From an uncultured Clostridia bacterium (GTDB lineage Bacteria; Bacillota; Clostridia; Christensenellales; Pumilibacteraceae): 64,000 bases of DNA. Below the pieces are notes generated by a model that searched no databases, had not been told where the DNA came from, and saw only the letters and a list, made by a program, of their open reading frames with translations. A program made the position numbers and the translations under genes. The stretch lies in assembly GCA_947175335.1 (NCBI GenBank), contig CAMWMF010000003.1, forward strand, positions 1 to 64,000. The letters are read 5' to 3'. This document shows, one piece after another, positions 1 to 64,000 of the stretch. Every line of letters starts with the position of its first letter. Position 1 is the stretch's first letter.

Positions 1-18
1 GCTGTCATTGTTCGTCAT
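1..18 (-). CDS. Start of an unidentified minus-strand gene (cut by window edge)
   Basis: On the minus strand an ATG at 18-16 opens a frame reading MTNNDS up to the window edge. An AGGGGG ribosome-binding site lies 4 bases before it (plus-strand 23-28), which is why a gene start is called from so little sequence. Nothing can be said about the product. Confidence 0.5.
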
Positions 19-84
19 AATGCCCCCTAATTTTTAGCGGTTGTATAGTCTATGAGCGATTTCGACAGAATATGACAAATGTAT

Positions 85-102
85 TTCGGAATTCGGAATT
101 AT
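85..102. repeat. AATTCGGAATT-type intergenic repeat
   Basis: Overlapping GGAATT units, followed by tatggatagtaat, a flank also found beside the copy at 28672. Inverted counterpart at 350-384. Confidence 0.7.
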
Positions 103-349
103 GGATAGTAATAACAAAACATGTATGCGGCGGGTCGCCTAGATTTCTCCGCTACGCTTCGCTTCGGTCGAAATGATGGGAATAAATGCCGCGCTTTTTT
201 AAACAGCAAAGTACACATCACCCATCACCCCGACCGCAGTGGAGCGAGGTCTCACGCGTAGCCGCATAAATAATTTAATAAAATTTTTTCCTTCATTCTT
301 ATCTATTCAATCTTATCTCTTATCTATTCTATTAGGCGTCAGCCGCTTC

Positions 350-384
350 AATAATTCCGAATTCCGAATTCCGAATTCTTAATT
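350..384. repeat. AATTCCGAATT-type intergenic repeat (inverted copy)
   Basis: Several overlapping AATTCCGAATT units directly upstream of the greA promoter; reverse complement of the family seen at 85, 28672, 40866, 51519 and 56104. Confidence 0.7.
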
Positions 385-395
385 GACCGAAACAC

Positions 396-424
396 TTGAC
401 TAATCGCGGGTTATTGTCTATAAT
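396..424 (+). promoter_or_regulatory. Promoter of greA
   Basis: TTGACT at 396-401 and TATAAT at 419-424 with a 17-base spacer. The start codon is 31 bases beyond the -10. Confidence 0.85.
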
Positions 425-455
425 GTATCTTGAATAAATAGGCAAGGAGTTTATT

Positions 456-1208
456 ATGCCCAAAGAATATATTATGACCGCGCAAGGCAAGCGCGAACTG
501 GAAGAGCGGCTCGAACAAATCAAAAACGTAGAGATGCCCGCGATTATCGATGAAATTGCCTCGGCGCGTGCGCAAGGCGACCTTTCGGAAAACGCCGAGT
601 ATCATATAGCGCGCGAAAACCAAGCCAAGCTTCAAAACGAGATGGATGATATCAACGAGAAGCTTGCCGGCGCCAAGGTTTTGGACGAAAAGTCGATTAA
701 CGACGATATCGTTTCCATAGGCACGGCTGTAGAGGTGCTGGAAGCCGACGTCGAGGAAGGACTTGCCGCAGTCGAAAAGTGCGGGTTTACCCACACCGAT
801 ATTATTGCGGGATTTTTGACGCGCTTGTCGGTCAACGATATGCGCGCCGACCGTTACCGTCGCGGCATACTCAACGAGCTTACCGACGAGGACTTTAAGG
901 TAGCGGGCTGTGAACTTCTCACTTCCAAACGCTACAAACGCGAGTATCTTTTGGACAAGGGCTTTACCGAGGCCGAGCTGTCCGAAAAGATTAAGCCGAG
1001 CAAGATAGACAAGTCCAAATGCTCGGGAATTCAGACCTATACCATTGTCGGTTCGCATGAGGCAGACGCCTTGGCCGGCAGAATTTCCAACGAGTCGCGC
1101 GTCGGCTCGGCGCTGCTCGGTAAAGCGGAAAACGACGTGGTTATGGTCGGCGATTTGTTGTTCAAAATCGTCGATATCGTAGTCGACAAAAAGGCAGTAA
1201 AGAAGTAA
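456..1208 (+). CDS. greA: GreA-type transcription elongation factor with a ~90-residue insertion
   Basis: GreA enters the RNA polymerase secondary channel and stimulates cleavage of backtracked RNA. Residues 1-80 form the usual N-terminal coiled coil; the tip GDLSENAEYH carries the acidic residues D42 and E45. The FKBP-like C-terminal domain is split: it begins at IGTAVEVLEAD (88-98), is interrupted to about residue 190, and resumes at IQTYTIVGSHEADALAGRIS through KIVDIVVDK. The protein is 250 aa against about 158 for ordinary GreA. The insertion is charged and probably helical, and I do not recognise it. Start ATG 456 has AAGGAG 7 bases upstream and its own promoter; lysS follows after 37 bases. 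The family call is firm; the inserted segment has no assigned role. Confidence 0.92.
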   Translation: MPKEYIMTAQGKRELEERLEQIKNVEMPAIIDEIASARAQGDLSENAEYHIARENQAKLQNEMDDINEKLAGAKVLDEKSINDDIVSIGTAVEVLEADVEEGLAAVEKCGFTHTDIIAGFLTRLSVNDMRADRYRRGILNELTDEDFKVAGCELLTSKRYKREYLLDKGFTEAELSEKIKPSKIDKSKCSGIQTYTIVGSHEADALAGRISNESRVGSALLGKAENDVVMVGDLLFKIVDIVVDKKAVKK

Positions 1209-1245
1209 TTTAACGATTTTATTGCACACCAAAAGGCAAAGGATT

Positions 1246-2745
1246 ATGGCAGAACAGAACAATAATCAAAATAATAACGGCGTAGAAGTCGAACAGGACA
1301 TTGACGCGTTGAAGGCCGTGCGGCTTGCTAAGCTGCAAGCGCTTTGCGACGCTGACGCCGATCCGTTTAAGATAACCGAATTCCCCGTAGATACGCACGC
1401 CGCAGACGTGACAGCAAACCCGCAAGAGGGTAAGACCGTCACCATAGCGGGCAGACTTATGAGCAAGCGCGTTATGGGCAAGGCGAGCTTTGGACACGTT
1501 CTCGACAGATCGGGACAAATCCAGATTTACGTTAAGTCGGACAACCTCGGTCCCGAAGCATACGACGTATTCAAAAAGCAAATAGACATAGGCGATATTA
1601 TAGGCGTCACGGGCGATGTATTTGTTACTCACCGCGGCGAGGTGTCGGTTGCCGTAAAGCAGCTTACCCTTCTTTCCAAATCGCTTACGCCGTTGCCCGA
1701 AAAGTGGCACGGACTCAAAGACAACGATATCCGTTACCGCAAGCGCTACCTCGACCTAATCGTCAACACCGAGGTTAAGGACACGTTTATCAAGCGCAGC
1801 AAGATAATTACGGCTATCCGCAGTTATCTCGACGCCGACGGATTTTTGGAAGTGGAAACGCCAATACTCAACACGGTAGCGGGCGGTGCGGCGGCGCGTC
1901 CGTTTATAACGCACCACAATACGCTCGACCTCGATATGTATATGCGCATTGCGCCCGAGCTGTATCTTAAACGGCTTATAGTCGGCGGTTTGGAACGCGT
2001 ATACGAGATTGGCAGAAACTTCCGCAACGAGGGCATGGATATAAAGCACAACCCCGAGTTCACCATGATGGAGCTGTATCAGGCGTACGGCAACTATGAG
2101 GACATGATGAAGCGCACCGAGGACATTTACCTTGCGGCGGCGCACGCAATCGGGCTGGGCAATAAAATAACCTACCAAGGCAAGGAAATAGACATTTCCA
2201 CGCCGTGGCGGCGCGTCACAATGCGCGATATCGTTAAGGAAACGGTGGGCGTGGACTTTATGGCGCTTACCAAGGAGCAGGCGCAGGCCGAACTTAAACG
2301 GCTTGGGCTCGACCCCGAGGGCGACAAGAACGCCGCCGAGTGCATGTACGTTGCGTTTGACAAGCTTGTGGAAAGCACGCTTATTCAGCCGACCTTCGTC
2401 ACAGGCTATCCCATCGAGATTTCGCCGCTTGCCAAAAAGGACGGCAACGGACTTACTTACCGCTTCGAGTTCTTTATCAACGGCTGGGAGGGCGGCAACG
2501 CGTACTCCGAGCTTAACGACCCCATCGACCAAGCCAAGCGGTTTGAAACCCAGCGCGCAATGCAAAAGAAGGGCGACGAGGAAGCGCAAGCCGCCGACGA
2601 CGACTTTGTGGAAGCGCTGGAATACGGCATGCCTCCCACGGGCGGACTCGGCATCGGCATTGACAGAATGATTATGCTGCTTACCGACAGTGCGTCTATA
2701 CGCGACGTCATCCTCTTCCCGACAATGAAACCGAGAAAAAATTGA
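1246..2745 (+). CDS. lysS: Lysyl-tRNA synthetase, class II
   Basis: Charges tRNA-Lys with lysine in the cytosol. Of 499 residues, the first 20 are Asn/Glu-rich (AEQNNNQNNNGVE). An OB-fold anticodon-binding domain follows (TIAGRLMSKRVMGKASFGHV), then the class II core with motif 2 (EIGRNFRNEGMDIKHNPEFT) and motif 3 (GLGIGIDRMIML). ATG 1246 was chosen because purine-rich AAAAGG/AAAGG lies just upstream, whereas the in-frame TTG at 1222 lacks one. It is probably co-transcribed with greA, a common Firmicute pairing. Its TGA stop overlaps the TTG start of the next gene. No T-box leader is visible. Confidence 0.97.
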   Translation: MAEQNNNQNNNGVEVEQDIDALKAVRLAKLQALCDADADPFKITEFPVDTHAADVTANPQEGKTVTIAGRLMSKRVMGKASFGHVLDRSGQIQIYVKSDNLGPEAYDVFKKQIDIGDIIGVTGDVFVTHRGEVSVAVKQLTLLSKSLTPLPEKWHGLKDNDIRYRKRYLDLIVNTEVKDTFIKRSKIITAIRSYLDADGFLEVETPILNTVAGGAAARPFITHHNTLDLDMYMRIAPELYLKRLIVGGLERVYEIGRNFRNEGMDIKHNPEFTMMELYQAYGNYEDMMKRTEDIYLAAAHAIGLGNKITYQGKEIDISTPWRRVTMRDIVKETVGVDFMALTKEQAQAELKRLGLDPEGDKNAAECMYVAFDKLVESTLIQPTFVTGYPIEISPLAKKDGNGLTYRFEFFINGWEGGNAYSELNDPIDQAKRFETQRAMQKKGDEEAQAADDDFVEALEYGMPPTGGLGIGIDRMIMLLTDSASIRDVILFPTMKPRKN

Positions 2746-3755
2746 GTTTAGGCGATCAATTAAGAAAAGCCGCGGAGGGCGATAGGCTACGGCTTCACAC
2801 CCCCGGGCATAAGGGTGTGGTTTTCGAATTCGATTTGACCGAGCTTTCAGACGGGAGCTTTCCCGCAGATTGCGTTGAGCAAGCCGAAAAGCGTGCCGCC
2901 GAAATTTACGGCGCGCGGCACGCGCACTATCTTTGCGGCGGTAGCTCGCAGGGCGTAAAGGCTTCGATATTTTATTCGGGCGCCAACGCCGTAGTCGATA
3001 TTAATTCGCACCGCTCTGTGTTCGACGGCTTTAAGCTTTCGGGCAAGCAGTGCGTAACGGCGGGGGAACGCGGTACCGGTCCGCTTACCGTAAAGCAAAT
3101 CGACGGTGCGCTCACCAAGGACACTCAAGCGGTGGTCGTTACAACGCCCACGTACTTCGGGTTTTGCGCCGACGTAGACGGCATAGCCGATTACTGTAAA
3201 AAGCGCGGCTTGCTGTTTATTGCGGACAGTGCGCACGGTGCTCATTTCGGGTTTTCGGATAGACTTCCAAAAAGCGTTGCGCCGATTGCCGATATATGCA
3301 ACGTGTCTACGCACAAAACGCTCAGTGCGCTCACGCAGTCGGCACTCTTGTTGGACAATCTTACGGACGATAACAGTGTGCGTTTGCGTGACGCCGTGGA
3401 CGTTATGGGCTCTACAAGCCCGTCATATCTATTGTATGCCACGATAGACGGCGCGGTAAGCCAAGCGGCTGACAAGTCTACCGCCGCGGCATACGAGCAG
3501 CTGTACGGTGCAGTAACCGATATAAAGACGGAATTTCCGTTTTTGAATAACGACGATTTTACAAGGCTTGTGCTGGACTGTACAAGGCTCGAAGTATCGC
3601 CGACAAAGCTCAATAATGCGCTTAGCTCACGCGGCGTATATTCCGAGCTTGTGACTGACAAATATATAGTATTCATACTTACCGCCGAGGATACGCCCAA
3701 GCTAGTATCGTTACTGAGCGAGGCGTTACACGGCGGGATTAGGGAGATAAAATGA
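2742..3755 (+). CDS. Orn/Lys/Arg decarboxylase-family PLP protein, short form (YaaO-like)
   Basis: Fold-type I PLP enzyme of the basic amino acid decarboxylase family. Signatures: RLHTPGHKG near the N-terminus, GGSSQGVKASI, DSAHGAHFGF (the Asp that meets the PLP pyridine nitrogen) and STHKTLSALTQSA with the Schiff-base lysine. At 337 aa it is shorter than the roughly 480 aa usual for YaaO/SpeA-type enzymes; the C-terminal part is compact. The start is TTG, overlapping the lysS stop (TTGA). It occupies the yaaO position directly before tmk, as in Bacillus. Substrate is uncertain (arginine, lysine or ornithine) and activity of the short form is not proven. Confidence 0.8.
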   Translation: MSLGDQLRKAAEGDRLRLHTPGHKGVVFEFDLTELSDGSFPADCVEQAEKRAAEIYGARHAHYLCGGSSQGVKASIFYSGANAVVDINSHRSVFDGFKLSGKQCVTAGERGTGPLTVKQIDGALTKDTQAVVVTTPTYFGFCADVDGIADYCKKRGLLFIADSAHGAHFGFSDRLPKSVAPIADICNVSTHKTLSALTQSALLLDNLTDDNSVRLRDAVDVMGSTSPSYLLYATIDGAVSQAADKSTAAAYEQLYGAVTDIKTEFPFLNNDDFTRLVLDCTRLEVSPTKLNNALSSRGVYSELVTDKYIVFILTAEDTPKLVSLLSEALHGGIREIK

Positions 3756-4363
3756 GCAACGGCAAGTTTATAGTTATAGAAGGCGTGGAAGGCGCCGGCA
3801 AAAGCAGACAGTGCGCTTTGCTTACCGAAGCGCTTAATGCGGCGGGACATTCCGCCATACTTACGCGTGAGCCGGGCGGAGCCAAGCTTGCCGAGGCTAT
3901 ACGCGGTTTGCTGTTGGATCCCGCATTTTCGCCCGACGCGGTAGCCGAGCTGTATTTGTATTCGGCGGCACGGCGAGATCATTTGAACAAGGTTATTTTT
4001 CCCGCGTTGGACAGCGGCAAGATTGTCGTATGCGACAGGTTTATATATTCCTCGCTGGCGTACCAAGGCTACGCACGAGGATTGGATTTGAATTTTGTAC
4101 GTCGGGTCAATCAAATAACAATCGAGCCGCTCAAAATAGATTTGGGATTATTCTTGGACATCACGCCCGAAGCGGGCTTTGCGCGCAAGGGCGGTGCAGA
4201 CAAGGCGGACAGGCTGGAACGGGAAAGCTTGGAGTTTTTCAACCGCGTGTACTACGGCTTCAAGCAGATGTGCGCGGACGGCGAGCTTACGGCAATAGAC
4301 GTATCGGGCACTAAGGAACAGTCCGCCGCTAAGATTTGGCAGGCGGTCAGCGCCATACTATGA
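3752..4363 (+). CDS. tmk: Thymidylate kinase
   Basis: Phosphorylates dTMP to dTDP for DNA synthesis. The P-loop is EGVEGAGKSRQ near residue 9, the DR motif is CDRFIYSSLAYQG, and the LID segment contains RLERESLEFFNRVY. Length 203 aa is normal. Start and upstream stop overlap as ATGA; its own stop overlaps the holB start in the same way, so the three genes are translationally coupled. Confidence 0.96.
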   Translation: MSNGKFIVIEGVEGAGKSRQCALLTEALNAAGHSAILTREPGGAKLAEAIRGLLLDPAFSPDAVAELYLYSAARRDHLNKVIFPALDSGKIVVCDRFIYSSLAYQGYARGLDLNFVRRVNQITIEPLKIDLGLFLDITPEAGFARKGGADKADRLERESLEFFNRVYYGFKQMCADGELTAIDVSGTKEQSAAKIWQAVSAIL

Positions 4364-5346
4364 TTGAAAGCGGTTTAAAAAAATATTCATACCTTTATGC
4401 GGAATTGGACTGCGTAAAAAATATAAACTCGGACGCTTCCGCAATACTTTTGAGCGGCGAGGATGACGAAGGGCTTAAAGTCCTGTCGCGTATTGTCGCG
4501 GCAAGGTTGTGCGGAATTAGCGATAAGCAAGCGTTTGACGAGCATGCGGACATAATTGTCTATCCGCGCCCAAATGACGATAAAAAGAGCAAAACAAAAT
4601 CAGGCGGGGAAAAAAGCAAGCGCTACGCCATTTCCGTCGAAGATATAAAAGAGATTTTGGACTCGCTGTACCTTACGCCGTTCGAGCTGAAAAACAAGGT
4701 ATACATCATAGAAAATGCCGAGAGCATGAGCGAGATTTGCCAAAACAAGCTGCTTAAATCGCTGGAAGAACCGCCGCCGCGCGTGTGCTTTATTTTGTGT
4801 TCGAGCGGCAAGCTGTTGCCTACTGTGGAATCGCGTTGTAATAAGATAGAGCTGCCGCCGTTCGATATAGCGGTGGTGGAGCGCGAGCTCGGCAAGTTCC
4901 ACAAAGCGGGGTCGGCGGAAGTGAAACTCGCGGCGCAGGCGAGCCGCGGAAATTTGGGTACCGCCGAGCGCATACTTGCCGACGCGGGTTTTGCCGACAC
5001 ATACGCCACGGCAAAAAAACTGTTGCTATTATCGACGGGCAGTAAGATGTTTGCGCATGCGGCCGCCGTTTACGAAAAGCTGTCGCGCGACAAAGTGGAC
5101 GCGCTGCTCGGCGTAGTAGAGTATTTACTCAACGATATTGCTCGGTACTGTATAGGCGTTGATACCGTTTTTGACGGTAAAGATATTGTAGAAATTTCGG
5201 GCGGGTACACCGCTCATTCGGCCGCGCTTGCCGCCGAGGCTGTGCGCGAAGCCAAAAAGCACAATGCCGCCAACTGTATGCCTCAGGCGGTTATGGATAC
5301 ACTTATATTAAAGATTATGGAGGTAAAAGCACAATGCCGAAAGTGA
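4360..5346 (+). CDS. holB: DNA polymerase III delta' subunit
   Basis: Clamp-loader subunit that helps open and load the sliding clamp. ATG 4360 overlaps the tmk stop (ATGA), giving 328 aa. AAA+-like features are VYIIENAESMSEICQNKLLK, LEEPPPRVCFILCS and the SRC motif (ESRCNKIELPPF). The N-terminal part has neither a recognisable Walker A loop nor the four-cysteine zinc module usual in this family; a Lys/Ser-rich stretch (KKSKTKSGGEKSKR) occupies that region. Assignment rests on motifs plus the conserved tmk-holB-ricT order. Confidence 0.9.
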   Translation: MIESGLKKYSYLYAELDCVKNINSDASAILLSGEDDEGLKVLSRIVAARLCGISDKQAFDEHADIIVYPRPNDDKKSKTKSGGEKSKRYAISVEDIKEILDSLYLTPFELKNKVYIIENAESMSEICQNKLLKSLEEPPPRVCFILCSSGKLLPTVESRCNKIELPPFDIAVVERELGKFHKAGSAEVKLAAQASRGNLGTAERILADAGFADTYATAKKLLLLSTGSKMFAHAAAVYEKLSRDKVDALLGVVEYLLNDIARYCIGVDTVFDGKDIVEISGGYTAHSAALAAEAVREAKKHNAANCMPQAVMDTLILKIMEVKAQCRK

Positions 5347-6548
5347 TAGGGGTCAGGTTCCGCACTTCGCCCAGAATGTACTACTTTGCGCCTACGGAAG
5401 GCGAGGAGTACGTTAAGGGCGCCAAGATAGTGGTGGAAACCCAGCGCGGCGTGGAGCTTGCCACGGTTATATTGCCGGTCACCGAAGTGCCGGAGGAAAA
5501 GATTGTTGCGCCGCTTAAAGGCGTTTTGCGCATTGCAACGGACAGCGATCTCGAAGCGGCTTCCGCCGACGAAAAGCAAAAGCAGGAGATTATAGCTACC
5601 GCCAAGCAAAAGGTTGCGGCGCGTGGACTGGACATGAAGATTGTGGACTGCGAGTTCACCGTAGACCACAGCAAGCTTGTGCTGTACTTTACCGCCGAGC
5701 AACGCGTGGACTTCCGCGAGCTTGTGCGCGACCTCGCTTCGGCGTTTCATATGCGCATAGATTTGCGGCAAATCGGCGCGCGCGAGGAGTGCAAGCTTAT
5801 CGGCTCGCTGGGCGCGTGCGGAATGCCGTGCTGCTGCGGCAGGTTCGAGTCGGACAACGAACACGTATCCATTAAGATGGCTAAAAATCAAAATCTTGCG
5901 CTCACGCCCAACAAGATAAACGGCATGTGCGGACGGCTTTTGTGCTGTCTGTCGTACGAAAACAAAACGTACGAGGACGTTGCCCGCCGCAGTCCAAAAG
6001 TCGGGTCGTGGGTGAGTTGTCCCGACGGTAGGCGCGGTACCGTTGTATCGGTAACTCCGCTCACCGAAAAAGTGCGCTTGCGCGTGGGCGATGATGACAA
6101 CTTCGAGTTTGTGGAATACACGCTTGACGAGCTGAAATACGAAAACAGGGATAAAGTTTCGCCGCCTCAACCCGATATGGAGGGCTTGGAGCCGCCGCCC
6201 GAACGCGACCGCAATAACAATCAAAACAATAACCAAAACAACGGCGGGCATAAACACGGCAAAAACAAAAATCGTCGTGACGGCGGTAACGGTCAAAACA
6301 AAAATAACAACGGCAGTCGTCCAGAGGGTAACGGCAACAAACAAGACCGTCCCGACAAAAATAATAACAACAATAATAATCAGAACAATAACAATCAAGC
6401 GGGCAACCAAAATAACGGCGGCGGCAAAAAGAAAAAGCACAAGTTCAACCGCAACAAGCGCGGCGGCGGTAAGCCGCAGGACGGGCAGAACAATGGCGGC
6501 GGGCAAAAACCGCAAAACGGCAATCCTCCGCCCAATGGCGATAACTAA
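5334..6548 (+). CDS. ricT: PSP1-domain protein RicT (YaaT) with Asn-rich tail
   Basis: In Bacillus, RicT/YaaT forms the Y-complex with RicA and RicF, which carries Fe-S clusters, affects RNA maturation through RNase Y, and influences sporulation and competence. Residues 1-260 hold the PSP1 core, including EECKLIGSLGACGMPCCCGR and INGMCGRLLCCLSYE, whose clustered cysteines are the expected Fe-S ligands. Residues after about 285 are low complexity: Asn/Lys/Gly-rich with runs such as NNNQNNNQNNGG, not part of the family core. The start overlaps holB by 13 bases. The tail explains a long antisense frame here that should not be called. Confidence 0.93.
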   Translation: MPKVIGVRFRTSPRMYYFAPTEGEEYVKGAKIVVETQRGVELATVILPVTEVPEEKIVAPLKGVLRIATDSDLEAASADEKQKQEIIATAKQKVAARGLDMKIVDCEFTVDHSKLVLYFTAEQRVDFRELVRDLASAFHMRIDLRQIGAREECKLIGSLGACGMPCCCGRFESDNEHVSIKMAKNQNLALTPNKINGMCGRLLCCLSYENKTYEDVARRSPKVGSWVSCPDGRRGTVVSVTPLTEKVRLRVGDDDNFEFVEYTLDELKYENRDKVSPPQPDMEGLEPPPERDRNNNQNNNQNNGGHKHGKNKNRRDGGNGQNKNNNGSRPEGNGNKQDRPDKNNNNNNNQNNNNQAGNQNNGGGKKKKHKFNRNKRGGGKPQDGQNNGGGQKPQNGNPPPNGDN

Positions 6549-6589
6549 ATTGTTCGCAGTTGCTAACCGCAAAAATAATTTTTTGGGCG

Positions 6590-6618
6590 TTGACAAGTTT
6601 CGCGGTTTGTGCTATAAT
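6590..6618 (+). promoter_or_regulatory. Promoter of the ferredoxin gene
   Basis: TTGACA 6590-6595, 17-base spacer, TATAAT 6613-6618: a perfect consensus, implying strong expression. GGAGG at 6635-6639 precedes the ATG by 7 bases. Confidence 0.92.
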
Positions 6619-6646
6619 TACCGTATAAATTTATGGAGGTTGTACC

Positions 6647-6814
6647 ATGGCACACAAAATTTCCGATGAATGCGTAGCGTGCGGCGCTTGCGCGGCGGCT
6701 TGCCCCGTAAATGCTATCAGCGAGGGCGACGGCAAGTACGTAGTGGATGCGGACGTATGCATTGACTGCGGCGCGTGCGAGGGTGAATGCCCGACGGGCG
6801 CTATTACCGAATAG
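6647..6814 (+). CDS. 2[4Fe-4S] ferredoxin
   Basis: A 55-aa clostridial-type ferredoxin that carries low-potential electrons, for example between pyruvate:ferredoxin oxidoreductase and hydrogenases. Two Cys motifs are visible: CVACGACAAACP and CIDCGACEGECP, each with the final distal cysteine, enough for two cubane clusters. It has a perfect promoter, a strong SD and its own terminator, so it is a single-gene, probably abundant transcript. Confidence 0.96.
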   Translation: MAHKISDECVACGACAAACPVNAISEGDGKYVVDADVCIDCGACEGECPTGAITE

Positions 6815-6858
6815 TAACTGCTTAACAGCGGTAATAAGGTAATTATCGTAAAAATATT

Positions 6859-6893
6859 CGAGCTGCGGTCTTAGATGGTAGCTCGGATTTTTT
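6859..6893 (+). terminator. Terminator of the ferredoxin gene
   Basis: CGAGCT (6859-6864) pairs with AGCTCG (6880-6885), followed by gattttttt. Confidence 0.7.
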
Positions 6894-6922
6894 TATGCCG
6901 AAAATTATCACAAGGGGATACT

Positions 6923-7531
6923 ATGATATATTTTACTTCCGATTTGCATTTGGGGCATAAAAACTGTATAGACTTTTGCTCCCGTCCGTTTGCGAGTGTG
7001 GACGAGATGGACGAAGCGCTTATAAGCGGCTGGAACAACCGCGTAAAAAACGACGATACCGTGTATATCGTCGGAGATTTGGTGTGGGAGAGCAGCGACC
7101 CGTTAAAGTACGTTAAACAGCTTAACGGCAAAAAAATACTGATAATAGGCAATCATGACGTCAAGTGGTTAAAGCGGTACGGCATAGCTACCGTATCGGA
7201 CGACGGGCGTGTCGAATTGCGCGATTATGCCGAGTATTTTATAAATATCGCGCAGTATGTCGAAACTTCGGTGGACGGCGTTACTATAACCTTGTGCCAC
7301 TATCCCATGCTCGAATGGAAGGCGAGCCGCAAGCTAGGCAGTAAAAAGCTCGGGTATTTGATACACGGGCATATCCACAACAGCCGCGACAAAAAGTATA
7401 TGCCGCTGTGGCAGCTTCCGCACGCGCTAAACGCGGGGGTGGATATAAACAATTACGCGCCCGTCACTTTTGACGAGCTTATAAAGAATAACGAGGCGTT
7501 CAAGCTGTCGGCATTGAGCATTAACGATTGA
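6923..7531 (+). CDS. Calcineurin-like metallophosphoesterase
   Basis: 202-aa binuclear metal phosphoesterase. Motifs in order: SDLHLGHKN (DxH), VGDLVWE (GD), IIGNHD (GNHD), LCHYPM and GHIHNS (GHxH), so all metal-binding blocks are present. ATG 6923 was chosen for the AAGGGG site at about 6912; the longer upstream frame includes the preceding terminator. The next gene begins after 54 bases. Substrate is unknown; relatives act on nucleotides, phosphoproteins or phosphodiesters. Confidence 0.9.
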   Translation: MIYFTSDLHLGHKNCIDFCSRPFASVDEMDEALISGWNNRVKNDDTVYIVGDLVWESSDPLKYVKQLNGKKILIIGNHDVKWLKRYGIATVSDDGRVELRDYAEYFINIAQYVETSVDGVTITLCHYPMLEWKASRKLGSKKLGYLIHGHIHNSRDKKYMPLWQLPHALNAGVDINNYAPVTFDELIKNNEAFKLSALSIND

Positions 7532-7585
7532 TAAAGCGTAAAGTATTTAAGAATTAAGAATTCACAATTTAATCATACTATATGT

Positions 7586-9214
7586 GTGAAAAAAGAGTAC
7601 ACAGCAAAATCGTTCGGCAGGAGCGCGGTTGCGCTTGCCGTAATGGGAATGATAGCAAAGCTTATAGGCGCGCTGTACAGAGTGCCGCTCACAAACATAG
7701 TGGGCGCGGAAGGCATGGGCTTGTACCAAATGGTCTTTCCGCTGTACACCGTACTGCTCGCGTTTTGCGGCAGCGGAATGTCGGGCGCGGTGTCCCGCGT
7801 GGTGGCAAAGTACACGGCGCTCGGCAACGACGGCGCGGCTAAGCGCACGATAAAAATAGCTATCGTGCCGTTGCTTGTAACGTCGGTTGTTTGTACGGCG
7901 GGTATGGCGGTGTTGCGCAATGTAATATCGGGCGTGCAGGGCAATACCGAAGCGGGACTGGCTTACCTTGCGCTGTGTCCGTCGCTTTTGTTTGCCAGTG
8001 GCATAAACGTTTTGCGCGGGTATTTTCAAGGCAAATGCCAAACACTTCCCAGCGGAATAAGCCAGCTTATCGAGCAAATAATCAAGCTTGTTTTGGGTTT
8101 GTATTTGAGTAAAACGCTAATGCCGTACGGCGTTAAGTACGCGGTGGCGGGTGCGCTTATCGGCGTGTCGGCAAGCGAGCTGACCGCACTGCTGTATTTG
8201 GTAATACGCTACGGCGTGTCGGGCAAACGGCGTGTGCGGCTGAGTATGGTGCCCGCGCTTGCCGCCGAAATATCGGAAGAGCTGTCCGTAGCTCCGCCCG
8301 TAGCCGACAAGACCATACTTAAAGAATTGTTTTCGTTTGCGTTGTCGGTTACGCTCGGAGCACTCGTTTTGCCGATTACGCAAATGATAGATTCGGTGCT
8401 CGTAATCAACCTACTTATGCACGGCGGCGCGGGGAGGGAAAGCGCTACCGCAATGTTCGGACTGTTCGTCGGTCCCGTCGGCACGCTCATCAATATGCCG
8501 ACGGTGGTCGTGCTGTCGGTGGCTATCGCTTTTTTGCCGACTATCACTCGCGCCGTGGAAAAAAACGAGGACGCGGCGGCGCCTACAAGGAGTGCGGCAA
8601 AATGGATAATGCTGTTTGTTATCCCCATTACAGCGGTGTTTTTGGTATTTCCGCAGCACGTGTGCAACGTGCTGTACCGTAAAGGCTTGACTGCAGACCA
8701 GCTGGCGCTTGCGGCGCAGCTGCTGCGCGTACAGGCTATGTCGGTGTTCTACGTTGGAATATTGCAGCTTTCCACGGCGGTGCTGCAAGGCTACAATAAG
8801 GCGCACAAGCCTGTTATCAACCTGCTTATCGGCGCGTGCGTTAAGGTGGGGCTTACGCCGTTTACCGTGCGCGCGTTCGGTATTACGGGCGCGGCGTTTG
8901 CCACGACTCTGTGCTACGCCGTTGCGGCAACGCTTTCTATGCGCTGCGCGGCAAAAAAGCTGCGGATAGGCGCGGATATAAAAAACGCATTTATCAAGCC
9001 GCTTGTGTTTACGGCGCTGGGGTCGCTTGCGTTTTGGGGAATAACGGTGGCGCTTAAAAATTCGATTGTTCCGTATCTTTGGCAAATAATAATCGCCGCT
9101 GCGGCGTTTGTAATCATATACGCTTTGGGAATACTCCTTACCGGCGCGATAAATATTAAATCTGAAATAACTCACTTGTTTAAATTCAGGCGGCGCAAGC
9201 AACAGGATTTGTAA
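7586..9214 (+). CDS. SpoVB/MurJ-like polysaccharide flippase
   Basis: 542-aa polytopic membrane protein of the MOP flippase superfamily, moving lipid-linked glycans across the membrane; SpoVB-type members act in spore cortex or envelope synthesis. It opens with a basic stretch and the family-typical block SRLIGALYRVPLTN-like (here KLIGALYRVPLTNIVG), GMGLYQMVFPLY and SGMSGAVSRVVAKY; some 14 hydrophobic segments follow to residue 525, ending in a basic tail (FKFRRRKQQD). The start is a GTG at 7586 with no clear SD; the nearby ATG at 7582 is out of frame. The exact lipid substrate cannot be told. Confidence 0.88.
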   Translation: MKKEYTAKSFGRSAVALAVMGMIAKLIGALYRVPLTNIVGAEGMGLYQMVFPLYTVLLAFCGSGMSGAVSRVVAKYTALGNDGAAKRTIKIAIVPLLVTSVVCTAGMAVLRNVISGVQGNTEAGLAYLALCPSLLFASGINVLRGYFQGKCQTLPSGISQLIEQIIKLVLGLYLSKTLMPYGVKYAVAGALIGVSASELTALLYLVIRYGVSGKRRVRLSMVPALAAEISEELSVAPPVADKTILKELFSFALSVTLGALVLPITQMIDSVLVINLLMHGGAGRESATAMFGLFVGPVGTLINMPTVVVLSVAIAFLPTITRAVEKNEDAAAPTRSAAKWIMLFVIPITAVFLVFPQHVCNVLYRKGLTADQLALAAQLLRVQAMSVFYVGILQLSTAVLQGYNKAHKPVINLLIGACVKVGLTPFTVRAFGITGAAFATTLCYAVAATLSMRCAAKKLRIGADIKNAFIKPLVFTALGSLAFWGITVALKNSIVPYLWQIIIAAAAFVIIYALGILLTGAINIKSEITHLFKFRRRKQQDL

Positions 9215-9243
9215 AAAATATAGCCGATAAATTTGCGCATATT

Positions 9244-9273
9244 GTTGCTTTTCCGCTTCCTTTGGTTTATAAT
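9244..9273 (+). promoter_or_regulatory. Promoter of serS
   Basis: TTGCTT 9244-9249, 18-base spacer, TATAAT 9268-9273. No T-box-like leader fits in the ~45 bases between the predicted start site and the ATG. Confidence 0.65.
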
Positions 9274-9326
9274 AATGTCAATGGTAATTCGGTCTTTAAA
9301 AATCAACCGAGCCAAAGGACGAACAC

Positions 9327-10601
9327 ATGATAGATATCAACCTTATACGCAACAATCCGGACGGTGTGGCGGCGGCGCTGGGCAAGCGCGGCTGTGACGC
9401 CGACTTAAAGGCTATACTCACGCTCGACGGGAAACGGCGCGACATTATCGGCAAGACCGAAGCGCTCAAAGCCGAAAAGAACAAGGTGAGCGCGGACATT
9501 CCTCGGCTCAAAAAAGAGGGTAAGGACGTTCAGCCCATATTCGCAAAAATGCGCGAGCTGGGCGACGAGATAGCGGGCAACGACGAGCAGCTGAAAGTCG
9601 TTGAAGAGGAACTTAGAACCGCTTTGCTTTGCCTTCCCAATCTTCCCGACGAGGACGTTGTTGCGGGCGGCAAGGAAAATAATGCGGTGGTCAAGGTTTG
9701 GGGCAATAAACCCGAATTCGACTTCACGATCAAAAACCACGTGGAGCTTTGCGAAAGCTTGCACCTTATCGATTACGAGCGCGGCGTAAAGCTTGCGGGC
9801 AACGGTTCGTGGCTGTACACGGGACGCGGCGCGCTGCTCGAATGGGCGCTTATCAATTACTTTATCAAAACGCACACTGCGGACGGCTACAACTTTATTC
9901 TCCCGCCGCATATGCTCAATTACGAATGCGGACTGGGCGCGGGGCAGTTCCCCAAGTTCGAGGACGACGTTTACCGCGTGGAAACGGCAGAGGGCGGCGC
10001 GGCGCGCAGGTTTATGTTGCCTACGGCGGAAACCGCGCTTGTCAACCTTTACCGCGGTGAGATTTTGCAGGAGAGCGAGCTGCCCAAAAAGCTGTTTGCC
10101 TACACTCCGTGCTACCGCAAGGAAGCGGGCTCGTACCGTGCGGAGGAGCGCGGCATGATTCGCGGACACCAGTTCAACAAGGTGGAAATGGTGCAGGTAA
10201 CTACGCCCGACCAAAGCAAGGCGGCGTTTGAGGAGCTTGTAAACAAGGCTTGCGCGCTTGTGGAAGGCTTGGGACTTCATTACAGACTTAGCAAGCTCGC
10301 GGCGGGCGACTGCTCGGCGTCAATGGCGCGCACATACGATATAGAAATCTGGATTCCGTCCATGGGTATTTACAAAGAGGTTAGCTCGGTGTCCAACGCC
10401 AACGACTATCAGGCGCGGCGCAATATGACCCGCTACCGCGGCGCGGACGGCAAAATCGGCTACGTGCATACGCTCAACGGCTCCGGCCTTGCCACCTCGC
10501 GTGTGCTTCCCGCAATCGTCGAGCAAAACCAAAACAAGGACGGCTCGGTCACCGTTCCCGAAGTATTGCGCGAGTTCTTGGGCACCGACATTTTGAGGTA
10601 A
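9327..10601 (+). CDS. serS: Seryl-tRNA synthetase
   Basis: Charges tRNA-Ser and tRNA-Sec. The N-terminal coiled-coil arm that grips the long variable arm of tRNA-Ser is at residues 30-105 (ALKAEKNKVSADIPRLKKEG). The class II core includes the motif 2 region (FAYTPCYRKEAGSYRAEERG, MIRGHQFNKVEM) and motif 3 (LNGSGLATSRVLPAIVEQNQ). Length 424 aa is typical. AAAGGA lies about 10 bases before the ATG. Confidence 0.97.
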   Translation: MIDINLIRNNPDGVAAALGKRGCDADLKAILTLDGKRRDIIGKTEALKAEKNKVSADIPRLKKEGKDVQPIFAKMRELGDEIAGNDEQLKVVEEELRTALLCLPNLPDEDVVAGGKENNAVVKVWGNKPEFDFTIKNHVELCESLHLIDYERGVKLAGNGSWLYTGRGALLEWALINYFIKTHTADGYNFILPPHMLNYECGLGAGQFPKFEDDVYRVETAEGGAARRFMLPTAETALVNLYRGEILQESELPKKLFAYTPCYRKEAGSYRAEERGMIRGHQFNKVEMVQVTTPDQSKAAFEELVNKACALVEGLGLHYRLSKLAAGDCSASMARTYDIEIWIPSMGIYKEVSSVSNANDYQARRNMTRYRGADGKIGYVHTLNGSGLATSRVLPAIVEQNQNKDGSVTVPEVLREFLGTDILR

Positions 10602-10606
10602 AATTT

Positions 10607-11074
10607 ATGTCTATATTTGACGGCAGCAGCAGAAGAAGATCGTTCGACAGAACAAACAACAACAGCGAGCAAAACTCGACGGGGTACAGCGAAAAAACGG
10701 TGTTTCCCACCGACTTCGGCAGTCCCGAAAACAATAATTACCAAAACGGCTACGCGCAGCCTACCGCGCCGCAAAGCAACGTGTTCGACGGCGGTTATGC
10801 GCAAAATCAAACGCCGCAAAATTACGGCTACAACGGAGATGTGCTAAATCCCGCGCAGGCAAACGGATACGCTCAAACCGCGCAGCAACAAAGCTACGGC
10901 TATGCGCAAAGCGCGACGCCCGTTGCTACTGCGCAGGCAAGCGGATTGCCTATGGTGTTTGCCTCGCGCACGCACAAGGACGTGTATGTTTACGAATACA
11001 GCGATAGACTGGAATGGTATTTAAAAACCGCCACGTGCATGCACTTGTTCAATATCGAAAAAAAAGGTAAATAA
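10607..11074 (+). CDS. Unrecognised low-complexity Gln/Asn/Tyr-rich protein
   Basis: 155 aa, starting 5 bases after serS. Residues 1-115 are disordered and rich in N, Q, G, Y and A, with loosely repeated NGYAQ and YGYAQ units. The last 40 residues look folded (FASRTHKDVYVYEYSDRLEWY, then KTATCMHLFNIEKKGK). Codon use matches the host. No family is recognised; the basic SSRRRSFDR start and prion-like composition resemble tails of RNA- or divisome-associated proteins, but this is only a resemblance. Confidence 0.6.
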   Translation: MSIFDGSSRRRSFDRTNNNSEQNSTGYSEKTVFPTDFGSPENNNYQNGYAQPTAPQSNVFDGGYAQNQTPQNYGYNGDVLNPAQANGYAQTAQQQSYGYAQSATPVATAQASGLPMVFASRTHKDVYVYEYSDRLEWYLKTATCMHLFNIEKKGK

Positions 11075-11079
11075 AAAAA

Positions 11080-11237
11080 GACACGCTGACTAAGTTCGTG
11101 CGGCAATCTTGCTATCAATTTCCGCGCTACGTGCTGCAATATAACACGCTCGTAGCGCCGCTACGAACGCAACATATTGCATTCGCATCACGAAAATTGC
11201 TAACGCAATCTTGCTCGCGTCACTTAATCATCGTGTC
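11080..11237. repeat. Large imperfect intergenic hairpin element
   Basis: Arms GACACGCTGACTAAGT (11080-11095) and ACTTAATCATCGTGTC (11222-11237) pair at 14 of 16 positions, and pairing continues inward with mismatches through GCAATCTTGC-type segments, so most of 158 bases can fold into one long stem. There is no coding frame. The overall design recurs at 46843 and 48548. Confidence 0.65.
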
Positions 11238-11250
11238 TAAAAGCACGTAA

Positions 11251-11280
11251 AAAGCGGGTTTGAATTTTCAACCCGCTTTG
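11251..11280. terminator. Bidirectional terminator
   Basis: AAAGCGGGTT (11251-11260) pairs with AACCCGCTTT (11270-11279); T-rich on the plus side and A-rich upstream, so it can serve both the serS unit and the convergent HxlR gene. Confidence 0.8.
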
Positions 11281-11294
11281 TTGTTTGCGTAAGA

Positions 11295-11621
11295 TTACAG
11301 CTTGCTTTTGTATTCGGTACCCCAGTCCAGCATAGCGTCGAGGATAGGCTTTAACGATTGTCCGAGCTCCGTCAGTGTGTATTCGACGCGCGGCGGCACT
11401 TCGGCATATACCTGTCTATTTATTATGCCGTCGTTTTCCAAGGCTCGAAGATTATCGGTTAGCACCTTTTTGCTGATGGCGGGAATGGTCTTGGGAAAAT
11501 CGCTAAAACGTTGAGCGCCGTTGAAAATCAAATTGCGTATTATAAGCAGCTTCCACTTGTTGCCGATAAGTTGAACGGTGGTGGCAACGGGGCATTCGGG
11601 TAATTCTTCGCGCGTCAGCAT
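11295..11621 (-). CDS. HxlR-family winged-helix regulator
   Basis: 108-aa dimeric DNA-binding protein. Family marks: CPVATTVQLIGNKWKLLIIR at the N-terminus, the wing/recognition region FSDFPKTIPAISKKVLTDNL, and TLTELGQSLKPILDAMLDWG near the end. ATG at 11621 was preferred over GTG 11630 because AAAGGAG sits 8 bases before it. It is divergent from the NTF2-like gene at 11817, whose control it likely exerts. HxlR members often respond to electrophiles or redox changes; there is a cysteine near the N-terminus (ECPV), as in redox-sensing members. Confidence 0.9.
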   Translation of the reverse strand: MLTREELPECPVATTVQLIGNKWKLLIIRNLIFNGAQRFSDFPKTIPAISKKVLTDNLRALENDGIINRQVYAEVPPRVEYTLTELGQSLKPILDAMLDWGTEYKSKL

Positions 11622-11642
11622 AATGTTCACTCCTTTTTCAGC

Positions 11643-11671
11643 ATTATAGCAGATATCGCTCCGAAAGTCAA
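11643..11671 (-). promoter_or_regulatory. Promoter of the HxlR gene
   Basis: Reading the minus strand: TTGACT (11671-11666), 17-base spacer, TATAAT (11648-11643). Confidence 0.85.
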
Positions 11672-11701
11672 TAGTTCAAAATAGAAACCTAGTAACAAAT
11701 A

Positions 11702-11716
11702 TATTATCTGATAATA
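11702..11716. promoter_or_regulatory. Candidate HxlR operator
   Basis: Perfect palindrome TATTAT-CTG-ATAATA midway between the two divergent promoters. AGTAAC copies flank it on either side. Assignment to the adjacent HxlR protein is inferred from position. Confidence 0.45.
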
Positions 11717-11730
11717 GAAAAGTAACGTTA

Positions 11731-11759
11731 TTGTATTCCTTTTTTGCCTTTGCTATACT
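11731..11759 (+). promoter_or_regulatory. Promoter of the NTF2-like gene
   Basis: TTGTAT 11731-11736, 17-base spacer, TATACT 11754-11759. Confidence 0.7.
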
Positions 11760-11816
11760 ATGAGTGTAATCAATGAGGTTGCAAAAATAATTCAAATTCT
11801 TTCGGAGGTATCTATT

Positions 11817-12590
11817 ATGACGAACAACGTTCAAAAGGCAAAGGAACTTATTAACTGCTTTGTTAGCGGCGACACGGAAAAGGCGAAGTTGCTTTTGAAA
11901 GAGGGCTACATTCAGCATAACCTTGCATACGGCACGGGCAGAGATGCATTTCTCGGCTCGGTTGCTTATCTCGGCGGAGCTCCCGTTAAGACTACGGTAA
12001 ACACAATCCGCGCTTTCGAGGACGGCGACAAAGTGTATATGCAAACCGTATACAATTTTGCGGGTGCGGGCGAACAGGTTGCGTTTGACATTTTCCGTTT
12101 TGAAGACGGTTTAATTGCGGAGCATTGGGATAATCTTGCGGATAAGGCTCAACCCAACCCGTCGGGAAGAACGCAAATCGACGGTCAAACGGAAGCAAAA
12201 GACCTTGATAAAACGGAAGCAAACCGTGAAGTGGTTAAGAATTTCTTATACGATGTAATGCAGGGCAAAAACCCGCAAAAAACGCCCGACTACTTTGACG
12301 GTGATAAGTATTTGCAACACAATACGGGAATTGCGGACGGACTTTCGGGCTTGGGCGCAGCTTTGGAAGCACTCGGCAAAGCGGGCATTGCTATGATTTA
12401 CGATAAAGTTCATCAGGTGCTTGCACAAGGCGATATGGTGCTTGCGGTATCGGAAGGTACGTTCGGCGGCAAGCCTACTTCATACTACGATTTATGGCGT
12501 GTGGAAAACGGCAAGATTGCGGAACATTGGGACGTAATGGAAACTATTGCAGACAAGTCAACTTGGGCGAACAATAACGGCAAATTCTAA
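11817..12590 (+). CDS. Tandem SnoaL/NTF2-like protein
   Basis: 257 aa made of two cone-shaped NTF2-like domains: residues 8-115 (YIQHNLAYGTGRDAF to FEDGLIAEHWDNL) and 140-250 (YLQHNTGIADGLSGL to VENGKIAEHWDVM). The parallel QHN and AEHWD motifs show an internal duplication. Such proteins act as small-molecule isomerases/hydrolases or binding proteins in the cytosol; substrate is unknown. ATG 11817 follows CGGAGG by about 8 bases. Codon use (more aaa, gaa, att) differs from the housekeeping genes, suggesting transfer together with the divergent HxlR regulator. Confidence 0.85.
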   Translation: MTNNVQKAKELINCFVSGDTEKAKLLLKEGYIQHNLAYGTGRDAFLGSVAYLGGAPVKTTVNTIRAFEDGDKVYMQTVYNFAGAGEQVAFDIFRFEDGLIAEHWDNLADKAQPNPSGRTQIDGQTEAKDLDKTEANREVVKNFLYDVMQGKNPQKTPDYFDGDKYLQHNTGIADGLSGLGAALEALGKAGIAMIYDKVHQVLAQGDMVLAVSEGTFGGKPTSYYDLWRVENGKIAEHWDVMETIADKSTWANNNGKF

Positions 12591-12606
12591 TAAAAGTAAC
12601 CGTATT

Positions 12607-12637
12607 AAGCGCAGTCGCTTTGTCGATTGCGCTTTTT
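12607..12637 (+). terminator. Terminator of the NTF2-like gene
   Basis: AGCGCAGTCG pairs with CGATTGCGCT around a short loop, followed by ttttta. Confidence 0.8.
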
Positions 12638-12651
12638 ACGCTTTTTGAGAT

Positions 12652-13269
12652 ATGGAAACGATAAAAATATTTAAGTATTTGCAAGAGCAAATTCATACAA
12701 CGATAATAGCCACAAATGACGAAAACGGTTTGCCCGTTACTTGCGCTATTGACATTATGGATTATGACGAAAACGGACTGTACTTTCTCACCGCAAAGGG
12801 CAAAAACTTTTATAAGCGGTTAAAAACGAACGGCTATCTTTCTCTTACGGGTATTAAAGGCGAAAATACTTTGTCTTGCGTTGCGATTTCCGTTCACGGG
12901 GAAGTCAAGGAAATCGGCTCGGAACGGCTTAAAAGACTTCTTGACAAAAATCCGTATATGCATGAGATTTATCCTACCGAACAATCACGCTCGGCACTTG
13001 CCGTATTTTGCTTATACGTCGGTAGCGGAGAATGGTTTGACCTTTCTAAAAAACCGATTGAACGGTTTTCGTTTTCATTTGGTGGAACAGGTGCAAAAGC
13101 CAACGGATATTTTATAACGGATAAGTGTGTCGGTTGCGGTAAATGTTTGACTGTATGCCCGCAGGATTGTATAATAATGGACAAGAAAGCAACAATCAAA
13201 AAAGAGAATTGTTTGCACTGCGGAAACTGTATGCAAATATGCCCGACGAAAGCGGTTATAAGGAAATAA
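12652..13269 (+). CDS. Pyridoxamine 5'-phosphate oxidase-like flavin domain fused to a 2[4Fe-4S] ferredoxin
   Basis: 205 aa. Residues 1-140 are a split-barrel flavin-binding (PNPOx-like) domain with PVTCAIDIMDYDENGLYFLT. Residues 150-205 are a ferredoxin with CVGCGKCLTVCP and CLHCGNCMQICP, so one chain could shuttle electrons between a flavin and two clusters. The ATG has no good SD and follows a terminator directly. The stop is 5 bases before the macrodomain gene, placing this redox protein at the head of the macrodomain-sirtuin-DUF5131 cluster. Partner and substrate are unknown. Confidence 0.85.
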   Translation: METIKIFKYLQEQIHTTIIATNDENGLPVTCAIDIMDYDENGLYFLTAKGKNFYKRLKTNGYLSLTGIKGENTLSCVAISVHGEVKEIGSERLKRLLDKNPYMHEIYPTEQSRSALAVFCLYVGSGEWFDLSKKPIERFSFSFGGTGAKANGYFITDKCVGCGKCLTVCPQDCIIMDKKATIKKENCLHCGNCMQICPTKAVIRK

Positions 13270-13274
13270 TAATT

Positions 13275-14054
13275 ATGGAACAGTCGGAAAGACTAAAATA
13301 TTTAATAGAATACTTGCTGTCGGAGAGAAAGCAACCGGTTGAGCTTCCGTCGAATTTGAACGACATGAAGCGGTACTTTCGCGCGCTGGTAAACGTGCGT
13401 ATGCCAAAGCAAGCAAGCGATGAATTTTTGCTGCTTCAAGACGAGTATTTGCAGGAAGAATTACAACGAAAAGGCGTGACCGATATTGCTACAATTTCGC
13501 CTGTGCCGTTTTCGCCCGATATCTATCTTTGGCAGGGCGATATAACCACGCTCAAATGCGACGGCATAGTCAACGCCGCAAACAGTCAAATGCTCGGCTG
13601 TTTTTGTCCAAACCATGGCTGTATAGACAACGCCATCCATACCTTTGCGGGCGTGCAGCTGCGACTGGAATGTGCGGGTATTATGGAAGCGCAGGGCAAG
13701 CCCGAGCTGACGGGCAGCGCCAAAATAACGCGCGGCTATAACTTGCCGTGCAAGTACGTTTTGCATACAGTCGGTCCCATCGTTTACGGTGGGCTTACAA
13801 CAAAACACGAGGATCAGCTTGCAAGCTGTTACCGCTCGTGCCTCGAGCTTGCCGACAAAAACGGCTTGCAAAGCATTGCGTTTTGCTGTATTTCCACAGG
13901 CGAGTTTCACTTTCCAAACGAGCGCGCCGCCGAGATAGCGATAGCTATGGTATGCGAATACAAACAAAAAACGAAAAGCAATATCAAGGTTATTTTCAAC
14001 GTTTTCAAGGATTACGATTATGGCATTTACGCAAGACTTCTCGGCGCAAATTAA
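13275..14054 (+). CDS. Zinc-dependent macrodomain protein-ADP-ribose hydrolase
   Basis: 259 aa; removes ADP-ribose from proteins. Residues 1-75 are the helical N-terminal extension of the Zn-macro class. The macrodomain has GDITTLKCDGIVNAAN (residues 88-103, ADP-ribose contacts). The class-specific loop MLGCFCPNHGCIDNAIH holds the C/H/C zinc ligands (C109 or C111, H114, C116). ATG 13275 lies 5 bases after the flavin/ferredoxin gene with AAGGAAAT upstream; its 3' end overlaps the sirtuin gene by 35 bases. In Staphylococcus and Streptococcus this class is genetically linked to class M sirtuins and reverses their modification; the same pairing is seen here. Confidence 0.93.
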   Translation: MEQSERLKYLIEYLLSERKQPVELPSNLNDMKRYFRALVNVRMPKQASDEFLLLQDEYLQEELQRKGVTDIATISPVPFSPDIYLWQGDITTLKCDGIVNAANSQMLGCFCPNHGCIDNAIHTFAGVQLRLECAGIMEAQGKPELTGSAKITRGYNLPCKYVLHTVGPIVYGGLTTKHEDQLASCYRSCLELADKNGLQSIAFCCISTGEFHFPNERAAEIAIAMVCEYKQKTKSNIKVIFNVFKDYDYGIYARLLGAN

Positions 14055-14877
14055 AAGATTGCAAGCCGCGCTCGATAGTGCCGATTGTGTGATTATCGGC
14101 GCGGGCGCTGGGCTTTCCACGTCGGCGGGCTTTGTCTATTCCGGCGAACGTTTCCGCAAGAATTTTGCCGACTTCGAGGCGAAGTATAATTTTCACGACA
14201 TGTACAGCGGCGGATTTTATCCGTATGATACGCTCGAGGAGTTTTGGGCGTTTTGGTCGCGTAACGTTATGCTCAATCGGTACAGCGTGCCGCCGCTTCC
14301 CGTTTACGACACGCTGTACGCGCTTGTAAAGGACAAGGACTACTTTGTGCTTACGACCAACGTGGACCATTGCTTTCAAAAAGCGGGGTTTGACAAGTCG
14401 CGGCTTTTTTACACACAAGGGGATTACGGCTTGTTTCAATGCTCGGTGCCTTGCCATAACAAGACATACGATAACGAGGATATTATTCGCCGAATGGTAG
14501 CCGAGCAAAGGGATATGAAAATCCCGACAGAGCTTGTTCCGCGCTGCCCGATATGCGGCAATCCCATGACAATGAACTTGCGCTGCGACGATACTTTTGT
14601 GCAAGACGACGGTTGGGATAAGGCGTGCGAGCGGTATGAGCAGTTTGTCCACAAGCACAAGGACTCGCGCGTACTCTATCTTGAACTCGGCGTTGGTAGC
14701 AATACGCCCGTAATAATCAAATATCCGTTTTGGCGGTTTACAAGCCAAAACCCCAATGCCACTTACGCATGTATTAATTACGGCGAAGCGACGTGCCCGC
14801 CGCAAATACAAAGCCGCTCTATATGTATCAACGCCGACATAGGCGATGTGTTATCGGCAATTAAGTGGGGCGAGTGA
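14020..14877 (+). CDS. Class M sirtuin (SirTM), likely protein ADP-ribosyltransferase
   Basis: 285-aa sirtuin fold. GAGAGLSTSAGF (28-38) is the NAD-binding loop and TTNVDHCF (112-119) the sugar-binding motif. The usual catalytic HG is replaced by TQGDYG, so the residues are N114, D116 and Q133. These correspond to the Asn/Asp/Gln trio described for streptococcal SirTM, which transfers ADP-ribose instead of deacetylating. Zinc cysteines are at CSVPC (141, 145) and CPICG (176, 179). The start is ATG 14020 with AAGGA upstream, inside the macrodomain 3' end. Known SirTM targets a lipoylated GcvH-like protein; no gcvH or lplA homologue lies in this window, so the target here is open. Confidence 0.93.
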   Translation: MAFTQDFSAQIKRLQAALDSADCVIIGAGAGLSTSAGFVYSGERFRKNFADFEAKYNFHDMYSGGFYPYDTLEEFWAFWSRNVMLNRYSVPPLPVYDTLYALVKDKDYFVLTTNVDHCFQKAGFDKSRLFYTQGDYGLFQCSVPCHNKTYDNEDIIRRMVAEQRDMKIPTELVPRCPICGNPMTMNLRCDDTFVQDDGWDKACERYEQFVHKHKDSRVLYLELGVGSNTPVIIKYPFWRFTSQNPNATYACINYGEATCPPQIQSRSICINADIGDVLSAIKWGE

Positions 14878-15752
14878 TGCACGATATTTGGAATCCGTGG
14901 CACGGCTGTCAAAAATGCAGCGAGGGTTGTCAGCACTGCTATATGTATTACCTCGACAAAACGCATAACGGCGGCGACAGCTCGGTCATTACAAAGACTA
15001 ACGGCTTTTATTACCCGCTTTCCAAAAACCGCGACGGCAGCTACAAGGTGAAAAGCGGGGAGATGATACGCGTTTGCATGACGTCCGACTTTTTTGTGGA
15101 AGGTGCGGACGAGTGGCGCAACGAGGCGTGGAATATAATTCACGACCGTCCCGACGTAAAGTTTTTTCTGCTGACAAAACGCCCCGAGCGCGTGGGTAAG
15201 CTGCTGCCTAAGGACTGGGGCGACGGCTGGGAAAACGTGTTCTTTAACGTTACGTGCGAAAACCAGCGCCGTGCCGACGAGCGTATACCCATACTGCACG
15301 AATTACCATTTAAACACAAGGGCATTATGACCGCGCCACTGATCGGCGAAATATCGATAGCCAAGTATTTGGAGCAAGGACAAATCGAGCAGGTTATTTG
15401 CGGCGGGGAAAACTATGACGGCGCGCGCCCGTGCCGGTACGATTGGGTTAAAAAGCTGTCCGACGAATGCAAGGCGCACGACGTAACTTTTGCGTTTATA
15501 GAAACGGGCAATTATTACGTTAAGAACGGCAAGACGCAATTTATAAAAAGCAAAATACGCCAAACGTATATGGCGTATGCGGAAGGACTGTCGCATGTCG
15601 GCAAGCCTATCGAATTCAAGCTGACCGATAGGTTTGGATTGCCTGTCCCGCAAAGCGAGTTATACGTGCCGCATTACCGCCCAAATTGCAGTCGCTGCGG
15701 AAACAAACTTATTTGCAACGGGTGCTCTAATTGCGGCAGGTGCGATAAATAA
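14877..15752 (+). CDS. DUF5131 / phage Gp37-Gp68-like radical-SAM-type protein
   Basis: 291 aa. It begins MHDIWNPWHGC with C11-x2-C14-x3-C18-x2-C21; C14/C18/C21 with the aromatic next to C21 fit the radical SAM CxxxCxxC cluster. Later blocks ICGGENYDGARPCRYDW and FAFIETGNYYV are typical of the DUF5131 family. The C-terminus adds a cysteine-rich tail (NCSRCGNKLICNGCSNCGRC) able to bind a further metal site. Start ATG 14877 overlaps the sirtuin TGA (TGATG), so it is translationally coupled to it. Reaction unknown; coupling suggests it makes, repairs or modifies the substrate of the sirtuin/macrodomain pair. Confidence 0.85.
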   Translation: MHDIWNPWHGCQKCSEGCQHCYMYYLDKTHNGGDSSVITKTNGFYYPLSKNRDGSYKVKSGEMIRVCMTSDFFVEGADEWRNEAWNIIHDRPDVKFFLLTKRPERVGKLLPKDWGDGWENVFFNVTCENQRRADERIPILHELPFKHKGIMTAPLIGEISIAKYLEQGQIEQVICGGENYDGARPCRYDWVKKLSDECKAHDVTFAFIETGNYYVKNGKTQFIKSKIRQTYMAYAEGLSHVGKPIEFKLTDRFGLPVPQSELYVPHYRPNCSRCGNKLICNGCSNCGRCDK

Positions 15753-15775
15753 TTGGTAAATGCTAATCGGCACGC

Positions 15776-15988
15776 TTATTGTTTGCGCCCGATAAGCACG
15801 TCTATATCCTCGTCGAAGTAATCGGCAATCTTGCACAAATTTTCCAAAGTTATTTCACGCTGACACAGCAAATACCGCGACAACGTTTGTTGCGGTATTC
15901 CTATTTTTTTGGAAAATTCGTTTACCGACATGTCGCCGATAAGCAGCCGTAAATTGTACGCAAAATTTTGTTTGTAATTATTTTTCAT
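15776..15988 (-). CDS. XRE-family HTH repressor
   Basis: 70 aa, essentially one Cro/CI-type helix-turn-helix: LRLLIGDMSVNEFSKKIGIP then QQTLSRYLLCQREITLENLC. It has no ligand or protease domain, so it is a minimal repressor. It is divergent from the coiled-coil membrane protein at 16087; two similar 18-bp palindromes lie between them. Autoregulation and repression of the divergent gene are the likely roles. Confidence 0.9.
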   Translation of the reverse strand: MKNNYKQNFAYNLRLLIGDMSVNEFSKKIGIPQQTLSRYLLCQREITLENLCKIADYFDEDIDVLIGRKQ

Positions 15989-15997
15989 AAAACAATT

Positions 15998-16015
15998 TTA
16001 CACCGTATGGCGTAA
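15998..16015. promoter_or_regulatory. XRE operator copy 1
   Basis: TTACACCGTATGGCGTAA, an imperfect palindrome 10 bases upstream of the XRE start codon; likely autoregulatory site. Confidence 0.6.
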
Positions 16016-16020
16016 TATCC

Positions 16021-16050
16021 TTGACATTACACCAAACGGTGTGATATTAT
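16021..16050 (+). promoter_or_regulatory. Promoter of the coiled-coil membrane gene with operator in its spacer
   Basis: TTGACA 16021-16026 and TATTAT 16045-16050. The 18-base spacer (16027-16044) is exactly the palindrome TTACACCAAACGGTGTGA, related to the copy at 15998. A bound repressor would block RNA polymerase outright. Confidence 0.8.
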
Positions 16051-16086
16051 ATGCAAAAGATTGCAAGTATATTTACGGAGGAAAAT

Positions 16087-17304
16087 ATGGCGGTAGGGCA
16101 AGACAAAATCGGGCTTAGCGAAAAGGATGAAACGATAGGGCGGCTGTACGCGTTGCGCGCAGGACTTTCCGTCGTCGCTCGGGAAAAGGAAACCGCGGAC
16201 GGGATTATGTGCGATGCAAAAAATAATAAGAAAAGAGTTATGGAAATTGCTGCCGATAGAGTAGTAAAAGAGGAAAATAACCTCGAAAACGAGCAGAAAA
16301 AATTGGACAACATTCCGAAAAAAATATTTGATTTACAGAAAAAAGCTAAAAGTGTCGGAATAATTCCTCGTGTAATTCTTGATACGATAATTCTTTGTAT
16401 TGCTCTTGGCGGAGTGTATTTGTTTTTTGTTGGGGTGGCGCAATTTATACTTCATGGCATTATTTATGAGCCACGTGAGGCATTACCTGGATTGTGGGAG
16501 CCGTTAATTGGTTGGATAGATTTTGGTTGGTTTTGGATTCTTATAGTAGCGGGATTTATTTCAGGCGGCGGAATGTTTGCGCTTTTGAGCCTATCAAATG
16601 AATACATTTATAAGTGTTCTTATCGTGAAAGAAAAAAAGCCCGTACAGATATTGTTGATTTGCAAAATAGTATACCTATTCATCAGAACGCGATAGCTGT
16701 TGCAAAGTCAAAAGTGATAGAGCAACGAAAGCAAATGGATAGAGATACGTTGGCAGCTGACAAGCATATAGCTGAGGAAAAGAAAAAAGCCACTGAACAC
16801 GCGGTTGCGGGGCTTGTTATGATAAACGCTCTTGAAGATTCGTTTGGGGATTTAATTGACCCGCGCGATTGGGAAAATACCGACATATTGATTTACGCCT
16901 TGGAAACGCGGCGTGCGGAAAATATGAAAGAGGCGTTGCAGGTGGTGGACGGCGAGCGGCGTACCGAACGCATAGTCGAGGCTGTCAACACGGCGGGGCA
17001 AGAAATATGTAAGTCGATTAACACAGGCTTGCGCAGACTGCAAAGCGAGATGACGAGGTGTTTTGGTATACTCGGTGAGCTGGTCGTTTTGCAAGGGGAT
17101 AGAATTGCTGGACACATGCAAAGCCTTAGCAACGGCATTGCGGCAAACAACAGCTATATGGCACAACTGACTACGCAACAAAGCATGAGCAACGCTTTGC
17201 TTGCAAAGGCGAACGAAAACAGCTCGGCGCTCACAGCTGAGGTTTCAAGATTGCGCACAGCCGCCGAATATGCCGAAGCGCGGTCGCTGTACGGCACAAG
17301 ATAA
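16087..17304 (+). CDS. Membrane protein with two TM helices and flanking coiled coils, XRE-controlled
   Basis: 405 aa; no family recognised. Residues 1-90 are charged and helical; TM helices are at about 96-122 (ILCIALGGVYLFFVGVAQF) and 146-170 (WFWILIVAGFISGGGMFALL). Residues 175-255 and 280-400 are long coiled coils, the latter with QLTTQQSMSNALLAKANENS. GGAGG sits 5 bases before ATG 16087; the earlier in-frame ATG at 16051 abuts the -10 box and cannot be used. The middle (16200-16850) is AT-rich with aaa/att codons while both ends use host-like gcg/cgc, so the gene looks mosaic. Its XRE repression and place in an accessory region suggest a stress- or phage-linked role, unproven. Confidence 0.75.
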   Translation: MAVGQDKIGLSEKDETIGRLYALRAGLSVVAREKETADGIMCDAKNNKKRVMEIAADRVVKEENNLENEQKKLDNIPKKIFDLQKKAKSVGIIPRVILDTIILCIALGGVYLFFVGVAQFILHGIIYEPREALPGLWEPLIGWIDFGWFWILIVAGFISGGGMFALLSLSNEYIYKCSYRERKKARTDIVDLQNSIPIHQNAIAVAKSKVIEQRKQMDRDTLAADKHIAEEKKKATEHAVAGLVMINALEDSFGDLIDPRDWENTDILIYALETRRAENMKEALQVVDGERRTERIVEAVNTAGQEICKSINTGLRRLQSEMTRCFGILGELVVLQGDRIAGHMQSLSNGIAANNSYMAQLTTQQSMSNALLAKANENSSALTAEVSRLRTAAEYAEARSLYGTR

Positions 17305-17324
17305 TTCCTAAAAATATTTGCAAC

Positions 17325-17365
17325 TCAAAACCCGACCAACACGTTTTTGTGTTCGTCGGGTTTTG
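17325..17365. terminator. Hairpin between the membrane gene and SRP RNA
   Basis: TCAAAACCCGAC pairs with GTCGGGTTTTGA, with CAACAC/GTGTT extending the stem. It lies between two convergent genes and probably terminates both, although the U-tracts are modest. Confidence 0.7.
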
Positions 17366-17633
17366 AAACTGCGCACCGTCTTTGATAATACGCACCGAAG
17401 CGTTTCTCCGTCGGTTGACTCCGCTAAAGCTACCTTGTGGCACACGCCACTTCTTGTTTAGTGCTGCTGCGGTCAAGCCCTGACACGGTTCGCAAGCAGA
17501 CGTTGCACAAGACCTTAGTATCAACATCACCTAACGGCAACTGTCCTCCCATACGCAAACCGAGGACGGCGTTCGACCCATCTATAGCGGATTGTAGGTT
17601 ACAGAGTGCCGCTGCCTCTCCGTCTAGCGCAGT
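17366..17633 (-). ncRNA. ffs: Signal recognition particle RNA, large bacterial (scRNA) type
   Basis: RNA core of the SRP, which targets nascent membrane and secreted proteins with Ffh. The minus strand reads close to Bacillus scRNA. The Alu domain has GCTAGACGGAGAGGCAGCGG then ACAATCCGCTATAG; the S domain has CTTGTGCAACG, GAACCGTGTCAGG and GCAGCAGCACTAA, and GTGGCGTGTGCCACAAGG resembles the closing segments. The roughly 268-nt length fits. Helix 8 is capped by CTTGACC rather than the common GGAA loop, compatible with a URRC (UGAC) loop. The 5' end is set from the promoter; the 3' end is approximate. ACTGCGC at the 5' end can pair with GCGCAGT at the 3' end. Confidence 0.93.
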
Positions 17634-17639
17634 ACAGTT

Positions 17640-17668
17640 ATTATACGGCATTTGCGCGCAAAAATCAA
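17640..17668 (-). promoter_or_regulatory. Promoter of SRP RNA
   Basis: Minus strand TTGATT (17668-17663), 17-base spacer, TATAAT (17645-17640). Confidence 0.9.
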
Positions 17669-17734
17669 GCGTTTTTTGTGAATTGTGCGAATAAAAAGGG
17701 GTGTTGTATTATGTCGAAAAAATATCGAATTATA

Positions 17735-17763
17735 TTGACAATACACCTAATATGTAGTATAAT
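17735..17763 (+). promoter_or_regulatory. Promoter of the kinase-LRR-MoxR operon
   Basis: TTGACA 17735-17740, 17-base spacer, TATAAT 17758-17763, perfect consensus. Confidence 0.92.
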
Positions 17764-17814
17764 ATAACCGATATCATCACCACCTTGTGGGAAATTTCGC
17801 ATTCGGAGCACGAA

Positions 17815-19521
17815 ATGATAACCTACATCGTAGCGTACAGTTTAGTTTTGTTTTTTATCGCGGCGGCAATAGTGACGATTGCGTGCTTTTACGTGCGCTC
17901 GCAAAAGATCAAAATAAACGAGCGGGCGGCGCGTATCGACGCGGTTAAAGACAGCGAGCAAATGTTTATAGACGTGTTTGGCAATGCTGCAAACGCGGCG
18001 TTTTTGATAGTCGAAGCACAATCGGCCACGCCGATATACATAAGCAAAAGCACGGTAGAGTTTTTCGGTATTGACGCCGAAAAACTTTCTTTGGATTTAA
18101 TGACGATAGCAAAAAGCGTCGGCAAAAAGACTTGGCGCGCGTTTACGCATAATTATACGCAATGGAACGGCGAGGGTGTATTCTCGACGGAATTCGAATA
18201 CGGTACGGCTAAGCACGCGATTGCGCAGGCGGCCAGGGTAGAGCGCGACGGCAAACAGTACGACGCGTTTTTGATTTACGACGTTACCGAACAAGCGGAG
18301 GAGATGAAAGATCTTCGCACCTCGCTGGATGCGGCGCTCGGCGAGGCGGCGGGCAAGCTGTCCTTCCTTTCGAGCATGAGCCACGAAATCCGCACGCCGA
18401 TGAACGGCGTTATGGGTATGATGGAATTGGCGCGTATGAACATTAAAAACCCCGAAAAGGCGGGAGAGTATTTGGCGCGCGCCGGAGACTTGTCCGTGTT
18501 CCTGCTCAGCATGATTAACGATATTTTGGATATATCCAAGCTTGAGAGCGGGAAGATGCTTTTGTTTAATACCACTTTCGATATTTTTGCGTTTGCCGAA
18601 AAGATAAGAAACATGTTCAACGGCATGGTTACCGGCAAGGGTATCGCGTTCAACGTGGAAACGGTAGATTTTACCGCGCGGTATTTGATTGCCGACGAAA
18701 TGCGGCTTACGCAGGTTGTGACCAACTTTATTTCCAATGCCAACAAGTTTACGCCAGCGGGCGGCAAGATAGACGTCACGTTTAAGCAGTTGGACAACAT
18801 AGGCGGCAAGGCGCAGATTTTGATACGCGTGCGCGATACGGGCAAGGGCATAGCGCCCGAAAACATTCGCAAGATAATGCGGCCTTTCGAGCAGGAGGAG
18901 GCGTCCACGGCGCACCACTACGGCGGCACCGGTCTCGGTCTTGCCATTTGCGACAGCATAGTGCAGCTTATGGGCGGCAATATAGTTGTCGACAGCGTAC
19001 TCGGCAAGGGTACCGATTTTTCGGTGTTCCTGTCGTTGCCGATTGCGGACGTCGAGCAAGACCTTTCCGAACCTATTAAGCATGAGGAAAAGGTGTCGGG
19101 CGACGACTTTTCCTTCGAGGGTTGCAAAATACTTCTTGCCGAGGACAACGAGGTCAACGCCGAGATCGCCGTCGAAATACTTTCCAGCGAGGGCGCGGAC
19201 GTCACGCTGGCAAACGACGGACAGGAAGCGTTGGATATTTATATGGAACGCCCCGAGCATACGTTTGATTTGATTTTGCTCGACATCCAAATGCCCAGGC
19301 TTAACGGCAGGGACGCCGCAAAGGCTATGCGTGCAAGCGGTAAGGGCGACGCCGAAAGCGTGCCTATTATAGCACTGTCTGCGGACGCGTTTGTGGAGGA
19401 TATAGCGTTATCCAAGGAAGCGGGCATGGACGAACACGTTTCCAAGCCTGTCGACTTTGACGCGCTTAGAAAGACGGCAGGTGCAGTTATAGCCGAAAAA
19501 CAGGCTAAGAATAAGGTGTAA
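17815..19521 (+). CDS. Membrane hybrid histidine kinase with C-terminal receiver
   Basis: 568 aa. One N-terminal TM helix (residues 2-25), then a PAS-like region (SEQMFIDVFGNAANAAFLIV). HisKA contains FLSSMSHEIRTPMNGVMGMM with the phospho-accepting His. HATPase_c has N, G1 (DTGKGI) and G2 (GGTGLGLAI) boxes, and the receiver has LLAEDNEVN, LILLDIQMPRLNG (phospho-Asp) and the conserved KP near the end. ATG 17815 follows GGAG by 6 bases; the in-frame TTG at 17785 lacks an SD. It carries no output domain, so the phosphate must pass to an unlinked regulator. The gene ends 3 bases before the surface LRR protein, linking sensing with that operon. Confidence 0.93.
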   Translation: MITYIVAYSLVLFFIAAAIVTIACFYVRSQKIKINERAARIDAVKDSEQMFIDVFGNAANAAFLIVEAQSATPIYISKSTVEFFGIDAEKLSLDLMTIAKSVGKKTWRAFTHNYTQWNGEGVFSTEFEYGTAKHAIAQAARVERDGKQYDAFLIYDVTEQAEEMKDLRTSLDAALGEAAGKLSFLSSMSHEIRTPMNGVMGMMELARMNIKNPEKAGEYLARAGDLSVFLLSMINDILDISKLESGKMLLFNTTFDIFAFAEKIRNMFNGMVTGKGIAFNVETVDFTARYLIADEMRLTQVVTNFISNANKFTPAGGKIDVTFKQLDNIGGKAQILIRVRDTGKGIAPENIRKIMRPFEQEEASTAHHYGGTGLGLAICDSIVQLMGGNIVVDSVLGKGTDFSVFLSLPIADVEQDLSEPIKHEEKVSGDDFSFEGCKILLAEDNEVNAEIAVEILSSEGADVTLANDGQEALDIYMERPEHTFDLILLDIQMPRLNGRDAAKAMRASGKGDAESVPIIALSADAFVEDIALSKEAGMDEHVSKPVDFDALRKTAGAVIAEKQAKNKV

Positions 19522-19524
19522 CGA

Positions 19525-22500
19525 ATGAAGCGGAATTGGTTTGTTTGGATAATCGCTTGTGTCACGATTGCGCTTTGCGCCGTCGTGCTTGCGGCGTGCG
19601 CAACGGTAAGATATTCCGACAACCGTCCCGTTCCCGATCCTACAAAAAACGAAGTATTGTTTATAGAACGCAACAGGCTTAGCTTTGCATTGGGCATGGA
19701 AATAGACGAGCTCGACGTAATAGAGCGCTGCGGCTGCACGTTTACCGGCGAGGACGGAAGCGAGTTCAAGGTCACGGCAAAGGCGTTGCAAAGCGGGGAA
19801 GTAGAGTACGACAGCTTCAATCTTGAAAACGTCGGTTCTAACAAGCAGATACGCATAGCGTACAATGGCGCGGTCAATTATATCTATTACGACGTAAACG
19901 ATTATACAGCTAATCTGTATTTGGATGAAGATTATAAAGAACTGTACCAAACGGTAAAAGCGTCGGCGCAGCTGACAGACACTTTGGGACTTGCCGTGTG
20001 GGTCAATCTTATACAATGCAATTTTTCCACCGACGAGGTGATGCGCGAATACGACGCCGACAGAGCAATGCGCTTTGACGGCTGGTTCGATTCGGCAGGA
20101 AACCGCGCGACGGGTTTGTACACGCTTGCTCCGCCGGTGTTCGGCAACGAACGGGTAATAGACTTCCACGCGCATTATCTTTCGGACGAGGAGTTTGCCG
20201 ATCTTAAACTGTCGTACGATAACAGCGGCAGGCGAGTGTTTTCGGGCTACGTCGGAAGCGGCGACAGCGTGCACGTTCCCGAGGGCGTTACATACATAAA
20301 TATGGCCGAGCTGTTCGGCGAGGGCTGCTCGTTCAAGACCTTGGATATTCCGTCTACGGCCAATATCGACGTGCCGTTTTTGTCCGGCTACGATTCGGGC
20401 GATTTGGAAACGATAACCGTTAATTCGGGCAACACCGTTTACGCGTCATACAACGGCGCGTTGTATTCCAAGGATTACTCGACGCTGCACTTTATGCCGG
20501 CTAACAACAAGAATACCGATTTCCATTCCGAGCTTGCCGTAATCGGCAGCTATTCGTGCACGTACTGGCGGGTAAGCGATTTGGTGATACCCGAAAACGT
20601 AGTTACGTTGCAGCACTATTGCTTTGCGCACTCGCAAATAGCCGACGTGCAGGGCTTGGAGCATGTAAAGACGATAAAGACGGGCGCGTTTTTCGATTCC
20701 AAAATGCAGTCGTTTACCGACGGCAAGATTGCACAGTATATCATGCTCGACGGCGCCGACAGCGGCAAATATATTTTGAGCATGATCTTGGACGAGAGTA
20801 TCACCGAATACACGTTGATACCCGGTACCGTCGGTATAGCGGGCGACGTGTTCGGTCGCTGCACCTCGCTTACCTCGATAAACCTCGGCAACGAATTGAG
20901 AAGCATAGGCAGCTCCGCATTTGCGGGCTGTGAATCGCTCGAAAGAATAACCTTCCCGTCTACGCTCAAAAAGATGGGTTCCACCGTGTTTTACGGTTGC
21001 TCGTCGCTCACTACCGTTGTCGGCTTGCCCGACGTCACTTTTGTCGATGACGACGGCGACGAGTACGAGCACACTTTGCCTTCCGGCATTTTCAGAGATT
21101 GCGCCAAATTGGAGTCGATAGCGCTGCCCGCGGGGCTGGTCAATATCGGGCCGAACGCTTTCCGCAACTGCAAGGCGTTGCCGTCCGTAACGCTGCCCGA
21201 TACTGTGGAAACTATCGGTTCTTACGGATATTACGGCACCGGCATGACGGAAATCAAGCTGTCCAAGTCGCTTAGGCGGTTAGGATCGTACGCCTTTGCG
21301 TCTACCGTGTTTACAGGTATAGACCTTTCAGTTTGCGATCGGTTGACAAGCTTGTCCGAAAATTGTTTCCGTAGCTCCAAGCTTACGGAGATAGTTATTC
21401 CCGATCGTATAACGACTATACCGATGAATTGTTTTTATTTGGCGACTACGCTTAAAACGGTCGTACTCGGCAATGTAACGGATATAGACGATCAGGCTTT
21501 TGCCGGTTGCTACGCGCTTGCCGATATCAATCTGGACGGCGTGGAATCCATCGGGTATCGCGCGTTCCAGCAATGCAGAGCTTTTGTCAATGTGGTAATA
21601 CCCGATTCGGTAAAGCATATAGGCGGACAAGCGTTTATGTCGTGTAGCGGACTTACAAGCTTAACGCTGGGCGCTAACGTTCAGGACTTCGGCAACTATA
21701 CGTATCTTAGCGACGGACTGACGTTCGACGCCGCCGAGGTTGCCGTATACACGTGCACTAAGCTGAAAGAGATACTCGTTGCAGAGGGCAACCAATACTT
21801 TAAATCGATAGACGGCGTGCTGTACGGGCGCAGCGCTTGCGGTATAGATTACGGCGAGGGCGCGGTTTTGTATACTGTGCCGATAGCGTATGCAAACAAG
21901 TCGTTTACGGCGGCCGATTCTACGCGCATAGTTTTGCCGTACGCACTGCATTATCAAACCGTTATGACTTCCGCTACGTTGAACGAGGGTGTGGAAAATA
22001 TCGGCAAGGCGGCTTTCTACCGCTCGACCAAGCTTAGCTCGGTATATCTGCCTTCCACCGTAACGCACATAGGCGCTGGCATACTGCTCAGCTGCACGGC
22101 AGTTAAAACCTTCGAGATTGCAGAGGAAAACAAAACGTACTCGTCCGACGGCAACCTTGTGTATATGGGCGATACGCTTGTCATGTATTTGGGCTTGAAC
22201 AAGAATATAAACATCAAAGACGGTATTACCCAAATAGACTCCGCCGTGTTTATGAACAATGCTTCGGTGACAGAGATAGTAATTCCCGACAGCGTTACGA
22301 CGATAGGCGAAAAAGCGTTTAGCGGCTGCTCCAAAATAGTTTCGTTGCATATCGGAAGCGGATTAAGGCATTTGGATTCTACGGCGTTCGCGCTTTTGCA
22401 ATCGCTCGAAACGATAACGGTCAGCGAGGACAATCCGTACTTTACGGCTGAGAATAATATTCTCTATTCCAAAGACGGAAAATCGCTTATACTTGCCGCC

Positions 22501-23094
22501 GCCAATAACGGCATGACCGAGCTTGATATTAAGGACGGCGTTACCGATATTCGCGACTACGCGTTTTCGTATCACAAGACTCTGACTAGCGTGGTTATGC
22601 CCAACACCGTAAGGACGGTAGGCGACTATGCGTTTTACGAGTGTCGCGGTATCGAAAAGCTGTACTGCTCGGAGGCGCTGGAAAGCATCGGCGCGTATGC
22701 GTTTGCGTTCGACGCCAACAGCAGTCTTAACTTCGACAGCGACAATAGGTTCTGCGATACGCTCAAAGTAGTTATGTTTTACGGCAATCTTAAAAGCATA
22801 GGCGACTTTGCGTTTAACGGTCAGTTCGGCATAGAGTTCACGTTCTACAAAATGACGATAGCGGAGCTTACGAATTTGCTTTCGGGCTTGGGCAAAAACA
22901 GCGTGTTTATTACGCTGGGCTGCAAGGACAAGGAAAGCGGCGGATATTACAACAATCACGGATTCGGCATAATCCGCTCATTGTACAGTGCCGTGCCGCC
23001 CACCATAGACTACAACGGTTATGAGTGGTTCTATCTGGAAGACGGCACACCCATTTTATACCAACAAATACCGGAACGAGAACTTCCGGATTAA
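19525..23094 (+). CDS. BspA-like leucine-rich repeat surface lipoprotein
   Basis: 1189 aa. The signal peptide ends in lipobox LAAC (C25), so it is lipid-anchored outside the membrane. Around residue 190 is an InlB/Listeria-Bacteroides-type unit (MRFDGWFDSAGN). From about residue 230 to 1130 it is a chain of LRR_5/BspA repeats, recognisable by IVIPDSVTTIGEKAFSGCS-like units (also VVIPDSVKHIGGQAFMSC, IALPAGLVNIGPNAFRNC). Such proteins often bind host or matrix ligands. It starts 3 bases after the histidine kinase and precedes MoxR by 19 bases, in one transcript. Ligand unknown. Confidence 0.92.
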   Translation: MKRNWFVWIIACVTIALCAVVLAACATVRYSDNRPVPDPTKNEVLFIERNRLSFALGMEIDELDVIERCGCTFTGEDGSEFKVTAKALQSGEVEYDSFNLENVGSNKQIRIAYNGAVNYIYYDVNDYTANLYLDEDYKELYQTVKASAQLTDTLGLAVWVNLIQCNFSTDEVMREYDADRAMRFDGWFDSAGNRATGLYTLAPPVFGNERVIDFHAHYLSDEEFADLKLSYDNSGRRVFSGYVGSGDSVHVPEGVTYINMAELFGEGCSFKTLDIPSTANIDVPFLSGYDSGDLETITVNSGNTVYASYNGALYSKDYSTLHFMPANNKNTDFHSELAVIGSYSCTYWRVSDLVIPENVVTLQHYCFAHSQIADVQGLEHVKTIKTGAFFDSKMQSFTDGKIAQYIMLDGADSGKYILSMILDESITEYTLIPGTVGIAGDVFGRCTSLTSINLGNELRSIGSSAFAGCESLERITFPSTLKKMGSTVFYGCSSLTTVVGLPDVTFVDDDGDEYEHTLPSGIFRDCAKLESIALPAGLVNIGPNAFRNCKALPSVTLPDTVETIGSYGYYGTGMTEIKLSKSLRRLGSYAFASTVFTGIDLSVCDRLTSLSENCFRSSKLTEIVIPDRITTIPMNCFYLATTLKTVVLGNVTDIDDQAFAGCYALADINLDGVESIGYRAFQQCRAFVNVVIPDSVKHIGGQAFMSCSGLTSLTLGANVQDFGNYTYLSDGLTFDAAEVAVYTCTKLKEILVAEGNQYFKSIDGVLYGRSACGIDYGEGAVLYTVPIAYANKSFTAADSTRIVLPYALHYQTVMTSATLNEGVENIGKAAFYRSTKLSSVYLPSTVTHIGAGILLSCTAVKTFEIAEENKTYSSDGNLVYMGDTLVMYLGLNKNINIKDGITQIDSAVFMNNASVTEIVIPDSVTTIGEKAFSGCSKIVSLHIGSGLRHLDSTAFALLQSLETITVSEDNPYFTAENNILYSKDGKSLILAAANNGMTELDIKDGVTDIRDYAFSYHKTLTSVVMPNTVRTVGDYAFYECRGIEKLYCSEALESIGAYAFAFDANSSLNFDSDNRFCDTLKVVMFYGNLKSIGDFAFNGQFGIEFTFYKMTIAELTNLLSGLGKNSVFITLGCKDKESGGYYNNHGFGIIRSLYSAVPPTIDYNGYEWFYLEDGTPILYQQIPERELPD

Positions 23095-23113
23095 TCCAAG
23101 GAGACTTGAACAT

Positions 23114-24049
23114 ATGATTATCGAGAAGTCGGAAGAGATTATCGAAGCAATCGGCAACGTTATTATCGGCAAAAACAACGTTATAAGAAAGGTGCTTATG
23201 GCGGTGTATGCCAAGGGTAACGTATTGCTCGAAGACACGCCGGGCGTTGGAAAAACCACGCTTGCATTGGCGTTTGCAAAGACTTTGGGACTCGATTTTA
23301 AGCGCGTGCAGTTTACGCCCGATACCATGCCTTCCGATATAACGGGATTTACGGTTTACAATTCCGAAACGGGCGAGTTCGATTATAAGCAGGGCGCAAT
23401 CGTATGTAACCTGTTTATGGGCGACGAAATTAACCGTGCGTCGGCAAAGACGCAGTCGGCGCTTTTGGAAGCGATGGAAGAGAACAAGATTACGGTGGAC
23501 GGCGTTACGCATGTACTTCCCAGTCCGTTTATTTGCATTGCTACGCAAAACCCGATAGGTTCGGCGGGAACGCAGCCACTGCCCGAATCGCAGCTTGACC
23601 GCTTTATGATAAAGATGTCTATCGGCTATCCCGACGCGTCGGAGCAGGTGGAAATATTGCGCAGGCATCAAAGCAGCGACCCGTTGGATCGTTTGGAGCA
23701 GATAGTCGACCGCGACAGCCTTGTGGAAATTCAAAACTACATCGGGCAGATAAACGTGTCGGACGACATTCTTAAATACTTGGTGGCGTTGTGCGAAGCG
23801 ACGAGAAACCATCCGCTAATCGAGCTGGGAGTAAGCCCGCGCGGACTTTTGGCATTGTCGCGTATGGTACGTGCTTGCGCCGTTGTTTCGGAGCGTGACT
23901 ACGTTACGCCCGCCGACGTTCGCGAAGTGTTCTGCGACGTGTGCGCGCACAGAATAATTTTGCGCCCGCGTGCTAAGCTCGAAGGTATGACAACGCGCAA
24001 CATTTTGGAAGGCGTTCTTGAATCGACCAAAGTGCCGACGATAGTGTAA
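23114..24049 (+). CDS. MoxR-family AAA+ ATPase
   Basis: 311 aa chaperone-like ATPase. Walker A is EDTPGVGKTTLA, Walker B is LFMGDEINRASAKTQSALLE, sensor region is IATQNPIGSAGTQPLPESQL, and the lid contains LGVSPRGLLALSRMVRA. AAGGAG lies about 10 bases before ATG 23114. MoxR proteins usually act on products of adjacent genes through VWA-type partners; here DUF58 follows, the standard MoxR-DUF58-transglutaminase arrangement. Confidence 0.95.
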   Translation: MIIEKSEEIIEAIGNVIIGKNNVIRKVLMAVYAKGNVLLEDTPGVGKTTLALAFAKTLGLDFKRVQFTPDTMPSDITGFTVYNSETGEFDYKQGAIVCNLFMGDEINRASAKTQSALLEAMEENKITVDGVTHVLPSPFICIATQNPIGSAGTQPLPESQLDRFMIKMSIGYPDASEQVEILRRHQSSDPLDRLEQIVDRDSLVEIQNYIGQINVSDDILKYLVALCEATRNHPLIELGVSPRGLLALSRMVRACAVVSERDYVTPADVREVFCDVCAHRIILRPRAKLEGMTTRNILEGVLESTKVPTIV

Positions 24050-24083
24050 CGGTAATAAACAGGGAAGTAGGATACGGCTGACT

Positions 24084-25238
24084 ATGGCGGCAAAGCGTGT
24101 TATATATATTATAATGTTGCTCACGGTATCGGCGGCGTTTGTTTTTGTCAACAACGAAATTACGCTGTTCTTTCTCGTGTGCCTTTTGGCATTTCCGCAT
24201 ATTTCGCTTGTAATGATTTTGTTGGCGTGCAAGTCCGTGCGCTTCGACTTGGCCGTGCGCGATTCGTGTATACGCGGCGGAACGTTGCAGCTGACGATGC
24301 GCGCAAGCGTCAAGCCTCGCTTTTTCGTGGGTTGCATTAAGGTAACGGTTGCGATAGAAAACACTACTTTCCACAAGACCGAATACAAAAGCTTTATTAT
24401 AAAAGACCTGTCGTACGCGTCGCACGTGTTCGATTATAACGGCGCCGACTCGGGTAGAATTTGCGTTAAGTGCGACGCAATAAAGCTTATAGGAGTATTC
24501 GGCATATTTTCGGTCAAGATGAGATGTCCGGTTTTTGCCGAGGCGATAGTTTCGCCTATGCTGTACGAGGACGTTGCCGTAAATATGGGCGAAAACGGAA
24601 GCGATACCGTTTTCGGCGATACCGCGTTGCCCAAAAAGGGTGGGGATATTACCGAGGTGTTCAACGTGCGCGATTACGCGCCGGGCGATCCGCCCAATGC
24701 CGTACACTGGAAGCTGTCGGGTAAGTTCGGCATACTCAAATCCAAGGAGTTCGGCGCAACCGACGACCGCCGCACGCTTATACTCGTCGATATGAGCCGC
24801 AACAAGTTCGGCACGTCTGCGACCGACGAGCAGCTTAACGGCGTGCTCGACGTGGCGGTTTCTATATCCAATGCGCTTAAAACGACGGGCTATTTCCATA
24901 GCGTGGGCTGGTTTGACGACGGCGTTTTCGAAAGCTCGGAGGTGGTCGACAGCGATACCTTTGTGCGCACAGTCGGCAAGCTTATGAGCGTAAAGGTAAA
25001 CAACGGCAACGAGGAGAACATGTTCTATCTGTCGCGTACCGCTGCGTGCGCCGTGTTTACTAAAATTATTTTTGTATCGTCCGTTGTAAATTACGAAGAG
25101 TTTAAAGAAGTGGCAAACGCGGAAATCACCGCGATAGAAGTAGGCAACGGCTTCGGCCAAGCTAATGATCAAGGCGTACGGGTGATAAATATTCCGTACG
25201 ACAATATTCACGACGCCCTTATGGCATGCAACATTTGA
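24084..25238 (+). CDS. DUF58 (VWA-like) membrane-associated protein
   Basis: 384 aa. Two hydrophobic segments at residues 4-55 anchor it; a beta-rich domain follows, then the DUF58 signature RDYAPGDPPNAVHWKLSGKF. Next is a VWA-like fold beginning LILVDMSRNKF, a degenerate MIDAS. It is the usual partner of MoxR. SD is weak (TAGGAT about 12 bases upstream). The likely role is assembling or activating an envelope complex with the transglutaminase-like protein. Confidence 0.92.
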   Translation: MAAKRVIYIIMLLTVSAAFVFVNNEITLFFLVCLLAFPHISLVMILLACKSVRFDLAVRDSCIRGGTLQLTMRASVKPRFFVGCIKVTVAIENTTFHKTEYKSFIIKDLSYASHVFDYNGADSGRICVKCDAIKLIGVFGIFSVKMRCPVFAEAIVSPMLYEDVAVNMGENGSDTVFGDTALPKKGGDITEVFNVRDYAPGDPPNAVHWKLSGKFGILKSKEFGATDDRRTLILVDMSRNKFGTSATDEQLNGVLDVAVSISNALKTTGYFHSVGWFDDGVFESSEVVDSDTFVRTVGKLMSVKVNNGNEENMFYLSRTAACAVFTKIIFVSSVVNYEEFKEVANAEITAIEVGNGFGQANDQGVRVINIPYDNIHDALMACNI

Positions 25239-25256
25239 CGAAGGGCGGATTACGGC

Positions 25257-27521
25257 ATGAAAAAATCGGTTAAAATGACAATTGTAAAAGCGGTATCCAA
25301 TCGGAGTACCAAAACGGCATTGGGCGTGGTGTTTATCATAGCCGCGTTTGGCGCGCTGTATTTATCGCTTATTACGGCATTGCCGTTTAACGCCGCTTAC
25401 TATGCCGCGCTGCCTATCGGCGTTGCGGTTACCGTTGCTACGGCGCTGCTCGCCGACAAAAAACGGGCCAAGTATTACGTTCTCGGCGTTGTGGCAGTGT
25501 TTACCGGACTTGCCGTATCGGTGGGCTTTGATATATTCAAAAACGGATTGCTCGGGTTCTTTAATGCTGCTGTTCGTACAATGAACAGTTCGCGGCATTT
25601 CGGCTTTGAAGTGTTTGTTGCCGATGAGAGTTTCGGCACGTCATTCCTGTTTGCGGCGGTAATAGCCGCATGGTTTGCCGAGTTTTCGTTGTTCGCGATA
25701 AAAAAAGCGTACGTGTATATTTGTGTGTCGGCGCCCGTGGTATTGGCATTATTGTTTATGGGAATGTCGCCGCAGTATTTCGTTATCGTTTTGCTTGTAG
25801 TGGTCTACGTTTGCTTGATGGCGGTGCATAACGGGTTTACCGTTAGGGCGCTTTGCAGTTATCTTGTTTGTATCGCCGTCGTTATGCTTGCTACTTTGCC
25901 GTGCTACTTCTATACAGGGAGCAAAGCGGTGGACAACTTCGGTAATTCGGTTACGGAAGCGTTCGAGAACGCCGCGTACGGAAAGAGTATGCCTAGCGGT
26001 AAGCTTTCGGATTCGTCGGGGATGCGTTCGTCATCGGAAGTACGGTTAAAGGTTACGCTGAGCGGACTGACGTCCAAGCTGTATTTACGCGGTTTTGTAG
26101 GTAGCGATCTCAACGGTTCGGAGTGGAGCGCGACCGATAAAAACGCTTACGTGGAAAACGGATATCAAGGATTGATTGATTATATTGCCAAGGGTGGTTT
26201 GCCGACAACGCAGTATGCCGCATATTCCGATTTGTGCAAGCGCAACAATAAATACGGCATTACGGTAGAAAACGTGTCTGCCGACCGTAGATACATTTAC
26301 GTGCCGTATACTCTTAGCGAGTATTCCGTCGGAACGGCATACTACGATATGGGCCTACGCGGCTCGATAACGTCGCCCAAAACGTATTCTTACACAGTGT
26401 TCGCTCCCGACGAGAGCGGGGAGCGCGTTACGCAAGCAGCGTGGATACTGTCGGACGCCGACCGTTCCGAAAAAATGAACGAATATATAAAGCTGGAAGG
26501 TCAGTATAGGGCGTTCGTATACGAAACCTATCTCGGTCTTGACCATGATACGGAAGTCGCTGTGCAGGGCGTTATAGGTGACTTTGAAACAAACTCCGTC
26601 AATACCGCAACGCAGTTTATACGCTCGTATTTTCTTGATGCGTTTACGTATGCCGATAATTGCGACGGAGTGGGTAAATCGTTTGCAACAGACTTTTTCG
26701 GCGGAAATATAAGCAACGCTAATGCGGCGTACTTTGCTTCCGCGGCTACATGTATGTTCCGTGCGCTCGGCTTTGCCGCGCGCTATGCGGAAGGATATTC
26801 CGTGTATTTCGACGGAGACGAGGAGACGCAGGAAACGCAAACCATAACGGTCACGGGCGACGCAACGCACGCATGGACGGAAGTCTATTTTGACGGCATA
26901 GGCTGGTTGCCGATAGAAGTTACGCCTACGTTTTTCAGCGAGCAAGCACCCGATTTTTCCGTCGATCCGACCGATCCGAACGGAACGGACGCGCATCCGT
27001 CCAATCCTCCGCAGCAGGAGCCCGAAATACCTACCGAAACTCCGCCCACTCCGGATATACCGATTATTATTCCGACCGACCCCGTAGAGGGCAATGTCGG
27101 CACTCCCGTGCTTTTGACGGCGCTTAGGATAATGGTGCCGATTGTATCGGTCATTGCGGTATTTGTTGCAATCGTGCTGCTGTTTGTCGTGCGTAGGAGC
27201 TTAGTGCGAATAAAGCGCCGCAAAATGCTTAGCGCCGACGGACAAGATTTCGGTCGTGCCGCGTACAAGATAGTAACGGAAGACTGCAAGCATTTCGGCG
27301 GCTTTGACAGCGCGACGCTCGAAAAATTGGGTGTGCCGGAAGGCGGTACTGCACGGTTTATCCGCATTGCGGAACGCTGTGTGTACGGCGAGCATGACGT
27401 GGCCGCAAACGAGCGCGCGTTTGTTCTGTGGTATATAGAAACAGTACATGCTGCACTTACTAAGGATTGCGGATTTGTGAAATCCTTGTACTATAAGTAC
27501 GTTTTGTGTTTGGTCATATAA
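25257..27521 (+). CDS. Multi-pass transglutaminase-like protein (TgpA type)
   Basis: 754 aa. About six TM helices occupy residues 20-225. An extracytoplasmic region carries the transglutaminase core at about 485-565: SAATCMFRALGFAARYAEGY (nucleophile Cys), THAWTEVYF (His) and DGIGWLPIEVTP (acid). A Pro/Thr-rich linker (about 575-610) leads to a final TM helix near 625 and a cytoplasmic tail. It closes the operon that begins with the histidine kinase. Crosslinking or peptidase activity on envelope proteins is plausible; the nearby LRR lipoprotein is a candidate substrate, by inference only. Confidence 0.9.
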   Translation: MKKSVKMTIVKAVSNRSTKTALGVVFIIAAFGALYLSLITALPFNAAYYAALPIGVAVTVATALLADKKRAKYYVLGVVAVFTGLAVSVGFDIFKNGLLGFFNAAVRTMNSSRHFGFEVFVADESFGTSFLFAAVIAAWFAEFSLFAIKKAYVYICVSAPVVLALLFMGMSPQYFVIVLLVVVYVCLMAVHNGFTVRALCSYLVCIAVVMLATLPCYFYTGSKAVDNFGNSVTEAFENAAYGKSMPSGKLSDSSGMRSSSEVRLKVTLSGLTSKLYLRGFVGSDLNGSEWSATDKNAYVENGYQGLIDYIAKGGLPTTQYAAYSDLCKRNNKYGITVENVSADRRYIYVPYTLSEYSVGTAYYDMGLRGSITSPKTYSYTVFAPDESGERVTQAAWILSDADRSEKMNEYIKLEGQYRAFVYETYLGLDHDTEVAVQGVIGDFETNSVNTATQFIRSYFLDAFTYADNCDGVGKSFATDFFGGNISNANAAYFASAATCMFRALGFAARYAEGYSVYFDGDEETQETQTITVTGDATHAWTEVYFDGIGWLPIEVTPTFFSEQAPDFSVDPTDPNGTDAHPSNPPQQEPEIPTETPPTPDIPIIIPTDPVEGNVGTPVLLTALRIMVPIVSVIAVFVAIVLLFVVRRSLVRIKRRKMLSADGQDFGRAAYKIVTEDCKHFGGFDSATLEKLGVPEGGTARFIRIAERCVYGEHDVAANERAFVLWYIETVHAALTKDCGFVKSLYYKYVLCLVI

Positions 27522-27583
27522 CGCAGTATACGATACCGATATTTGGCTAATCATTTTTATCTATAATATTTACTGCAACAAAA

Positions 27584-27605
27584 AACCGCCGTCAGGCGGT
27601 TGTTT
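27584..27605. terminator. Bidirectional terminator between transglutaminase and kinase genes
   Basis: AACCGCC-GTCA-GGCGGTT with A-run on the left and T-run on the right. Confidence 0.88.
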
Positions 27606-27608
27606 TGT

Positions 27609-28622
27609 TTAACTTTGCGGTCTTGTGTGTACAAACGTGTTCGGCATAAACTCGCCGTAAAACATTTGCTGGAAGGCGGCTATATTGGAGTATCTGTCTT
27701 TGGGGTAGACGGATAATGCTTTTAACAGCGTCCGCTCGCGCACAGGCTGTATTTTGACGCCCAGCGCCGACGGCGGGATCATTTTGTCGTTCAGCCTGCG
27801 TTCGGTCGCTTCGGGCGGGGGATTGCCTACTAAGCATGTGTAAATGGTCGCACCCAGCTCGTATATGTCAGTCCACGGGCCTTGGCTTCCGCCTTGCGTG
27901 TACAGTTCCAAAGGCGAGTAGCCCTTTTTGAGAACGAAGAACGGCTTTTGTACGTTTTGCGTGTAAATGGACGCCGCACCGAAGTCGATAAGCTTTATCA
28001 TACGGTTGTCGACGATTTGAATGTTTTCGGGCGAAATGTCCTTATGTATAACGCCGTGCTGGTGTAGCCTTAACAGCGTTTCTATAACCGAACGCATAAT
28101 GTTGAGCGTTTCCGTCATGTGCAGCTTGCCACCGCGACCGTTGATAAAGCGGTGCAGGCTCATGCCGTTAAGGTATTCCATAACGATATACGCCGTGTTA
28201 TTGGTAAGGAAAAAGTCCAATATGCTTACAATGCCTTCGAGGTGCTTTATGGACGTAAGCACCTTGGCTTCCTGTATGAACGCCGTAAGCCAGTAGTTGA
28301 ACGCCTTGGCGTTTTCCCCGGTGCCTATTTCCACCACGCTGGTATGAGGTAGGCGGTTGGTGTAGCCTTTGGGGAAGAATTCCTTTATGGCAACGCAAGA
28401 CGAGGTGTACATGTCGTACGCCTTGTACGTTATGCCGAACCCGCCGCGTCCAAGCGGCGCGCCTACGATGTATCTGCCCGACAGCATTGTCCTAAGCGGC
28501 AATGCGCCTATGGGCGACGGATCGTCACCGCGCTTGCCGCACCGCGGGCATATCCGCGTCCTCGGGTCGAGGGTGGCAAAGCAGTTCATACATATTGAGC
28601 GTATATCTCTCGTGTCTTGCAT
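27609..28622 (-). CDS. Ser/Thr protein kinase with N-terminal zinc ribbon
   Basis: 337 aa Hanks-type kinase. A zinc ribbon at the N-terminus (CMNCFATL and CPRCGKRG) precedes the kinase: glycine loop LGRGGFGITYKA, VAIKEFFP lysine, catalytic loop HKDISPENIQ (arginine of HRD replaced by Lys) and DFGAA. There is no transmembrane or PASTA region, so it differs from PrkC and is cytosolic. The start at 28622 has no SD, but a consensus promoter ends 7 bases before it, suggesting leaderless translation. Targets unknown; it is convergent with the transglutaminase gene. Confidence 0.9.
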   Translation of the reverse strand: MQDTRDIRSICMNCFATLDPRTRICPRCGKRGDDPSPIGALPLRTMLSGRYIVGAPLGRGGFGITYKAYDMYTSSCVAIKEFFPKGYTNRLPHTSVVEIGTGENAKAFNYWLTAFIQEAKVLTSIKHLEGIVSILDFFLTNNTAYIVMEYLNGMSLHRFINGRGGKLHMTETLNIMRSVIETLLRLHQHGVIHKDISPENIQIVDNRMIKLIDFGAASIYTQNVQKPFFVLKKGYSPLELYTQGGSQGPWTDIYELGATIYTCLVGNPPPEATERRLNDKMIPPSALGVKIQPVRERTLLKALSVYPKDRYSNIAAFQQMFYGEFMPNTFVHTRPQS

Positions 28623-28629
28623 TACAAAT

Positions 28630-28658
28630 ATTATACCGCTATTGTGCTTGTTTGTCAA
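28630..28658 (-). promoter_or_regulatory. Promoter of the Ser/Thr kinase, leaderless layout
   Basis: Minus strand TTGACA (28658-28653), 17-base spacer, TATAAT (28635-28630). The kinase ATG begins at 28622, where transcription itself should begin. Confidence 0.88.
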
Positions 28659-28671
28659 GGATATGGATAGT

Positions 28672-28703
28672 AATTCGGAATTCGGAATTATGAATTCGGA
28701 ATT
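28672..28703. repeat. AATTCGGAATT intergenic repeat
   Basis: Three GGAATT units between two divergent promoters, flanked by atggatagtaat as at 102-113. Confidence 0.75.
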
Positions 28704-28730
28704 AAGGAAATAATTTTGTTGGCAATTTGA

Positions 28731-28759
28731 TTGACCTTAAAAGGTATATGTGTTAAAAT
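28731..28759 (+). promoter_or_regulatory. Promoter upstream of the tiny ORF and ileS
   Basis: TTGACC 28731-28736, 17-base spacer, TAAAAT 28754-28759. The small ORF ATG is 6 bases beyond the -10; ileS starts 154 bases beyond. Confidence 0.8.
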
Positions 28760-28765
28760 ACAAAT

Positions 28766-28900
28766 ATGAGCGGAACTAAGGTGACAAAGACGCTTGGCGC
28801 GTATAGGTTATCTTATAATCCGACAAATCCCATAACGTATGCGTTTGCCGCATTTGTTACATTTGTCGGGCTCGTTTTTTCATTGAAAATTACTTTTTAG
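28766..28900 (+). CDS. Tiny single-span membrane protein or ileS leader ORF
   Basis: 44 codons with a hydrophilic start (MSGTKVTKTLGAYRLSYN) and one hydrophobic helix (YAFAAFVTFVGLVFSLKI). It ends 13 bases before ileS. No SD; the ATG sits where the transcript should begin, so it could be translated as a leaderless ORF. Codon use is acceptable. It may be a real small membrane protein or a leader ORF; no homologue is recognised. Confidence 0.5.
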   Translation: MSGTKVTKTLGAYRLSYNPTNPITYAFAAFVTFVGLVFSLKITF

Positions 28901-28913
28901 TTGGTGATAAATT

Positions 28914-31900
28914 ATGTATAAAAAGGTAGAGAGTTACAATCCGGTCGGCATGGAAAAACGCGTGCTGGAATTCTGGAAGGAAAACGACGTTTTTAACAAG
29001 AGCATACAGTTACGCGAGGGCGGTGACGAGTTTTCGTTTTACGACGGCCCGCCCACGGCAAACGGCAAGCCGCACGTGGGGCATGTTCTCACGCGCACTA
29101 TGAAGGATATCATTCCGCGCTTTCACACGATGAAGGGCAAGCACGTGCTGCGCAAGGCGGGTTGGGACACTCACGGTCTGCCCGTCGAGCTGGAAGTGGA
29201 AAAGTCGCTAAATATCGACGGCAAGCAGGATATAGAAAAGTACGGCGTAGAGCCGTTTATCGGCAAGTGCAAGCAAAGCGTATGGAAGTACAAGGCCGAA
29301 TGGGAGCGCATGAGCGATCGCGTAGGCTACTGGGCGGATATGGACAAGCCGTACGTAACGTACGACGACAATTATATCGAATCGGTATGGTGGTCGCTCA
29401 AAACCATTTTCGACAAAGGGCTCATTTACAAGGGACACAAAATCGTTCCGTATTGCCCGCGCTGCGGCACGGCGCTTTCCTCGCACGAGGTGGCGCAGGG
29501 ATATAAAGACGTAACCGAGCGCACCGCAGTCGTCGGGTTTAATACAAATTACGAGGGCGGTTGCAAGCTGCTTGCGTGGACTACCACGCCGTGGACGTTG
29601 CCAAGCAACGTAGCACTGTGCGTAAACGCCGAGTTCGATTACGTGCTTATCGAGGCCGACGGACAAAAATACGTACTGGCAAAAGAGCTTGCGAATAAGC
29701 ATTTCGAAAACTATACGGTACTCAAAACCGTCAAGGGCAGCGAGCTTGTGGGCGTGCATTACGAACCGCTGTTCGCTACGTACACAGGCAACGCCGATTG
29801 CTACAAGGTAGTCGCCGACGGATACGTAATGCTCACCGAGGGTACCGGTATCGTTCATATAGCGCCCGCGTTCGGCGAGGATGACGCGCGTGTGGGCAGG
29901 ACTAATGCACTTCCGTTTGTTCAAACAATAGACGAGCGCGGCAGGTTTACCGAGCCGCAATGGCTGGAAGGCAAGTTCTGCAAGGACGCCGACAAGGATA
30001 TTATTGCAGACCTCAAAAAGCGCGGACTGCTTTTGTCTGCGCCGTCCGTAACGCACAGCTATCCGTTCTGCTGGCGTTGCAATACGCCGCTGTTGTACTA
30101 CGCGCGCTCCACGTGGTTTATCAAGACGACGGCGGTCAAGGATCAGCTTATAAAGAACAACGCTTCGGTCAACTGGCATCCGCAAAGCATCGGTACCGGG
30201 CGTATGGGCAACTTTTTGGAAAACGTAATCGACTGGGGCTTGTCGCGCGATAGGTTTTGGGGCACGCCGTTGCCCATTTGGGTATGCGATCATTGCGGCA
30301 AGACCGAAGCGATAGGCAGCAAAGCCGAGCTTAAAGAAAAGTGCGGCATAAAAGGCGACATAGAGCTGCACAAGCCGTACGTTGACGGCGCGACGTACAA
30401 ATGCTCTTGCGGCGGCACAATGCACCGCACGCCCGAGGTTATAGACTGCTGGTACGATTCGGGCTCTATGCCGTTTGCGCAATACCACTATCCATTCGAG
30501 AATAAGGACGTGTTTGAAAAAACCTTCCCCGCCGATTTCATTTCGGAGGCGGTCGACCAAACGCGCGGGTGGTTCTACACGTTGCTCGTTATTTCCACGC
30601 TGTTGTTTAATAAAGCGCCGTTCAAAAACTGTTTGGTGCTCGGGCACGTAAACGACGAGCAGGGCAGAAAGCAGTCCAAGCATTTGGGTAACGTAGTAGA
30701 TCCGTGGTCGGTGCTCGACGTAACGGGCGCCGACGCCGTAAGGTGGTATTACTATACAAACTCGGCGCCGTATCTGCCGTCACGCTTTTATATGCGTGCG
30801 GTTACAGAATCGCAAAACAAGTTTTTAGGCACGCTTTACAATACCTATGCCTTCTACGTAATGTACGCCGATATAGACAGCTTCGACCCCACAAAGGTGG
30901 ACGGCAAAAAGGTCAAATACTCGCTTATGGACAAGTGGGCGCTTTCCGAGCTGAACGAGCTTGTGCAAAAGGTTGACAGCGACCTTAACGCGTACAAGCT
31001 GTACGAATCGGCGCGAGCGATTGCCGACTATACCGAAAAGCTTTCCAACTGGTACGTGCGCCGTTGCCGCGAACGGTTCTGGGTGGGCGGTATGTCGGAT
31101 GACAAAACGGCGGCGTTCTACACGCTGTACACAGTGCTCAATACCCTGTGCCGCATATCCGCGCCGTACGTTCCGTTTATATCCGAGGAAATCTATTGCA
31201 ATATTGTGTGCAGTGTAGATAAGAATGCGCCTATTTCGGTGCATATGACAGACTTCCCCAAAGTCAACAAAATGATGATAGACGCCAAGCTTTCCGCCGA
31301 TATGGAAAGGGTAATTAAGGCGGCGGAGCTGGGCAGAGCGGCGCGCAATAAGAGCGGCATTAAAAACCGTCAAACGCTGTCGCGCGTTATCGTTGCTGGC
31401 GACTTCCCGTTCGAGTACGCCGATATCCTTGCCGACGAGCTTAACGTTAAAGACGTTGTGGCGGGCGGGGCGAGCGAGCTTACAGGCTACGAGGTCAAGC
31501 CGCAACTCAAAACGGTCGGACCTAAGTACGGCAAGCTTGTCGGCGCTATACGCACGCACCTTGCCGAAAACGGCGATACCGCGGCACGCACCGCGCTTGC
31601 GGGCAATACCTATACGTTCGAGGTTGACGGCAACAAGGTAGAGCTTACCAAGGATGACATGCTTATAGCGACGCGCGGCGCCGAGGGGTATTCGGTAGAG
31701 AGCGATTTGGATATGACTGTCGCGCTTGACGTAACGCTTACCGACGAGTTGCTTATTGAGGGCGCGGCACGCGAGATAATATCCAAAATTCAGACAATGC
31801 GCAAGAACAACGGATTCGACGTCACCGACAGAATTAAGCTGTACTATGCGGGCGACGAATTTATAGAAAGCGTGTTCAAGGCGCACGGCGAACGCATTGC

Positions 31901-32000
31901 CAAGGTCACGCTCGCGCTCGAAGTGAATAAGCTTACCGGCGACGGCGAGCAAGCCGACATAAACGGTCACGACGCGAGGTTTGCCGTAGAAAAATGTTAG
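28914..32000 (+). CDS. ileS: Isoleucyl-tRNA synthetase, type 2-like
   Basis: 1028 aa. Charges tRNA-Ile and edits Val-tRNA-Ile. HIGH region is PPTANGKPHVGHVL; the CP1 editing domain has TTTPWTLPSNVALCVN and GTGIVHIAPAFGEDD. The KMSKS site reads GRKQSKHLGN, with Gln in place of Met. Length and sequence style fit the eukaryote-like type 2 enzymes, and no C-terminal zinc module is visible. GGTGAT, complementary to the 16S tail, precedes the ATG by 6 bases. No T-box. The 3' end overlaps the methyltransferase gene by 7 bases. Confidence 0.96.
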   Translation: MYKKVESYNPVGMEKRVLEFWKENDVFNKSIQLREGGDEFSFYDGPPTANGKPHVGHVLTRTMKDIIPRFHTMKGKHVLRKAGWDTHGLPVELEVEKSLNIDGKQDIEKYGVEPFIGKCKQSVWKYKAEWERMSDRVGYWADMDKPYVTYDDNYIESVWWSLKTIFDKGLIYKGHKIVPYCPRCGTALSSHEVAQGYKDVTERTAVVGFNTNYEGGCKLLAWTTTPWTLPSNVALCVNAEFDYVLIEADGQKYVLAKELANKHFENYTVLKTVKGSELVGVHYEPLFATYTGNADCYKVVADGYVMLTEGTGIVHIAPAFGEDDARVGRTNALPFVQTIDERGRFTEPQWLEGKFCKDADKDIIADLKKRGLLLSAPSVTHSYPFCWRCNTPLLYYARSTWFIKTTAVKDQLIKNNASVNWHPQSIGTGRMGNFLENVIDWGLSRDRFWGTPLPIWVCDHCGKTEAIGSKAELKEKCGIKGDIELHKPYVDGATYKCSCGGTMHRTPEVIDCWYDSGSMPFAQYHYPFENKDVFEKTFPADFISEAVDQTRGWFYTLLVISTLLFNKAPFKNCLVLGHVNDEQGRKQSKHLGNVVDPWSVLDVTGADAVRWYYYTNSAPYLPSRFYMRAVTESQNKFLGTLYNTYAFYVMYADIDSFDPTKVDGKKVKYSLMDKWALSELNELVQKVDSDLNAYKLYESARAIADYTEKLSNWYVRRCRERFWVGGMSDDKTAAFYTLYTVLNTLCRISAPYVPFISEEIYCNIVCSVDKNAPISVHMTDFPKVNKMMIDAKLSADMERVIKAAELGRAARNKSGIKNRQTLSRVIVAGDFPFEYADILADELNVKDVVAGGASELTGYEVKPQLKTVGPKYGKLVGAIRTHLAENGDTAARTALAGNTYTFEVDGNKVELTKDDMLIATRGAEGYSVESDLDMTVALDVTLTDELLIEGAAREIISKIQTMRKNNGFDVTDRIKLYYAGDEFIESVFKAHGERIAKVTLALEVNKLTGDGEQADINGHDARFAVEKC

Positions 32001-32857
32001 CGCCCGATTGGAAAGACTATAAAATACTCGGCACGGGCGACGGACTCAAATTGGAGCTGTGGAAGGACATAATGCTGCTCCGTCCCGATCCGCAGGCGAT
32101 TTGGCACGCTACCGTCGATTACAAAAAGTTCGATACTCACGCTCGGTACGAGCGTGACAGGGCGGGCGGCGGCAGGTGGATAGTCAACAAGTCTATGCCC
32201 GACGAGTGGCAAATATCGTGGCGTGATTGCAAGTTCTACGTAAAGCCGACGGGGTTCAAGCACACGGGGCTGTTCCCCGAGCAGGCGGTAAACTGGGCTA
32301 AAATGTCCGAAATCGTGGACGTATACGCGGCACGTGGCAAGCAGATAAAAATACTCAACCTGTTTGCGTACACGGGCGCGTCGACGGCGGTGCTGGCAAA
32401 GCATGGCGCGCACGTAACGCACGTGGACGCGGCAAAGGGTATGGTGGAGCGCGCAATGCTCAACTGCAAGCTAAACGGCGTGGACTCCGCCAACACTCGC
32501 TTTATAATAGACGATTGCAAAAAGTTTGTCGCGCGCGAGATAAAGCGCGGAAAAACGTACGACGCGGTTATAATGGATCCGCCCAGCTACGGCAGGGGCG
32601 CAGGCGGCGAGGTTTGGAAAATGGAGGACGATATTTTCGACCTCGTAAAGCTTACGGTAGGCGTGCTGAACAATCCGATATTCTTTTTGATAAACAGCTA
32701 CACGACGGGACTTCAACCGCAAACAATATCCAATATACTTTCGCTCAACTTGCAGGGTGGCAACGTTTGCGCATACGAGGTGTGTTTGCCGACGGAGCAA
32801 AAGAATGTGGCTCTGCCCTGTGGATGCAGTGGGTTATATACAAACATTAAAAGCTAA
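31994..32857 (+). CDS. Class I SAM-dependent rRNA methyltransferase (RlmI/RlmK-like)
   Basis: 287 aa. SAM-binding motif I is ILNLFAYTGASTAVLAKHGA, acidic loop THVDAAKGMV, and the catalytic-type motif is VIMDPPSYGRG (DPPS), typical of the Methyltrans_SAM family that methylates 23S rRNA cytosines. It starts inside the ileS 3' end (ATG 31994, ileS stop 31998-32000), so the two are coupled. No PUA domain is evident at the N-terminus. Target base is uncertain. Confidence 0.88.
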   Translation: MLAPDWKDYKILGTGDGLKLELWKDIMLLRPDPQAIWHATVDYKKFDTHARYERDRAGGGRWIVNKSMPDEWQISWRDCKFYVKPTGFKHTGLFPEQAVNWAKMSEIVDVYAARGKQIKILNLFAYTGASTAVLAKHGAHVTHVDAAKGMVERAMLNCKLNGVDSANTRFIIDDCKKFVAREIKRGKTYDAVIMDPPSYGRGAGGEVWKMEDDIFDLVKLTVGVLNNPIFFLINSYTTGLQPQTISNILSLNLQGGNVCAYEVCLPTEQKNVALPCGCSGLYTNIKS

Positions 32858-32872
32858 ATTTTCGGAGTAACC

Positions 32873-33718
32873 GTGGAAAAGGACAACGAAAAAAACGGCG
32901 GCAAGCCCGCCACAAAAATCAAGCTGCGCTTGGACGTTAAAGACGTTGTGCGTAAGCGCAAGGACGAGGACGCGCAAGCCGCCGAGCCCGACGGCGTAAC
33001 CGTTTTGTACGAGGACAATCATTTGTTGGTTGTTTTAAAGCCGCAAAACGTGCCTACGCAGGGCGACAGCAGCGGCGATACCGATTTGCTTACAATGCTC
33101 AAAAAGTATTTGGTGGAAAAGTACAATAAGCAGGGCAACGCGTACCTCGGTATGGTTCACCGTCTCGACAGGCCTACGGGCGGCGTTATGGTGTTTGCCA
33201 AAACGAGCAAGGCGGCGTCGCGACTGTGCGAGCAAATACGCGACACGGACGGCGAGTTTGAAAAGACCTATCTTGCCGTTGTAAACGGCAGACCATCGCG
33301 CGAGGGTAAGATAGAACATTACCTTGCCAAGGACGAAAAAACCAATATGGTAACGGTAGTGCCGTCTACGCTTGAGGGCGCAAAAAAAGCGGAGTCCGAA
33401 ATTAAGGTGCTGGACGAGCGCGACGGATTGTCGCTTGTGTCTGTCAACCTTATCACCGGCAGGTCGCACCAAGCGCGCGTACAGTTAAAAGCGCTGGGCA
33501 GCCCTATTGTGGGCGACGTAAAGTACGGCGGCGATAAGGCGGTCAAAAGTCCGCACCTCGCGCTGTGGGCGTACAAGCTGACGTTTGCTCATCCCGTAAC
33601 GGGCGAAAAGCTGAGGTTTATCGCATTGCCTCCGTCGGAGTTTCCGTGGAATGTGTTCGATACCGAAGGACTTATAGACGTCATCCGCCCGCAAAGCGGC
33701 AACCATTACAAATTGTAA
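32873..33718 (+). CDS. RluA-family pseudouridine synthase
   Basis: 281 aa. Converts uridine to pseudouridine in rRNA or tRNA. Motif II is MVHRLDRPTGGVMVFAKTSK with the catalytic Asp in HRLDRPT; later motifs are TGRSHQARVQLKALGSPIVG and GEKLRFIALPP. The N-terminus has a short charged extension (about 45 residues) and no clear S4 domain. The start is GTG 32873 with CGGAG upstream, 15 bases after the methyltransferase, so it is in the ileS transcript. Specific site unknown. Confidence 0.93.
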   Translation: MEKDNEKNGGKPATKIKLRLDVKDVVRKRKDEDAQAAEPDGVTVLYEDNHLLVVLKPQNVPTQGDSSGDTDLLTMLKKYLVEKYNKQGNAYLGMVHRLDRPTGGVMVFAKTSKAASRLCEQIRDTDGEFEKTYLAVVNGRPSREGKIEHYLAKDEKTNMVTVVPSTLEGAKKAESEIKVLDERDGLSLVSVNLITGRSHQARVQLKALGSPIVGDVKYGGDKAVKSPHLALWAYKLTFAHPVTGEKLRFIALPPSEFPWNVFDTEGLIDVIRPQSGNHYKL

Positions 33719-33856
33719 AAACAGTCACTTTACCTTAAAATCAACTTTTACCCCTTGTCACTCCGAGCGAAGCGAGGAGTCTCAAAAAGATAATACAAAC
33801 AATCGACAAGGTTTAAACAGTCATTCAACCTTAAAATTAACAAGGAGAAATATATT
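33719..33856. repeat. Intergenic 27-bp direct repeats around a small clustered motif
   Basis: Copies at 33719-33745 and 33815-33841 match at 23 of 27 positions (AAACAGTCA...ACCTTAAAAT). Between them is TGTCACTCCGAGCGAAGCGA followed by ggagtctc, a gut-Firmicute-style short repeat; related pieces occur at 228-252 and 56158-56242. AAGGAG for the next gene lies at its end. Confidence 0.65.
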
Positions 33857-35266
33857 ATGTTAGATCAAGAAATTTCCAATCTTTTGGCTTACGGACAAAA
33901 TTGTTTGTTGCTGGACGAGCTGGATTGCGCACAGGCTGCGCGGCGTATTTGCAAGCTGCTCAAAATAGCCGACTTTATGCCTATGGAAGCTGCCGAGGAA
34001 GTTGATACGGCGACTAATCCCAACAAGCTTGTCGCGCCGTTGTTGCAGTACGCAACCGAACAGAATATTGTAGGCGCGGACGGCGTAGCACAGCTTAAAG
34101 CCGAAATTATGGATGCTATCATGCTCAAACCGTCCGAGGTGAACGATTTGTTTGCCGATACGTATTCGGTCAACAAGCAAAAGGCGTTCGACTTTTTGTA
34201 CGACTATTCGGTAAAGAGCGGTTACGTCGACCCCGACGAGTGCGCCAAAAACGACCGCTGGGAAGCCAAGGAGCTTAAAAGTAAGATAGAAATAATAATC
34301 AACGTTATGCCGCAGGCAAAGACGGACAAGTATCCCAAATGCCCGCTGTGCCGCGAAAACGAAGGCTTCGGCGCGCGTGCCAATATGCGTACGGTTACGT
34401 GCGATATAGCGGGCGAGGAGTGGACTTACTGCTACTCCCGTCATCAGTACTTCGACAAGCACGGCGTGCTTGTAAGCGGCGAGCATACGCCGATGAAGGG
34501 CGGACTTGACACGGTGCAAAAGTTAGCCAACGCCGCAGACTTTGTCGGCGCGGACGGCTTTGTGTGCAGCGACTCGCTTGTCGCGTACGGCGGCGCACTC
34601 AACACCGAGCATGAGCACTTTAAAACGGGCTTCCGCACCACGCCTATGCTTAAACAGGGATTCAAGACGCGGCTCAAATCACAAGAGTATCCGTATTTGG
34701 AAATGGGTACGGTGGACTGGTACTCGACCGTAATTCGGTTCTCGCACTCCAATTTCGAAAAGATTACCGAGTTTGCCGACAAGCTTATCAGCGCGTGGAA
34801 AAGCTATTCGGACGAGCGCATAGCAAACGACGGCACCAAAAACTTTGTCAGTCTTGTTTGCCGCAAGCTTAACGGCAAATACTGCTTCGACGTAGTGCTT
34901 CGTTCGGCGGGACTTAAACGCCCGCGCATGGCCGCCGACTACGAGGAAATCAAAGCCGACGCCCTTTCCATAACCGACATTTTGGGTTACTTCGTACTGC
35001 CCAACAAGCTGTCCGAACAGCTCAAAACGGCACAGCTGTACTTGGACGGCACGCTGCCTTACGACAAGGAAACCAAAATCCCGCTTGCAAAGACGGTTGA
35101 GCGCCTTTTGAAAGCGCAGGGCGGCAATACGGTGAGCAAGCTGGAAGCTAAGCTTAATATCCACGACGAAGTGGACTTGGTTTGCGAAAAGATTCTCGCG
35201 TCCACCGCTATCGATCCCACAAGCTTGGAGCAATTCCTCGCAACCCTCGGCATTCGCCAAATGTAA
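33857..35266 (+). CDS. galT: Class II galactose-1-phosphate uridylyltransferase-like protein
   Basis: 469 aa. In the Leloir pathway GalT exchanges UMP between UDP-glucose and galactose-1-phosphate. The layout follows the Firmicute class II GalT family: N-terminal helical part (LLLDELDCAQAARRICKLL), YPKCPLCRENEGFGARANMR, then SGEHTPMKGG and the HxH-like catalytic region NTEHEHFKTG. The last block differs from the commoner SHDHYQGG, and no galK or galE is near, so substrate specificity may differ. Strong SD (AAGGAG). Recognised by motif order, not by a search. Confidence 0.72.
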   Translation: MLDQEISNLLAYGQNCLLLDELDCAQAARRICKLLKIADFMPMEAAEEVDTATNPNKLVAPLLQYATEQNIVGADGVAQLKAEIMDAIMLKPSEVNDLFADTYSVNKQKAFDFLYDYSVKSGYVDPDECAKNDRWEAKELKSKIEIIINVMPQAKTDKYPKCPLCRENEGFGARANMRTVTCDIAGEEWTYCYSRHQYFDKHGVLVSGEHTPMKGGLDTVQKLANAADFVGADGFVCSDSLVAYGGALNTEHEHFKTGFRTTPMLKQGFKTRLKSQEYPYLEMGTVDWYSTVIRFSHSNFEKITEFADKLISAWKSYSDERIANDGTKNFVSLVCRKLNGKYCFDVVLRSAGLKRPRMAADYEEIKADALSITDILGYFVLPNKLSEQLKTAQLYLDGTLPYDKETKIPLAKTVERLLKAQGGNTVSKLEAKLNIHDEVDLVCEKILASTAIDPTSLEQFLATLGIRQM

Positions 35267-35325
35267 TAAAACGAATAATGTAAACCGAAACGCCGCGTTA
35301 AAGCGCGTTTCCAATAGGGAATATA

Positions 35326-35358
35326 AAAAGCGAAGAATTTCAAAATTCTTCGCTTTTT
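35326..35358. terminator. Bidirectional terminator
   Basis: AAAAGCGAAGAATTT and AAATTCTTCGCTTTT form a near-perfect stem between convergent genes. Confidence 0.88.
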
Positions 35359-35388
35359 ATGATTACATGATAAATTGATACTTATTAG

Positions 35389-35913
35389 CTAAAAACGCTT
35401 GATACTGAATTTTTTACCGAGCTTTTGCCGCAAACATTCGTTTAACGTGTTTATGTCGCCTTCCGTAATGGAATTTTTCGGAACGATATGACATTGCATT
35501 TTGGATATATATAAAAAATAGTGAGTTGCGCTCTCCATAACTTTATACAAATAATCATAGCTATACGTAGATTCCGATTGCATGTTCTTACCGACTTGTT
35601 TTACATATAATGTATCGTTGTCGAATATGTAAATTTCATCTGTTTCGTCTGTAATATATTTGGCGGATTTATTAATATTTTTTTGCACAATCAATGAAAT
35701 TACCCAAATAAGCGGAGCAAAAAGCACCCCGAATACTGCCAGTGCAATACCCAAAATTCTGTCTTCATTGTCTGTGCCTAAAAAATAGCCAACTAATCCG
35801 ATTGCTATAAGCAAAATCGAAAAGATAAGCATTACCCAACCCAAACGTGCAAATGCATGTTTATTGAGTTGTTTCGTGCTATCGGCATTGAGTTTGGTTT
35901 CAAATTTTACCAT
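35389..35913 (-). CDS. Small membrane protein with a YcxB-like C-terminal domain
   Basis: 174 aa. Two TM helices at about residues 25-50 and 53-77 (LIFSILLIAIGLVGYFLG and ALAVFGVLFAPLIWVISLIV). The soluble C-terminal part (YIFDNDTLYVKQVGKN, YLYISKMQCHIVPKNSI) resembles the YcxB-like domain. ATG 35913 follows GAGG. Lower GC and different codon use from neighbours. It likely forms a transcript with the two minus-strand genes to its right; no function known. Confidence 0.75.
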   Translation of the reverse strand: MVKFETKLNADSTKQLNKHAFARLGWVMLIFSILLIAIGLVGYFLGTDNEDRILGIALAVFGVLFAPLIWVISLIVQKNINKSAKYITDETDEIYIFDNDTLYVKQVGKNMQSESTYSYDYLYKVMESATHYFLYISKMQCHIVPKNSITEGDINTLNECLRQKLGKKFSIKRF

Positions 35914-35939
35914 AATACGCCTCACTGAATTACGGTTTT

Positions 35940-36365
35940 TTACAAGCCTGTTGCGTCGACTATAAAAATCAGTCCTACAATCATCGCTGCGGCGGTGAGC
36001 AAAAACACGATAAGCGCTATCCACGAGATAGGACGGCGGTTGCAACGGAATTGGTACATTACGCCCAGCAGTCCGCCGAAGATATATTCGGCAAACATGA
36101 ATATCGCGCATATGATTATTATACCGACAAGCGCCCACAGTAGCAGTGCGCCGATACCGGCGTCATCCATTCCGTTAATAAGCGCGATAACGCCCCACAC
36201 GCACAGTAAAATAAATCCCGCAGTGAGTATGCTCGCTATAATTGCGGATATGCCGAAATACGAGGTTGTCGCCTTGTGGGCGGGGTCGGCGGAAATTTCT
36301 TTGTATTTTGTACTTGACTTTAACAGCAGTGTAAGCCAGCTCATTGCGCAGCCAATAGAACTCAT
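35940..36365 (-). CDS. Unrecognised four-TM membrane protein
   Basis: 141 aa, mostly hydrophobic: helices at about 40-63, 68-90 (ALLLWALVGIIIICAIFMFA), 92-105 and 112-138 (WIALIVFLLTAAAMIVGLIF). AAGGA precedes the ATG. It lies 33 bases downstream of the aldo/keto reductase and 26 bases upstream of the YcxB-like gene. No family recognised. Confidence 0.7.
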   Translation of the reverse strand: MSSIGCAMSWLTLLLKSSTKYKEISADPAHKATTSYFGISAIIASILTAGFILLCVWGVIALINGMDDAGIGALLLWALVGIIIICAIFMFAEYIFGGLLGVMYQFRCNRRPISWIALIVFLLTAAAMIVGLIFIVDATGL

Positions 36366-36398
36366 AATATATTTTTCCTTTATATTATAATTTGTAGT

Positions 36399-37334
36399 TT
36401 ACGGCAAAGTATGTCCAGCAGCTTCGTAAATCTTGTACCATTCGTAATCGGTTATCTGTACGTCGCAGCAGCCGCCGTACAGCTTTAAGTGCTTGTCGAG
36501 CGTCGTGCCGATAACCGCCTGCATATTAGCCGGGTGATGAAGTATCCACGCTATAGCCACCGCCTCGGGCGTTGTGTCGTATTTTTGCGCCAATCCTTCA
36601 AGCATAAAGTTGAGCGCGAAATACTTCTTTTTGGCATGCATGGTCAAAAACGCGCCGCTGTAATAATAACCCGTTTCGTCGGTGAACGAGCACTGCATTG
36701 TGCCGTATGTTTGAATGGTTATGTTATTCTTGCGGCAGTATTCGAGTATGCCGTCCGCTCGGTCGCATGAGCCTGCGATATTTGCGTTTATGCCGCTGTC
36801 TATGATAGGGCAGTACGCCGCGCTCATTTGCAGCTGGTTGATTTGCAGTTTTTGGTTGAGTGCGCTTTGCAGGTAATCTATTTGTGCGGAGGAAAAGTTG
36901 CTTACGCCGAACACGCGCACTTTCCCCGATTTTTCCAGCTCGTCAAAGGCCTTGGCAATTTGTTCGGGGCGCATAAGCGTGTCGGGGCGGTGCAGCAGTA
37001 AAATATCTATATAGTCGGTGTTAAGCCGTTTTAGCGAGCCGTTTACGCTTTCTATTATATGATTGTAGCTCAAATCGTACCATCCGCCGCGAATACCGCA
37101 CTTGGTTTGAAGTACCATTTTATCCCGCAAACTTTTGTTTGCCGCTATGATTTTTCCGTAAATTTCCTCGCACGCGCCGCCGCCGTAAATATCGGCGTGG
37201 TCGAACGTGTTTATTCCCATATCGAGTGCAAGGCGAACAAGCCGCTCGTTTTCGGGGAGCAGTTTATTTGCAATCCGCATACAGCCCAAAACAAGCGACG
37301 AGGATTGTATTCCGCCTATACTTTTATAATCCAT
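36399..37334 (-). CDS. Aldo/keto reductase
   Basis: 311 aa NAD(P)H-dependent oxidoreductase with a TIM barrel. Motifs: DMGINTFDHADIYGGGACEE (catalytic Asp and Tyr), LQTKCGIR (Lys), DILLLHRPD (His) and GVSNFSSAQID. Closest in style to the YdhF-like group. ATG 37334 has no SD; a promoter ends 6 bases upstream, indicating a leaderless message. The two small membrane genes follow on the same strand. Substrate unknown. Confidence 0.93.
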   Translation of the reverse strand: MDYKSIGGIQSSSLVLGCMRIANKLLPENERLVRLALDMGINTFDHADIYGGGACEEIYGKIIAANKSLRDKMVLQTKCGIRGGWYDLSYNHIIESVNGSLKRLNTDYIDILLLHRPDTLMRPEQIAKAFDELEKSGKVRVFGVSNFSSAQIDYLQSALNQKLQINQLQMSAAYCPIIDSGINANIAGSCDRADGILEYCRKNNITIQTYGTMQCSFTDETGYYYSGAFLTMHAKKKYFALNFMLEGLAQKYDTTPEAVAIAWILHHPANMQAVIGTTLDKHLKLYGGCCDVQITDYEWYKIYEAAGHTLP

Positions 37335-37340
37335 AAAATC

Positions 37341-37369
37341 ATTGTAGCATAAAGGCGGGCAAAAAGCAA
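37341..37369 (-). promoter_or_regulatory. Promoter of the aldo/keto reductase, leaderless layout
   Basis: Minus strand TTGCTT (37369-37364), 17-base spacer, TACAAT (37346-37341), then 6 bases and the ATG. Confidence 0.75.
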
Positions 37370-37440
37370 TAGTAAATATTAAATTGGCGTACCGATTTGT
37401 CAAATATTTTTCGGTTTGGTAATAAGTTGCCTAATCCGTC

Positions 37441-37469
37441 TTGACAATCGACGGCAAATATTATATACT
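37441..37469 (+). promoter_or_regulatory. Promoter of adhE
   Basis: TTGACA 37441-37446, 17-base spacer, TATACT 37464-37469. I see no clear Rex-type operator around it. Confidence 0.85.
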
Positions 37470-37517
37470 GTATACGTGCGATTTTTGCTTGCACGGCTAT
37501 ACATTTTTGGAGGTATT

Positions 37518-40118
37518 ATGGACGAACTCATTGTACAAGACGAACAGTCGCTTAAAGCGCTGATTAAGCGCGTAAGGGAAGCGCAAGTCAAGTACTCCAC
37601 GTACACTCAGGAGCAGGTGGACAAAATCTTTTTGGCCGCCGCTACCGCCGCCGACAAAGTAAGGCTCGACCTTGCGGAAATGGCTGTTACCGAAACGGGC
37701 ATGGGCATTGTGGAAGACAAGGTTATAAAGAACCACTACGCCGCGGAATACATTTACAACGCGTATCGCGACATTAAAACCTGTGACGTGGTAAGCCGCG
37801 ACGACTCGTACGGAGTGGAGGTTTTGGCAGAGCCTGTAGGCGTTATTGCGGCTATCGTTCCCACGACCAATCCTACGTCCACGGCAATATTCAAAGCGCT
37901 TCTCGCGTTAAAGACGAGAAACGGTCTTATATTCTCGCCGCACCCGCGCGCAAAGAACTGCACGATTGCGGCGGCAAAGGTCATACTTGACGCCGCCGTC
38001 AAGGCGGGCGCGCCCGAAGGCATTATCGGCTGGATAGACGTGCCCAGCGTCGCTTTGTCCGGCGCGGTCATGAGCGGCTGCGACCTTATTTTGGCTACTG
38101 GCGGCCCCGGCATGGTTCGTGCGGCGTACAGCTCGGGTAAGCCCGCAGTCGGCGTAGGCCCCGGCAATACTCCCGTAATTATAGACAGCTCGGCAAATAT
38201 CGAGCTTGCGGCGTCGTCCGTACTGCACAGCAAATCGTTCGATAACGGTATGATTTGCGCGTCCGAGCAGTCGGTTATAGTAATGAAGGACGTGTACGAT
38301 GCGTTCAAAAAGGAATTGGCTTACCGCGGCGCGTACTTCCTTAACGAGGAAGAAACGGAAAAGGTTCGCGGCACTATACTTATAAACGGCTCGGTCAACG
38401 CCAAGATAGTTGGTCAGTCCGCGCCGACTATCGCAAAGCTTTGCGGCTTCGAAGTACCGCAAACCGCTAGGATATTGGTGGGCGAGGTAACCAGTGTCGA
38501 GCTTGCCGAACCGTTTGCGCACGAAAAGCTTTCGCCCGTGCTTGCAATGTACAAGGCGGAGGACTTTGAGGACGCGCTCAAAAAGGCGGAAAAGCTTGTA
38601 GCCGACGGCGGCTACGGACACACATCCGTCATTTACGCTAACGAATATTCGGCGGCGGATAAGATTTCGCGCTTCGGCGACCTGATGAAGACCTGCCGCA
38701 TACTTGTTAACACGCCTGCGGCTCAAGGCGGCATAGGCGATATTTACAACTTTAAGCTTCTTCCGTCGCTCACACTCGGTTGCGGGTCGTGGGGCGGCAA
38801 CTCTGTATCGGAAAACGTGTCGGTCAAGCACTTGTTAAACTACAAGACAGTAGCAAAAAGGAGAGAGAATATGCTGTGGTTCCGCGCGCCGGAAAAGGTT
38901 TACTTCAAAAAAGGCTGCATGCCCGTCGCTTTGCAAGAGCTTAAAGAAATGGGCAAAAAGCGCGTGTTTATAGTCACCGACGAGTTCTTGTTCAAGAGCG
39001 GGTTCAGTAAGCTCGTAAGCGACAGACTCAACGAGATGGGCATAGTAAACACAACGTTCAGCGACGTTCAGCCCGACCCGACGCTCGCTTCGGCAAAGAA
39101 AGGCGCGGAGGCTATGCGCTCGTTCGAACCCGACGCTATCGTAGCGCTCGGCGGCGGCTCGGCGCTTGACGCGGGCAAGATTATGTGGGTGTTGTACGAG
39201 CATCCCGAAGTCGATTTTGCGGATATGGCAATGCGCTTTATGGATATCCGCAAACGCGTATACAAGTTCCCCAAGATGGGCGACAAGGCGTACTTTGTCG
39301 CTATCACGACCACCGCGGGTACCGGCTCGGAGGTCACGCCGTTCGCCGTTATCACCGACGAATCGACTGGCATGAAATACCCGATTGCCGATTATGAGCT
39401 TTTGCCCAAGATGGCAATCTGCGATCCCGCGCTTATGATGAGCATTCCCAAAGGCCTTACCGCCAACTCCGGCTACGACGCTATGGTGCACTCGTTAGAG
39501 GCTATTGCGTCCGTAATGTCCAGCGAGTACACCGACGGCATTGCCAAGGAAGCTATAAAGATGATATTCGACTACCTGCCGACTGCGTACAAAAACGGTT
39601 CGGATGAATTAGCTCGCGCAAAAATGGCCAACGCCGCTACTATGGCGGGTATGGCGTTTGCAAACGCGTTCCTCGGCATTTGCCACTCTATGGCGCACAA
39701 GCTCGGCTCCTTCCACCACTTGCCGCACGGCATGGCTAACGCGTTGCTTCTTCCCGAAGTTATGCGCTTTAACGCCGTCGAGGCTCCTACCAAGATAGGC
39801 ACCTTCCCGCAATACGACCACCCCGTGTGCCTGCGTCGCTATGCCGACGTTGCCGAATCGGTAGGCATCAAGGGCAAGACCGACGAGGAGAAGTTTGAAA
39901 AGCTTATAACCAAGCTGGAAGATTTGCGCAAGGAAATTGGCTTGCCCGCAACTATTAAGGACGCAGGCGTGTCCGAAGAGCAGTTCTTAAAGACGCTCGA
40001 CCAAATGAGCCGCGACGCATTCGACGATCAATGCACAGGCGCCAACCCGCGCTATCCGATGATTGCCGAAATCAAGCAAATGTATCTCAACGCTTACTAC
40101 GGAAAGGAGGGTAAATAA
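37518..40118 (+). CDS. adhE: Bifunctional acetaldehyde-CoA/alcohol dehydrogenase
   Basis: 866 aa. Reduces acetyl-CoA to acetaldehyde and then ethanol, reoxidising two NADH. The N-terminal half is an aldehyde dehydrogenase with PTTNPTSTAIFKAL and active-site Cys in NGMICASEQSV. The C-terminal half is an iron alcohol dehydrogenase with GGGSALDAGKIMW and metal-site histidines in GICHSMAHKLGSFHHLPHG. AdhE normally assembles into spirosomes. GGAGG precedes ATG 37518. The enzyme marks ethanol fermentation; the neighbouring H2-sensing cassette suggests redox-linked control. Confidence 0.97.
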   Translation: MDELIVQDEQSLKALIKRVREAQVKYSTYTQEQVDKIFLAAATAADKVRLDLAEMAVTETGMGIVEDKVIKNHYAAEYIYNAYRDIKTCDVVSRDDSYGVEVLAEPVGVIAAIVPTTNPTSTAIFKALLALKTRNGLIFSPHPRAKNCTIAAAKVILDAAVKAGAPEGIIGWIDVPSVALSGAVMSGCDLILATGGPGMVRAAYSSGKPAVGVGPGNTPVIIDSSANIELAASSVLHSKSFDNGMICASEQSVIVMKDVYDAFKKELAYRGAYFLNEEETEKVRGTILINGSVNAKIVGQSAPTIAKLCGFEVPQTARILVGEVTSVELAEPFAHEKLSPVLAMYKAEDFEDALKKAEKLVADGGYGHTSVIYANEYSAADKISRFGDLMKTCRILVNTPAAQGGIGDIYNFKLLPSLTLGCGSWGGNSVSENVSVKHLLNYKTVAKRRENMLWFRAPEKVYFKKGCMPVALQELKEMGKKRVFIVTDEFLFKSGFSKLVSDRLNEMGIVNTTFSDVQPDPTLASAKKGAEAMRSFEPDAIVALGGGSALDAGKIMWVLYEHPEVDFADMAMRFMDIRKRVYKFPKMGDKAYFVAITTTAGTGSEVTPFAVITDESTGMKYPIADYELLPKMAICDPALMMSIPKGLTANSGYDAMVHSLEAIASVMSSEYTDGIAKEAIKMIFDYLPTAYKNGSDELARAKMANAATMAGMAFANAFLGICHSMAHKLGSFHHLPHGMANALLLPEVMRFNAVEAPTKIGTFPQYDHPVCLRRYADVAESVGIKGKTDEEKFEKLITKLEDLRKEIGLPATIKDAGVSEEQFLKTLDQMSRDAFDDQCTGANPRYPMIAEIKQMYLNAYYGKEGK

Positions 40119-40120
40119 TT

Positions 40121-40867
40121 ATGGCATTAACCGAAATTGCAACCCGTCCCAATAAGACGGTTTACAGAGAAGGCGACCTTTGCTACAAGGTATTTGCCGC
40201 CGACTACAAAAAGTCGGATATATTCAACGAAGTGCTCAACCAAACGCGAGTAGAGGAGACCGGCTTGTTTGTGCCTAAGGTACACGAAGTCAAGCGTTTG
40301 GACGACGGCAGACTTGCTATCGTAATGGACTACGTAGAAGGTAAATCGCTTGCCAAGATGATAGAGGAAAACCCCGAAAAGAAGGACGAGTACATCCTTA
40401 AACTCATCGATATCCAGCTTTCCATGCACAGACTTACCGCGCCAGAGCTTAACAAGCAACACGCCAAGTTTACGCGCAAGATAGAGCTGTCGGGGCTGGA
40501 CGCCACTACAAGGTACGAGCTTCAAATGCGTTTGGACGGCATGCGCAAGCACAATAAGCTGTGCCACGGCGACTTTAACCCGTCCAACGTTATTATTACG
40601 GAAAGCGGCGACGCGTGCGTAATCGACTGGTCGCACGCAACTATCGGCAACGCTTCCGCCGACACTGCGCGTACGTACCTGCTGTTCATGCTTGCGGGCG
40701 ATACCAAAACTGCGGTGTTTTACCTTCAAAACTTCTGTAAGAAAGCGGACACCGCTTTGCAGTACGTTCAAAACTGGCTGCCTATCGTCGCGGCTTCCCA
40801 AATGGTCAAGGGCAAACCGCAGGAGCGCGAAATGCTTGCCAAGTGGGCTGACGTTTGCTTATATTAA
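40121..40867 (+). CDS. APH/choline kinase-fold phosphotransferase
   Basis: 248 aa. Protein-kinase-like small-molecule kinase: VMDYVEGKSLAKMI hinge, LCHGDFNPSNVII (catalytic HGDxxxxN) and CVIDWSHATIG (metal Asp). AGGAGG precedes the ATG, 2 bases after adhE, so they are co-transcribed. Relatives include aminoglycoside, choline and fructosamine kinases; resistance is not implied here. It may phosphorylate a metabolite damaged by acetaldehyde or sugars, a guess from context. Confidence 0.85.
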   Translation: MALTEIATRPNKTVYREGDLCYKVFAADYKKSDIFNEVLNQTRVEETGLFVPKVHEVKRLDDGRLAIVMDYVEGKSLAKMIEENPEKKDEYILKLIDIQLSMHRLTAPELNKQHAKFTRKIELSGLDATTRYELQMRLDGMRKHNKLCHGDFNPSNVIITESGDACVIDWSHATIGNASADTARTYLLFMLAGDTKTAVFYLQNFCKKADTALQYVQNWLPIVAASQMVKGKPQEREMLAKWADVCLY

Positions 40868-41006
40868 TTCGGAATTCGGAATGCGGAATTATGAATTACG
40901 GATTGCGCTGACGCGCCATTATTAAATTAATAAGCGCATCTCGTAATCCGTAATTTTTATATTTTATCAATGTGCGCTTGCGCACAAAACATTAATTCCG
41001 AATTTA
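40866..41006. repeat. Intergenic element bounded by AATTCGGAATT / AATTCCGAATT
   Basis: Left end 40866-40903 carries direct GGAATT units; right end 40993-41004 is the inverted unit. An inner inverted pair, AATTACGGATT and AATCCGTAATT, nests within, so the ~140-bp piece can fold as a hairpin. It starts directly at the stop codon of the preceding gene. Confidence 0.65.
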
Positions 41007-41034
41007 ACTTTATCTTATATTATAGAGGATTCAT

Positions 41035-41280
41035 ATGATACTAAGTGTTTGTGTGGGCAGTTCCTGCCATCTTAAAGGCTCGTACGACGTTATAGAAACG
41101 TTCAAGCGCCTTATAGCCGAGCGCGGTTTGGCGGACAAAATCGAGCTTCGCGCTTGCTTTTGCCTCAATCGGTGCAGCGACGGCGTTGCGGTCAAGGCTG
41201 ACGGCAACTACATACTCGGCGTAAACGGCGCCAACGCCGAACAAAAGTTCGACGACGAAATTTTGCCGTTATTGGGATAG
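41035..41280 (+). CDS. Thioredoxin-like [2Fe-2S] ferredoxin (NuoE C-terminal type)
   Basis: 81 aa. Cluster ligands fit the CxxxxC...CxxxC pattern: C6 and C11 in CVGSSC, C43 and C47 in CLNRC. Matches the small NuoE-like/HymA-type subunit found beside [FeFe] hydrogenases. GAGG upstream. It leads the hydrogenase cassette and probably passes electrons to or from the sensor hydrogenase. Confidence 0.9.
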   Translation: MILSVCVGSSCHLKGSYDVIETFKRLIAERGLADKIELRACFCLNRCSDGVAVKADGNYILGVNGANAEQKFDDEILPLLG

Positions 41281-41284
41281 TGCC

Positions 41285-43009
41285 ATGTTGTATCTCGATT
41301 TTCAAAAGGCAAACTGCAAAAATTGTTATAAGTGCTTGCGCGCTTGTCCCGTCAAGGCTATCGACGCACAGGGCGGTCAGGCCAAGATAATAGAGAGTCG
41401 TTGTATACTGTGCGGGCATTGCACCGTTGCTTGTCCGCGAAACGCCAAAAGCGTTCACAACGATTCCGACGCTATTCTTCGGCTGCTCCAAAAAAGCGAC
41501 AAGGTTATCGCTTCGGTCGCACCCGCATTTGTCGCGTCGTTCGGGCTTAGCTCGTTCGAGCCGATGCGCACTGCGCTCAAAGCAATAGGCTTTTACGACG
41601 CGTTCGAAACGTCGGAGGGTGCGGCGGCGGTAACAGCCGAGTATAAAAAACTTCTCGCATCGGGTAAGTACGAAAACTTTATCACTTCGGCATGTCCCGC
41701 GGTAAACCGCGCCATCGAGCTGTATCACCACGACGCGCTCAAATACCTCGCGCCTGTTGATTCGCCGATGGTCGCCCATGCCAAAATATTAAAGAAACGC
41801 TACGAGGGCGCCGACATAGTGTTTGTCGGACCGTGCATTGCCAAAAAGCGTGAAGCCAAGGAAAGCGGCGTGCTATCGGGCGCGCTTACATTCGAGGAGC
41901 TTACGGCGATACTCGCGCAAAAGGGTGTGGAAATAGTAGATACGCCCGCGCCGACTATGCCCAAAAAGCAAGCTGAAAAGGTGAGCGCAAAAGCGTCCGC
42001 CGAGGTCGCAGCTACCGCTGAACAAACGACACTCAAAGCCAAGTATTATCCTATATCGCGCGGCATAATCAAGTCGTTCGACGAGTTCCCCGACGGATAT
42101 GAGTACATAGCGGTGGACGGCGTAAACAGGCTCGACCAAGCCATAGAGGATTTGCTGTCCGTCAAGCATGTGTTTTTGGAGATAAACGCCTGCGAGGGCG
42201 CGTGCGTAAACGGACCGTGTTCCATTAAGCGCGCGGGCGGCAGCGTGGAAGCCAACGTTAAGGTGCGCAACTACGTTAGCAGTGTGCCTGCCGACGTGGT
42301 GCCCGATTATCCCGATATATCCAAAATGTTCAAGCCCAAAAAGGCAGGGGACAGAGTGCCAACCGAGGACGAAATCAAGGCTGTGCTTGCAAGCACGGGC
42401 AAGACCTGCGAAGCCGATGAGCTTAACTGCGGCGCTTGCGGATATTCGACGTGCCGAGAAAAGGCGTGGGCTGTAATCAACGGCTATGCCGAGGTGGAAA
42501 TGTGCGTGCCGTACATGCGCGAAAAAGCGGAGTCCATGGGCAACGTCATAATAGAAAACAGCCCCAACGGCATTATCGTTTGCGGCGACGATTTGTCTAT
42601 ATCGGAAATCAACCGCAAGGCGCAAGCCATGATAGGCATAAAATCGCCCGATTACATATTCGATTGCTTCGACCCGACCGCGGCGTTTAAGGCTGCGGAC
42701 AGCGGCAAGCCCGTTCACGTAGACAAGCTGAAAATAGACAAAACCGGCAAGTACGTGGACATGATGATTGTGCCGCTTGAAAAGGAAAAAGCGCTTTTGG
42801 TCGTGCTTACCGACATAACCGAAAAGGTCAATTACGACGAGGAGCTTAGCAAGGTCAAGCGCGACACTCTTGCCGTAACCGATACGGTTATCGAAAAGCA
42901 AATGCGCGTGGCGCAGGAAATCGCGTCGCTGCTCGGCGAAACGACGGCTGAAACCAAGGTTGCTCTATTAAAACTTAAAGCTACCATGATTGAGGATAAG
43001 GACAATTGA
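41285..43009 (+). CDS. Sensory [FeFe] hydrogenase with PAS domain (HydS-like, group C)
   Basis: 574 aa. Residues 11-51 form a 2[4Fe-4S] ferredoxin domain (C11/C14/C17/C21 and C40/C43/C46/C50). The H-cluster domain has variant motifs: L1 TSACPAV (second Cys position is Ala), L2 VGPCIAKKRE, L3 NACEGACVNGPC. These variants mark putative sensory rather than high-turnover enzymes. A four-cysteine Fe-S motif (CGACGYSTC) follows, then a PAS domain (IIENSPNGIIVCGDD) and a C-terminal coiled region. It overlaps the SpoIIE-type phosphatase (TTGA), the expected output partner. Likely senses H2 or redox state. Confidence 0.9.
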   Translation: MLYLDFQKANCKNCYKCLRACPVKAIDAQGGQAKIIESRCILCGHCTVACPRNAKSVHNDSDAILRLLQKSDKVIASVAPAFVASFGLSSFEPMRTALKAIGFYDAFETSEGAAAVTAEYKKLLASGKYENFITSACPAVNRAIELYHHDALKYLAPVDSPMVAHAKILKKRYEGADIVFVGPCIAKKREAKESGVLSGALTFEELTAILAQKGVEIVDTPAPTMPKKQAEKVSAKASAEVAATAEQTTLKAKYYPISRGIIKSFDEFPDGYEYIAVDGVNRLDQAIEDLLSVKHVFLEINACEGACVNGPCSIKRAGGSVEANVKVRNYVSSVPADVVPDYPDISKMFKPKKAGDRVPTEDEIKAVLASTGKTCEADELNCGACGYSTCREKAWAVINGYAEVEMCVPYMREKAESMGNVIIENSPNGIIVCGDDLSISEINRKAQAMIGIKSPDYIFDCFDPTAAFKAADSGKPVHVDKLKIDKTGKYVDMMIVPLEKEKALLVVLTDITEKVNYDEELSKVKRDTLAVTDTVIEKQMRVAQEIASLLGETTAETKVALLKLKATMIEDKDN

Positions 43010-44166
43010 GTTACTTTATAGAAAGAGGATACACCTCGCTCAATCATGTAGGCGAGGAATTATGCGGCGACCGCGTGGAGTATGCGGTAAACGGCGACGT
43101 GCTTACCGCCGTGCTATGCGACGGCATGGGCAGCGGCGTAAAAGCCAATATTTTGGCAACGCTGTCGTCCAAAATTTTGTGTACTATGCTGTCGGCGGGT
43201 ATACCTATTAAGGATTGTATTGAAACGCTTATCGCGTCGCTGCCCGTGTGTAAGGTGCGTAACGTTGCTTACGCCACTTTTTCGGTGTTTCTTATAAATA
43301 ACGAGGGCAAGGGCGATTTAATAGAATTTGACAACCCCGCAGCTATACTTATCCGCAACGGCGAGGTTAGCGACCTCGACCGCGAAAAGTCGGTCATACT
43401 CGGCAAAAACGTGTACACGACCAAGCTTAATTTGCAAGCGGGCGACGCGGTAATCGTCACCAGCGACGGCGTGGAGCATGCGGGCATAGGTATGATGATG
43501 AATTTCGGCTGGGAGCGCCCGCAAATAAAAGAGTACTTAAAGAGAGTGGTCAAGCCCACAATGTCGGCGCGCGCCATTTCGGCGGCGCTGGCGGGCGAGT
43601 GCAACGAGCTGTATATGTACGAACCCGGGGACGATACCACCGTGTTGGGCATAAAGGTTCGCGAGCATGCCGTTACTTCGGTGTTTGTCGGCCCGCCCAT
43701 CCACAAAGAGGATGACGCGCAGTACGTGGCGGACTTTATGGCTATCCCCGGCAAAAAGGCGGTGTGCGGCGGAACAAGCTCGCAAATCGTCGCGCGCCAG
43801 CTCGGAAAAGAAGTTAGCGCGGCCGTCGATTTCCCCGACAAAGATATCCCGCCCATTGGGTATATAGACGGTATAGACCTTACCACCGAGGGCGTTGTTA
43901 CAATACGCAGGGTGTTGGAGCTGTCCGAAAACTACCTTAACCCCGCCGACACAGATGCGGCTACGCTTAATAAACGCGACGGCGCAACGCTGCTTGCGAA
44001 AATGCTGTTCGAGGACAGCACCGACGTACACTTCTTTGTCGGGCAGTCGCAAAACCACGCGCACGACGGCTTGCCGATAGAAACGCGTATGAAGCTTAAA
44101 CTTGTCGACAAGCTTGCCGACAACCTCAAAAAAATGGGCAAAATCGTCACGGTGCGCTACAACTAA
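43006..44166 (+). CDS. SpoIIE-type PP2C serine phosphatase
   Basis: 386 aa. PP2C metal motifs AVLCDGMGSGVKAN, VTSDGVEHAG and GDDTTVLGIKV are present. Such phosphatases act on anti-sigma-factor antagonists or similar phosphoproteins. The start is TTG 43006 overlapping the hydrogenase stop. The C-terminal 150 residues are an extra domain of unknown role (IHKEDDAQYVADFMAIPG onward). No anti-anti-sigma gene is in the window, so its target lies elsewhere. Confidence 0.9.
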   Translation: MSYFIERGYTSLNHVGEELCGDRVEYAVNGDVLTAVLCDGMGSGVKANILATLSSKILCTMLSAGIPIKDCIETLIASLPVCKVRNVAYATFSVFLINNEGKGDLIEFDNPAAILIRNGEVSDLDREKSVILGKNVYTTKLNLQAGDAVIVTSDGVEHAGIGMMMNFGWERPQIKEYLKRVVKPTMSARAISAALAGECNELYMYEPGDDTTVLGIKVREHAVTSVFVGPPIHKEDDAQYVADFMAIPGKKAVCGGTSSQIVARQLGKEVSAAVDFPDKDIPPIGYIDGIDLTTEGVVTIRRVLELSENYLNPADTDAATLNKRDGATLLAKMLFEDSTDVHFFVGQSQNHAHDGLPIETRMKLKLVDKLADNLKKMGKIVTVRYN

Positions 44167-44198
44167 ACGGTGGCACAACAACCGTATAGAGGATTCTT

Positions 44199-45644
44199 AT
44201 GGAAAACAGATTATTCGATACCACTGTACAAAAGCTTAAATACGAAGTAATTAAAGAGCTTATTATCGCGTACGATAAGGGGCTCGATAACGGCATATTC
44301 CACGACATTCCGATCAAGATCATGCCCGGGCCGCACGCCAGCCTGCGCTGCTGTGTGTACAAGGAGCGCGCCATACTGCAAGAGCGGTTAAAGCTCGCCA
44401 TGGGCGGGGATAAGGATAACCCCAACGTTGTCGAGGTCATAGACATAGCGTGCGACGAATGTCCTGTGGACGGCATATTCGTTACGCCCGCGTGCCGCGG
44501 CTGTATATCCCACCGATGCATAGAAGCGTGCCCCAAAAACGCAATATCCATAGAGGATAAGCATGCGGTTGTCGATAAGTCTAAGTGCATAGAGTGCGGC
44601 AAGTGCACGCAAGCCTGTCCGTACAACGCAATGATATTGCAAAAGCGCCCGTGCGTACTCAGCTGCAAGGCGAATGCCATAAAGGTAAACGCAGACAAAA
44701 AAGCTGTGATTGACGTAAATAAATGCGTGGGCTGCGGCGCGTGCGTGTACCAGTGTCCGTTCGGCGCTATTTCCGACAAGTCCTACATACTCGACGCGCT
44801 GGACATAATCAAAAATTCGGAAAACAACACCAAGTACAAGGTGTACGCAATTATAGCGCCCGCAATCGTCGCACAGTTCAATTACGCGCGTATCGAGCAG
44901 GTAATAACTGGTATGCATAAGCTCGGGTTCAACCAAGTTGTGGAAACCGCACTGGGCGCCGACCTTACGCTAAACGAGGAAGCGGACGAGATTAAGGAAA
45001 AGGGCACGCTCACCACGTCGTGCTGTCCCAGCTTTGTCAAGTATGTGCAAATAAATTTCCCCGACTTATTTAAGTACGTGTCGCACACGCCGTCGCCTAT
45101 GGTTATGGCGGGTAAGCTGATTAAAGCTATGGACCCGACCGCAAAGGTCATATTCGTCGGGCCTTGCACGTCCAAGAAGTTCGAGTACAAGCAGGATACT
45201 GCCAAGGACTACATAGACTGCGTAATTTCGTTCGAGGAATTGCAGGCGTTTTTTGACGCGCGAGGTGTGGACGTATCTACGCTTCCCGACACCTATCTTG
45301 ACAACGCTTCGTACTACGGCAGAATATTCGCGCGCTCGGGCGGCATAACCGAGGGCGTAAAAGCGCTCGCCGCCGAACGCGGCTTCGAGGCGCGTCCTAT
45401 CGCTATGAGCGGGCTTGACGAGTGCCGTAAACAGCTGACGCTGTTAAAGGTGCGTAAATCCCCGTACAACTTCTTCGAGGGTATGGCGTGCGACGGAGGG
45501 TGCGTAAACGGCGCGCTGTGCCTGCACCACGGTCCAAAGAGCCTTACCGACGTAAACAAGTACGGCGAAATGGCAAAGGAAAAAACTGTCGATAATAGTG
45601 TTAAACTATATAAAATGGCAGTAGGCGAAAAAGACGAGGATTAG
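44199..45644 (+). CDS. Monomeric [FeFe] hydrogenase, group B-like
   Basis: 481 aa. A Cys-rich N-terminal part (CDECP, CRGCISHRCIEACP) precedes ferredoxin motifs CIECGKCTQACP and CVGCGACVYQCP. H-cluster motifs are L1 TSCCPSF, L2 VGPCTSKKFE (Gly for the usual Met) and L3 GMACDGGCVNGALC. All H-cluster cysteines are present. The L2/L3 variants fit group B enzymes, whose physiological direction is poorly known. GAGG upstream. It ends at a strong terminator. The maturases HydE/F/G are not in the window. Confidence 0.9.
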   Translation: MENRLFDTTVQKLKYEVIKELIIAYDKGLDNGIFHDIPIKIMPGPHASLRCCVYKERAILQERLKLAMGGDKDNPNVVEVIDIACDECPVDGIFVTPACRGCISHRCIEACPKNAISIEDKHAVVDKSKCIECGKCTQACPYNAMILQKRPCVLSCKANAIKVNADKKAVIDVNKCVGCGACVYQCPFGAISDKSYILDALDIIKNSENNTKYKVYAIIAPAIVAQFNYARIEQVITGMHKLGFNQVVETALGADLTLNEEADEIKEKGTLTTSCCPSFVKYVQINFPDLFKYVSHTPSPMVMAGKLIKAMDPTAKVIFVGPCTSKKFEYKQDTAKDYIDCVISFEELQAFFDARGVDVSTLPDTYLDNASYYGRIFARSGGITEGVKALAAERGFEARPIAMSGLDECRKQLTLLKVRKSPYNFFEGMACDGGCVNGALCLHHGPKSLTDVNKYGEMAKEKTVDNSVKLYKMAVGEKDED

Positions 45645-45672
45645 AATAAAATAAAAAAATTAGGTCAATAAT

Positions 45673-45708
45673 CGACGGCATGAAAACTCTTTATGCCGTC
45701 GTTATTTT
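45673..45708 (+). terminator. Terminator/attenuator overlapping the next start codon
   Basis: CGACGGCAT (45673-45681) pairs perfectly with ATGCCGTCG (45693-45701), followed by ttatttt. It ends the hydrogenase transcript, but its left arm includes the ATG (45680-45682) of the following gene. Confidence 0.85.
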
Positions 45709-46075
45709 ATTTGTCGCAAGTTTGGTGGGTGCTGCTATATGGTTCAGCCCGCTGTGCGGTTTGGGCACGCCTGCGGTTTACGACAACAATGTGCCCGTTG
45801 GCGCGGTCGAGGGATTGTGTTATCCGTCGGACGCGCTTTGTCGTGTGGACTTTTCGGGTAATGAAATGGATATGCATAAGGCGCTCGATTCAATTTTTGC
45901 CGTCACCGTAAAAGAGGTGAAAACGGATGACGGGCTTACAATAGTTTACGCGCTCAGTCCAAGAGTTTGCGCACAGTCGCAGTATTTGCGGTCGGGCGAG
46001 GAGTACAACGTTATGGCGGCATACTCGTCGGGCAGTATAAGTATAGGCACGCCGATACTTTCAGGCTCTTATTAA
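45680..46075 (+). CDS. Small secreted or membrane-anchored protein, unrecognised
   Basis: 131 aa with an N-terminal hydrophobic helix (TLYAVVILFVASLVGAAIWF), then a globular part with three cysteines (GLCYPSDALCRVDF; PRVCAQSQ) and ending GSISIGTPILSGSY. No SD is apparent, and the start codon sits inside the terminator stem, so expression would need read-through and hairpin melting. Host-like codon use supports a real gene. Next gene is the M23 peptidase 66 bases on. No function assigned. Confidence 0.6.
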   Translation: MKTLYAVVILFVASLVGAAIWFSPLCGLGTPAVYDNNVPVGAVEGLCYPSDALCRVDFSGNEMDMHKALDSIFAVTVKEVKTDDGLTIVYALSPRVCAQSQYLRSGEEYNVMAAYSSGSISIGTPILSGSY

Positions 46076-46141
46076 AATTTTACATTTGCCTGTATAACAA
46101 AAAATATGTTGGCAATAATCATCGGTACGGAGGAACAGAAC

Positions 46142-46756
46142 ATGAAAACCTATCATTCTGGAACAAAAGAATCAAAGAGAAACTTTTTTAAGCGGCACAA
46201 ATACGCTTTTGCGTTGATCGTGTCGGTACTGGTTGTTGCCGCAGTAATCGTTTTGGCAGTAGTGTTTACGCTGCCCGAAAAAGATACGCCCGTAGGCGGC
46301 ACCGTTGTGGAACCGCCCAACGTGGACGTAAACAACGACCCTACGATAACCGCACCCATGAACGGCGCTACCGTCGGTATGGATTATGCCGACGACAAGA
46401 TTGTCAAGTGGGACACCCTCGACTTGTGGCAGTGGCATCCCGCGATGGACTTTGTGGGCAGCGGCAACGTGTTTGCTGTAATGGACGGCAAGGTACTTGA
46501 CGTGGAAAAGACCACGGTGGACGGCAACGTCGTAACTATAGAGCACGACGGCGGATATATATCCATATACAAGTCGCTCGGCAACGACATAGCCGTAAAC
46601 AAGGGCGACAACGTTAAGTCGGGCGATAGGATAGGCAGTGCGTCAAGTAGCATGCTTTCCGAGCTCAACACCGGCGCGCACTTGCACTTCGAGCTCAAAA
46701 AGAACGGCAAGTACGTAAATCCCACAACCATTCTCAATATCGAACAAGATAAGTAA
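46142..46756 (+). CDS. M23-family peptidase, SpoIIQ-like
   Basis: 204 aa. One N-terminal TM helix (FALIVSVLVVAAVIVLAVVF) after a basic cytoplasmic stretch, then a LytM domain. The zinc set is complete: HPAMD (HxxxD), and HLHFEL (HxH) near the end, so it could be an active endopeptidase, unlike Bacillus SpoIIQ, which lacks one ligand. GGAGG precedes ATG 46142. In sporulators this protein spans the forespore membrane; a vegetative cell-wall role is the alternative. Confidence 0.85.
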   Translation: MKTYHSGTKESKRNFFKRHKYAFALIVSVLVVAAVIVLAVVFTLPEKDTPVGGTVVEPPNVDVNNDPTITAPMNGATVGMDYADDKIVKWDTLDLWQWHPAMDFVGSGNVFAVMDGKVLDVEKTTVDGNVVTIEHDGGYISIYKSLGNDIAVNKGDNVKSGDRIGSASSSMLSELNTGAHLHFELKKNGKYVNPTTILNIEQDK

Positions 46757-46813
46757 ATTTATTCCTTCTGTTTGCAATACCGGTATCATTCCTCTAAAAA
46801 AGTTTTTCCGTCG

Positions 46814-46838
46814 AAAAGCCCCTATAAAGGGGTTTTTT
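46814..46838 (+). terminator. Terminator of the M23 peptidase gene
   Basis: CCCC (46819-46822) with GGGG (46829-46832) extended by flanking A/T pairs, then TTTTTT. Confidence 0.8.
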
Positions 46839-46842
46839 GCTT

Positions 46843-46970
46843 CTCGGCGGCGTATGCATCGCCGGATACGGGCTACGTTTGGTTCGTCGGTTTGGTCACG
46901 TAGGTGGGGCTACGCTCCCGTCGCCGCCTCACCAACTGCTGCCCGTCTGCGGCGCGCCTTCGCCGCCGAG
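46843..46970. repeat. Large imperfect intergenic hairpin element
   Basis: Perfect 10-bp ends CTCGGCGGCG (46843-46852) and CGCCGCCGAG (46961-46970), with further inner pairs such as GGCTACG/CGTAG. The right part (caccaactgctgcccgtctg ... gattgg) aligns with 48630-48680, indicating one repeat family. Confidence 0.65.
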
Positions 46971-47020
46971 GATTGGCATTTCGTGAGTTAACGGTGTTAA
47001 ATATATGTGCTTGCAAACAC

Positions 47021-47049
47021 TTGATATTTACTACGGATTATGGTATAAT
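47021..47049 (+). promoter_or_regulatory. Promoter of the upstream ORF and dehydrogenase
   Basis: TTGATA 47021-47026, 17-base spacer, TATAAT 47044-47049. ATG of the upstream ORF is 6 bases later. Confidence 0.85.
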
Positions 47050-47055
47050 GATTGT

Positions 47056-47133
47056 ATGTTCGCAGTAGCAATTTTGTATAGGGAAACCGATTTAATTGCA
47101 AATCAATTTGTGAACGTACGGTATTTATTATGA
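47056..47133 (+). CDS. 25-codon upstream ORF, leaderless, coupled to the dehydrogenase
   Basis: Reads MFAVAILYRETDLIANQFVN followed by five residues and TGA. The ATG is 6 bases after a consensus -10, so it would lie at the very 5' end of the mRNA. The TGA overlaps the dehydrogenase ATG as ATGA. The downstream gene has no real SD, so ribosomes finishing this ORF are the likely source of its translation. The peptide shows no recognised motif. Confidence 0.6.
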   Translation: MFAVAILYRETDLIANQFVNVRYLL

Positions 47134-48146
47134 AGGCGTACAGAATTCATGGCCCGCATACGATTAAGCTTGACGAGATGGATGCGTTGCCGGTAGGCGA
47201 CAACTGCATTAAGTTGAAAAATCTTATGTGCGGAATCACTCCTGCCGACGTTGCCGTGTACGACGGTCGCGTGCAAACCAAGTACCCGATTATCCCGCTC
47301 AGGCAATGCGTCGGATTTGTGTCCGAGGTGGGCGCAAACGTTACAAGCATATCGCGCGGCAAGCGCGTTGTGGCGTATCCGCAGGCGAGCTGCCATACTT
47401 GCAAGGCTTGCAAGGAGGGGCATTACAGCGAGTGTGAAAAACCGCTGACTTTCGGCGTGGAGGAAGACGGATTTTTAAGCGATTTCTCCGTAGTGTCGGC
47501 TGACGACGTGTACACTATTCCCGACCGTATTACGGACGCGGAAGCGGTGTTTATCGAGCATATCGCAACAGCGCTCAACGCTATGTCCAAGCTGAACGTA
47601 GAAAAGGGCGACCAAATTGTAATAATGGGCGCGACGGTTGACGGCATAATACTTGCTCAGCTTGCAATGTACTATCAGGCTGTGCCTATCATGGTAGATA
47701 TGCACGAGGATATGCTTAAACTCGCGCAAAAGGCAGGCGTGTACTTTACCGTCAATGCGGTAGACGACAACGTCGTCAAAAAGATACTTGCGCTAACCGG
47801 CGGGCATATGGCAAGCGCGTGCGCATACCTTACCAATTCTCAGCTGCCGCTTCAAAGCGCGTGGGATTATACCGCGGCGCGCGGCAGGGTTGCCGTAATC
47901 GGCAGAAACGGTATGACCGACCTTAACTGCAACGTAAACGGACTGCTGGAAAAGAATATAGATTTGTTTACGGTGACGGATTGCGGCAAAAACTATTCGT
48001 CGGCAATCAACCTGCTTGCCAACCACACGGTATCGGTGGAATCGCTGTACGATAATATAGTATCGTTTAACGACGTTCCTGCGGCTTTCGAGGCATTGCT
48101 TGCCGACCGCGAGGACAATCGCTTCAAAACGCTTATCAAAATTTAA
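47130..48146 (+). CDS. Zinc alcohol dehydrogenase-like (MDR) protein lacking the catalytic GHE motif
   Basis: 338 aa medium-chain dehydrogenase/reductase fold. The structural zinc lobe is intact (CHTCKACKEGHYSEC). The catalytic region keeps the first Cys (NLMCGITPADV), but the GHE motif is replaced (PLRQCVGFVSEVG), so the usual catalytic zinc His/Glu pair is gone. The nucleotide loop is IMGATVDGI instead of GxGxxG. It may be a zinc-free reductase or have a lost or altered activity. Translation appears coupled to the 25-codon ORF. Confidence 0.85.
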   Translation: MKAYRIHGPHTIKLDEMDALPVGDNCIKLKNLMCGITPADVAVYDGRVQTKYPIIPLRQCVGFVSEVGANVTSISRGKRVVAYPQASCHTCKACKEGHYSECEKPLTFGVEEDGFLSDFSVVSADDVYTIPDRITDAEAVFIEHIATALNAMSKLNVEKGDQIVIMGATVDGIILAQLAMYYQAVPIMVDMHEDMLKLAQKAGVYFTVNAVDDNVVKKILALTGGHMASACAYLTNSQLPLQSAWDYTAARGRVAVIGRNGMTDLNCNVNGLLEKNIDLFTVTDCGKNYSSAINLLANHTVSVESLYDNIVSFNDVPAAFEALLADREDNRFKTLIKI

Positions 48147-48176
48147 TTTTTCGACTACTCTGCGGCATAAAAAACT

Positions 48177-48205
48177 TGACATTGCCGATTTTGTAGTGTA
48201 TAATC
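48177..48205 (+). promoter_or_regulatory. Promoter of rpmE
   Basis: TTGACA 48177-48182, 17-base spacer, TATAAT 48200-48205, perfect consensus. Confidence 0.92.
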
Positions 48206-48260
48206 ATTAGGCTAATAACCATACGGAACGATTCGTATGGACAAAAGAGAGGTAAAAACC

Positions 48261-48473
48261 ATGCAACAGAACATTCATCCCGATTACCACGAAGTAACTG
48301 TGGAATGCGCTTGCGGCGCAAAATTCGTAACCGGCTCCACGCAGAAAGGCGACGTGGTCAAGGTTGATATTTGCTCCAAATGCCATCCGTTCTACACCGG
48401 CAAGCAAAAGCAGGCCGAAACGGGCGGACGTATAGCGCGGTTCAACGAGCGTTCGGGCAAATCCGGCAAATAG
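48261..48473 (+). CDS. rpmE: Ribosomal protein bL31 (zinc form)
   Basis: 70 aa; 50S subunit protein bridging to the 30S head. Starts [20 protein letters not shown] with cysteines in CACG and CSKC that bind zinc in the C+ form. ATG 48261 has GAGAGG upstream; an in-frame ATG at 48237 lacks one. Lies upstream of DUF1385-prmC and prfA, the usual clostridial order, but is separated by two terminators. Confidence 0.95.
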
Positions 48474-48481
48474 CTATTTTT

Positions 48482-48514
48482 AAACGGCGGGCTATTTTTA
48501 GCTCGCCGTTTTTC
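48482..48514 (+). terminator. First terminator after rpmE
   Basis: AAACGGCG and CGCCGTTT close a stem extended by GGCTA/TAGCT, then ttt. Confidence 0.85.
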
Positions 48515-48518
48515 TATT

Positions 48519-48545
48519 AAATCGATACTTTGTATCGATTTTTTT
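48519..48545 (+). terminator. Second terminator after rpmE
   Basis: AAATCGATAC-TTT-GTATCGATTT followed by TTTT, a perfect 10-bp stem directly after the first terminator. Confidence 0.85.
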
Positions 48546-48547
48546 GT

Positions 48548-48673
48548 GCGACTGCGCACTCATCGCGTGATACGTACTACGTGCGTCAAGTCGCCTCGGT
48601 TATGTACGTTTATGTACACGCCCGTCGGCGACTTGCCACCAGTTGTCCGTCTGACGCGCGATTGCGCATTCGC
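48548..48673. repeat. Large imperfect intergenic hairpin element
   Basis: Ends GCGACTGCGCA and TGCGCATTCGC pair with one mismatch; GTACGT/ACGTAC and AAGTCGCC/GGCGACTT pairs lie inside. Right part resembles the element at 46843-46970. Sits between the rpmE terminators and the next gene. Confidence 0.6.
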
Positions 48674-48690
48674 TGATTGGTTGATTTTAT

Positions 48691-50454
48691 ATGAGTAAAA
48701 AACATAACGACAACAAATACGACACCACCAAAAAGACGCGCCGCACGTTTATAGGCGGGCAAGCGCTTTTGGAAGGCGTAATGATGCGCGGCAAAACGTC
48801 CGTCGCAATGGCGGTGCGCGCACCCGACGGGGAAATAGAGTTGCGCACCGAGCGGTTGAAACCGCCGTCCAAGGCGAGCAAGATTCCCATCGTGCGCGGA
48901 GTTATTTCCTTTGTCAGCTCGCTTGCAGTGGGCATAAACGCGCTGTTAAAGTCAGCCGAGGTATGCACGCCCGAGGAAGAAGCCCCGTCCAAATCGGCGA
49001 CGGTTATTGCGACTATTTTCGGCGTAGTGCTTGCGGTAGGCTTGTTTATAGGTCTGCCGTTCCTCGCAAAATGGCTTATAGAACGCTATGCCGATTATCA
49101 CGATTTAGTTGTGCTGTCTGTCATAGAGGGGTGCGTTCGGCTTGCGCTGTTTATTTCGTACCTCGCGCTTATAAGGCTTATGAAGGACATTAAGCGTACG
49201 TTTATGTATCACGGCGCCGAGCATAGGACTATCAACTGCTACGAGCGCGGGCTGCCGCTGACCGTGGAAAACGTTCAGTCATGTTCGACTAAACACAACC
49301 GCTGCGGCACTACGTTTATATTCTTTGTCGTAGTGTTTGCGATAATCGTATACGCACTGCTTAATTGGTTGTTTTCGTATTTAACGTCGTTCTCGGCGGT
49401 ATTTTCCAACGGTTTGTTCGCGCTCGCGGTCAGGCTGGCATTGCTGCCGCTTATAGCGGGATTGTCGTACGAGCTTTTGCGCGGACTTGCAATGTTACCC
49501 GACAATAAGTTTACCAATATTATTCGCGCGCCCGGACTGGCGCTGCAAAAGCTGTCCACGTGTATTCCCGACGACGATATGGCAGAGGTTGCCATTGTCG
49601 CATTCAATGCGGTACTGGAATTAGACGAACAGCCCAATAAAGGCACGATAGATTTTTATGAGCGCGATTTTGCTACCGAGCGTAAAAAGCTTGCAGACAA
49701 GCTGCCCGAAAATCCGCAGGATGCCGACTGGATTTACTGCGATATTTTGGAAAAACAGCGCGGCGAACTGGGCGGCGTAGACAAGATTAAAATAGGTCAG
49801 GTAAAAAAGGCTAACGAGTATGCCGATAGGTTGCTTAACGGCGAGCCGCTCGGCTACGTGCTGGGTAACGCCGAGTTCTGCGGCATAAAGCTTGCCGTGG
49901 ATAACCGCGTGCTTATACCTCGGTTCGAAACGGAGGTGCTTGCGGAAGAGGCCGTAAAGCATATTGGTACGAGCGAAATGCGCGTACTCGATTTGTGCAC
50001 CGGCTCGGGCTGCATAGCAGCCGTTATAGCCAAAAACACCGCCGCGCAGGTGGTTGCCGCCGACTTGTCGGATGACGCGTTAGAAGTGGCAAAAGCTAAC
50101 CTGAAAGGCTTGGGTGCGGAAGTTGTCAAGTCGGATATGTTTGCCGGCATAGATGGCAAGTTCGACCTTATTGTAAGCAACCCGCCGTATATTCGCACTG
50201 CGGAAATAGACGGACTGCAAAGCGAGGTCACCGCGCAGCCGCGCTTGGCGCTGGACGGCGGCGAGGACGGACTTGACTTTTATCGCGTAATCGCGAACGA
50301 AACACCTAAGTATTTAACAGACAAAGGCGCAATAATGTTGGAAGTCGGGTACGACCAAGCGCAGCAGGTGTGCGACTTAATGAAAAAAATCGGCACGTGC
50401 CGAGTGATAAAAGATTTGGACGGAAAGGATAGGATAGTAGTATGCGAGAAATGA
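48691..50454 (+). CDS. prmC: DUF1385 membrane protein fused to PrmC release-factor methyltransferase
   Basis: 587 aa. Residues 20-310 are a DUF1385 (YqhQ-like) domain: IGGQALLEGVMMRGK, YHGAEHRTINCYERGLPL and several TM helices. From about 325 the sequence becomes PrmC, which methylates the GGQ glutamine of release factors: DRLLNGEPLGYVLGNAEF, RFETEVLAEE, LDLCTGSGCIAAVIA (SAM site) and SNPPYIRTAE (NPPY). The two are normally adjacent separate genes; here one frame covers both with no stop. The PrmC N-terminal helical domain seems reduced. The start has no clear SD. The stop overlaps prfA (ATGA), its substrate gene. Confidence 0.92.
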   Translation: MSKKHNDNKYDTTKKTRRTFIGGQALLEGVMMRGKTSVAMAVRAPDGEIELRTERLKPPSKASKIPIVRGVISFVSSLAVGINALLKSAEVCTPEEEAPSKSATVIATIFGVVLAVGLFIGLPFLAKWLIERYADYHDLVVLSVIEGCVRLALFISYLALIRLMKDIKRTFMYHGAEHRTINCYERGLPLTVENVQSCSTKHNRCGTTFIFFVVVFAIIVYALLNWLFSYLTSFSAVFSNGLFALAVRLALLPLIAGLSYELLRGLAMLPDNKFTNIIRAPGLALQKLSTCIPDDDMAEVAIVAFNAVLELDEQPNKGTIDFYERDFATERKKLADKLPENPQDADWIYCDILEKQRGELGGVDKIKIGQVKKANEYADRLLNGEPLGYVLGNAEFCGIKLAVDNRVLIPRFETEVLAEEAVKHIGTSEMRVLDLCTGSGCIAAVIAKNTAAQVVAADLSDDALEVAKANLKGLGAEVVKSDMFAGIDGKFDLIVSNPPYIRTAEIDGLQSEVTAQPRLALDGGEDGLDFYRVIANETPKYLTDKGAIMLEVGYDQAQQVCDLMKKIGTCRVIKDLDGKDRIVVCEK

Positions 50455-51521
50455 AGACCGATAAGCTCGACGCGATAGTCGAGCGGTTTAACGCGCTGGA
50501 TTTAAAGGTGCAAGACCCCAACGTAATCGCTGACAACAAGGCGTGGGCGGAGCTGTGCCGTGAGCGCAGCGAGCTCGAACCGATTGTGGAAAAGTACGGC
50601 GAGCTTAAAAAAGCCAAAGCCGATTACGCCGACGCGCTGGAAATGCAAAACTCCGACGACGCGGAAATGGTGGCGCTTGCAAAAGAGGAATGTGATTCGC
50701 TTGCGGATAGCATAGAGCGCATAACCGACGAGCTGAAAGTTATGCTGTTGCCAAAAGACCCCAACGACGGCAAGAACGCCGTGCTGGAAATCCGTCCCGC
50801 GGCGGGCGGCGAGGAAGCGGCGCTGTTTGCGGCCGAGCTCAGCCGTATGTACCGCATGTTTGCCGAGCGCAAGCGTTGGTCGGTAGAGGATATATCTATC
50901 AACCAAACAGAGCTGGGCGGCATAAAGGAAGCTGTTTTCGGCATAAGCGGCAAGGACGTCTTTTCGCAGTTGAAATTCGAAAGCGGCGTGCACCGCGTGC
51001 AGCGCGTACCCGTGACAGAAACGCAGGGGCGCGTGCATACCTCAACCGTTACGGTGGCTGTTCTGCCCGAAACGGAAACTGTGGACGTTGAGATATTGGA
51101 CAAGGATATCCGTATCGACACCTTCCGCAGCAGCGGCGCGGGCGGACAGCACATAAACAAGACCGATTCGGCAATACGTATAACGCACTTCCCGACGGGA
51201 ATAGTCGTTACCTGCCAAGATCAGCGCAGTCAGACCAAAAACAAGGAACGCGCGATGCAGTTTTTGGCGACCAAGCTGTACGACTACTACCAAGGACAAA
51301 AGGACGAGGCGTACGCTTCGCTGCGTAAAGGTCAGGTAGGCACGGGCGATAGGAGCGAGCGCATACGCACGTACAACTTTCCGCAAGGGCGAGTCACCGA
51401 CCACCGCATAGGCTACACCATTTACAGCATAGACGAGTTTATGAACGGCGATATTGATAAAATGGTAGAAGCCTTACGTATAGCCGACCAAACGCGCAAG
51501 CTGGAAGGCGACGGAGAATAA
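50451..51521 (+). CDS. prfA: Peptide chain release factor 1
   Basis: 356 aa. Terminates translation at UAA and UAG. Has the GGQ motif (SSGAGGQHINKTD), the stop-codon-reading region (RVPVTETQGRVHTS), and the usual helical N-terminus. ATG 50451 overlaps the stop of the prmC fusion, so enzyme and substrate are coupled. An AATTCGGAATT repeat begins directly at its stop codon, followed by a terminator. Confidence 0.97.
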   Translation: MKTDKLDAIVERFNALDLKVQDPNVIADNKAWAELCRERSELEPIVEKYGELKKAKADYADALEMQNSDDAEMVALAKEECDSLADSIERITDELKVMLLPKDPNDGKNAVLEIRPAAGGEEAALFAAELSRMYRMFAERKRWSVEDISINQTELGGIKEAVFGISGKDVFSQLKFESGVHRVQRVPVTETQGRVHTSTVTVAVLPETETVDVEILDKDIRIDTFRSSGAGGQHINKTDSAIRITHFPTGIVVTCQDQRSQTKNKERAMQFLATKLYDYYQGQKDEAYASLRKGQVGTGDRSERIRTYNFPQGRVTDHRIGYTIYSIDEFMNGDIDKMVEALRIADQTRKLEGDGE

Positions 51522-51554
51522 TTCGGAATTAAGAATTCGGAATTCGGAATTAAG
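51519..51554. repeat. AATTCGGAATT intergenic repeat
   Basis: Four overlapping GGAATT units beginning at the prfA stop codon. Confidence 0.75.
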
Positions 51555-51572
51555 TAGTCGTAATAATAAATT

Positions 51573-51606
51573 AAATCCCCATGTAAATTGCACGTGGGGA
51601 TTTTTA
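51573..51606 (+). terminator. Terminator of prfA
   Basis: AAATCCCCATGT and ACGTGGGGATTT form the stem, followed by tt. Confidence 0.88.
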
Positions 51607-51641
51607 TTGCAAAATTCAAACATTGATTTTCGGAATAATCA

Positions 51642-51670
51642 TTGACATTTGCAATTCCGTCAAGTATAAT
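51642..51670 (+). promoter_or_regulatory. Promoter of the McrB-like/McrC-like pair
   Basis: TTGACA 51642-51647, 17-base spacer, TATAAT 51665-51670, perfect consensus. Confidence 0.92.
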
Positions 51671-51704
51671 TATTATGTATATTTTTGCTATATAGGAGAA
51701 TTAT

Positions 51705-54551
51705 ATGAGCGACAGTCCGGCAACCGAAAAGAATAAAGCTTCCGGCAAGGTTAAAGTCACCGATAAACTTAAAAAATTTTTGACGTCGCGTAAGGGCGAG
51801 GTTATAGTGCTGACGTTTATGTCGGTGCTGGCGTTGCTGTTTACGGTAATTTTTTATTCGATTAAGTTCACCGATTTAACGTCGATGCCGACGGGGCGCG
51901 ATAAGTTTTCGTTTTGGACGGCCAATGACTTTTTGACCGAAAGCCTGCGCTCGGGCGGCGGTACAAAAGCGATGCGCGTGTACGGAATGAACATATATCT
52001 GTCCATCGCTTTTGCGGTCGGCGCCGCGTTGTATATTGTAGCGTGGGTGCTGATGGCGTTAAAAAAGAAGAATAAATTGCTTTACGTTTTGGCTGCCGCA
52101 TACAATGCGATTTTGGGTATTGTGTGCTTGGTGTTCGGAACGGTGCTCAGCCTTATGCGCGGCGGCGCGGTTGCGTGCTGCATAATAAGCGTGTTCTGTT
52201 CCGTTACGGCGTTGGCTTACCTTATAATGCGTCGGCGCATCGATCGTGCCGCAAAGCAAGAGGTTAGCTGGGGCACGGACACGGCTCTTACCGACAAGCA
52301 AAGAAAATACAAGCTGGCTTTGCTTATATGCGAATGCGTGGCGCTGTTTGTACTGGCAACCGTGCTGTTTATTCCCGTCTATTCGGAGGGCGCGGGCGGC
52401 ATAACGTACGTATTGATTAATTCGGTGGGCGCAAACAAATATCCGGTGTACGTATCTATCGGGTTTATCGTAATGATAATCGCGCTGTTCGGCGAAATGC
52501 TGTATTTCATTTCCACGGTGTCCGATTACTTCGGCGGTAAGACGTTTGCAATACGGTCGCGGCACTTTGTGCTCAGCACAACAATATTCACGCTGATATT
52601 CTTTATACTCGGATATTGCTTAAAGTTCTATTACAACCTTAGCGGCGGGGCAAATGCGGAGCCGCGCGAGGCTATGACGGTCAGCTACATACCGTTTGTG
52701 CTTTCAGTCGTGACGATGATAGTATACTCGGTGTTCAGCGGCAAGTTCCCGGTGGGCGAAAACGGAGAGGTTTTGCACCGCCACATATACAAACCGTTCA
52801 AGCTGGAACCGCTGTTTGCCGTGCTTGCTATAACGGTGATTACGTTTGCCGCGCTTGCGGTAAACATAATAGAGGTTTACGTAAAAATTCCCGCCGCCGA
52901 CTTCGAACAGAAAGTGACATTTACCGGCTTTGAGCTACTGACAAAATACAAGGAATTGGAGTCAGGCTTCCAGATGCTGTCGTTTGTCGAGTTTGCGTTT
53001 TTGCTTATGTCCGGCATATTGTTTGTACTGACGCTTATAGGTTTTATTTCAAAAGACAAAAGCTACTACAAGACGGTTAAGGTAGCTGCGATAGCCAACC
53101 TGTTTTTCGTACTGCTTATAGGCTTGTTCGGCGTATACTTTGAGATCGGGCAAAAAATCAATATGGAAAGCATAGAGAGCGTGCTTGCCCATTACAACAT
53201 AAAGCTGCCCGAGGATTCTTACGTATTGGAAGTGACGAGCAAAACTATATATATGTTGCTTGCCAGCGTCGCCGTAATAGTGTACATGATTACGCGCAAA
53301 ATGTTCGGGCTTAGCGCCGAGCCGACCGAATGGGCTATGGCGCAAACGTCGTCCGCAGCAATGCCAAACGCGAGAGTGGGCGAGGACAAATCCGTAGCGC
53401 CGCAATCGGCGGATACCGGTACGACTGAGACGGGCGATTTTGACGCTTGCCCCGCGTTTACCGAAATAGACAATTTACAGGAAAAATTCTTAGTTGCGCT
53501 CGAAAAGCGGCGTGCGCAGCTGTTTAAAAATCTTACGCTGCCCAACCTTGTCAGGTTTGTTGTTGACTACGCGCGCGAATCGCGACTGCACTTGTCGTAC
53601 ACTCCCGACGACATAGCCACCTTTGTTGCCGGTCTCGGTGCGTCGCGGCTAACAATACTTCAAGGTATGAGCGGTACAGGTAAAACGAGCTTGCCCAAAA
53701 TATTCACCGAAGCGCTTATGAGCAACTGCGAAATAGTAGAGGTCGAATCGTCTTGGCGCGACAAAAACGAGCTGCTCGGCTACTACAACGAGTTCAGCAA
53801 ATGCTACACTCCCAAAAAGTTTACGCAGTGCTTGTACAGGGCAAGGCTCAATACCGAGGTAATCTCGTTTATAGTGCTTGACGAAATGAACCTTAGCCGT
53901 ATAGAATACTACTTCTCCGACTTTTTGTCGCTTATGGAAAACGAGGAAGACCGTCGCGCGATAAAGCTACTCAACGTAAAGCTCAGCCGCTTGGAAAACG
54001 GAAAACGCATACCGTACGACGGACTTAAAGACGGGCATACTATCAAGATACCCACCAACATTTGGTTTATAGGCACGGCTAACCGCGACGAAAGTACCTT
54101 CGAGATAAGCGACAAGGTTTACGACCGTGCGCAAACGATGAACTTTGATAAGCGCGCTGCCAAAATCGATTCGTTCAGCGAGCCGCTGGAAAAACGGTTT
54201 GTATCGTATGATATGCTTGCCAAGCTGTTTGAAGAAGCTAAATCCACTTACAAGTTCGACGCGGAAGAAAACCGCTTTATTCGCGAGGTGGAAAAGCTGC
54301 TTATGCCGTACAACATTTCCTTCGGTAACCGTATACTTCGTCAGATAGAGACGTTTGTCAAAGTGTATTGCGCTTGCTTCGGCGATCAAGCCGCGGTAGA
54401 GAATACGGCAGTGGAAAAAATACTGTTGAGCAAGGTTGTACGCAAGCTGGAAAACAAGGTAATAGAAAACAAAGAAAAGCTGGCTACAGAGTTTGACAAA
54501 ATCGGATTAAAGCAATGCAGCGCGTTTGTTCGCAAGCTTAACGAGGATTAG
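51705..54551 (+). CDS. Membrane-anchored McrB-like AAA+ ATPase
   Basis: 948 aa. Residues 1-35 are a basic cytoplasmic start; about 35-545 contain roughly a dozen TM helices in a multi-pass block I do not recognise. A linker (550-590) leads to an AAA+ domain of the McrB type: Walker A LQGMSGTGKTSLPK (about 652), Walker B FIVLDEMNLSRIEYYFSDFL (about 725) and sensor IGTANRDEST (about 790). McrB normally carries an N-terminal DNA-reading domain and works with McrC; here that place is taken by a membrane domain. GGAGAA precedes the ATG. The partner gene starts 5 bases after the stop. Confidence 0.88.
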   Translation: MSDSPATEKNKASGKVKVTDKLKKFLTSRKGEVIVLTFMSVLALLFTVIFYSIKFTDLTSMPTGRDKFSFWTANDFLTESLRSGGGTKAMRVYGMNIYLSIAFAVGAALYIVAWVLMALKKKNKLLYVLAAAYNAILGIVCLVFGTVLSLMRGGAVACCIISVFCSVTALAYLIMRRRIDRAAKQEVSWGTDTALTDKQRKYKLALLICECVALFVLATVLFIPVYSEGAGGITYVLINSVGANKYPVYVSIGFIVMIIALFGEMLYFISTVSDYFGGKTFAIRSRHFVLSTTIFTLIFFILGYCLKFYYNLSGGANAEPREAMTVSYIPFVLSVVTMIVYSVFSGKFPVGENGEVLHRHIYKPFKLEPLFAVLAITVITFAALAVNIIEVYVKIPAADFEQKVTFTGFELLTKYKELESGFQMLSFVEFAFLLMSGILFVLTLIGFISKDKSYYKTVKVAAIANLFFVLLIGLFGVYFEIGQKINMESIESVLAHYNIKLPEDSYVLEVTSKTIYMLLASVAVIVYMITRKMFGLSAEPTEWAMAQTSSAAMPNARVGEDKSVAPQSADTGTTETGDFDACPAFTEIDNLQEKFLVALEKRRAQLFKNLTLPNLVRFVVDYARESRLHLSYTPDDIATFVAGLGASRLTILQGMSGTGKTSLPKIFTEALMSNCEIVEVESSWRDKNELLGYYNEFSKCYTPKKFTQCLYRARLNTEVISFIVLDEMNLSRIEYYFSDFLSLMENEEDRRAIKLLNVKLSRLENGKRIPYDGLKDGHTIKIPTNIWFIGTANRDESTFEISDKVYDRAQTMNFDKRAAKIDSFSEPLEKRFVSYDMLAKLFEEAKSTYKFDAEENRFIREVEKLLMPYNISFGNRILRQIETFVKVYCACFGDQAAVENTAVEKILLSKVVRKLENKVIENKEKLATEFDKIGLKQCSAFVRKLNED

Positions 54552-54556
54552 TCTAT

Positions 54557-56107
54557 ATGGACTTGCCGCTCGAACAGCAAATTCAATTATCAAAGCTGAT
54601 AGACGACTACAAGGGGATAGCCGCGTTTAGGCGTGCCAGACGCAAGCTTAACTATATGCAGTTTGATTATGCGGTCGTCAACGATTTGACTCTGTTTATG
54701 ATAGAGCCCGATTTCAGCTTTGAAGCTTTGGAGCAGCGCATAGACGTTGTACTTAGTGCACTTCCTGCGATTAAGCGCATTTTTGCGCAGCCGTTTATCC
54801 ATTTAAGAGAGCATAACGTTATTTTGCCGATAGAGTCCGTGCGCGTCGTCAACAACAATACGCTCAACCACATAGCTATGCACAGCGAAATGTGGTCGGA
54901 CATAAAGGACGGCGAAATAATGCCGTCCAAGCTTCTTTCCAGGACGTACGAGGACACGTACGGAATATACGAAAACCTGGTGTTTTGCAACGTGGTGGAC
55001 AGTGTATTGTCCTTTGCGCGATCGAATATGCGGTTTTTAAAGGAAATGATTTACACCACGCAGACCATAGAGTTTAACCTGCTCGAACGTGTAAACCACT
55101 TAAACTACTTTTTGGCGTTGGGTAAAATTCATATAGGTTACAGCCAAAACTACGCCGAACACTACGGCACGGCGGTGCGGTGCCTAAACAAATTGCAGTT
55201 CATTTACAACACAATCGTACCGCGGCTTAAACGCCCCGTGTACAAAAAGAACAAGTACCGCCACGACAATATAAAGATACATAAGACCAATATTCTTTCC
55301 ATGCACAAGGAATATCATAGGATATACAAGCTGGGGCTTTATTTTGCGCATAACGGCGGAGACCCGATTGCCGAAATAACCAATAAGGATTTGGTCGAGC
55401 TGATAAAGAATTACTATTATTTTTGCCAAGCGCTGTGCGTGTTTGCGGTAGGGCATTTCAATTTTGTGTGCAACGTAACCAAGTCGTTTGATATGTCCAA
55501 GTTTGCGCTCGACTTTGCGTTTAAAAAGTGGTCGCTCAAAATGGAGCGTATTACGGTCGAGGACTGGCGGGCGCTGGCTATAACAGTCAAAAAGAATAAG
55601 CCGTACAAAATAATCCTGATACCGTCGTTGTTCAACAACAACGAGGCGCTTTTGGAAAAGATTAAAAAGGGCGTAAAAGCGGACGAGTACGTTGTGTGCA
55701 CGCCGTACGAGGACTGCGAAAACGCCGCGCTTGTAGCAATTACGTCTATCGAATCGTTCCGCCGTATTCAGCAAATAGTTTTGCGCGCAATGATCTATGC
55801 CGACAGCGACAGAGACGAATGTCCGTTTTGCAACAGCAAGCTGACTGTAAACGAGGAGGACACCGACGGCAATCCCGTTTACGAATGTCTGGCGTGCCGC
55901 ACGCAAATTTTTACCGCAGAGTGCCCCGAAACGAATAAGCCGTACGTCTATACCAAGATAGAAGGGCAAACAGCTCGGCAGGAAGAGGATGACGAACAGT
56001 GGCTGGAAAAGCGCAAGGACGAGAGCAAAATGTACTTCCGCAACATCACCGATACGGATGGCGAATTCAACCCCGTATGCCCGCATTGCGGCAAGGTGCA
56101 TAATTAA
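54557..56107 (+). CDS. McrC/DUF2357-like partner with zinc ribbons
   Basis: 516 aa. The core segment LLSRTYEDTYGIYENLVFCN matches the DUF2357/McrC-type motif around 'TYENR'. Residues 165-330 are basic and helical. The C-terminal third has no obvious PD-(D/E)xK motif, but a four-cysteine ribbon (CPFCNSKLTV and YECLACRTQ) and a terminal CPHCGKVH. It follows the ATPase by 5 bases, as mcrC follows mcrB. Nuclease activity is therefore doubtful; it may be an adaptor. Assignment rests on the motif plus gene pairing. Confidence 0.75.
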   Translation: MDLPLEQQIQLSKLIDDYKGIAAFRRARRKLNYMQFDYAVVNDLTLFMIEPDFSFEALEQRIDVVLSALPAIKRIFAQPFIHLREHNVILPIESVRVVNNNTLNHIAMHSEMWSDIKDGEIMPSKLLSRTYEDTYGIYENLVFCNVVDSVLSFARSNMRFLKEMIYTTQTIEFNLLERVNHLNYFLALGKIHIGYSQNYAEHYGTAVRCLNKLQFIYNTIVPRLKRPVYKKNKYRHDNIKIHKTNILSMHKEYHRIYKLGLYFAHNGGDPIAEITNKDLVELIKNYYYFCQALCVFAVGHFNFVCNVTKSFDMSKFALDFAFKKWSLKMERITVEDWRALAITVKKNKPYKIILIPSLFNNNEALLEKIKKGVKADEYVVCTPYEDCENAALVAITSIESFRRIQQIVLRAMIYADSDRDECPFCNSKLTVNEEDTDGNPVYECLACRTQIFTAECPETNKPYVYTKIEGQTARQEEDDEQWLEKRKDESKMYFRNITDTDGEFNPVCPHCGKVHN

Positions 56108-56139
56108 TTCGGAATTCGGAATTATGAATTCGGAATTAG
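56104..56139. repeat. AATTCGGAATT intergenic repeat
   Basis: Starts at the stop codon of the McrC-like gene; nearly identical to the string at 28672. Confidence 0.75.
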
Positions 56140-56432
56140 AAATAATGCTAAGATTAACAGACTCTTCGCCGATGGCTCAGAGTGACAAAACAATCATAAC
56201 ATGCATAGTTTGTTTGTCACTCTGAATGCAGTGTAGAGTCTGTTTTTTATTAATTTCGCATTACTAAATACGACTTAAAAAACGGCATATGGGTATAGGT
56301 TTTAAAGGAAAAAAGCATACATGCATCGAGTTTTTGCTATGCTTTGTCGCTATACGGCACTTTTTTCGATACATGTGCGTATTTATTATTAAAAATATTG
56401 TCGTAATTTCGCCTTAAAAGCCTTTTTTACTA
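56140..56432. other. Intergenic stretch without a gene
   Basis: Holds the hairpin at 56158-56248 and a second inverted pair, ACATGCATCGA (56319-56329) with TCGATACATGT (56366-56376), 10 of 11 matching. No coding frame supported. The second pair lies upstream of the next promoter and could bind a regulator. Confidence 0.5.
56158..56248. terminator. Long hairpin acting as terminator
   Basis: CAGACTCT (56158) with AGAGTCTG (56235), and inner CAGAGTGACAAA with TTTGTCACTCTG, then TTTTTT. The gtcactctg/gagtct motif also occurs near 33757. Confidence 0.75.
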
Positions 56433-56461
56433 TTGACTTGCAAAACAAGATTTGATATAAT
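56433..56461 (+). promoter_or_regulatory. Promoter of the giant surface protein
   Basis: TTGACT 56433-56438, 17-base spacer, TATAAT 56456-56461. The predicted 5' UTR is about 97 bases and TTGCCG (56475) can pair with CGGCAA (56533), so the leader may be structured. Confidence 0.85.
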
Positions 56462-56564
56462 GATATTTACCAAATTGCCGTTTAACAATACAGGCTAAAT
56501 GATGAAATCGTTTCGCGTTTGACTTGCGGTTGCGGCAAACTTATCTTTTTAGGACACTTGGGAT

Positions 56565-59500
56565 ATGAACAACTCACAATTAGGGAAAAAGATTTTAACG
56601 GTTGTTATTGTGTTTGCCTTGGCGCTATGCTTAGGCATATGCACTTTTTTGGGTATAAATGCTAATTCGAGCGGAGGAAACGCGGCAGGAGCTTCGTCTG
56701 ATAATTCCGGTGTGCTCAACAGCGCCGACGATGAAGATACTCCCGATTTGACCGATCATTACGGGTTCGGAAAATTTACGGTGAACGGCACAACATACGA
56801 TATAACTTTCACGTATGAGCGTCAAAAAACCTATAAGATAAACGGGTTGGAATACAAGATACATAACCCTGCGTCACCAAGCACTGAACACGACCGTTCA
56901 TACTTAGAGTATTACACGGCATTGAGACTGCCCGCTACTTATGCAAGTTCTGTATCCGGCTATTCTTATATTGATTCCGCCGGTAGTGCAGGAAGCGTAA
57001 GCGGGTGGGGCTTGCGCGCCATGGGTTTATACGGAATAAAAGTTAATACCGATATTCCCGCGAACGCTTATCATCCCGAATATAAAACGGGGGATATCGT
57101 ATATGTCAGAGTTATCCCTTATCAACTCGATTTCAGCACAACGGATGTTATACCTGTATTTGTCAATGCCAAAAATACGGATTACCGCGCTCACGGTGAT
57201 AATACCGCCCTTTACAAGCACAACGACGGCTGGTATGCGTCGCAAAAGGCGGACGAAGTGCCGGTGGAAATCAGAGCAATTACCAACTCATATTACTATA
57301 TTGCCGACAACGGTGACAAGACCAGCATAAAAATAGGTAACGAGGTTATACCGCAAGCAAAGGACGCGTCAGGTAAATTATTGTATTACTATACCGACTA
57401 TGGCGATAATAAGAAGACAAAAATTACTACGGAGCCGTCAAGATTAGTTACTTCGGGTGGACAAACAAAAACAGAATATCATACAGCATTACCGGATGTA
57501 AACATTAAGGAAACCAAGATACCCTACGACGTATCTGTGCCTAAGGCCGAGCAAATTATGATAAATATCACCAATCGGTCCGGTGTTGAATATGATGTAT
57601 CCAACGAATATATAGCGACGTTCACATATAATGTTCCGTCCAACGACTACGAATTTTATTACGGCGGCGCAGGCGAATACGACGAAATAACGGACGTCCA
57701 CAAAGGTGTAAGCATTACCCAAAGGACGCCTACATCGTTCGTGCTTGTAAAGCATTGGTTTCTCGTCCAATATACAAGTTTGTTTACGTCGCGGGTCACT
57801 CCGGCAGAGCTGGACAAAAGTATGTCGGAAAACAACGATCCGTACGTTCCATTCCACAATAAACAAAAATATAGTGATTATATAGCCGGAAAAGCCGCGA
57901 CATGGTACGGCGAAGGCGAAAAAGGCGAAAGCGACACAAGTACCGATACCATTACTTACGGCGACGATTTGTTTGTACGATCTCCCAGAGCAAAGTTTAC
58001 TAATGTTAAAGATGGCATGAGTAATACGGGCGATATTCGGTTTGACGTCCTATACGTCGATTTAGACGGAAAGACGCACAAAATAGCAAACAACGTCTTG
58101 CTGTTGAGACAAGAATATGCAACACAAACTGTCGGCACAACGACGTCGTATGTGAAGGACGGAAACGGAAACTATACATATTCTTACAATAATAAAAATG
58201 CCGGCGGAGTGCCGCTTGACTATTACTTTAATAAATCCATGCCCGCCGGAAAGTACACGCTTAAACTGTACGGCGAGATTAATTCGGCGAATCTTAATGC
58301 AGGCACCCCGAATAAAATTCAGGGCGAGTATTGGCTTACCGTTTTGCCTGCACAATTGGGCAAAGGTACCAATCTTATTGACGATATTCAAAATATGATA
58401 AAAGGTACGGCGGTCGACGGCGGGTACCTCAACTCATATTTGTTGAGCGAAAACAAGCTGCACGAGGATTTGAGCGATGAAATATATGCACTTAACAATT
58501 CGCTCAATACCGGATTAAAAGACAATTCGCTCAGCAGCTATTGGCGCAGTTTGAGCGAAGCGGAGCAGGCGGAATATTTTGAGTCCGCTGTTACCGTAAA
58601 GTATAACCGTAACACTTGGAGTGCCTCCAACTACGTTACCGAAGCTGAAATCAAGCAAATGATTACCCAAGCGGACAATTATACGCTGTATTACAGCATT
58701 GCCGCCAAAAACTACGTTACGACGGGCGGGCCCGACGACGCGAATCGAACGGCTTACGTATTTACAACACGTTTGAGCCAAGGCGTCAGCATAAAGCAAA
58801 TTTACGATAGTATTGTTAACGAGGACGATCCGTATTTTAAAAACGTAACGTATACAGGCAGCGAAGTTCGTACTCTTGTTCCGCAAAGCTCGCAGTATAC
58901 GTATGCGTTTGGCGATACACAGGGCTATACCGACGTGCACGAAAATGCGTCTGTCACTCTTACGTTGACGGGTGGTTCCGACGTGCTTACGGGCTGGGAG
59001 GACGACTTAACGACTGCGGAATGGGCAACATTGGGCGGTAGGTTGGTGCTTTCCGCCGATAAACAAAAGCTTACCGTTTACTTTGACATTGTTGCGGCAA
59101 CCAACTCTTGGACGGTTGCGCCGCAAATGTCGCCGTGGACGTACGACGGCTATAACAAGGACATAAACTTCATTACGGACGGTCTTGCGTTTAGCGGTGC
59201 CGCCGTGTATTACCGCTTAGGCAGGAAAGTCGGCAATACATATCAATGGATATCGGTAGACGGTGAACTGACAGTTGACGGCGTTGCGGCACCCGAATAC
59301 TTTACGGTGGACGACGACGGTAAGGTGAGTGACGACGTTGCCGCAAAGCTCAAAGCATTTGGAGCGGGCACGTACTACCTTGGCGGGTATATAAACGCGA
59401 GGGCGGACGGCAATGTAAGCGGTTACACGATGCCCGACAGCGCAGCAATGCCTGTTGTCGTCATGAAGGCGTCCAACTCTTGGACTACAACGCCGTATAT

Positions 59501-62500
59501 TTTGGACTGGTCGTATACGGGATTTACTTCCGCCAACCTCCAAGAGGGCGCAACTCAGTTCGGGAACAACGATGAAAACAACCCGATTACTTACAAGCTG
59601 TACGACGGCAATCCCGCGACGGGCACGTTAAAAGCCACGTTCAACAGCTTGGACGATATGATGGAAGACGGGGAAACAACCGTTTTCGATTACCTGAAAG
59701 TTTTGGGTGTAAGCGAAAACAGGTACGTACTTGTGGCAAGCAAGGAAGGCACTGACGACTACGGTGCGTTAAGCCTTCAAATGACGTTTGTCGTGAACAA
59801 AGCGACCAACGCTTGGACTACCACGCCGTTTATCAACAGCTGGACTTATAAAAAATTCTCTTCCAACAACGTTCGCGCAGGCGAGGCGCTGTTCGGCATC
59901 AAGGACGAAGCCACAGGTAAAAATAAGATAACATACAAGCTGTATGACGGCGACAAAGCGGAAGGCACTCCGAAAAAGACGTTTACATCTTTAAATGACA
60001 GCATAGGCGACGACAAAACGATTGAAGATATGTTTGTCGAATTGCCGGCAAATACGTACACGCTGGTTGCAAGCGTAGACGATACTGTAAATTACAGCGG
60101 ACTCAGTATGACGATTACATTTGCCGTAACCAAGGCGTCCAACACTTGGACTACAATGCCCGTTATGACAAGCTGGGCATACATGATGTTTACAGCCAAT
60201 AATTTTCAAGCAGGCGCGACGGAGCTGGGCGATAGAGCTACTATCACTTACTCGCTGTACGAAGGAACTACGGCAACGGGTGACGCGCGACCGCTTTCTT
60301 CATTGACCGAAGATTTTAAGTTGGCCGCAGACGATATCGAGTATTTTAGAACTTTACCGCAAGGCACATACACGCTTGTGGCACATCAAGAAGGCACTAA
60401 CGATTACAGCGAACTTAATCAGTATATGACCTTCTCCGTAACGCAGGCGACCAATGCTTGGACTATCACACCGTACATCACGGGCTGGACGTATAAGCAG
60501 TTCAGCGAAAACAACTTCCAAGAGGGCGAGACGGAGTTTGGCGTAAAAAGCACTATCACGTACACGCTGCACAAGGGCACCACGACGGCCGGCGAAGTGC
60601 TTATTGACGAGTTTAAAACGTTAAGCGATGAAGTTGACGGGGTAAGCGTTGCCGATTTGCTAAACAATTTGTCAAGAGGCACGTATACGTTGTTGGCACA
60701 TCAAGGCGGTACGGAAAGCTATGCCGCTTTAAACACGCCTTTGACGTTTACGGTATCGCCGACGACCAATAGCTGGGCAACCAAGCCGAGAGTAATAGGC
60801 TGGGTTTACGGCTCATTTGTCGGTAGCTACTTTATAGCCGGCGTTCCCGCTTTGCAGGAGAGCATGGAGGATGGCGTTGCCGCCAAGGTGCAATATACGC
60901 TCACCAAAGACGGTGACGAAAGCTTTGGGTCAGTCACGTTTACCGAGTCCGATTTGTACGACTTTGCTTCGCTCGACGCGGACAGCTATAAGATAAGCGT
61001 TAGCTATGCGGGCACAGACAACTACGCCGAGCTTACGGACGAAATCGAATTTACGGTAGGTAAGTACGTCAACGGTTGGAATCCTTCGCCGAGCTTGCGC
61101 GGTTGGAGCTATAAAAGCTTTAATTCCGCATTGTTTACCGCAGGCGTTCCCGCAATGCAGGATGACGAAGACGCAGTCGTAACGTACAAGGTTACGGGCG
61201 ATACACTCGCGACGGCTATAATACTTACCGTTACGAACGGCGCGCTTTCGCAAAGCTCTATCGACGCACTTACCGCTTTGGCGGCGGGCGATTACACGTT
61301 GACAGCCACGTATGCAGGTACGGATAACTACGACGCGATAACCGCAACTTCTACGTTTACGGTTGCGCAAATAGACAACAGCTGGGCTACAAGACCGAGA
61401 CTGCTCGGCTGGACTTACGGCGCGTTTGACAGCAGCTATTTCATCGCCGGCGTTCCCACGCTCAAAGAGGACGATAGCGTTCAAGTGCAATACACGCTTA
61501 CCAAGGACGGGGACGAAAGCTTTACGGCCGCCACGTTTACCGCATCTGATCTTTACGACTTTGCTACGCTCAACGCGGGCGCTTACACGTTAAGCGTTTC
61601 CTTTGCGGGCACCGATAACTACGAAGCGCTCGATGCCGAAATCAATTTTGCGGTATCGCCCGTAAACAATACGTGGGACACGCAGCCTACGATTACGAGC
61701 TTTGTTTACAAGCAATTTACCGAGGCAAACAGCTTTGTTGCAGGTGTGCCGCACTATCCGCTTGCCAATAAGCTGGTCTATTACGTAATATGCGGCAGCG
61801 CGATTGCGGAAGCTAAAACGTTGCCTGCTTTCCAAGCAATTACAGGCGACCATTTTAGTTTGTCAAACACTGTCACGCTCGACTCCGATACCGTTGATTA
61901 CTTAAACGGTTTGGGATACGGCAGGTATTACTTTGCCGTGTTTGTGCCTGAGTCGAACAATTATTCGTATTTGTTCTATACCGGGTCGTTCAACGTTTCG
62001 CAAACTAACAACTACTGGCAAAACGCCACACCGCCCGACATAAGCGGCTGGACTTACGGTGCATTTGCGGAAAGCATGTTCAAAGACGGCGCTCCCATAC
62101 ATGGTACGGTGGGGTATACCGTTCGCACTGTCGTCAACGGCAACGCCGACGCGGTCGTTGAAATCGACGGCACTTCGCTCAGCGGTTTATCGTACGCCGC
62201 AATCAAAGCCAAGCTTAACGCTTTGAACGTCGGCACGTACAGTATGTATGCGACGTCGGGCTCTACTGATAATTATACAGCGGCGGAATGGAGCAAGCAG
62301 TTCGTAATAACCAAGGCGGATAACGAGTGGGACAGCACTCCGTCCATCGTAGGCTGGATTTACGGTCAGTACGACAACAGTGCCAATGCTGTCAACGTCG
62401 GTACGGCAAAGTTCGGCAACCTTGCCGCCGACGATTATACGTACAAGTACTTCGTTGCCGTCAACGAAAACGGAACGTGGGTAAAAGGCGCTGCGGTTAG

Positions 62501-64000
62501 TGCAAGCGCCATCAACATGGCAAACGCCGGCAACTATTTGCTGGAGGTCACCGCGGACGGCAACGGTAACTACAACGCGCTTGTTCACACCGTCAACTTC
62601 GTAATCGAAAGAAAGGAGCTGGCTTGGAATATCGAGCCTGACGACCGCTTCGATTGGGATAGAAAAAACACCGACGGTCTTAATAACAGCACTATCGTCA
62701 AGGCGTCGGTGCAGGGCATTACAAGCTACACATTGACATACACCGTTTATAGCATAGACGACGACGGCATGAGCCAAATAAACGACATAACAGTCGCCGT
62801 AAACGGTGCAGCGCGCAATGACGCCGGTCTTATTACCGCGCTAAAAGGCTTGCCTGTTGGCACGTATAGAATAACAGTTAAGGCGGCAGTAGATGCTACA
62901 AGCAATTACGAAACGCTGGAAAAGAATGTTTCTTGCACAGTGTCGCTTGCAGCCAACGCGTGGAATACAGAGCTTAGCGGCGGTACTTGGACTTGGGGAA
63001 ATTCCGATACGGTTTTGAATGCGCTTAGCGCGCCCGACGCCGATTACGGCAACAACACAATTGTGTTCACGGTAAAGAACGGCGCGACTACGTTGCAAAC
63101 GATAAATGCCGATAACGACTTGGGTACTGCGTTTACCGCGTTAAAAACATACCTCGCCAATTTGAGTGCGGGTACGTACACCGTTACCGCTTCCATAGCA
63201 GCAACTACGGACTATGTCGCACCGCAGCCCATAACGGCGGAATTCACCGTCAACAAAGTCACTACCGTTTGGAATGCCGCTACAACCGCCAACAACGGCA
63301 AGGTATACAACTGGGTTTTGCTCGGCTCAAACGAAGCTGTTGCACAGCCGCAGTTGGGCACTCCTTCTTGGGGTAAAGCGGCTACATACGCGCTCAAACA
63401 AGGCAACACAAACGTGTACAGTGGCAACGACTGGGACGAATTAGTGGATGCGCTTAACAATCGCAAAGTCGGAGAATACACCGTAACCGCGCACATAGAC
63501 GGCAATGACAATCATACCGCGCTCGACTATTCGGTCACCGTTAGTATCAGCATAGCGGATAACGAATGGAATACCGAGCTTAACGGCTGCACATGGACGT
63601 GGGGTGAACACGCCACTGTATTGAACGCGCTTAACAAGCCCGACGCCGTACATGGAAACGATACAATCGTATTTACTGTCAAGGACGGTGCAACTACGCT
63701 GCAAACCGTCCGCGCCGCCGACAGTGATTTGGATACGGCGTTCGCCGCATTAAAGACCTATCTTGGCGGACGTAACGTAGGCACGTACACGGTCACCGTT
63801 TCCGTAGCCGCTACGGCGGACTATGTCGCACCGCAGTCTACAACGGTAGAATTTACGGTTAACAAAGTTACTACTGTTTGGAACGCCGCGACAACCGCTA
63901 ATAACGGCAAGGTATATAATTGGGTATTGGGCGGCACCAACGAGGCCGTTGCTCAACCTGAAATAGGCACTCCGGCGAGCCAGCTCGGCAGCTGGGGCAG
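56565..64000 (+). CDS. Giant repeat-built surface protein (3' end beyond window)
   Basis: Open from ATG 56565 to the window edge, over 2,470 codons without a stop in the stretches I translated. An N-terminal signal/anchor helix (ILTVVIVFALALCLGICTFL) is followed by an acidic linker and a non-repeated region to about residue 840. Then come Ig-like or MBG-like repeats of about 100-120 residues. Each opens with a phrase such as ATNAWTTTPFINSWTYKKF and closes with GTYTLVA-like strands. Units begin near 59100, 59470, 59800, 60140, 60450, 60760, 61065, 61372, 61660, 62005, 62317, 62610, 62950, 63260, 63555 and 63870. The last four form an alternating two-unit pattern (AANAWNTELSGGTWTWG / VTTVWNAATTANNGKVYNWV). 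Likely an adhesin or stalk; anchor and ligand are not visible. Confidence 0.9.
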   Translation, partial: MNNSQLGKKILTVVIVFALALCLGICTFLGINANSSGGNAAGASSDNSGVLNSADDEDTPDLTDHYGFGKFTVNGTTYDITFTYERQKTYKINGLEYKIHNPASPSTEHDRSYLEYYTALRLPATYASSVSGYSYIDSAGSAGSVSGWGLRAMGLYGIKVNTDIPANAYHPEYKTGDIVYVRVIPYQLDFSTTDVIPVFVNAKNTDYRAHGDNTALYKHNDGWYASQKADEVPVEIRAITNSYYYIADNGDKTSIKIGNEVIPQAKDASGKLLYYYTDYGDNKKTKITTEPSRLVTSGGQTKTEYHTALPDVNIKETKIPYDVSVPKAEQIMINITNRSGVEYDVSNEYIATFTYNVPSNDYEFYYGGAGEYDEITDVHKGVSITQRTPTSFVLVKHWFLVQYTSLFTSRVTPAELDKSMSENNDPYVPFHNKQKYSDYIAGKAATWYGEGEKGESDTSTDTITYGDDLFVRSPRAKFTNVKDGMSNTGDIRFDVLYVDLDGKTHKIANNVLLLRQEYATQTVGTTTSYVKDGNGNYTYSYNNKNAGGVPLDYYFNKSMPAGKYTLKLYGEINSANLNAGTPNKIQGEYWLTVLPAQLGKGTNLIDDIQNMIKGTAVDGGYLNSYLLSENKLHEDLSDEIYALNNSLNTGLKDNSLSSYWRSLSEAEQAEYFESAVTVKYNRNTWSASNYVTEAEIKQMITQADNYTLYYSIAAKNYVTTGGPDDANRTAYVFTTRLSQGVSIKQIYDSIVNEDDPYFKNVTYTGSEVRTLVPQSSQYTYAFGDTQGYTDVHENASVTLTLTGGSDVLTGWEDDLTTAEWATLGGRLVLSADKQKLTVYFDIVAATNSWTVAPQMSPWTYDGYNKDINFITDGLAFSGAAVYYRLGRKVGNTYQWISVDGELTVDGVAAPEYFTVDDDGKVSDDVAAKLKAFGAGTYYLGGYINARADGNVSGYTMPDSAAMPVVVMKASNSWTTTPYILDWSYTGFTSANLQEGATQFGNNDENNPITYKLYDGNPATGTLKATFNSLDDMMEDGETTVFDYLKVLGVSENRYVLVASKEGTDDYGALSLQMTFVVNKATNAWTTTPFINSWTYKKFSSNNVRAGEALFGIKDEATGKNKITYKLYDGDKAEGTPKKTFTSLNDSIGDDKTIEDMFVELPANTYTLVASVDDTVNYSGLSMTITFAVTKASNTWTTMPVMTSWAYMMFTANNFQAGATELGDRATITYSLYEGTTATGDARPLSSLTEDFKLAADDIEYFRTLPQGTYTLVAHQEGTNDYSELNQYMTFSVTQATNAWTITPYITGWTYKQFSENNFQEGETEFGVKSTITYTLHKGTTTAGEVLIDEFKTLSDEVDGVSVADLLNNLSRGTYTLLAHQGGTESYAALNTPLTFTVSPTTNSWATKPRVIGWVYGSFVGSYFIAGVPALQESMEDGVAAKVQYTLTKDGDESFGSVTFTESDLYDFASLDADSYKISVSYAGTDNYAELTDEIEFTVGKYVNGWNPSPSLRGWSYKSFNSALFTAGVPAMQDDEDAVVTYKVTGDTLATAIILTVTNGALSQSSIDALTALAAGDYTLTATYAGTDNYDAITATSTFTVAQIDNSWATRPRLLGWTYGAFDSSYFIAGVPTLKEDDSVQVQYTLTKDGDESFTAATFTASDLYDFATLNAGAYTLSVSFAGTDNYEALDAEINFAVSPVNNTWDTQPTITSFVYKQFTEANSFVAGVPHYPLANKLVYYVICGSAIAEAKTLPAFQAITGDHFSLSNTVTLDSDTVDYLNGLGYGRYYFAVFVPESNNYSYLFYTGSFNVSQTNNYWQNATPPDISGWTYGAFAESMFKDGAPIHGTVGYTVRTVVNGNADAVVEIDGTSLSGLSYAAIKAKLNALNVGTYSMYATSGSTDNYTAAEWSKQFVITKADNEWDSTPSIVGWIYGQYDNSANAVNVGTAKFGNLAADDYTYKYFVAVNENGTWVKGAAVSASAINMANAGNYLLEVTADGNGNYNALVHTVNFVIERKELAWNIEPDDRFDWDRKNTDGLNNSTIVKASVQGITSYTLTYTVYSIDDDGMSQINDITVAVNGAARNDAGLITALKGLPVGTYRITVKAAVDATSNYETLEKNVSCTVSLAANAWNTELSGGTWTWGNSDTVLNALSAPDADYGNNTIVFTVKNGATTLQTINADNDLGTAFTALKTYLANLSAGTYTVTASIAATTDYVAPQPITAEFTVNKVTTVWNAATTANNGKVYNWVLLGSNEAVAQPQLGTPSWGKAATYALKQGNTNVYSGNDWDELVDALNNRKVGEYTVTAHIDGNDNHTALDYSVTVSISIADNEWNTELNGCTWTWGEHATVLNALNKPDAVHGNDTIVFTVKDGATTLQTVRAADSDLDTAFAALKTYLGGRNVGTYTVTVSVAATADYVAPQSTTVEFTVNKVTTVWNAATTANNGKVYNWVLGGTNEAVAQPEIGTPASQLGSWG

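Follow-up and report, generated by a model that had tools for sequence, protein, structure and literature searches.

The closest described relatives of the locus analysed here are the extended SirTM operons of S. aureus and S. pyogenes (Rack 2015, Ariza 2024), which, in the portions of these reports available to us, comprise GcvH-L, Zn-Macro, SirTM, LplA2, OYE and LLM (PMC4518038, PMC11490716). The initial annotation of the locus assumed that known bacterial SirTM systems carry gcvH-L and lplA. This premise is not supported, as lone pairs were published in 2015 and 2024 according to the same partial texts (PMC4518038, PMC11490716), and a SirTM/Zn-macrodomain pairing free of GcvH-L is therefore not new. 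Examples of such lone pairs include those from Enterococcus faecalis and Treponema pedis, and the available sections of the same work state that Zn-macrodomains from lone pairs and fusions did not demodify GcvH-L (Ariza 2024, PMC11490716).

The window (the whole stretch of 64,000 nucleotides analysed, 64 kb) comes from a genome of 1.96 Mb that is 94% complete. Four genes at 12652..15752, all on the plus strand and separated by +5, -35 and -1, encode a PNPOx/ferredoxin fusion, a zinc macrodomain, SirTM and DUF5131. Coordinates, spacing and profile matches agree with the initial annotation of four tightly packed genes from these families, but the operon exceeds the span proposed there, with a divergent HxlR-type regulator (11295-11630) and a SnoaL gene (11760-12590) located upstream. 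The features are as follows:

11295..11630, minus strand: HxlR/MarR-type regulator with an N-terminal Cys, divergent from the operon (PF01638, E 2.9e-35)
11702..11716: TATTATC-T-GATAATA, a perfect palindrome in the interval separating HxlR from the operon and a candidate operator only
11736..13372: exchangeable cassette (blastn similarity to L129, L130 and L131 ends at 11736-11746 and restarts at 13372)
11760..12590, plus strand: two-domain SnoaL-like protein opening the swapped cassette (PF12680 and PF07366)
12652..13269, plus strand: fusion of a flavin domain with two 4Fe-4S ferredoxin domains (PNPOx-Fd, FlFd; PNPOx_N + Fer4)
13275..14054, plus strand: zinc-dependent macrodomain, predicted protein-ADP-ribose hydrolase (PRK04143, 8rsi)
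14020..14877, plus strand: class M sirtuin (SirTM) with the QG motif at Q133, N114, D116 and R188 (5a3a, E 9.6e-75)
14877..15752, plus strand: long-form DUF5131 with a putative radical-SAM-like fold, a C11/C18/C21 triad and a C-terminal Cys-rich tail (PF07505)

Translation of the SnoaL gene probably begins at an ATG inside the frame, near 11817. The operon of this gut bacterium is probably stress-regulated and probably able to attach and remove protein ADP-ribose. With moderate confidence, we regard it as a lone-pair (GcvH-L-free) SirTM/Zn-macrodomain system working as a reversible ADP-ribosylation switch within a probable thiol-stress operon. As far as the available texts describe the extended operons, the locus shares with them a Zn-Macro/SirTM core with overlapping genes (the SirTM start at 14020 falls within the macrodomain gene, which ends at 14054), flavin oxidoreductase partners and a proposed link to oxidative stress, but no GcvH-L or LplA2 was found in its genome, and PNPOx-Fd, SnoaL, DUF5131 and HxlR replace OYE and LLM. 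Like the lone pairs, as partially described, it combines Zn-Macro and SirTM without GcvH-L, whereas its pair is embedded in a larger operon, linked to HxlR, that also has DUF5131 and exchangeable cassettes, features absent from the accessible text on lone pairs.

The closest solved relatives of the window SirTM are 5a3a and 8rsn (E 2.4e-21). Its N114, D116 and Q133, whose retention had been noted initially, are all present and align with Asn118, Asp120 and Gln137 of SpySirTM, and R188 aligns with Arg192. In line with class M features as given in the available part of the literature, Q133-G replaces the catalytic HG, N114 and R188 are the equivalents of N118 and R192, and the protein contains GVGSNTP (GVGx[NT]TP). 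Among 75 aligned loci, N114 and Q133 are each conserved in 74 and D116 in 73. The macrodomain scores 364.3 bits against the protein-ADP-ribose hydrolase profile PRK04143 (cut-off 272) and matches the solved structure 8rsi with E 4e-79. A Cys-His-Cys zinc site (C109/H114/C116) replaces the glycine loop and is followed by Dx3H (D118xxxH122); the zinc ligands are kept in 63/63 aligned loci. The catalytic residues of SirTM and the zinc site of the macrodomain are intact, and SirTM is a predicted protein ADP-ribosyltransferase. The window macrodomain has Tyr-Gly at the Arg-Arg position of 5kiv, which we take to be SauMacro from S. aureus, the two arginines presumably being Arg175/Arg176. In the accessible text, Arg175/Arg176 are part of the GcvH-L contact patch (PMC11490716).

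Profile searches of the window genome (94% complete) detected neither GcvH nor a lipoate ligase (LplA-B_cat), and the operon contains neither gcvH-L nor lplA2, in agreement with the initial annotation; given this completeness, a gene may have been overlooked. The sole biotin_lipoyl protein has the biotin-type motif EAMKMEN, and by eye its gene context has the appearance of a decarboxylase operon. Our survey covered 248 genomes of the order, 299 genomes of the phylum and 74 retrievals of further genomes, with the best 80 loci. SirTM was found in 53 of the 248 order genomes, 40 of which are without a strong GcvH; a strong GcvH is present in 13/53 SirTM genomes versus 69/248 overall (P 0.78). In the order sample, SirTM presence is independent of GcvH. 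In seven of the 24 genomes examined that carry both DUF5131 and SirTM, the GCV_H profile matched at E 0.001; strong matches were confined to the two Bacteroidota. GcvH as a hidden substrate was rejected on these grounds, and the target probably differs from lipoyl-GcvH, as had been suggested initially.

HxlR regulators have roles in thiol and electrophile stress. The window HxlR matched the redox regulators RrpB/RrpA below cut-off. We compared 81 SirTM loci (56 with SirTM only and 25 with SirTM and DUF5131) with 49 DUF5131-only loci; 58 loci came from the order sample, in which many genomes are fragmented. Within 4 kb, HxlR occurs at 24/56 SirTM-only, 14/25 SirTM+DUF5131 and 3/49 DUF5131-only loci, and all 38 HxlR neighbours of SirTM have an N-terminal Cys. 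At 43/81 SirTM loci, some of them truncated at the end of a contig, no HxlR was found; several carry Rrf2 in its place. Within the 64-kb window the palindrome occurs once, against 0.02 occurrences expected when one mismatch is allowed. Since its exact form occurs at 6/81 SirTM loci (0/49 controls) and a looser form at 14/81 (3/49 controls), it can be regarded as no more than a lineage feature, and it is degenerate in the nearest sisters L129-L131. By eye, its surroundings (about 11683-11735) are conserved in seven upstream regions.

At the same chromosomal site in three sister genomes, blastn revealed that the stretch from the HxlR promoter to the macrodomain start has been swapped. The window cassette carries SnoaL and PNPOx-Fd and that of one sister a cupin, while the other two encode an ACGX-repeat peptide, a radical SAM/SPASM protein, PNPOx-Fd and a nitroreductase. 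Another locus (L043) shares the window arrangement including SnoaL, with one continuous match over 11303-14044. Nitroreductase, PNPOx-Fd and quinone-reductase-like genes (the latter matched below cut-off) recur around the SirTM/Zn-macro pair, and a PNPOx-Fd homologue lies within 4 kb at 13/56 SirTM-only, 7/25 SirTM+DUF5131 and 2/49 DUF5131-only loci. An apparent FlFd-Macro fusion, a 467-residue frame in L047, was not used as Rosetta-stone evidence because it apparently derives from a disrupted FlFd gene.

The window DUF5131 protein is a clear member of PF07505 (146.7 bits, gathering cut-off 28.9), with TIGR04471 (rSAM_mob_pairA) far below cut-off; it differs from the family at large as a long form with a C-terminal Cys-rich tail, recurrently found beside SirTM. 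The initial annotation ascribed to it a CxxxCxxC motif. In a 75-row alignment, the conserved triad is instead C11-x6-C18-x2-C21: C14, needed for CxxxCxxC, is the majority residue, yet lies outside the invariant and nearly invariant columns and is replaced by Val in L095 and Ile in L152. The protein gave no match to PF04055 at E 0.001, its conserved triad departs from the canonical radical SAM CxxxCxxC, and its sequence matched no solved structure at E 1. An AlphaFold model from 75 rows (pLDDT 91.8), superseding a poor six-row model (pLDDT 58.8), had RlmN (3rf9) as its best, weak fold match in the PDB (probability 0.99, E 2.5e-3, TM 0.40), with none at E 0.001. Profile comparison with DUF1848 found no similarity (E 0.21). 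Our literature search found no paper on DUF5131 or DUF1848. Among 90 long DUF5131 loci, 26, from both Bacillota and Bacteroidota, have the gene directly adjoining SirTM on the same strand, so the linkage is recurrent, and a quick tree of these rows places 7 to 12 changes in it. The absence of such linkage, named initially as a finding that would speak against the proposal, is thus not borne out. Some long DUF5131 genes sit in a queA-tgt-yajC neighbourhood.

In the switch that we propose, electrophile or disulfide stress would be sensed by the divergent HxlR via its N-terminal Cys, leading to derepression of the operon. SirTM would then transfer a single ADP-ribose from NAD to a redox target that is not lipoylated, and the Zn-macrodomain would strip off the mark, making the modification reversible. 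The variable promoter-to-macrodomain cassettes may supply the redox chemistry, through SnoaL and PNPOx-ferredoxin in the window, and through the cupin or the ACGX peptide with radical SAM/SPASM protein and flavin/Fe-S oxidoreductases in the sisters. As an optional last gene, the putatively radical-SAM-like DUF5131 may mature or repair the target in the same pathway.

Nitrogenase is switched by DraT/DraG, and by analogy DUF5131 itself might be the ADP-ribosylated target of SirTM/Zn-macro. In the window its reading frame opens on the last base of the SirTM gene, and in all 26 adjacent loci the two genes are on the same strand and at most 103 bp apart; we nevertheless consider this unlikely, as 49/90 long DUF5131 rows are without adjacent SirTM. 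Because full-length long DUF5131 is absent from 50/53 SirTM genomes of the order sample, it is also unlikely to be a general SirTM substrate. A toxin-antitoxin or phage-defence module analogous to DarTG, where SirTM would deplete NAD or modify host factors and the macrodomain would protect, seems more improbable still. The patchy occurrence of SirTM (53/248 order genomes, 0/2 same-genus genomes), its relatives on 27 plasmid records, DUF5131 matches to two PADLOC candidate families and one PHROG family match each for SirTM and DUF5131 would be compatible with such a role, but SirTM and the macrodomain have no PADLOC match, redox partners and HxlR recur, and residues specific for SirTM transferases are kept. 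After the PADLOC and PHROG comparisons, the phage-defence reading was judged weak. Chance adjacency of the four genes would fit the optional presence of DUF5131 and its separate distribution, but the recurrence of its pairing with SirTM in two phyla, with 7 to 12 tree changes, and the enrichment of FlFd and HxlR at SirTM loci make chance barely credible.

The ACGX system (TIGR04340, TIGR04341; acgA/acgM in a Roseburia record) occupies the same site in the two sister genomes, with the same Zn-Macro-SirTM-DUF5131 core behind it. It is tentatively possible that in full operons the ACGX-repeat peptide, modified by the radical SAM/SPASM protein, is the SirTM substrate (at Cys or Asp), the peptide-free window cassette having another target. 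In L129, L131, L136, L152, L158, L176 and L184, the peptide and an rSAM_ACGX-like gene form a single run with Macro-SirTM-DUF5131, and in L050, L260 and L261 they do so with Macro-SirTM; on the annotated plasmid of Roseburia sp. 831b (L270), the peptide and rSAM likewise form one run with Macro-SirTM. SirTM is present in 6/7 rSAM_ACGX genomes of the order sample and 3/5 of the phylum sample (P 4e-4 each). TIGR04340 (rSAM_ACGX, cut-off 400) scores 492.8 bits for L129 and 590.1 for L152, and TIGR04341 (ACGX-repeat peptide) is passed by L136, L146, L161 and L152 (30.2 for L152, cut-off 28); L129 and L131 have ACG repeats and no TIGR04341 match. Zn-macrodomains can cleave ADP-ribosyl-cysteine according to the available text of one report (PMC11490716), so the peptide, being rich in cysteine, is a candidate substrate that can be put to the test. 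It cannot be the sole one, since 47/53 SirTM genomes of the order sample are without rSAM_ACGX. The window genome has no detected rSAM_ACGX, and no ACG-repeat frame was found within the 64-kb window. The parts also occur separately: in L267, L268 and L269, the stretch around the peptide and rSAM contains neither Macro nor SirTM; L065 has the operon without a recognised peptide; and L146 and L161 have peptide, rSAM and DUF5131 with no adjacent SirTM. Shared regulation alone may explain the co-location. The initial proposal of a modification prepared by radical chemistry gains indirect support from the sister operons with their radical SAM/SPASM protein and ACGX peptide.

More broadly, though doubtfully, the SirTM/Zn-macrodomain pair of full operons might reversibly ADP-ribosylate the ACGX-repeat peptide as a radical-SAM-matured, cysteine-rich, RiPP-like redox peptide, a thiol counterpart of lipoyl-GcvH-L, with DUF5131 (or DUF1848 instead of it) as a further radical enzyme; the window would then be a version of this system with its cassette exchanged. 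Our literature search found no relevant paper on the ACGX system (TIGR04340, rSAM_ACGX), on SirTM with a RiPP, or on HxlR, sirtuin, macrodomain and radical SAM together, and no title among the matches listed links ADP-ribosylation, RiPP, radical SAM and macrodomain. For SirTM/Zn-macrodomain pairs outside GcvH-L operons, the ACGX operons provide a small, co-encoded, cysteine-rich candidate substrate, and the sister genomes, with the same core and swapped cassettes, offer a natural comparison. DUF5131 and DUF1848 gain functional context from these operons. If true, this reading would link reversible ADP-ribosylation to the sensing of thiol stress and to the radical SAM chemistry of peptides.

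The four open reading frames of the initial annotation, spaced by +5, -35 and -1, were found as described, and a Pfam scan assigned them to a PNPOx_N/2x4Fe-4S fusion (PNPOx-Fd), a macrodomain, a SIR2-type protein and a DUF5131 protein. The macrodomain scores above the NCBIfam protein-ADP-ribose hydrolase cut-off, carries a Cys-His-Cys zinc site (C109/H114/C116) and has Zn-macrodomains as its closest solved structures (8rsi, E 4e-79). The SIR2-type match of the sirtuin falls short of the Pfam threshold, in keeping with its membership of a divergent class; its closest solved relatives are SpySirTM (5a3a, E 9.6e-75) and 8rsn, and alignment with SpySirTM places N114, D116, Q133 and R188 opposite Asn118, Asp120, Gln137 and Arg192.

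The proposed absence of lipoylation genes was confirmed, with neither GcvH nor LplA-B_cat matched in the window's genome assembly (1.96 Mb, 52 contigs, 94% complete). The sole biotin_lipoyl protein encoded there bears EAMKMEN, a motif of the biotin type, in a gene context that, by eye, resembles a decarboxylase operon. The accompanying statement that known bacterial SirTM systems carry gcvH-L and lplA is not borne out by Rack 2015 and Ariza 2024, which describe pairs without GcvH-L; according to the latter, the lone-pair Zn-macrodomains assayed did not demodify GcvH-L. Among 248 genomes of the order, SirTM is present in 53 (E 1e-20) and strong GcvH in 69, hand-picked at E < 1e-20 out of the 87 with GCV_H matches at E 0.001. 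The two occur together in 13 genomes, in line with chance (P 0.78), so that within this order lone SirTM is independent of GcvH. SirTM-like genes of divergent sequence, most sharing 33-40% identity with the window SirTM, also occur in tandem or clustered in genomes G287 (C1:88612-91191 and 1042080-1044494), G267, G290 and G293, and 27 plasmid records contain SirTM relatives, including those of Roseburia, Subdoligranulum, Treponema, Enterococcus and lactobacilli.

The window DUF5131 protein is a long form of about 291 residues with a Cys-rich C-terminal tail. Its invariant cysteines are C11, C18 and C21, not the CxxxCxxC motif originally proposed, and the best, though weak, structural match of its predicted fold (pLDDT 91.8) is RlmN, a radical SAM enzyme (TM 0.40). 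DUF5131 matches occur in 51 of the 248 order genomes, with the full-length long form in six, plus one fragment, and the remainder represented by a shorter form roughly 40-50% identical. A second, short-form gene (44% identical) lies elsewhere in the window's genome at C1:29631-30284 (locus L128, G000:C1:22000-38000).

The predicted recurrence of DUF5131-SirTM linkage was upheld. The long form has at least 572 relatives across genome_contigs (84,980 species); among the best 80 of these, a set skewed to window-like proteins, SirTM adjoins 24 (23 at a stricter cut) and not 41, with 15 loci too short. A quick tree without bootstrap of 90 proteins (these 80, the window, loci L039 and L122 and seven phylum loci) contained 26 SirTM-adjacent, 49 non-adjacent and 15 unassigned loci. 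In all 26, SirTM and DUF5131 are co-directional and no more than 103 bp apart; SirTM is upstream in 23 and downstream in three. The adjacency label changes 12 times on the tree, at least seven of them forced by starred branches, and is clustered (0/500 shuffles equally low); adjacent loci come from Bacillota, Bacteroidota and one record labelled Proteobacteria. From 57 non-adjacent loci, 50 were searched, and 33 had SirTM elsewhere in the genome; L135, counted among the 50, is in fact SirTM-adjacent at a contig edge. Of 299 genomes of the phylum, 11 had SirTM (E 1e-40), eight had long DUF5131 (E 1e-90) and three, including the window's, had both (P 0.002; 0.02 with the window omitted), the genes being non-adjacent in the other two. 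Long DUF5131 genes without SirTM in L120 (3565-4443), L121 (9379-10257), L137, L141, L144 and L145 share a conserved neighbourhood, in which genes for a SCIFF maturase (582 bits against TIGR03974 in L120) and a small membrane protein accompany others that, by eye, resemble queA, tgt and yajC.

Upstream of the core genes, the window contains two further features, followed by a SnoaL gene:
11295-11630, divergent from the operon, HxlR gene
11702-11716, between HxlR and the SnoaL gene, palindrome (single match in the window, 0.02 expected)
HxlR lies within 4 kb of 24/56 SirTM-only, 14/25 SirTM+DUF5131 and 3/49 DUF5131-only loci, and the N-terminal Cys is kept in 38/38 HxlR neighbours. The exact palindrome is found in just six of 81 SirTM loci and is degenerate in the nearest sisters.

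DNA comparison placed the sister loci L129, L130 and L131 at the same chromosomal site as the window, with 80-93% identity upstream and 85-92% over most of the macrodomain, SirTM and DUF5131 genes. Similarity ends at 11736-11746, 20-30 bases past the palindrome, and returns at 13372 in each of the three sisters, 97 bases inside the macrodomain gene. The intervening cassette comprises SnoaL and PNPOx-Fd in the window, a cupin in L130 (family confirmed on a homologue, Cupin_2), and an ACGX-repeat peptide, a radical SAM/SPASM protein, another PNPOx-Fd and a nitroreductase in L129 and L131 (families scanned in L129 only). The window cassette is shared with L043, from a genome of another family, as one continuous 74% DNA match. 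A single PNPOx-Fd-macrodomain frame (L047:5460-6866) was rejected as a real fusion, its PNPOx-Fd part being apparently disrupted near the second Fe-S motif. The stretch downstream of DUF5131 (15755-17308), which holds an HTH gene and another encoding 417 residues with no Pfam match, is absent from L129, where similarity resumes at window position 17309.

The radical SAM proteins of both ACGX operons scanned passed the rSAM_ACGX cut-off of 400 (L129, 492.8; L152, 590.1). The peptides of L136, L146, L161 and L152 passed the ACGX-repeat model TIGR04341, which did not match those of L129 and L131 despite their eight and six ACG repeats. The arrangement of HxlR, peptide, rSAM, a nitroreductase or quinone-reductase-like gene, PNPOx-Fd, macrodomain, SirTM and sometimes DUF5131 recurs, with some genes absent or replaced, in Bacillota and, lacking the PNPOx-Fd, in the Bacteroidota locus L152. 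The annotated Roseburia sp. 831b plasmid (L270) carries acgA, acgM, a nitroreductase, a 4Fe-4S protein, a protein-ADP-ribose hydrolase, SirTM and DUF1848. rSAM_ACGX was detected in seven of 248 order genomes, six with SirTM (P 4e-4), and in five of 299 phylum genomes, three with SirTM (P 4e-4), leaving three of 12 without SirTM at the cut-offs used; the window's genome gave no rSAM_ACGX match. The two genes lie in one run in G023, G212, G364 and G517 (L065, L050, L260 and L261). Several loci speak against the link: no peptide was recognised in L065, SirTM is missing near the peptide and rSAM genes of L267-L269, and L263-L266 have rSAM_ACGX with neither a recognised peptide nor SirTM close by.

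DUF1848 (PF08902; scanned in L270, L073 and L214) is encoded on the SirTM strand in L270 (6884-7822), L073 (8127-9050) and L076 (7529-8455), directly after SirTM (6-41 bp); in L214 (3087-3833), also on the SirTM strand, the distance is 753 bp. Because the C-terminal CGHLCKYCYAN of the L270 protein resembles a radical SAM cysteine motif, DUF1848 may stand in for DUF5131.

The core SirTM/Zn-macrodomain pair is already known. An open-access literature search found no HxlR-linked, cassette-swapping operon with DUF5131 and ACGX genes around it, and neither the papers found nor the Roseburia annotation, which names individual parts, describes this association. Gene content, residues, linkage and cassette exchange are established here. 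In the mechanism we propose, HxlR would open the operon upon thiol or electrophile stress, SirTM would mark a redox target, the Zn-macrodomain would unmark the same target, and exchangeable cassettes would supply the redox partners. DUF5131 is unlikely to be the general SirTM substrate, since most SirTM genomes in the order sample are without its long form. As Zn-macrodomains are reported to remove ADP-ribose from cysteine, the cysteine-rich ACGX peptide is, where present, an attractive candidate substrate, its thiols being analogous to the dithiol of lipoyl-GcvH-L.
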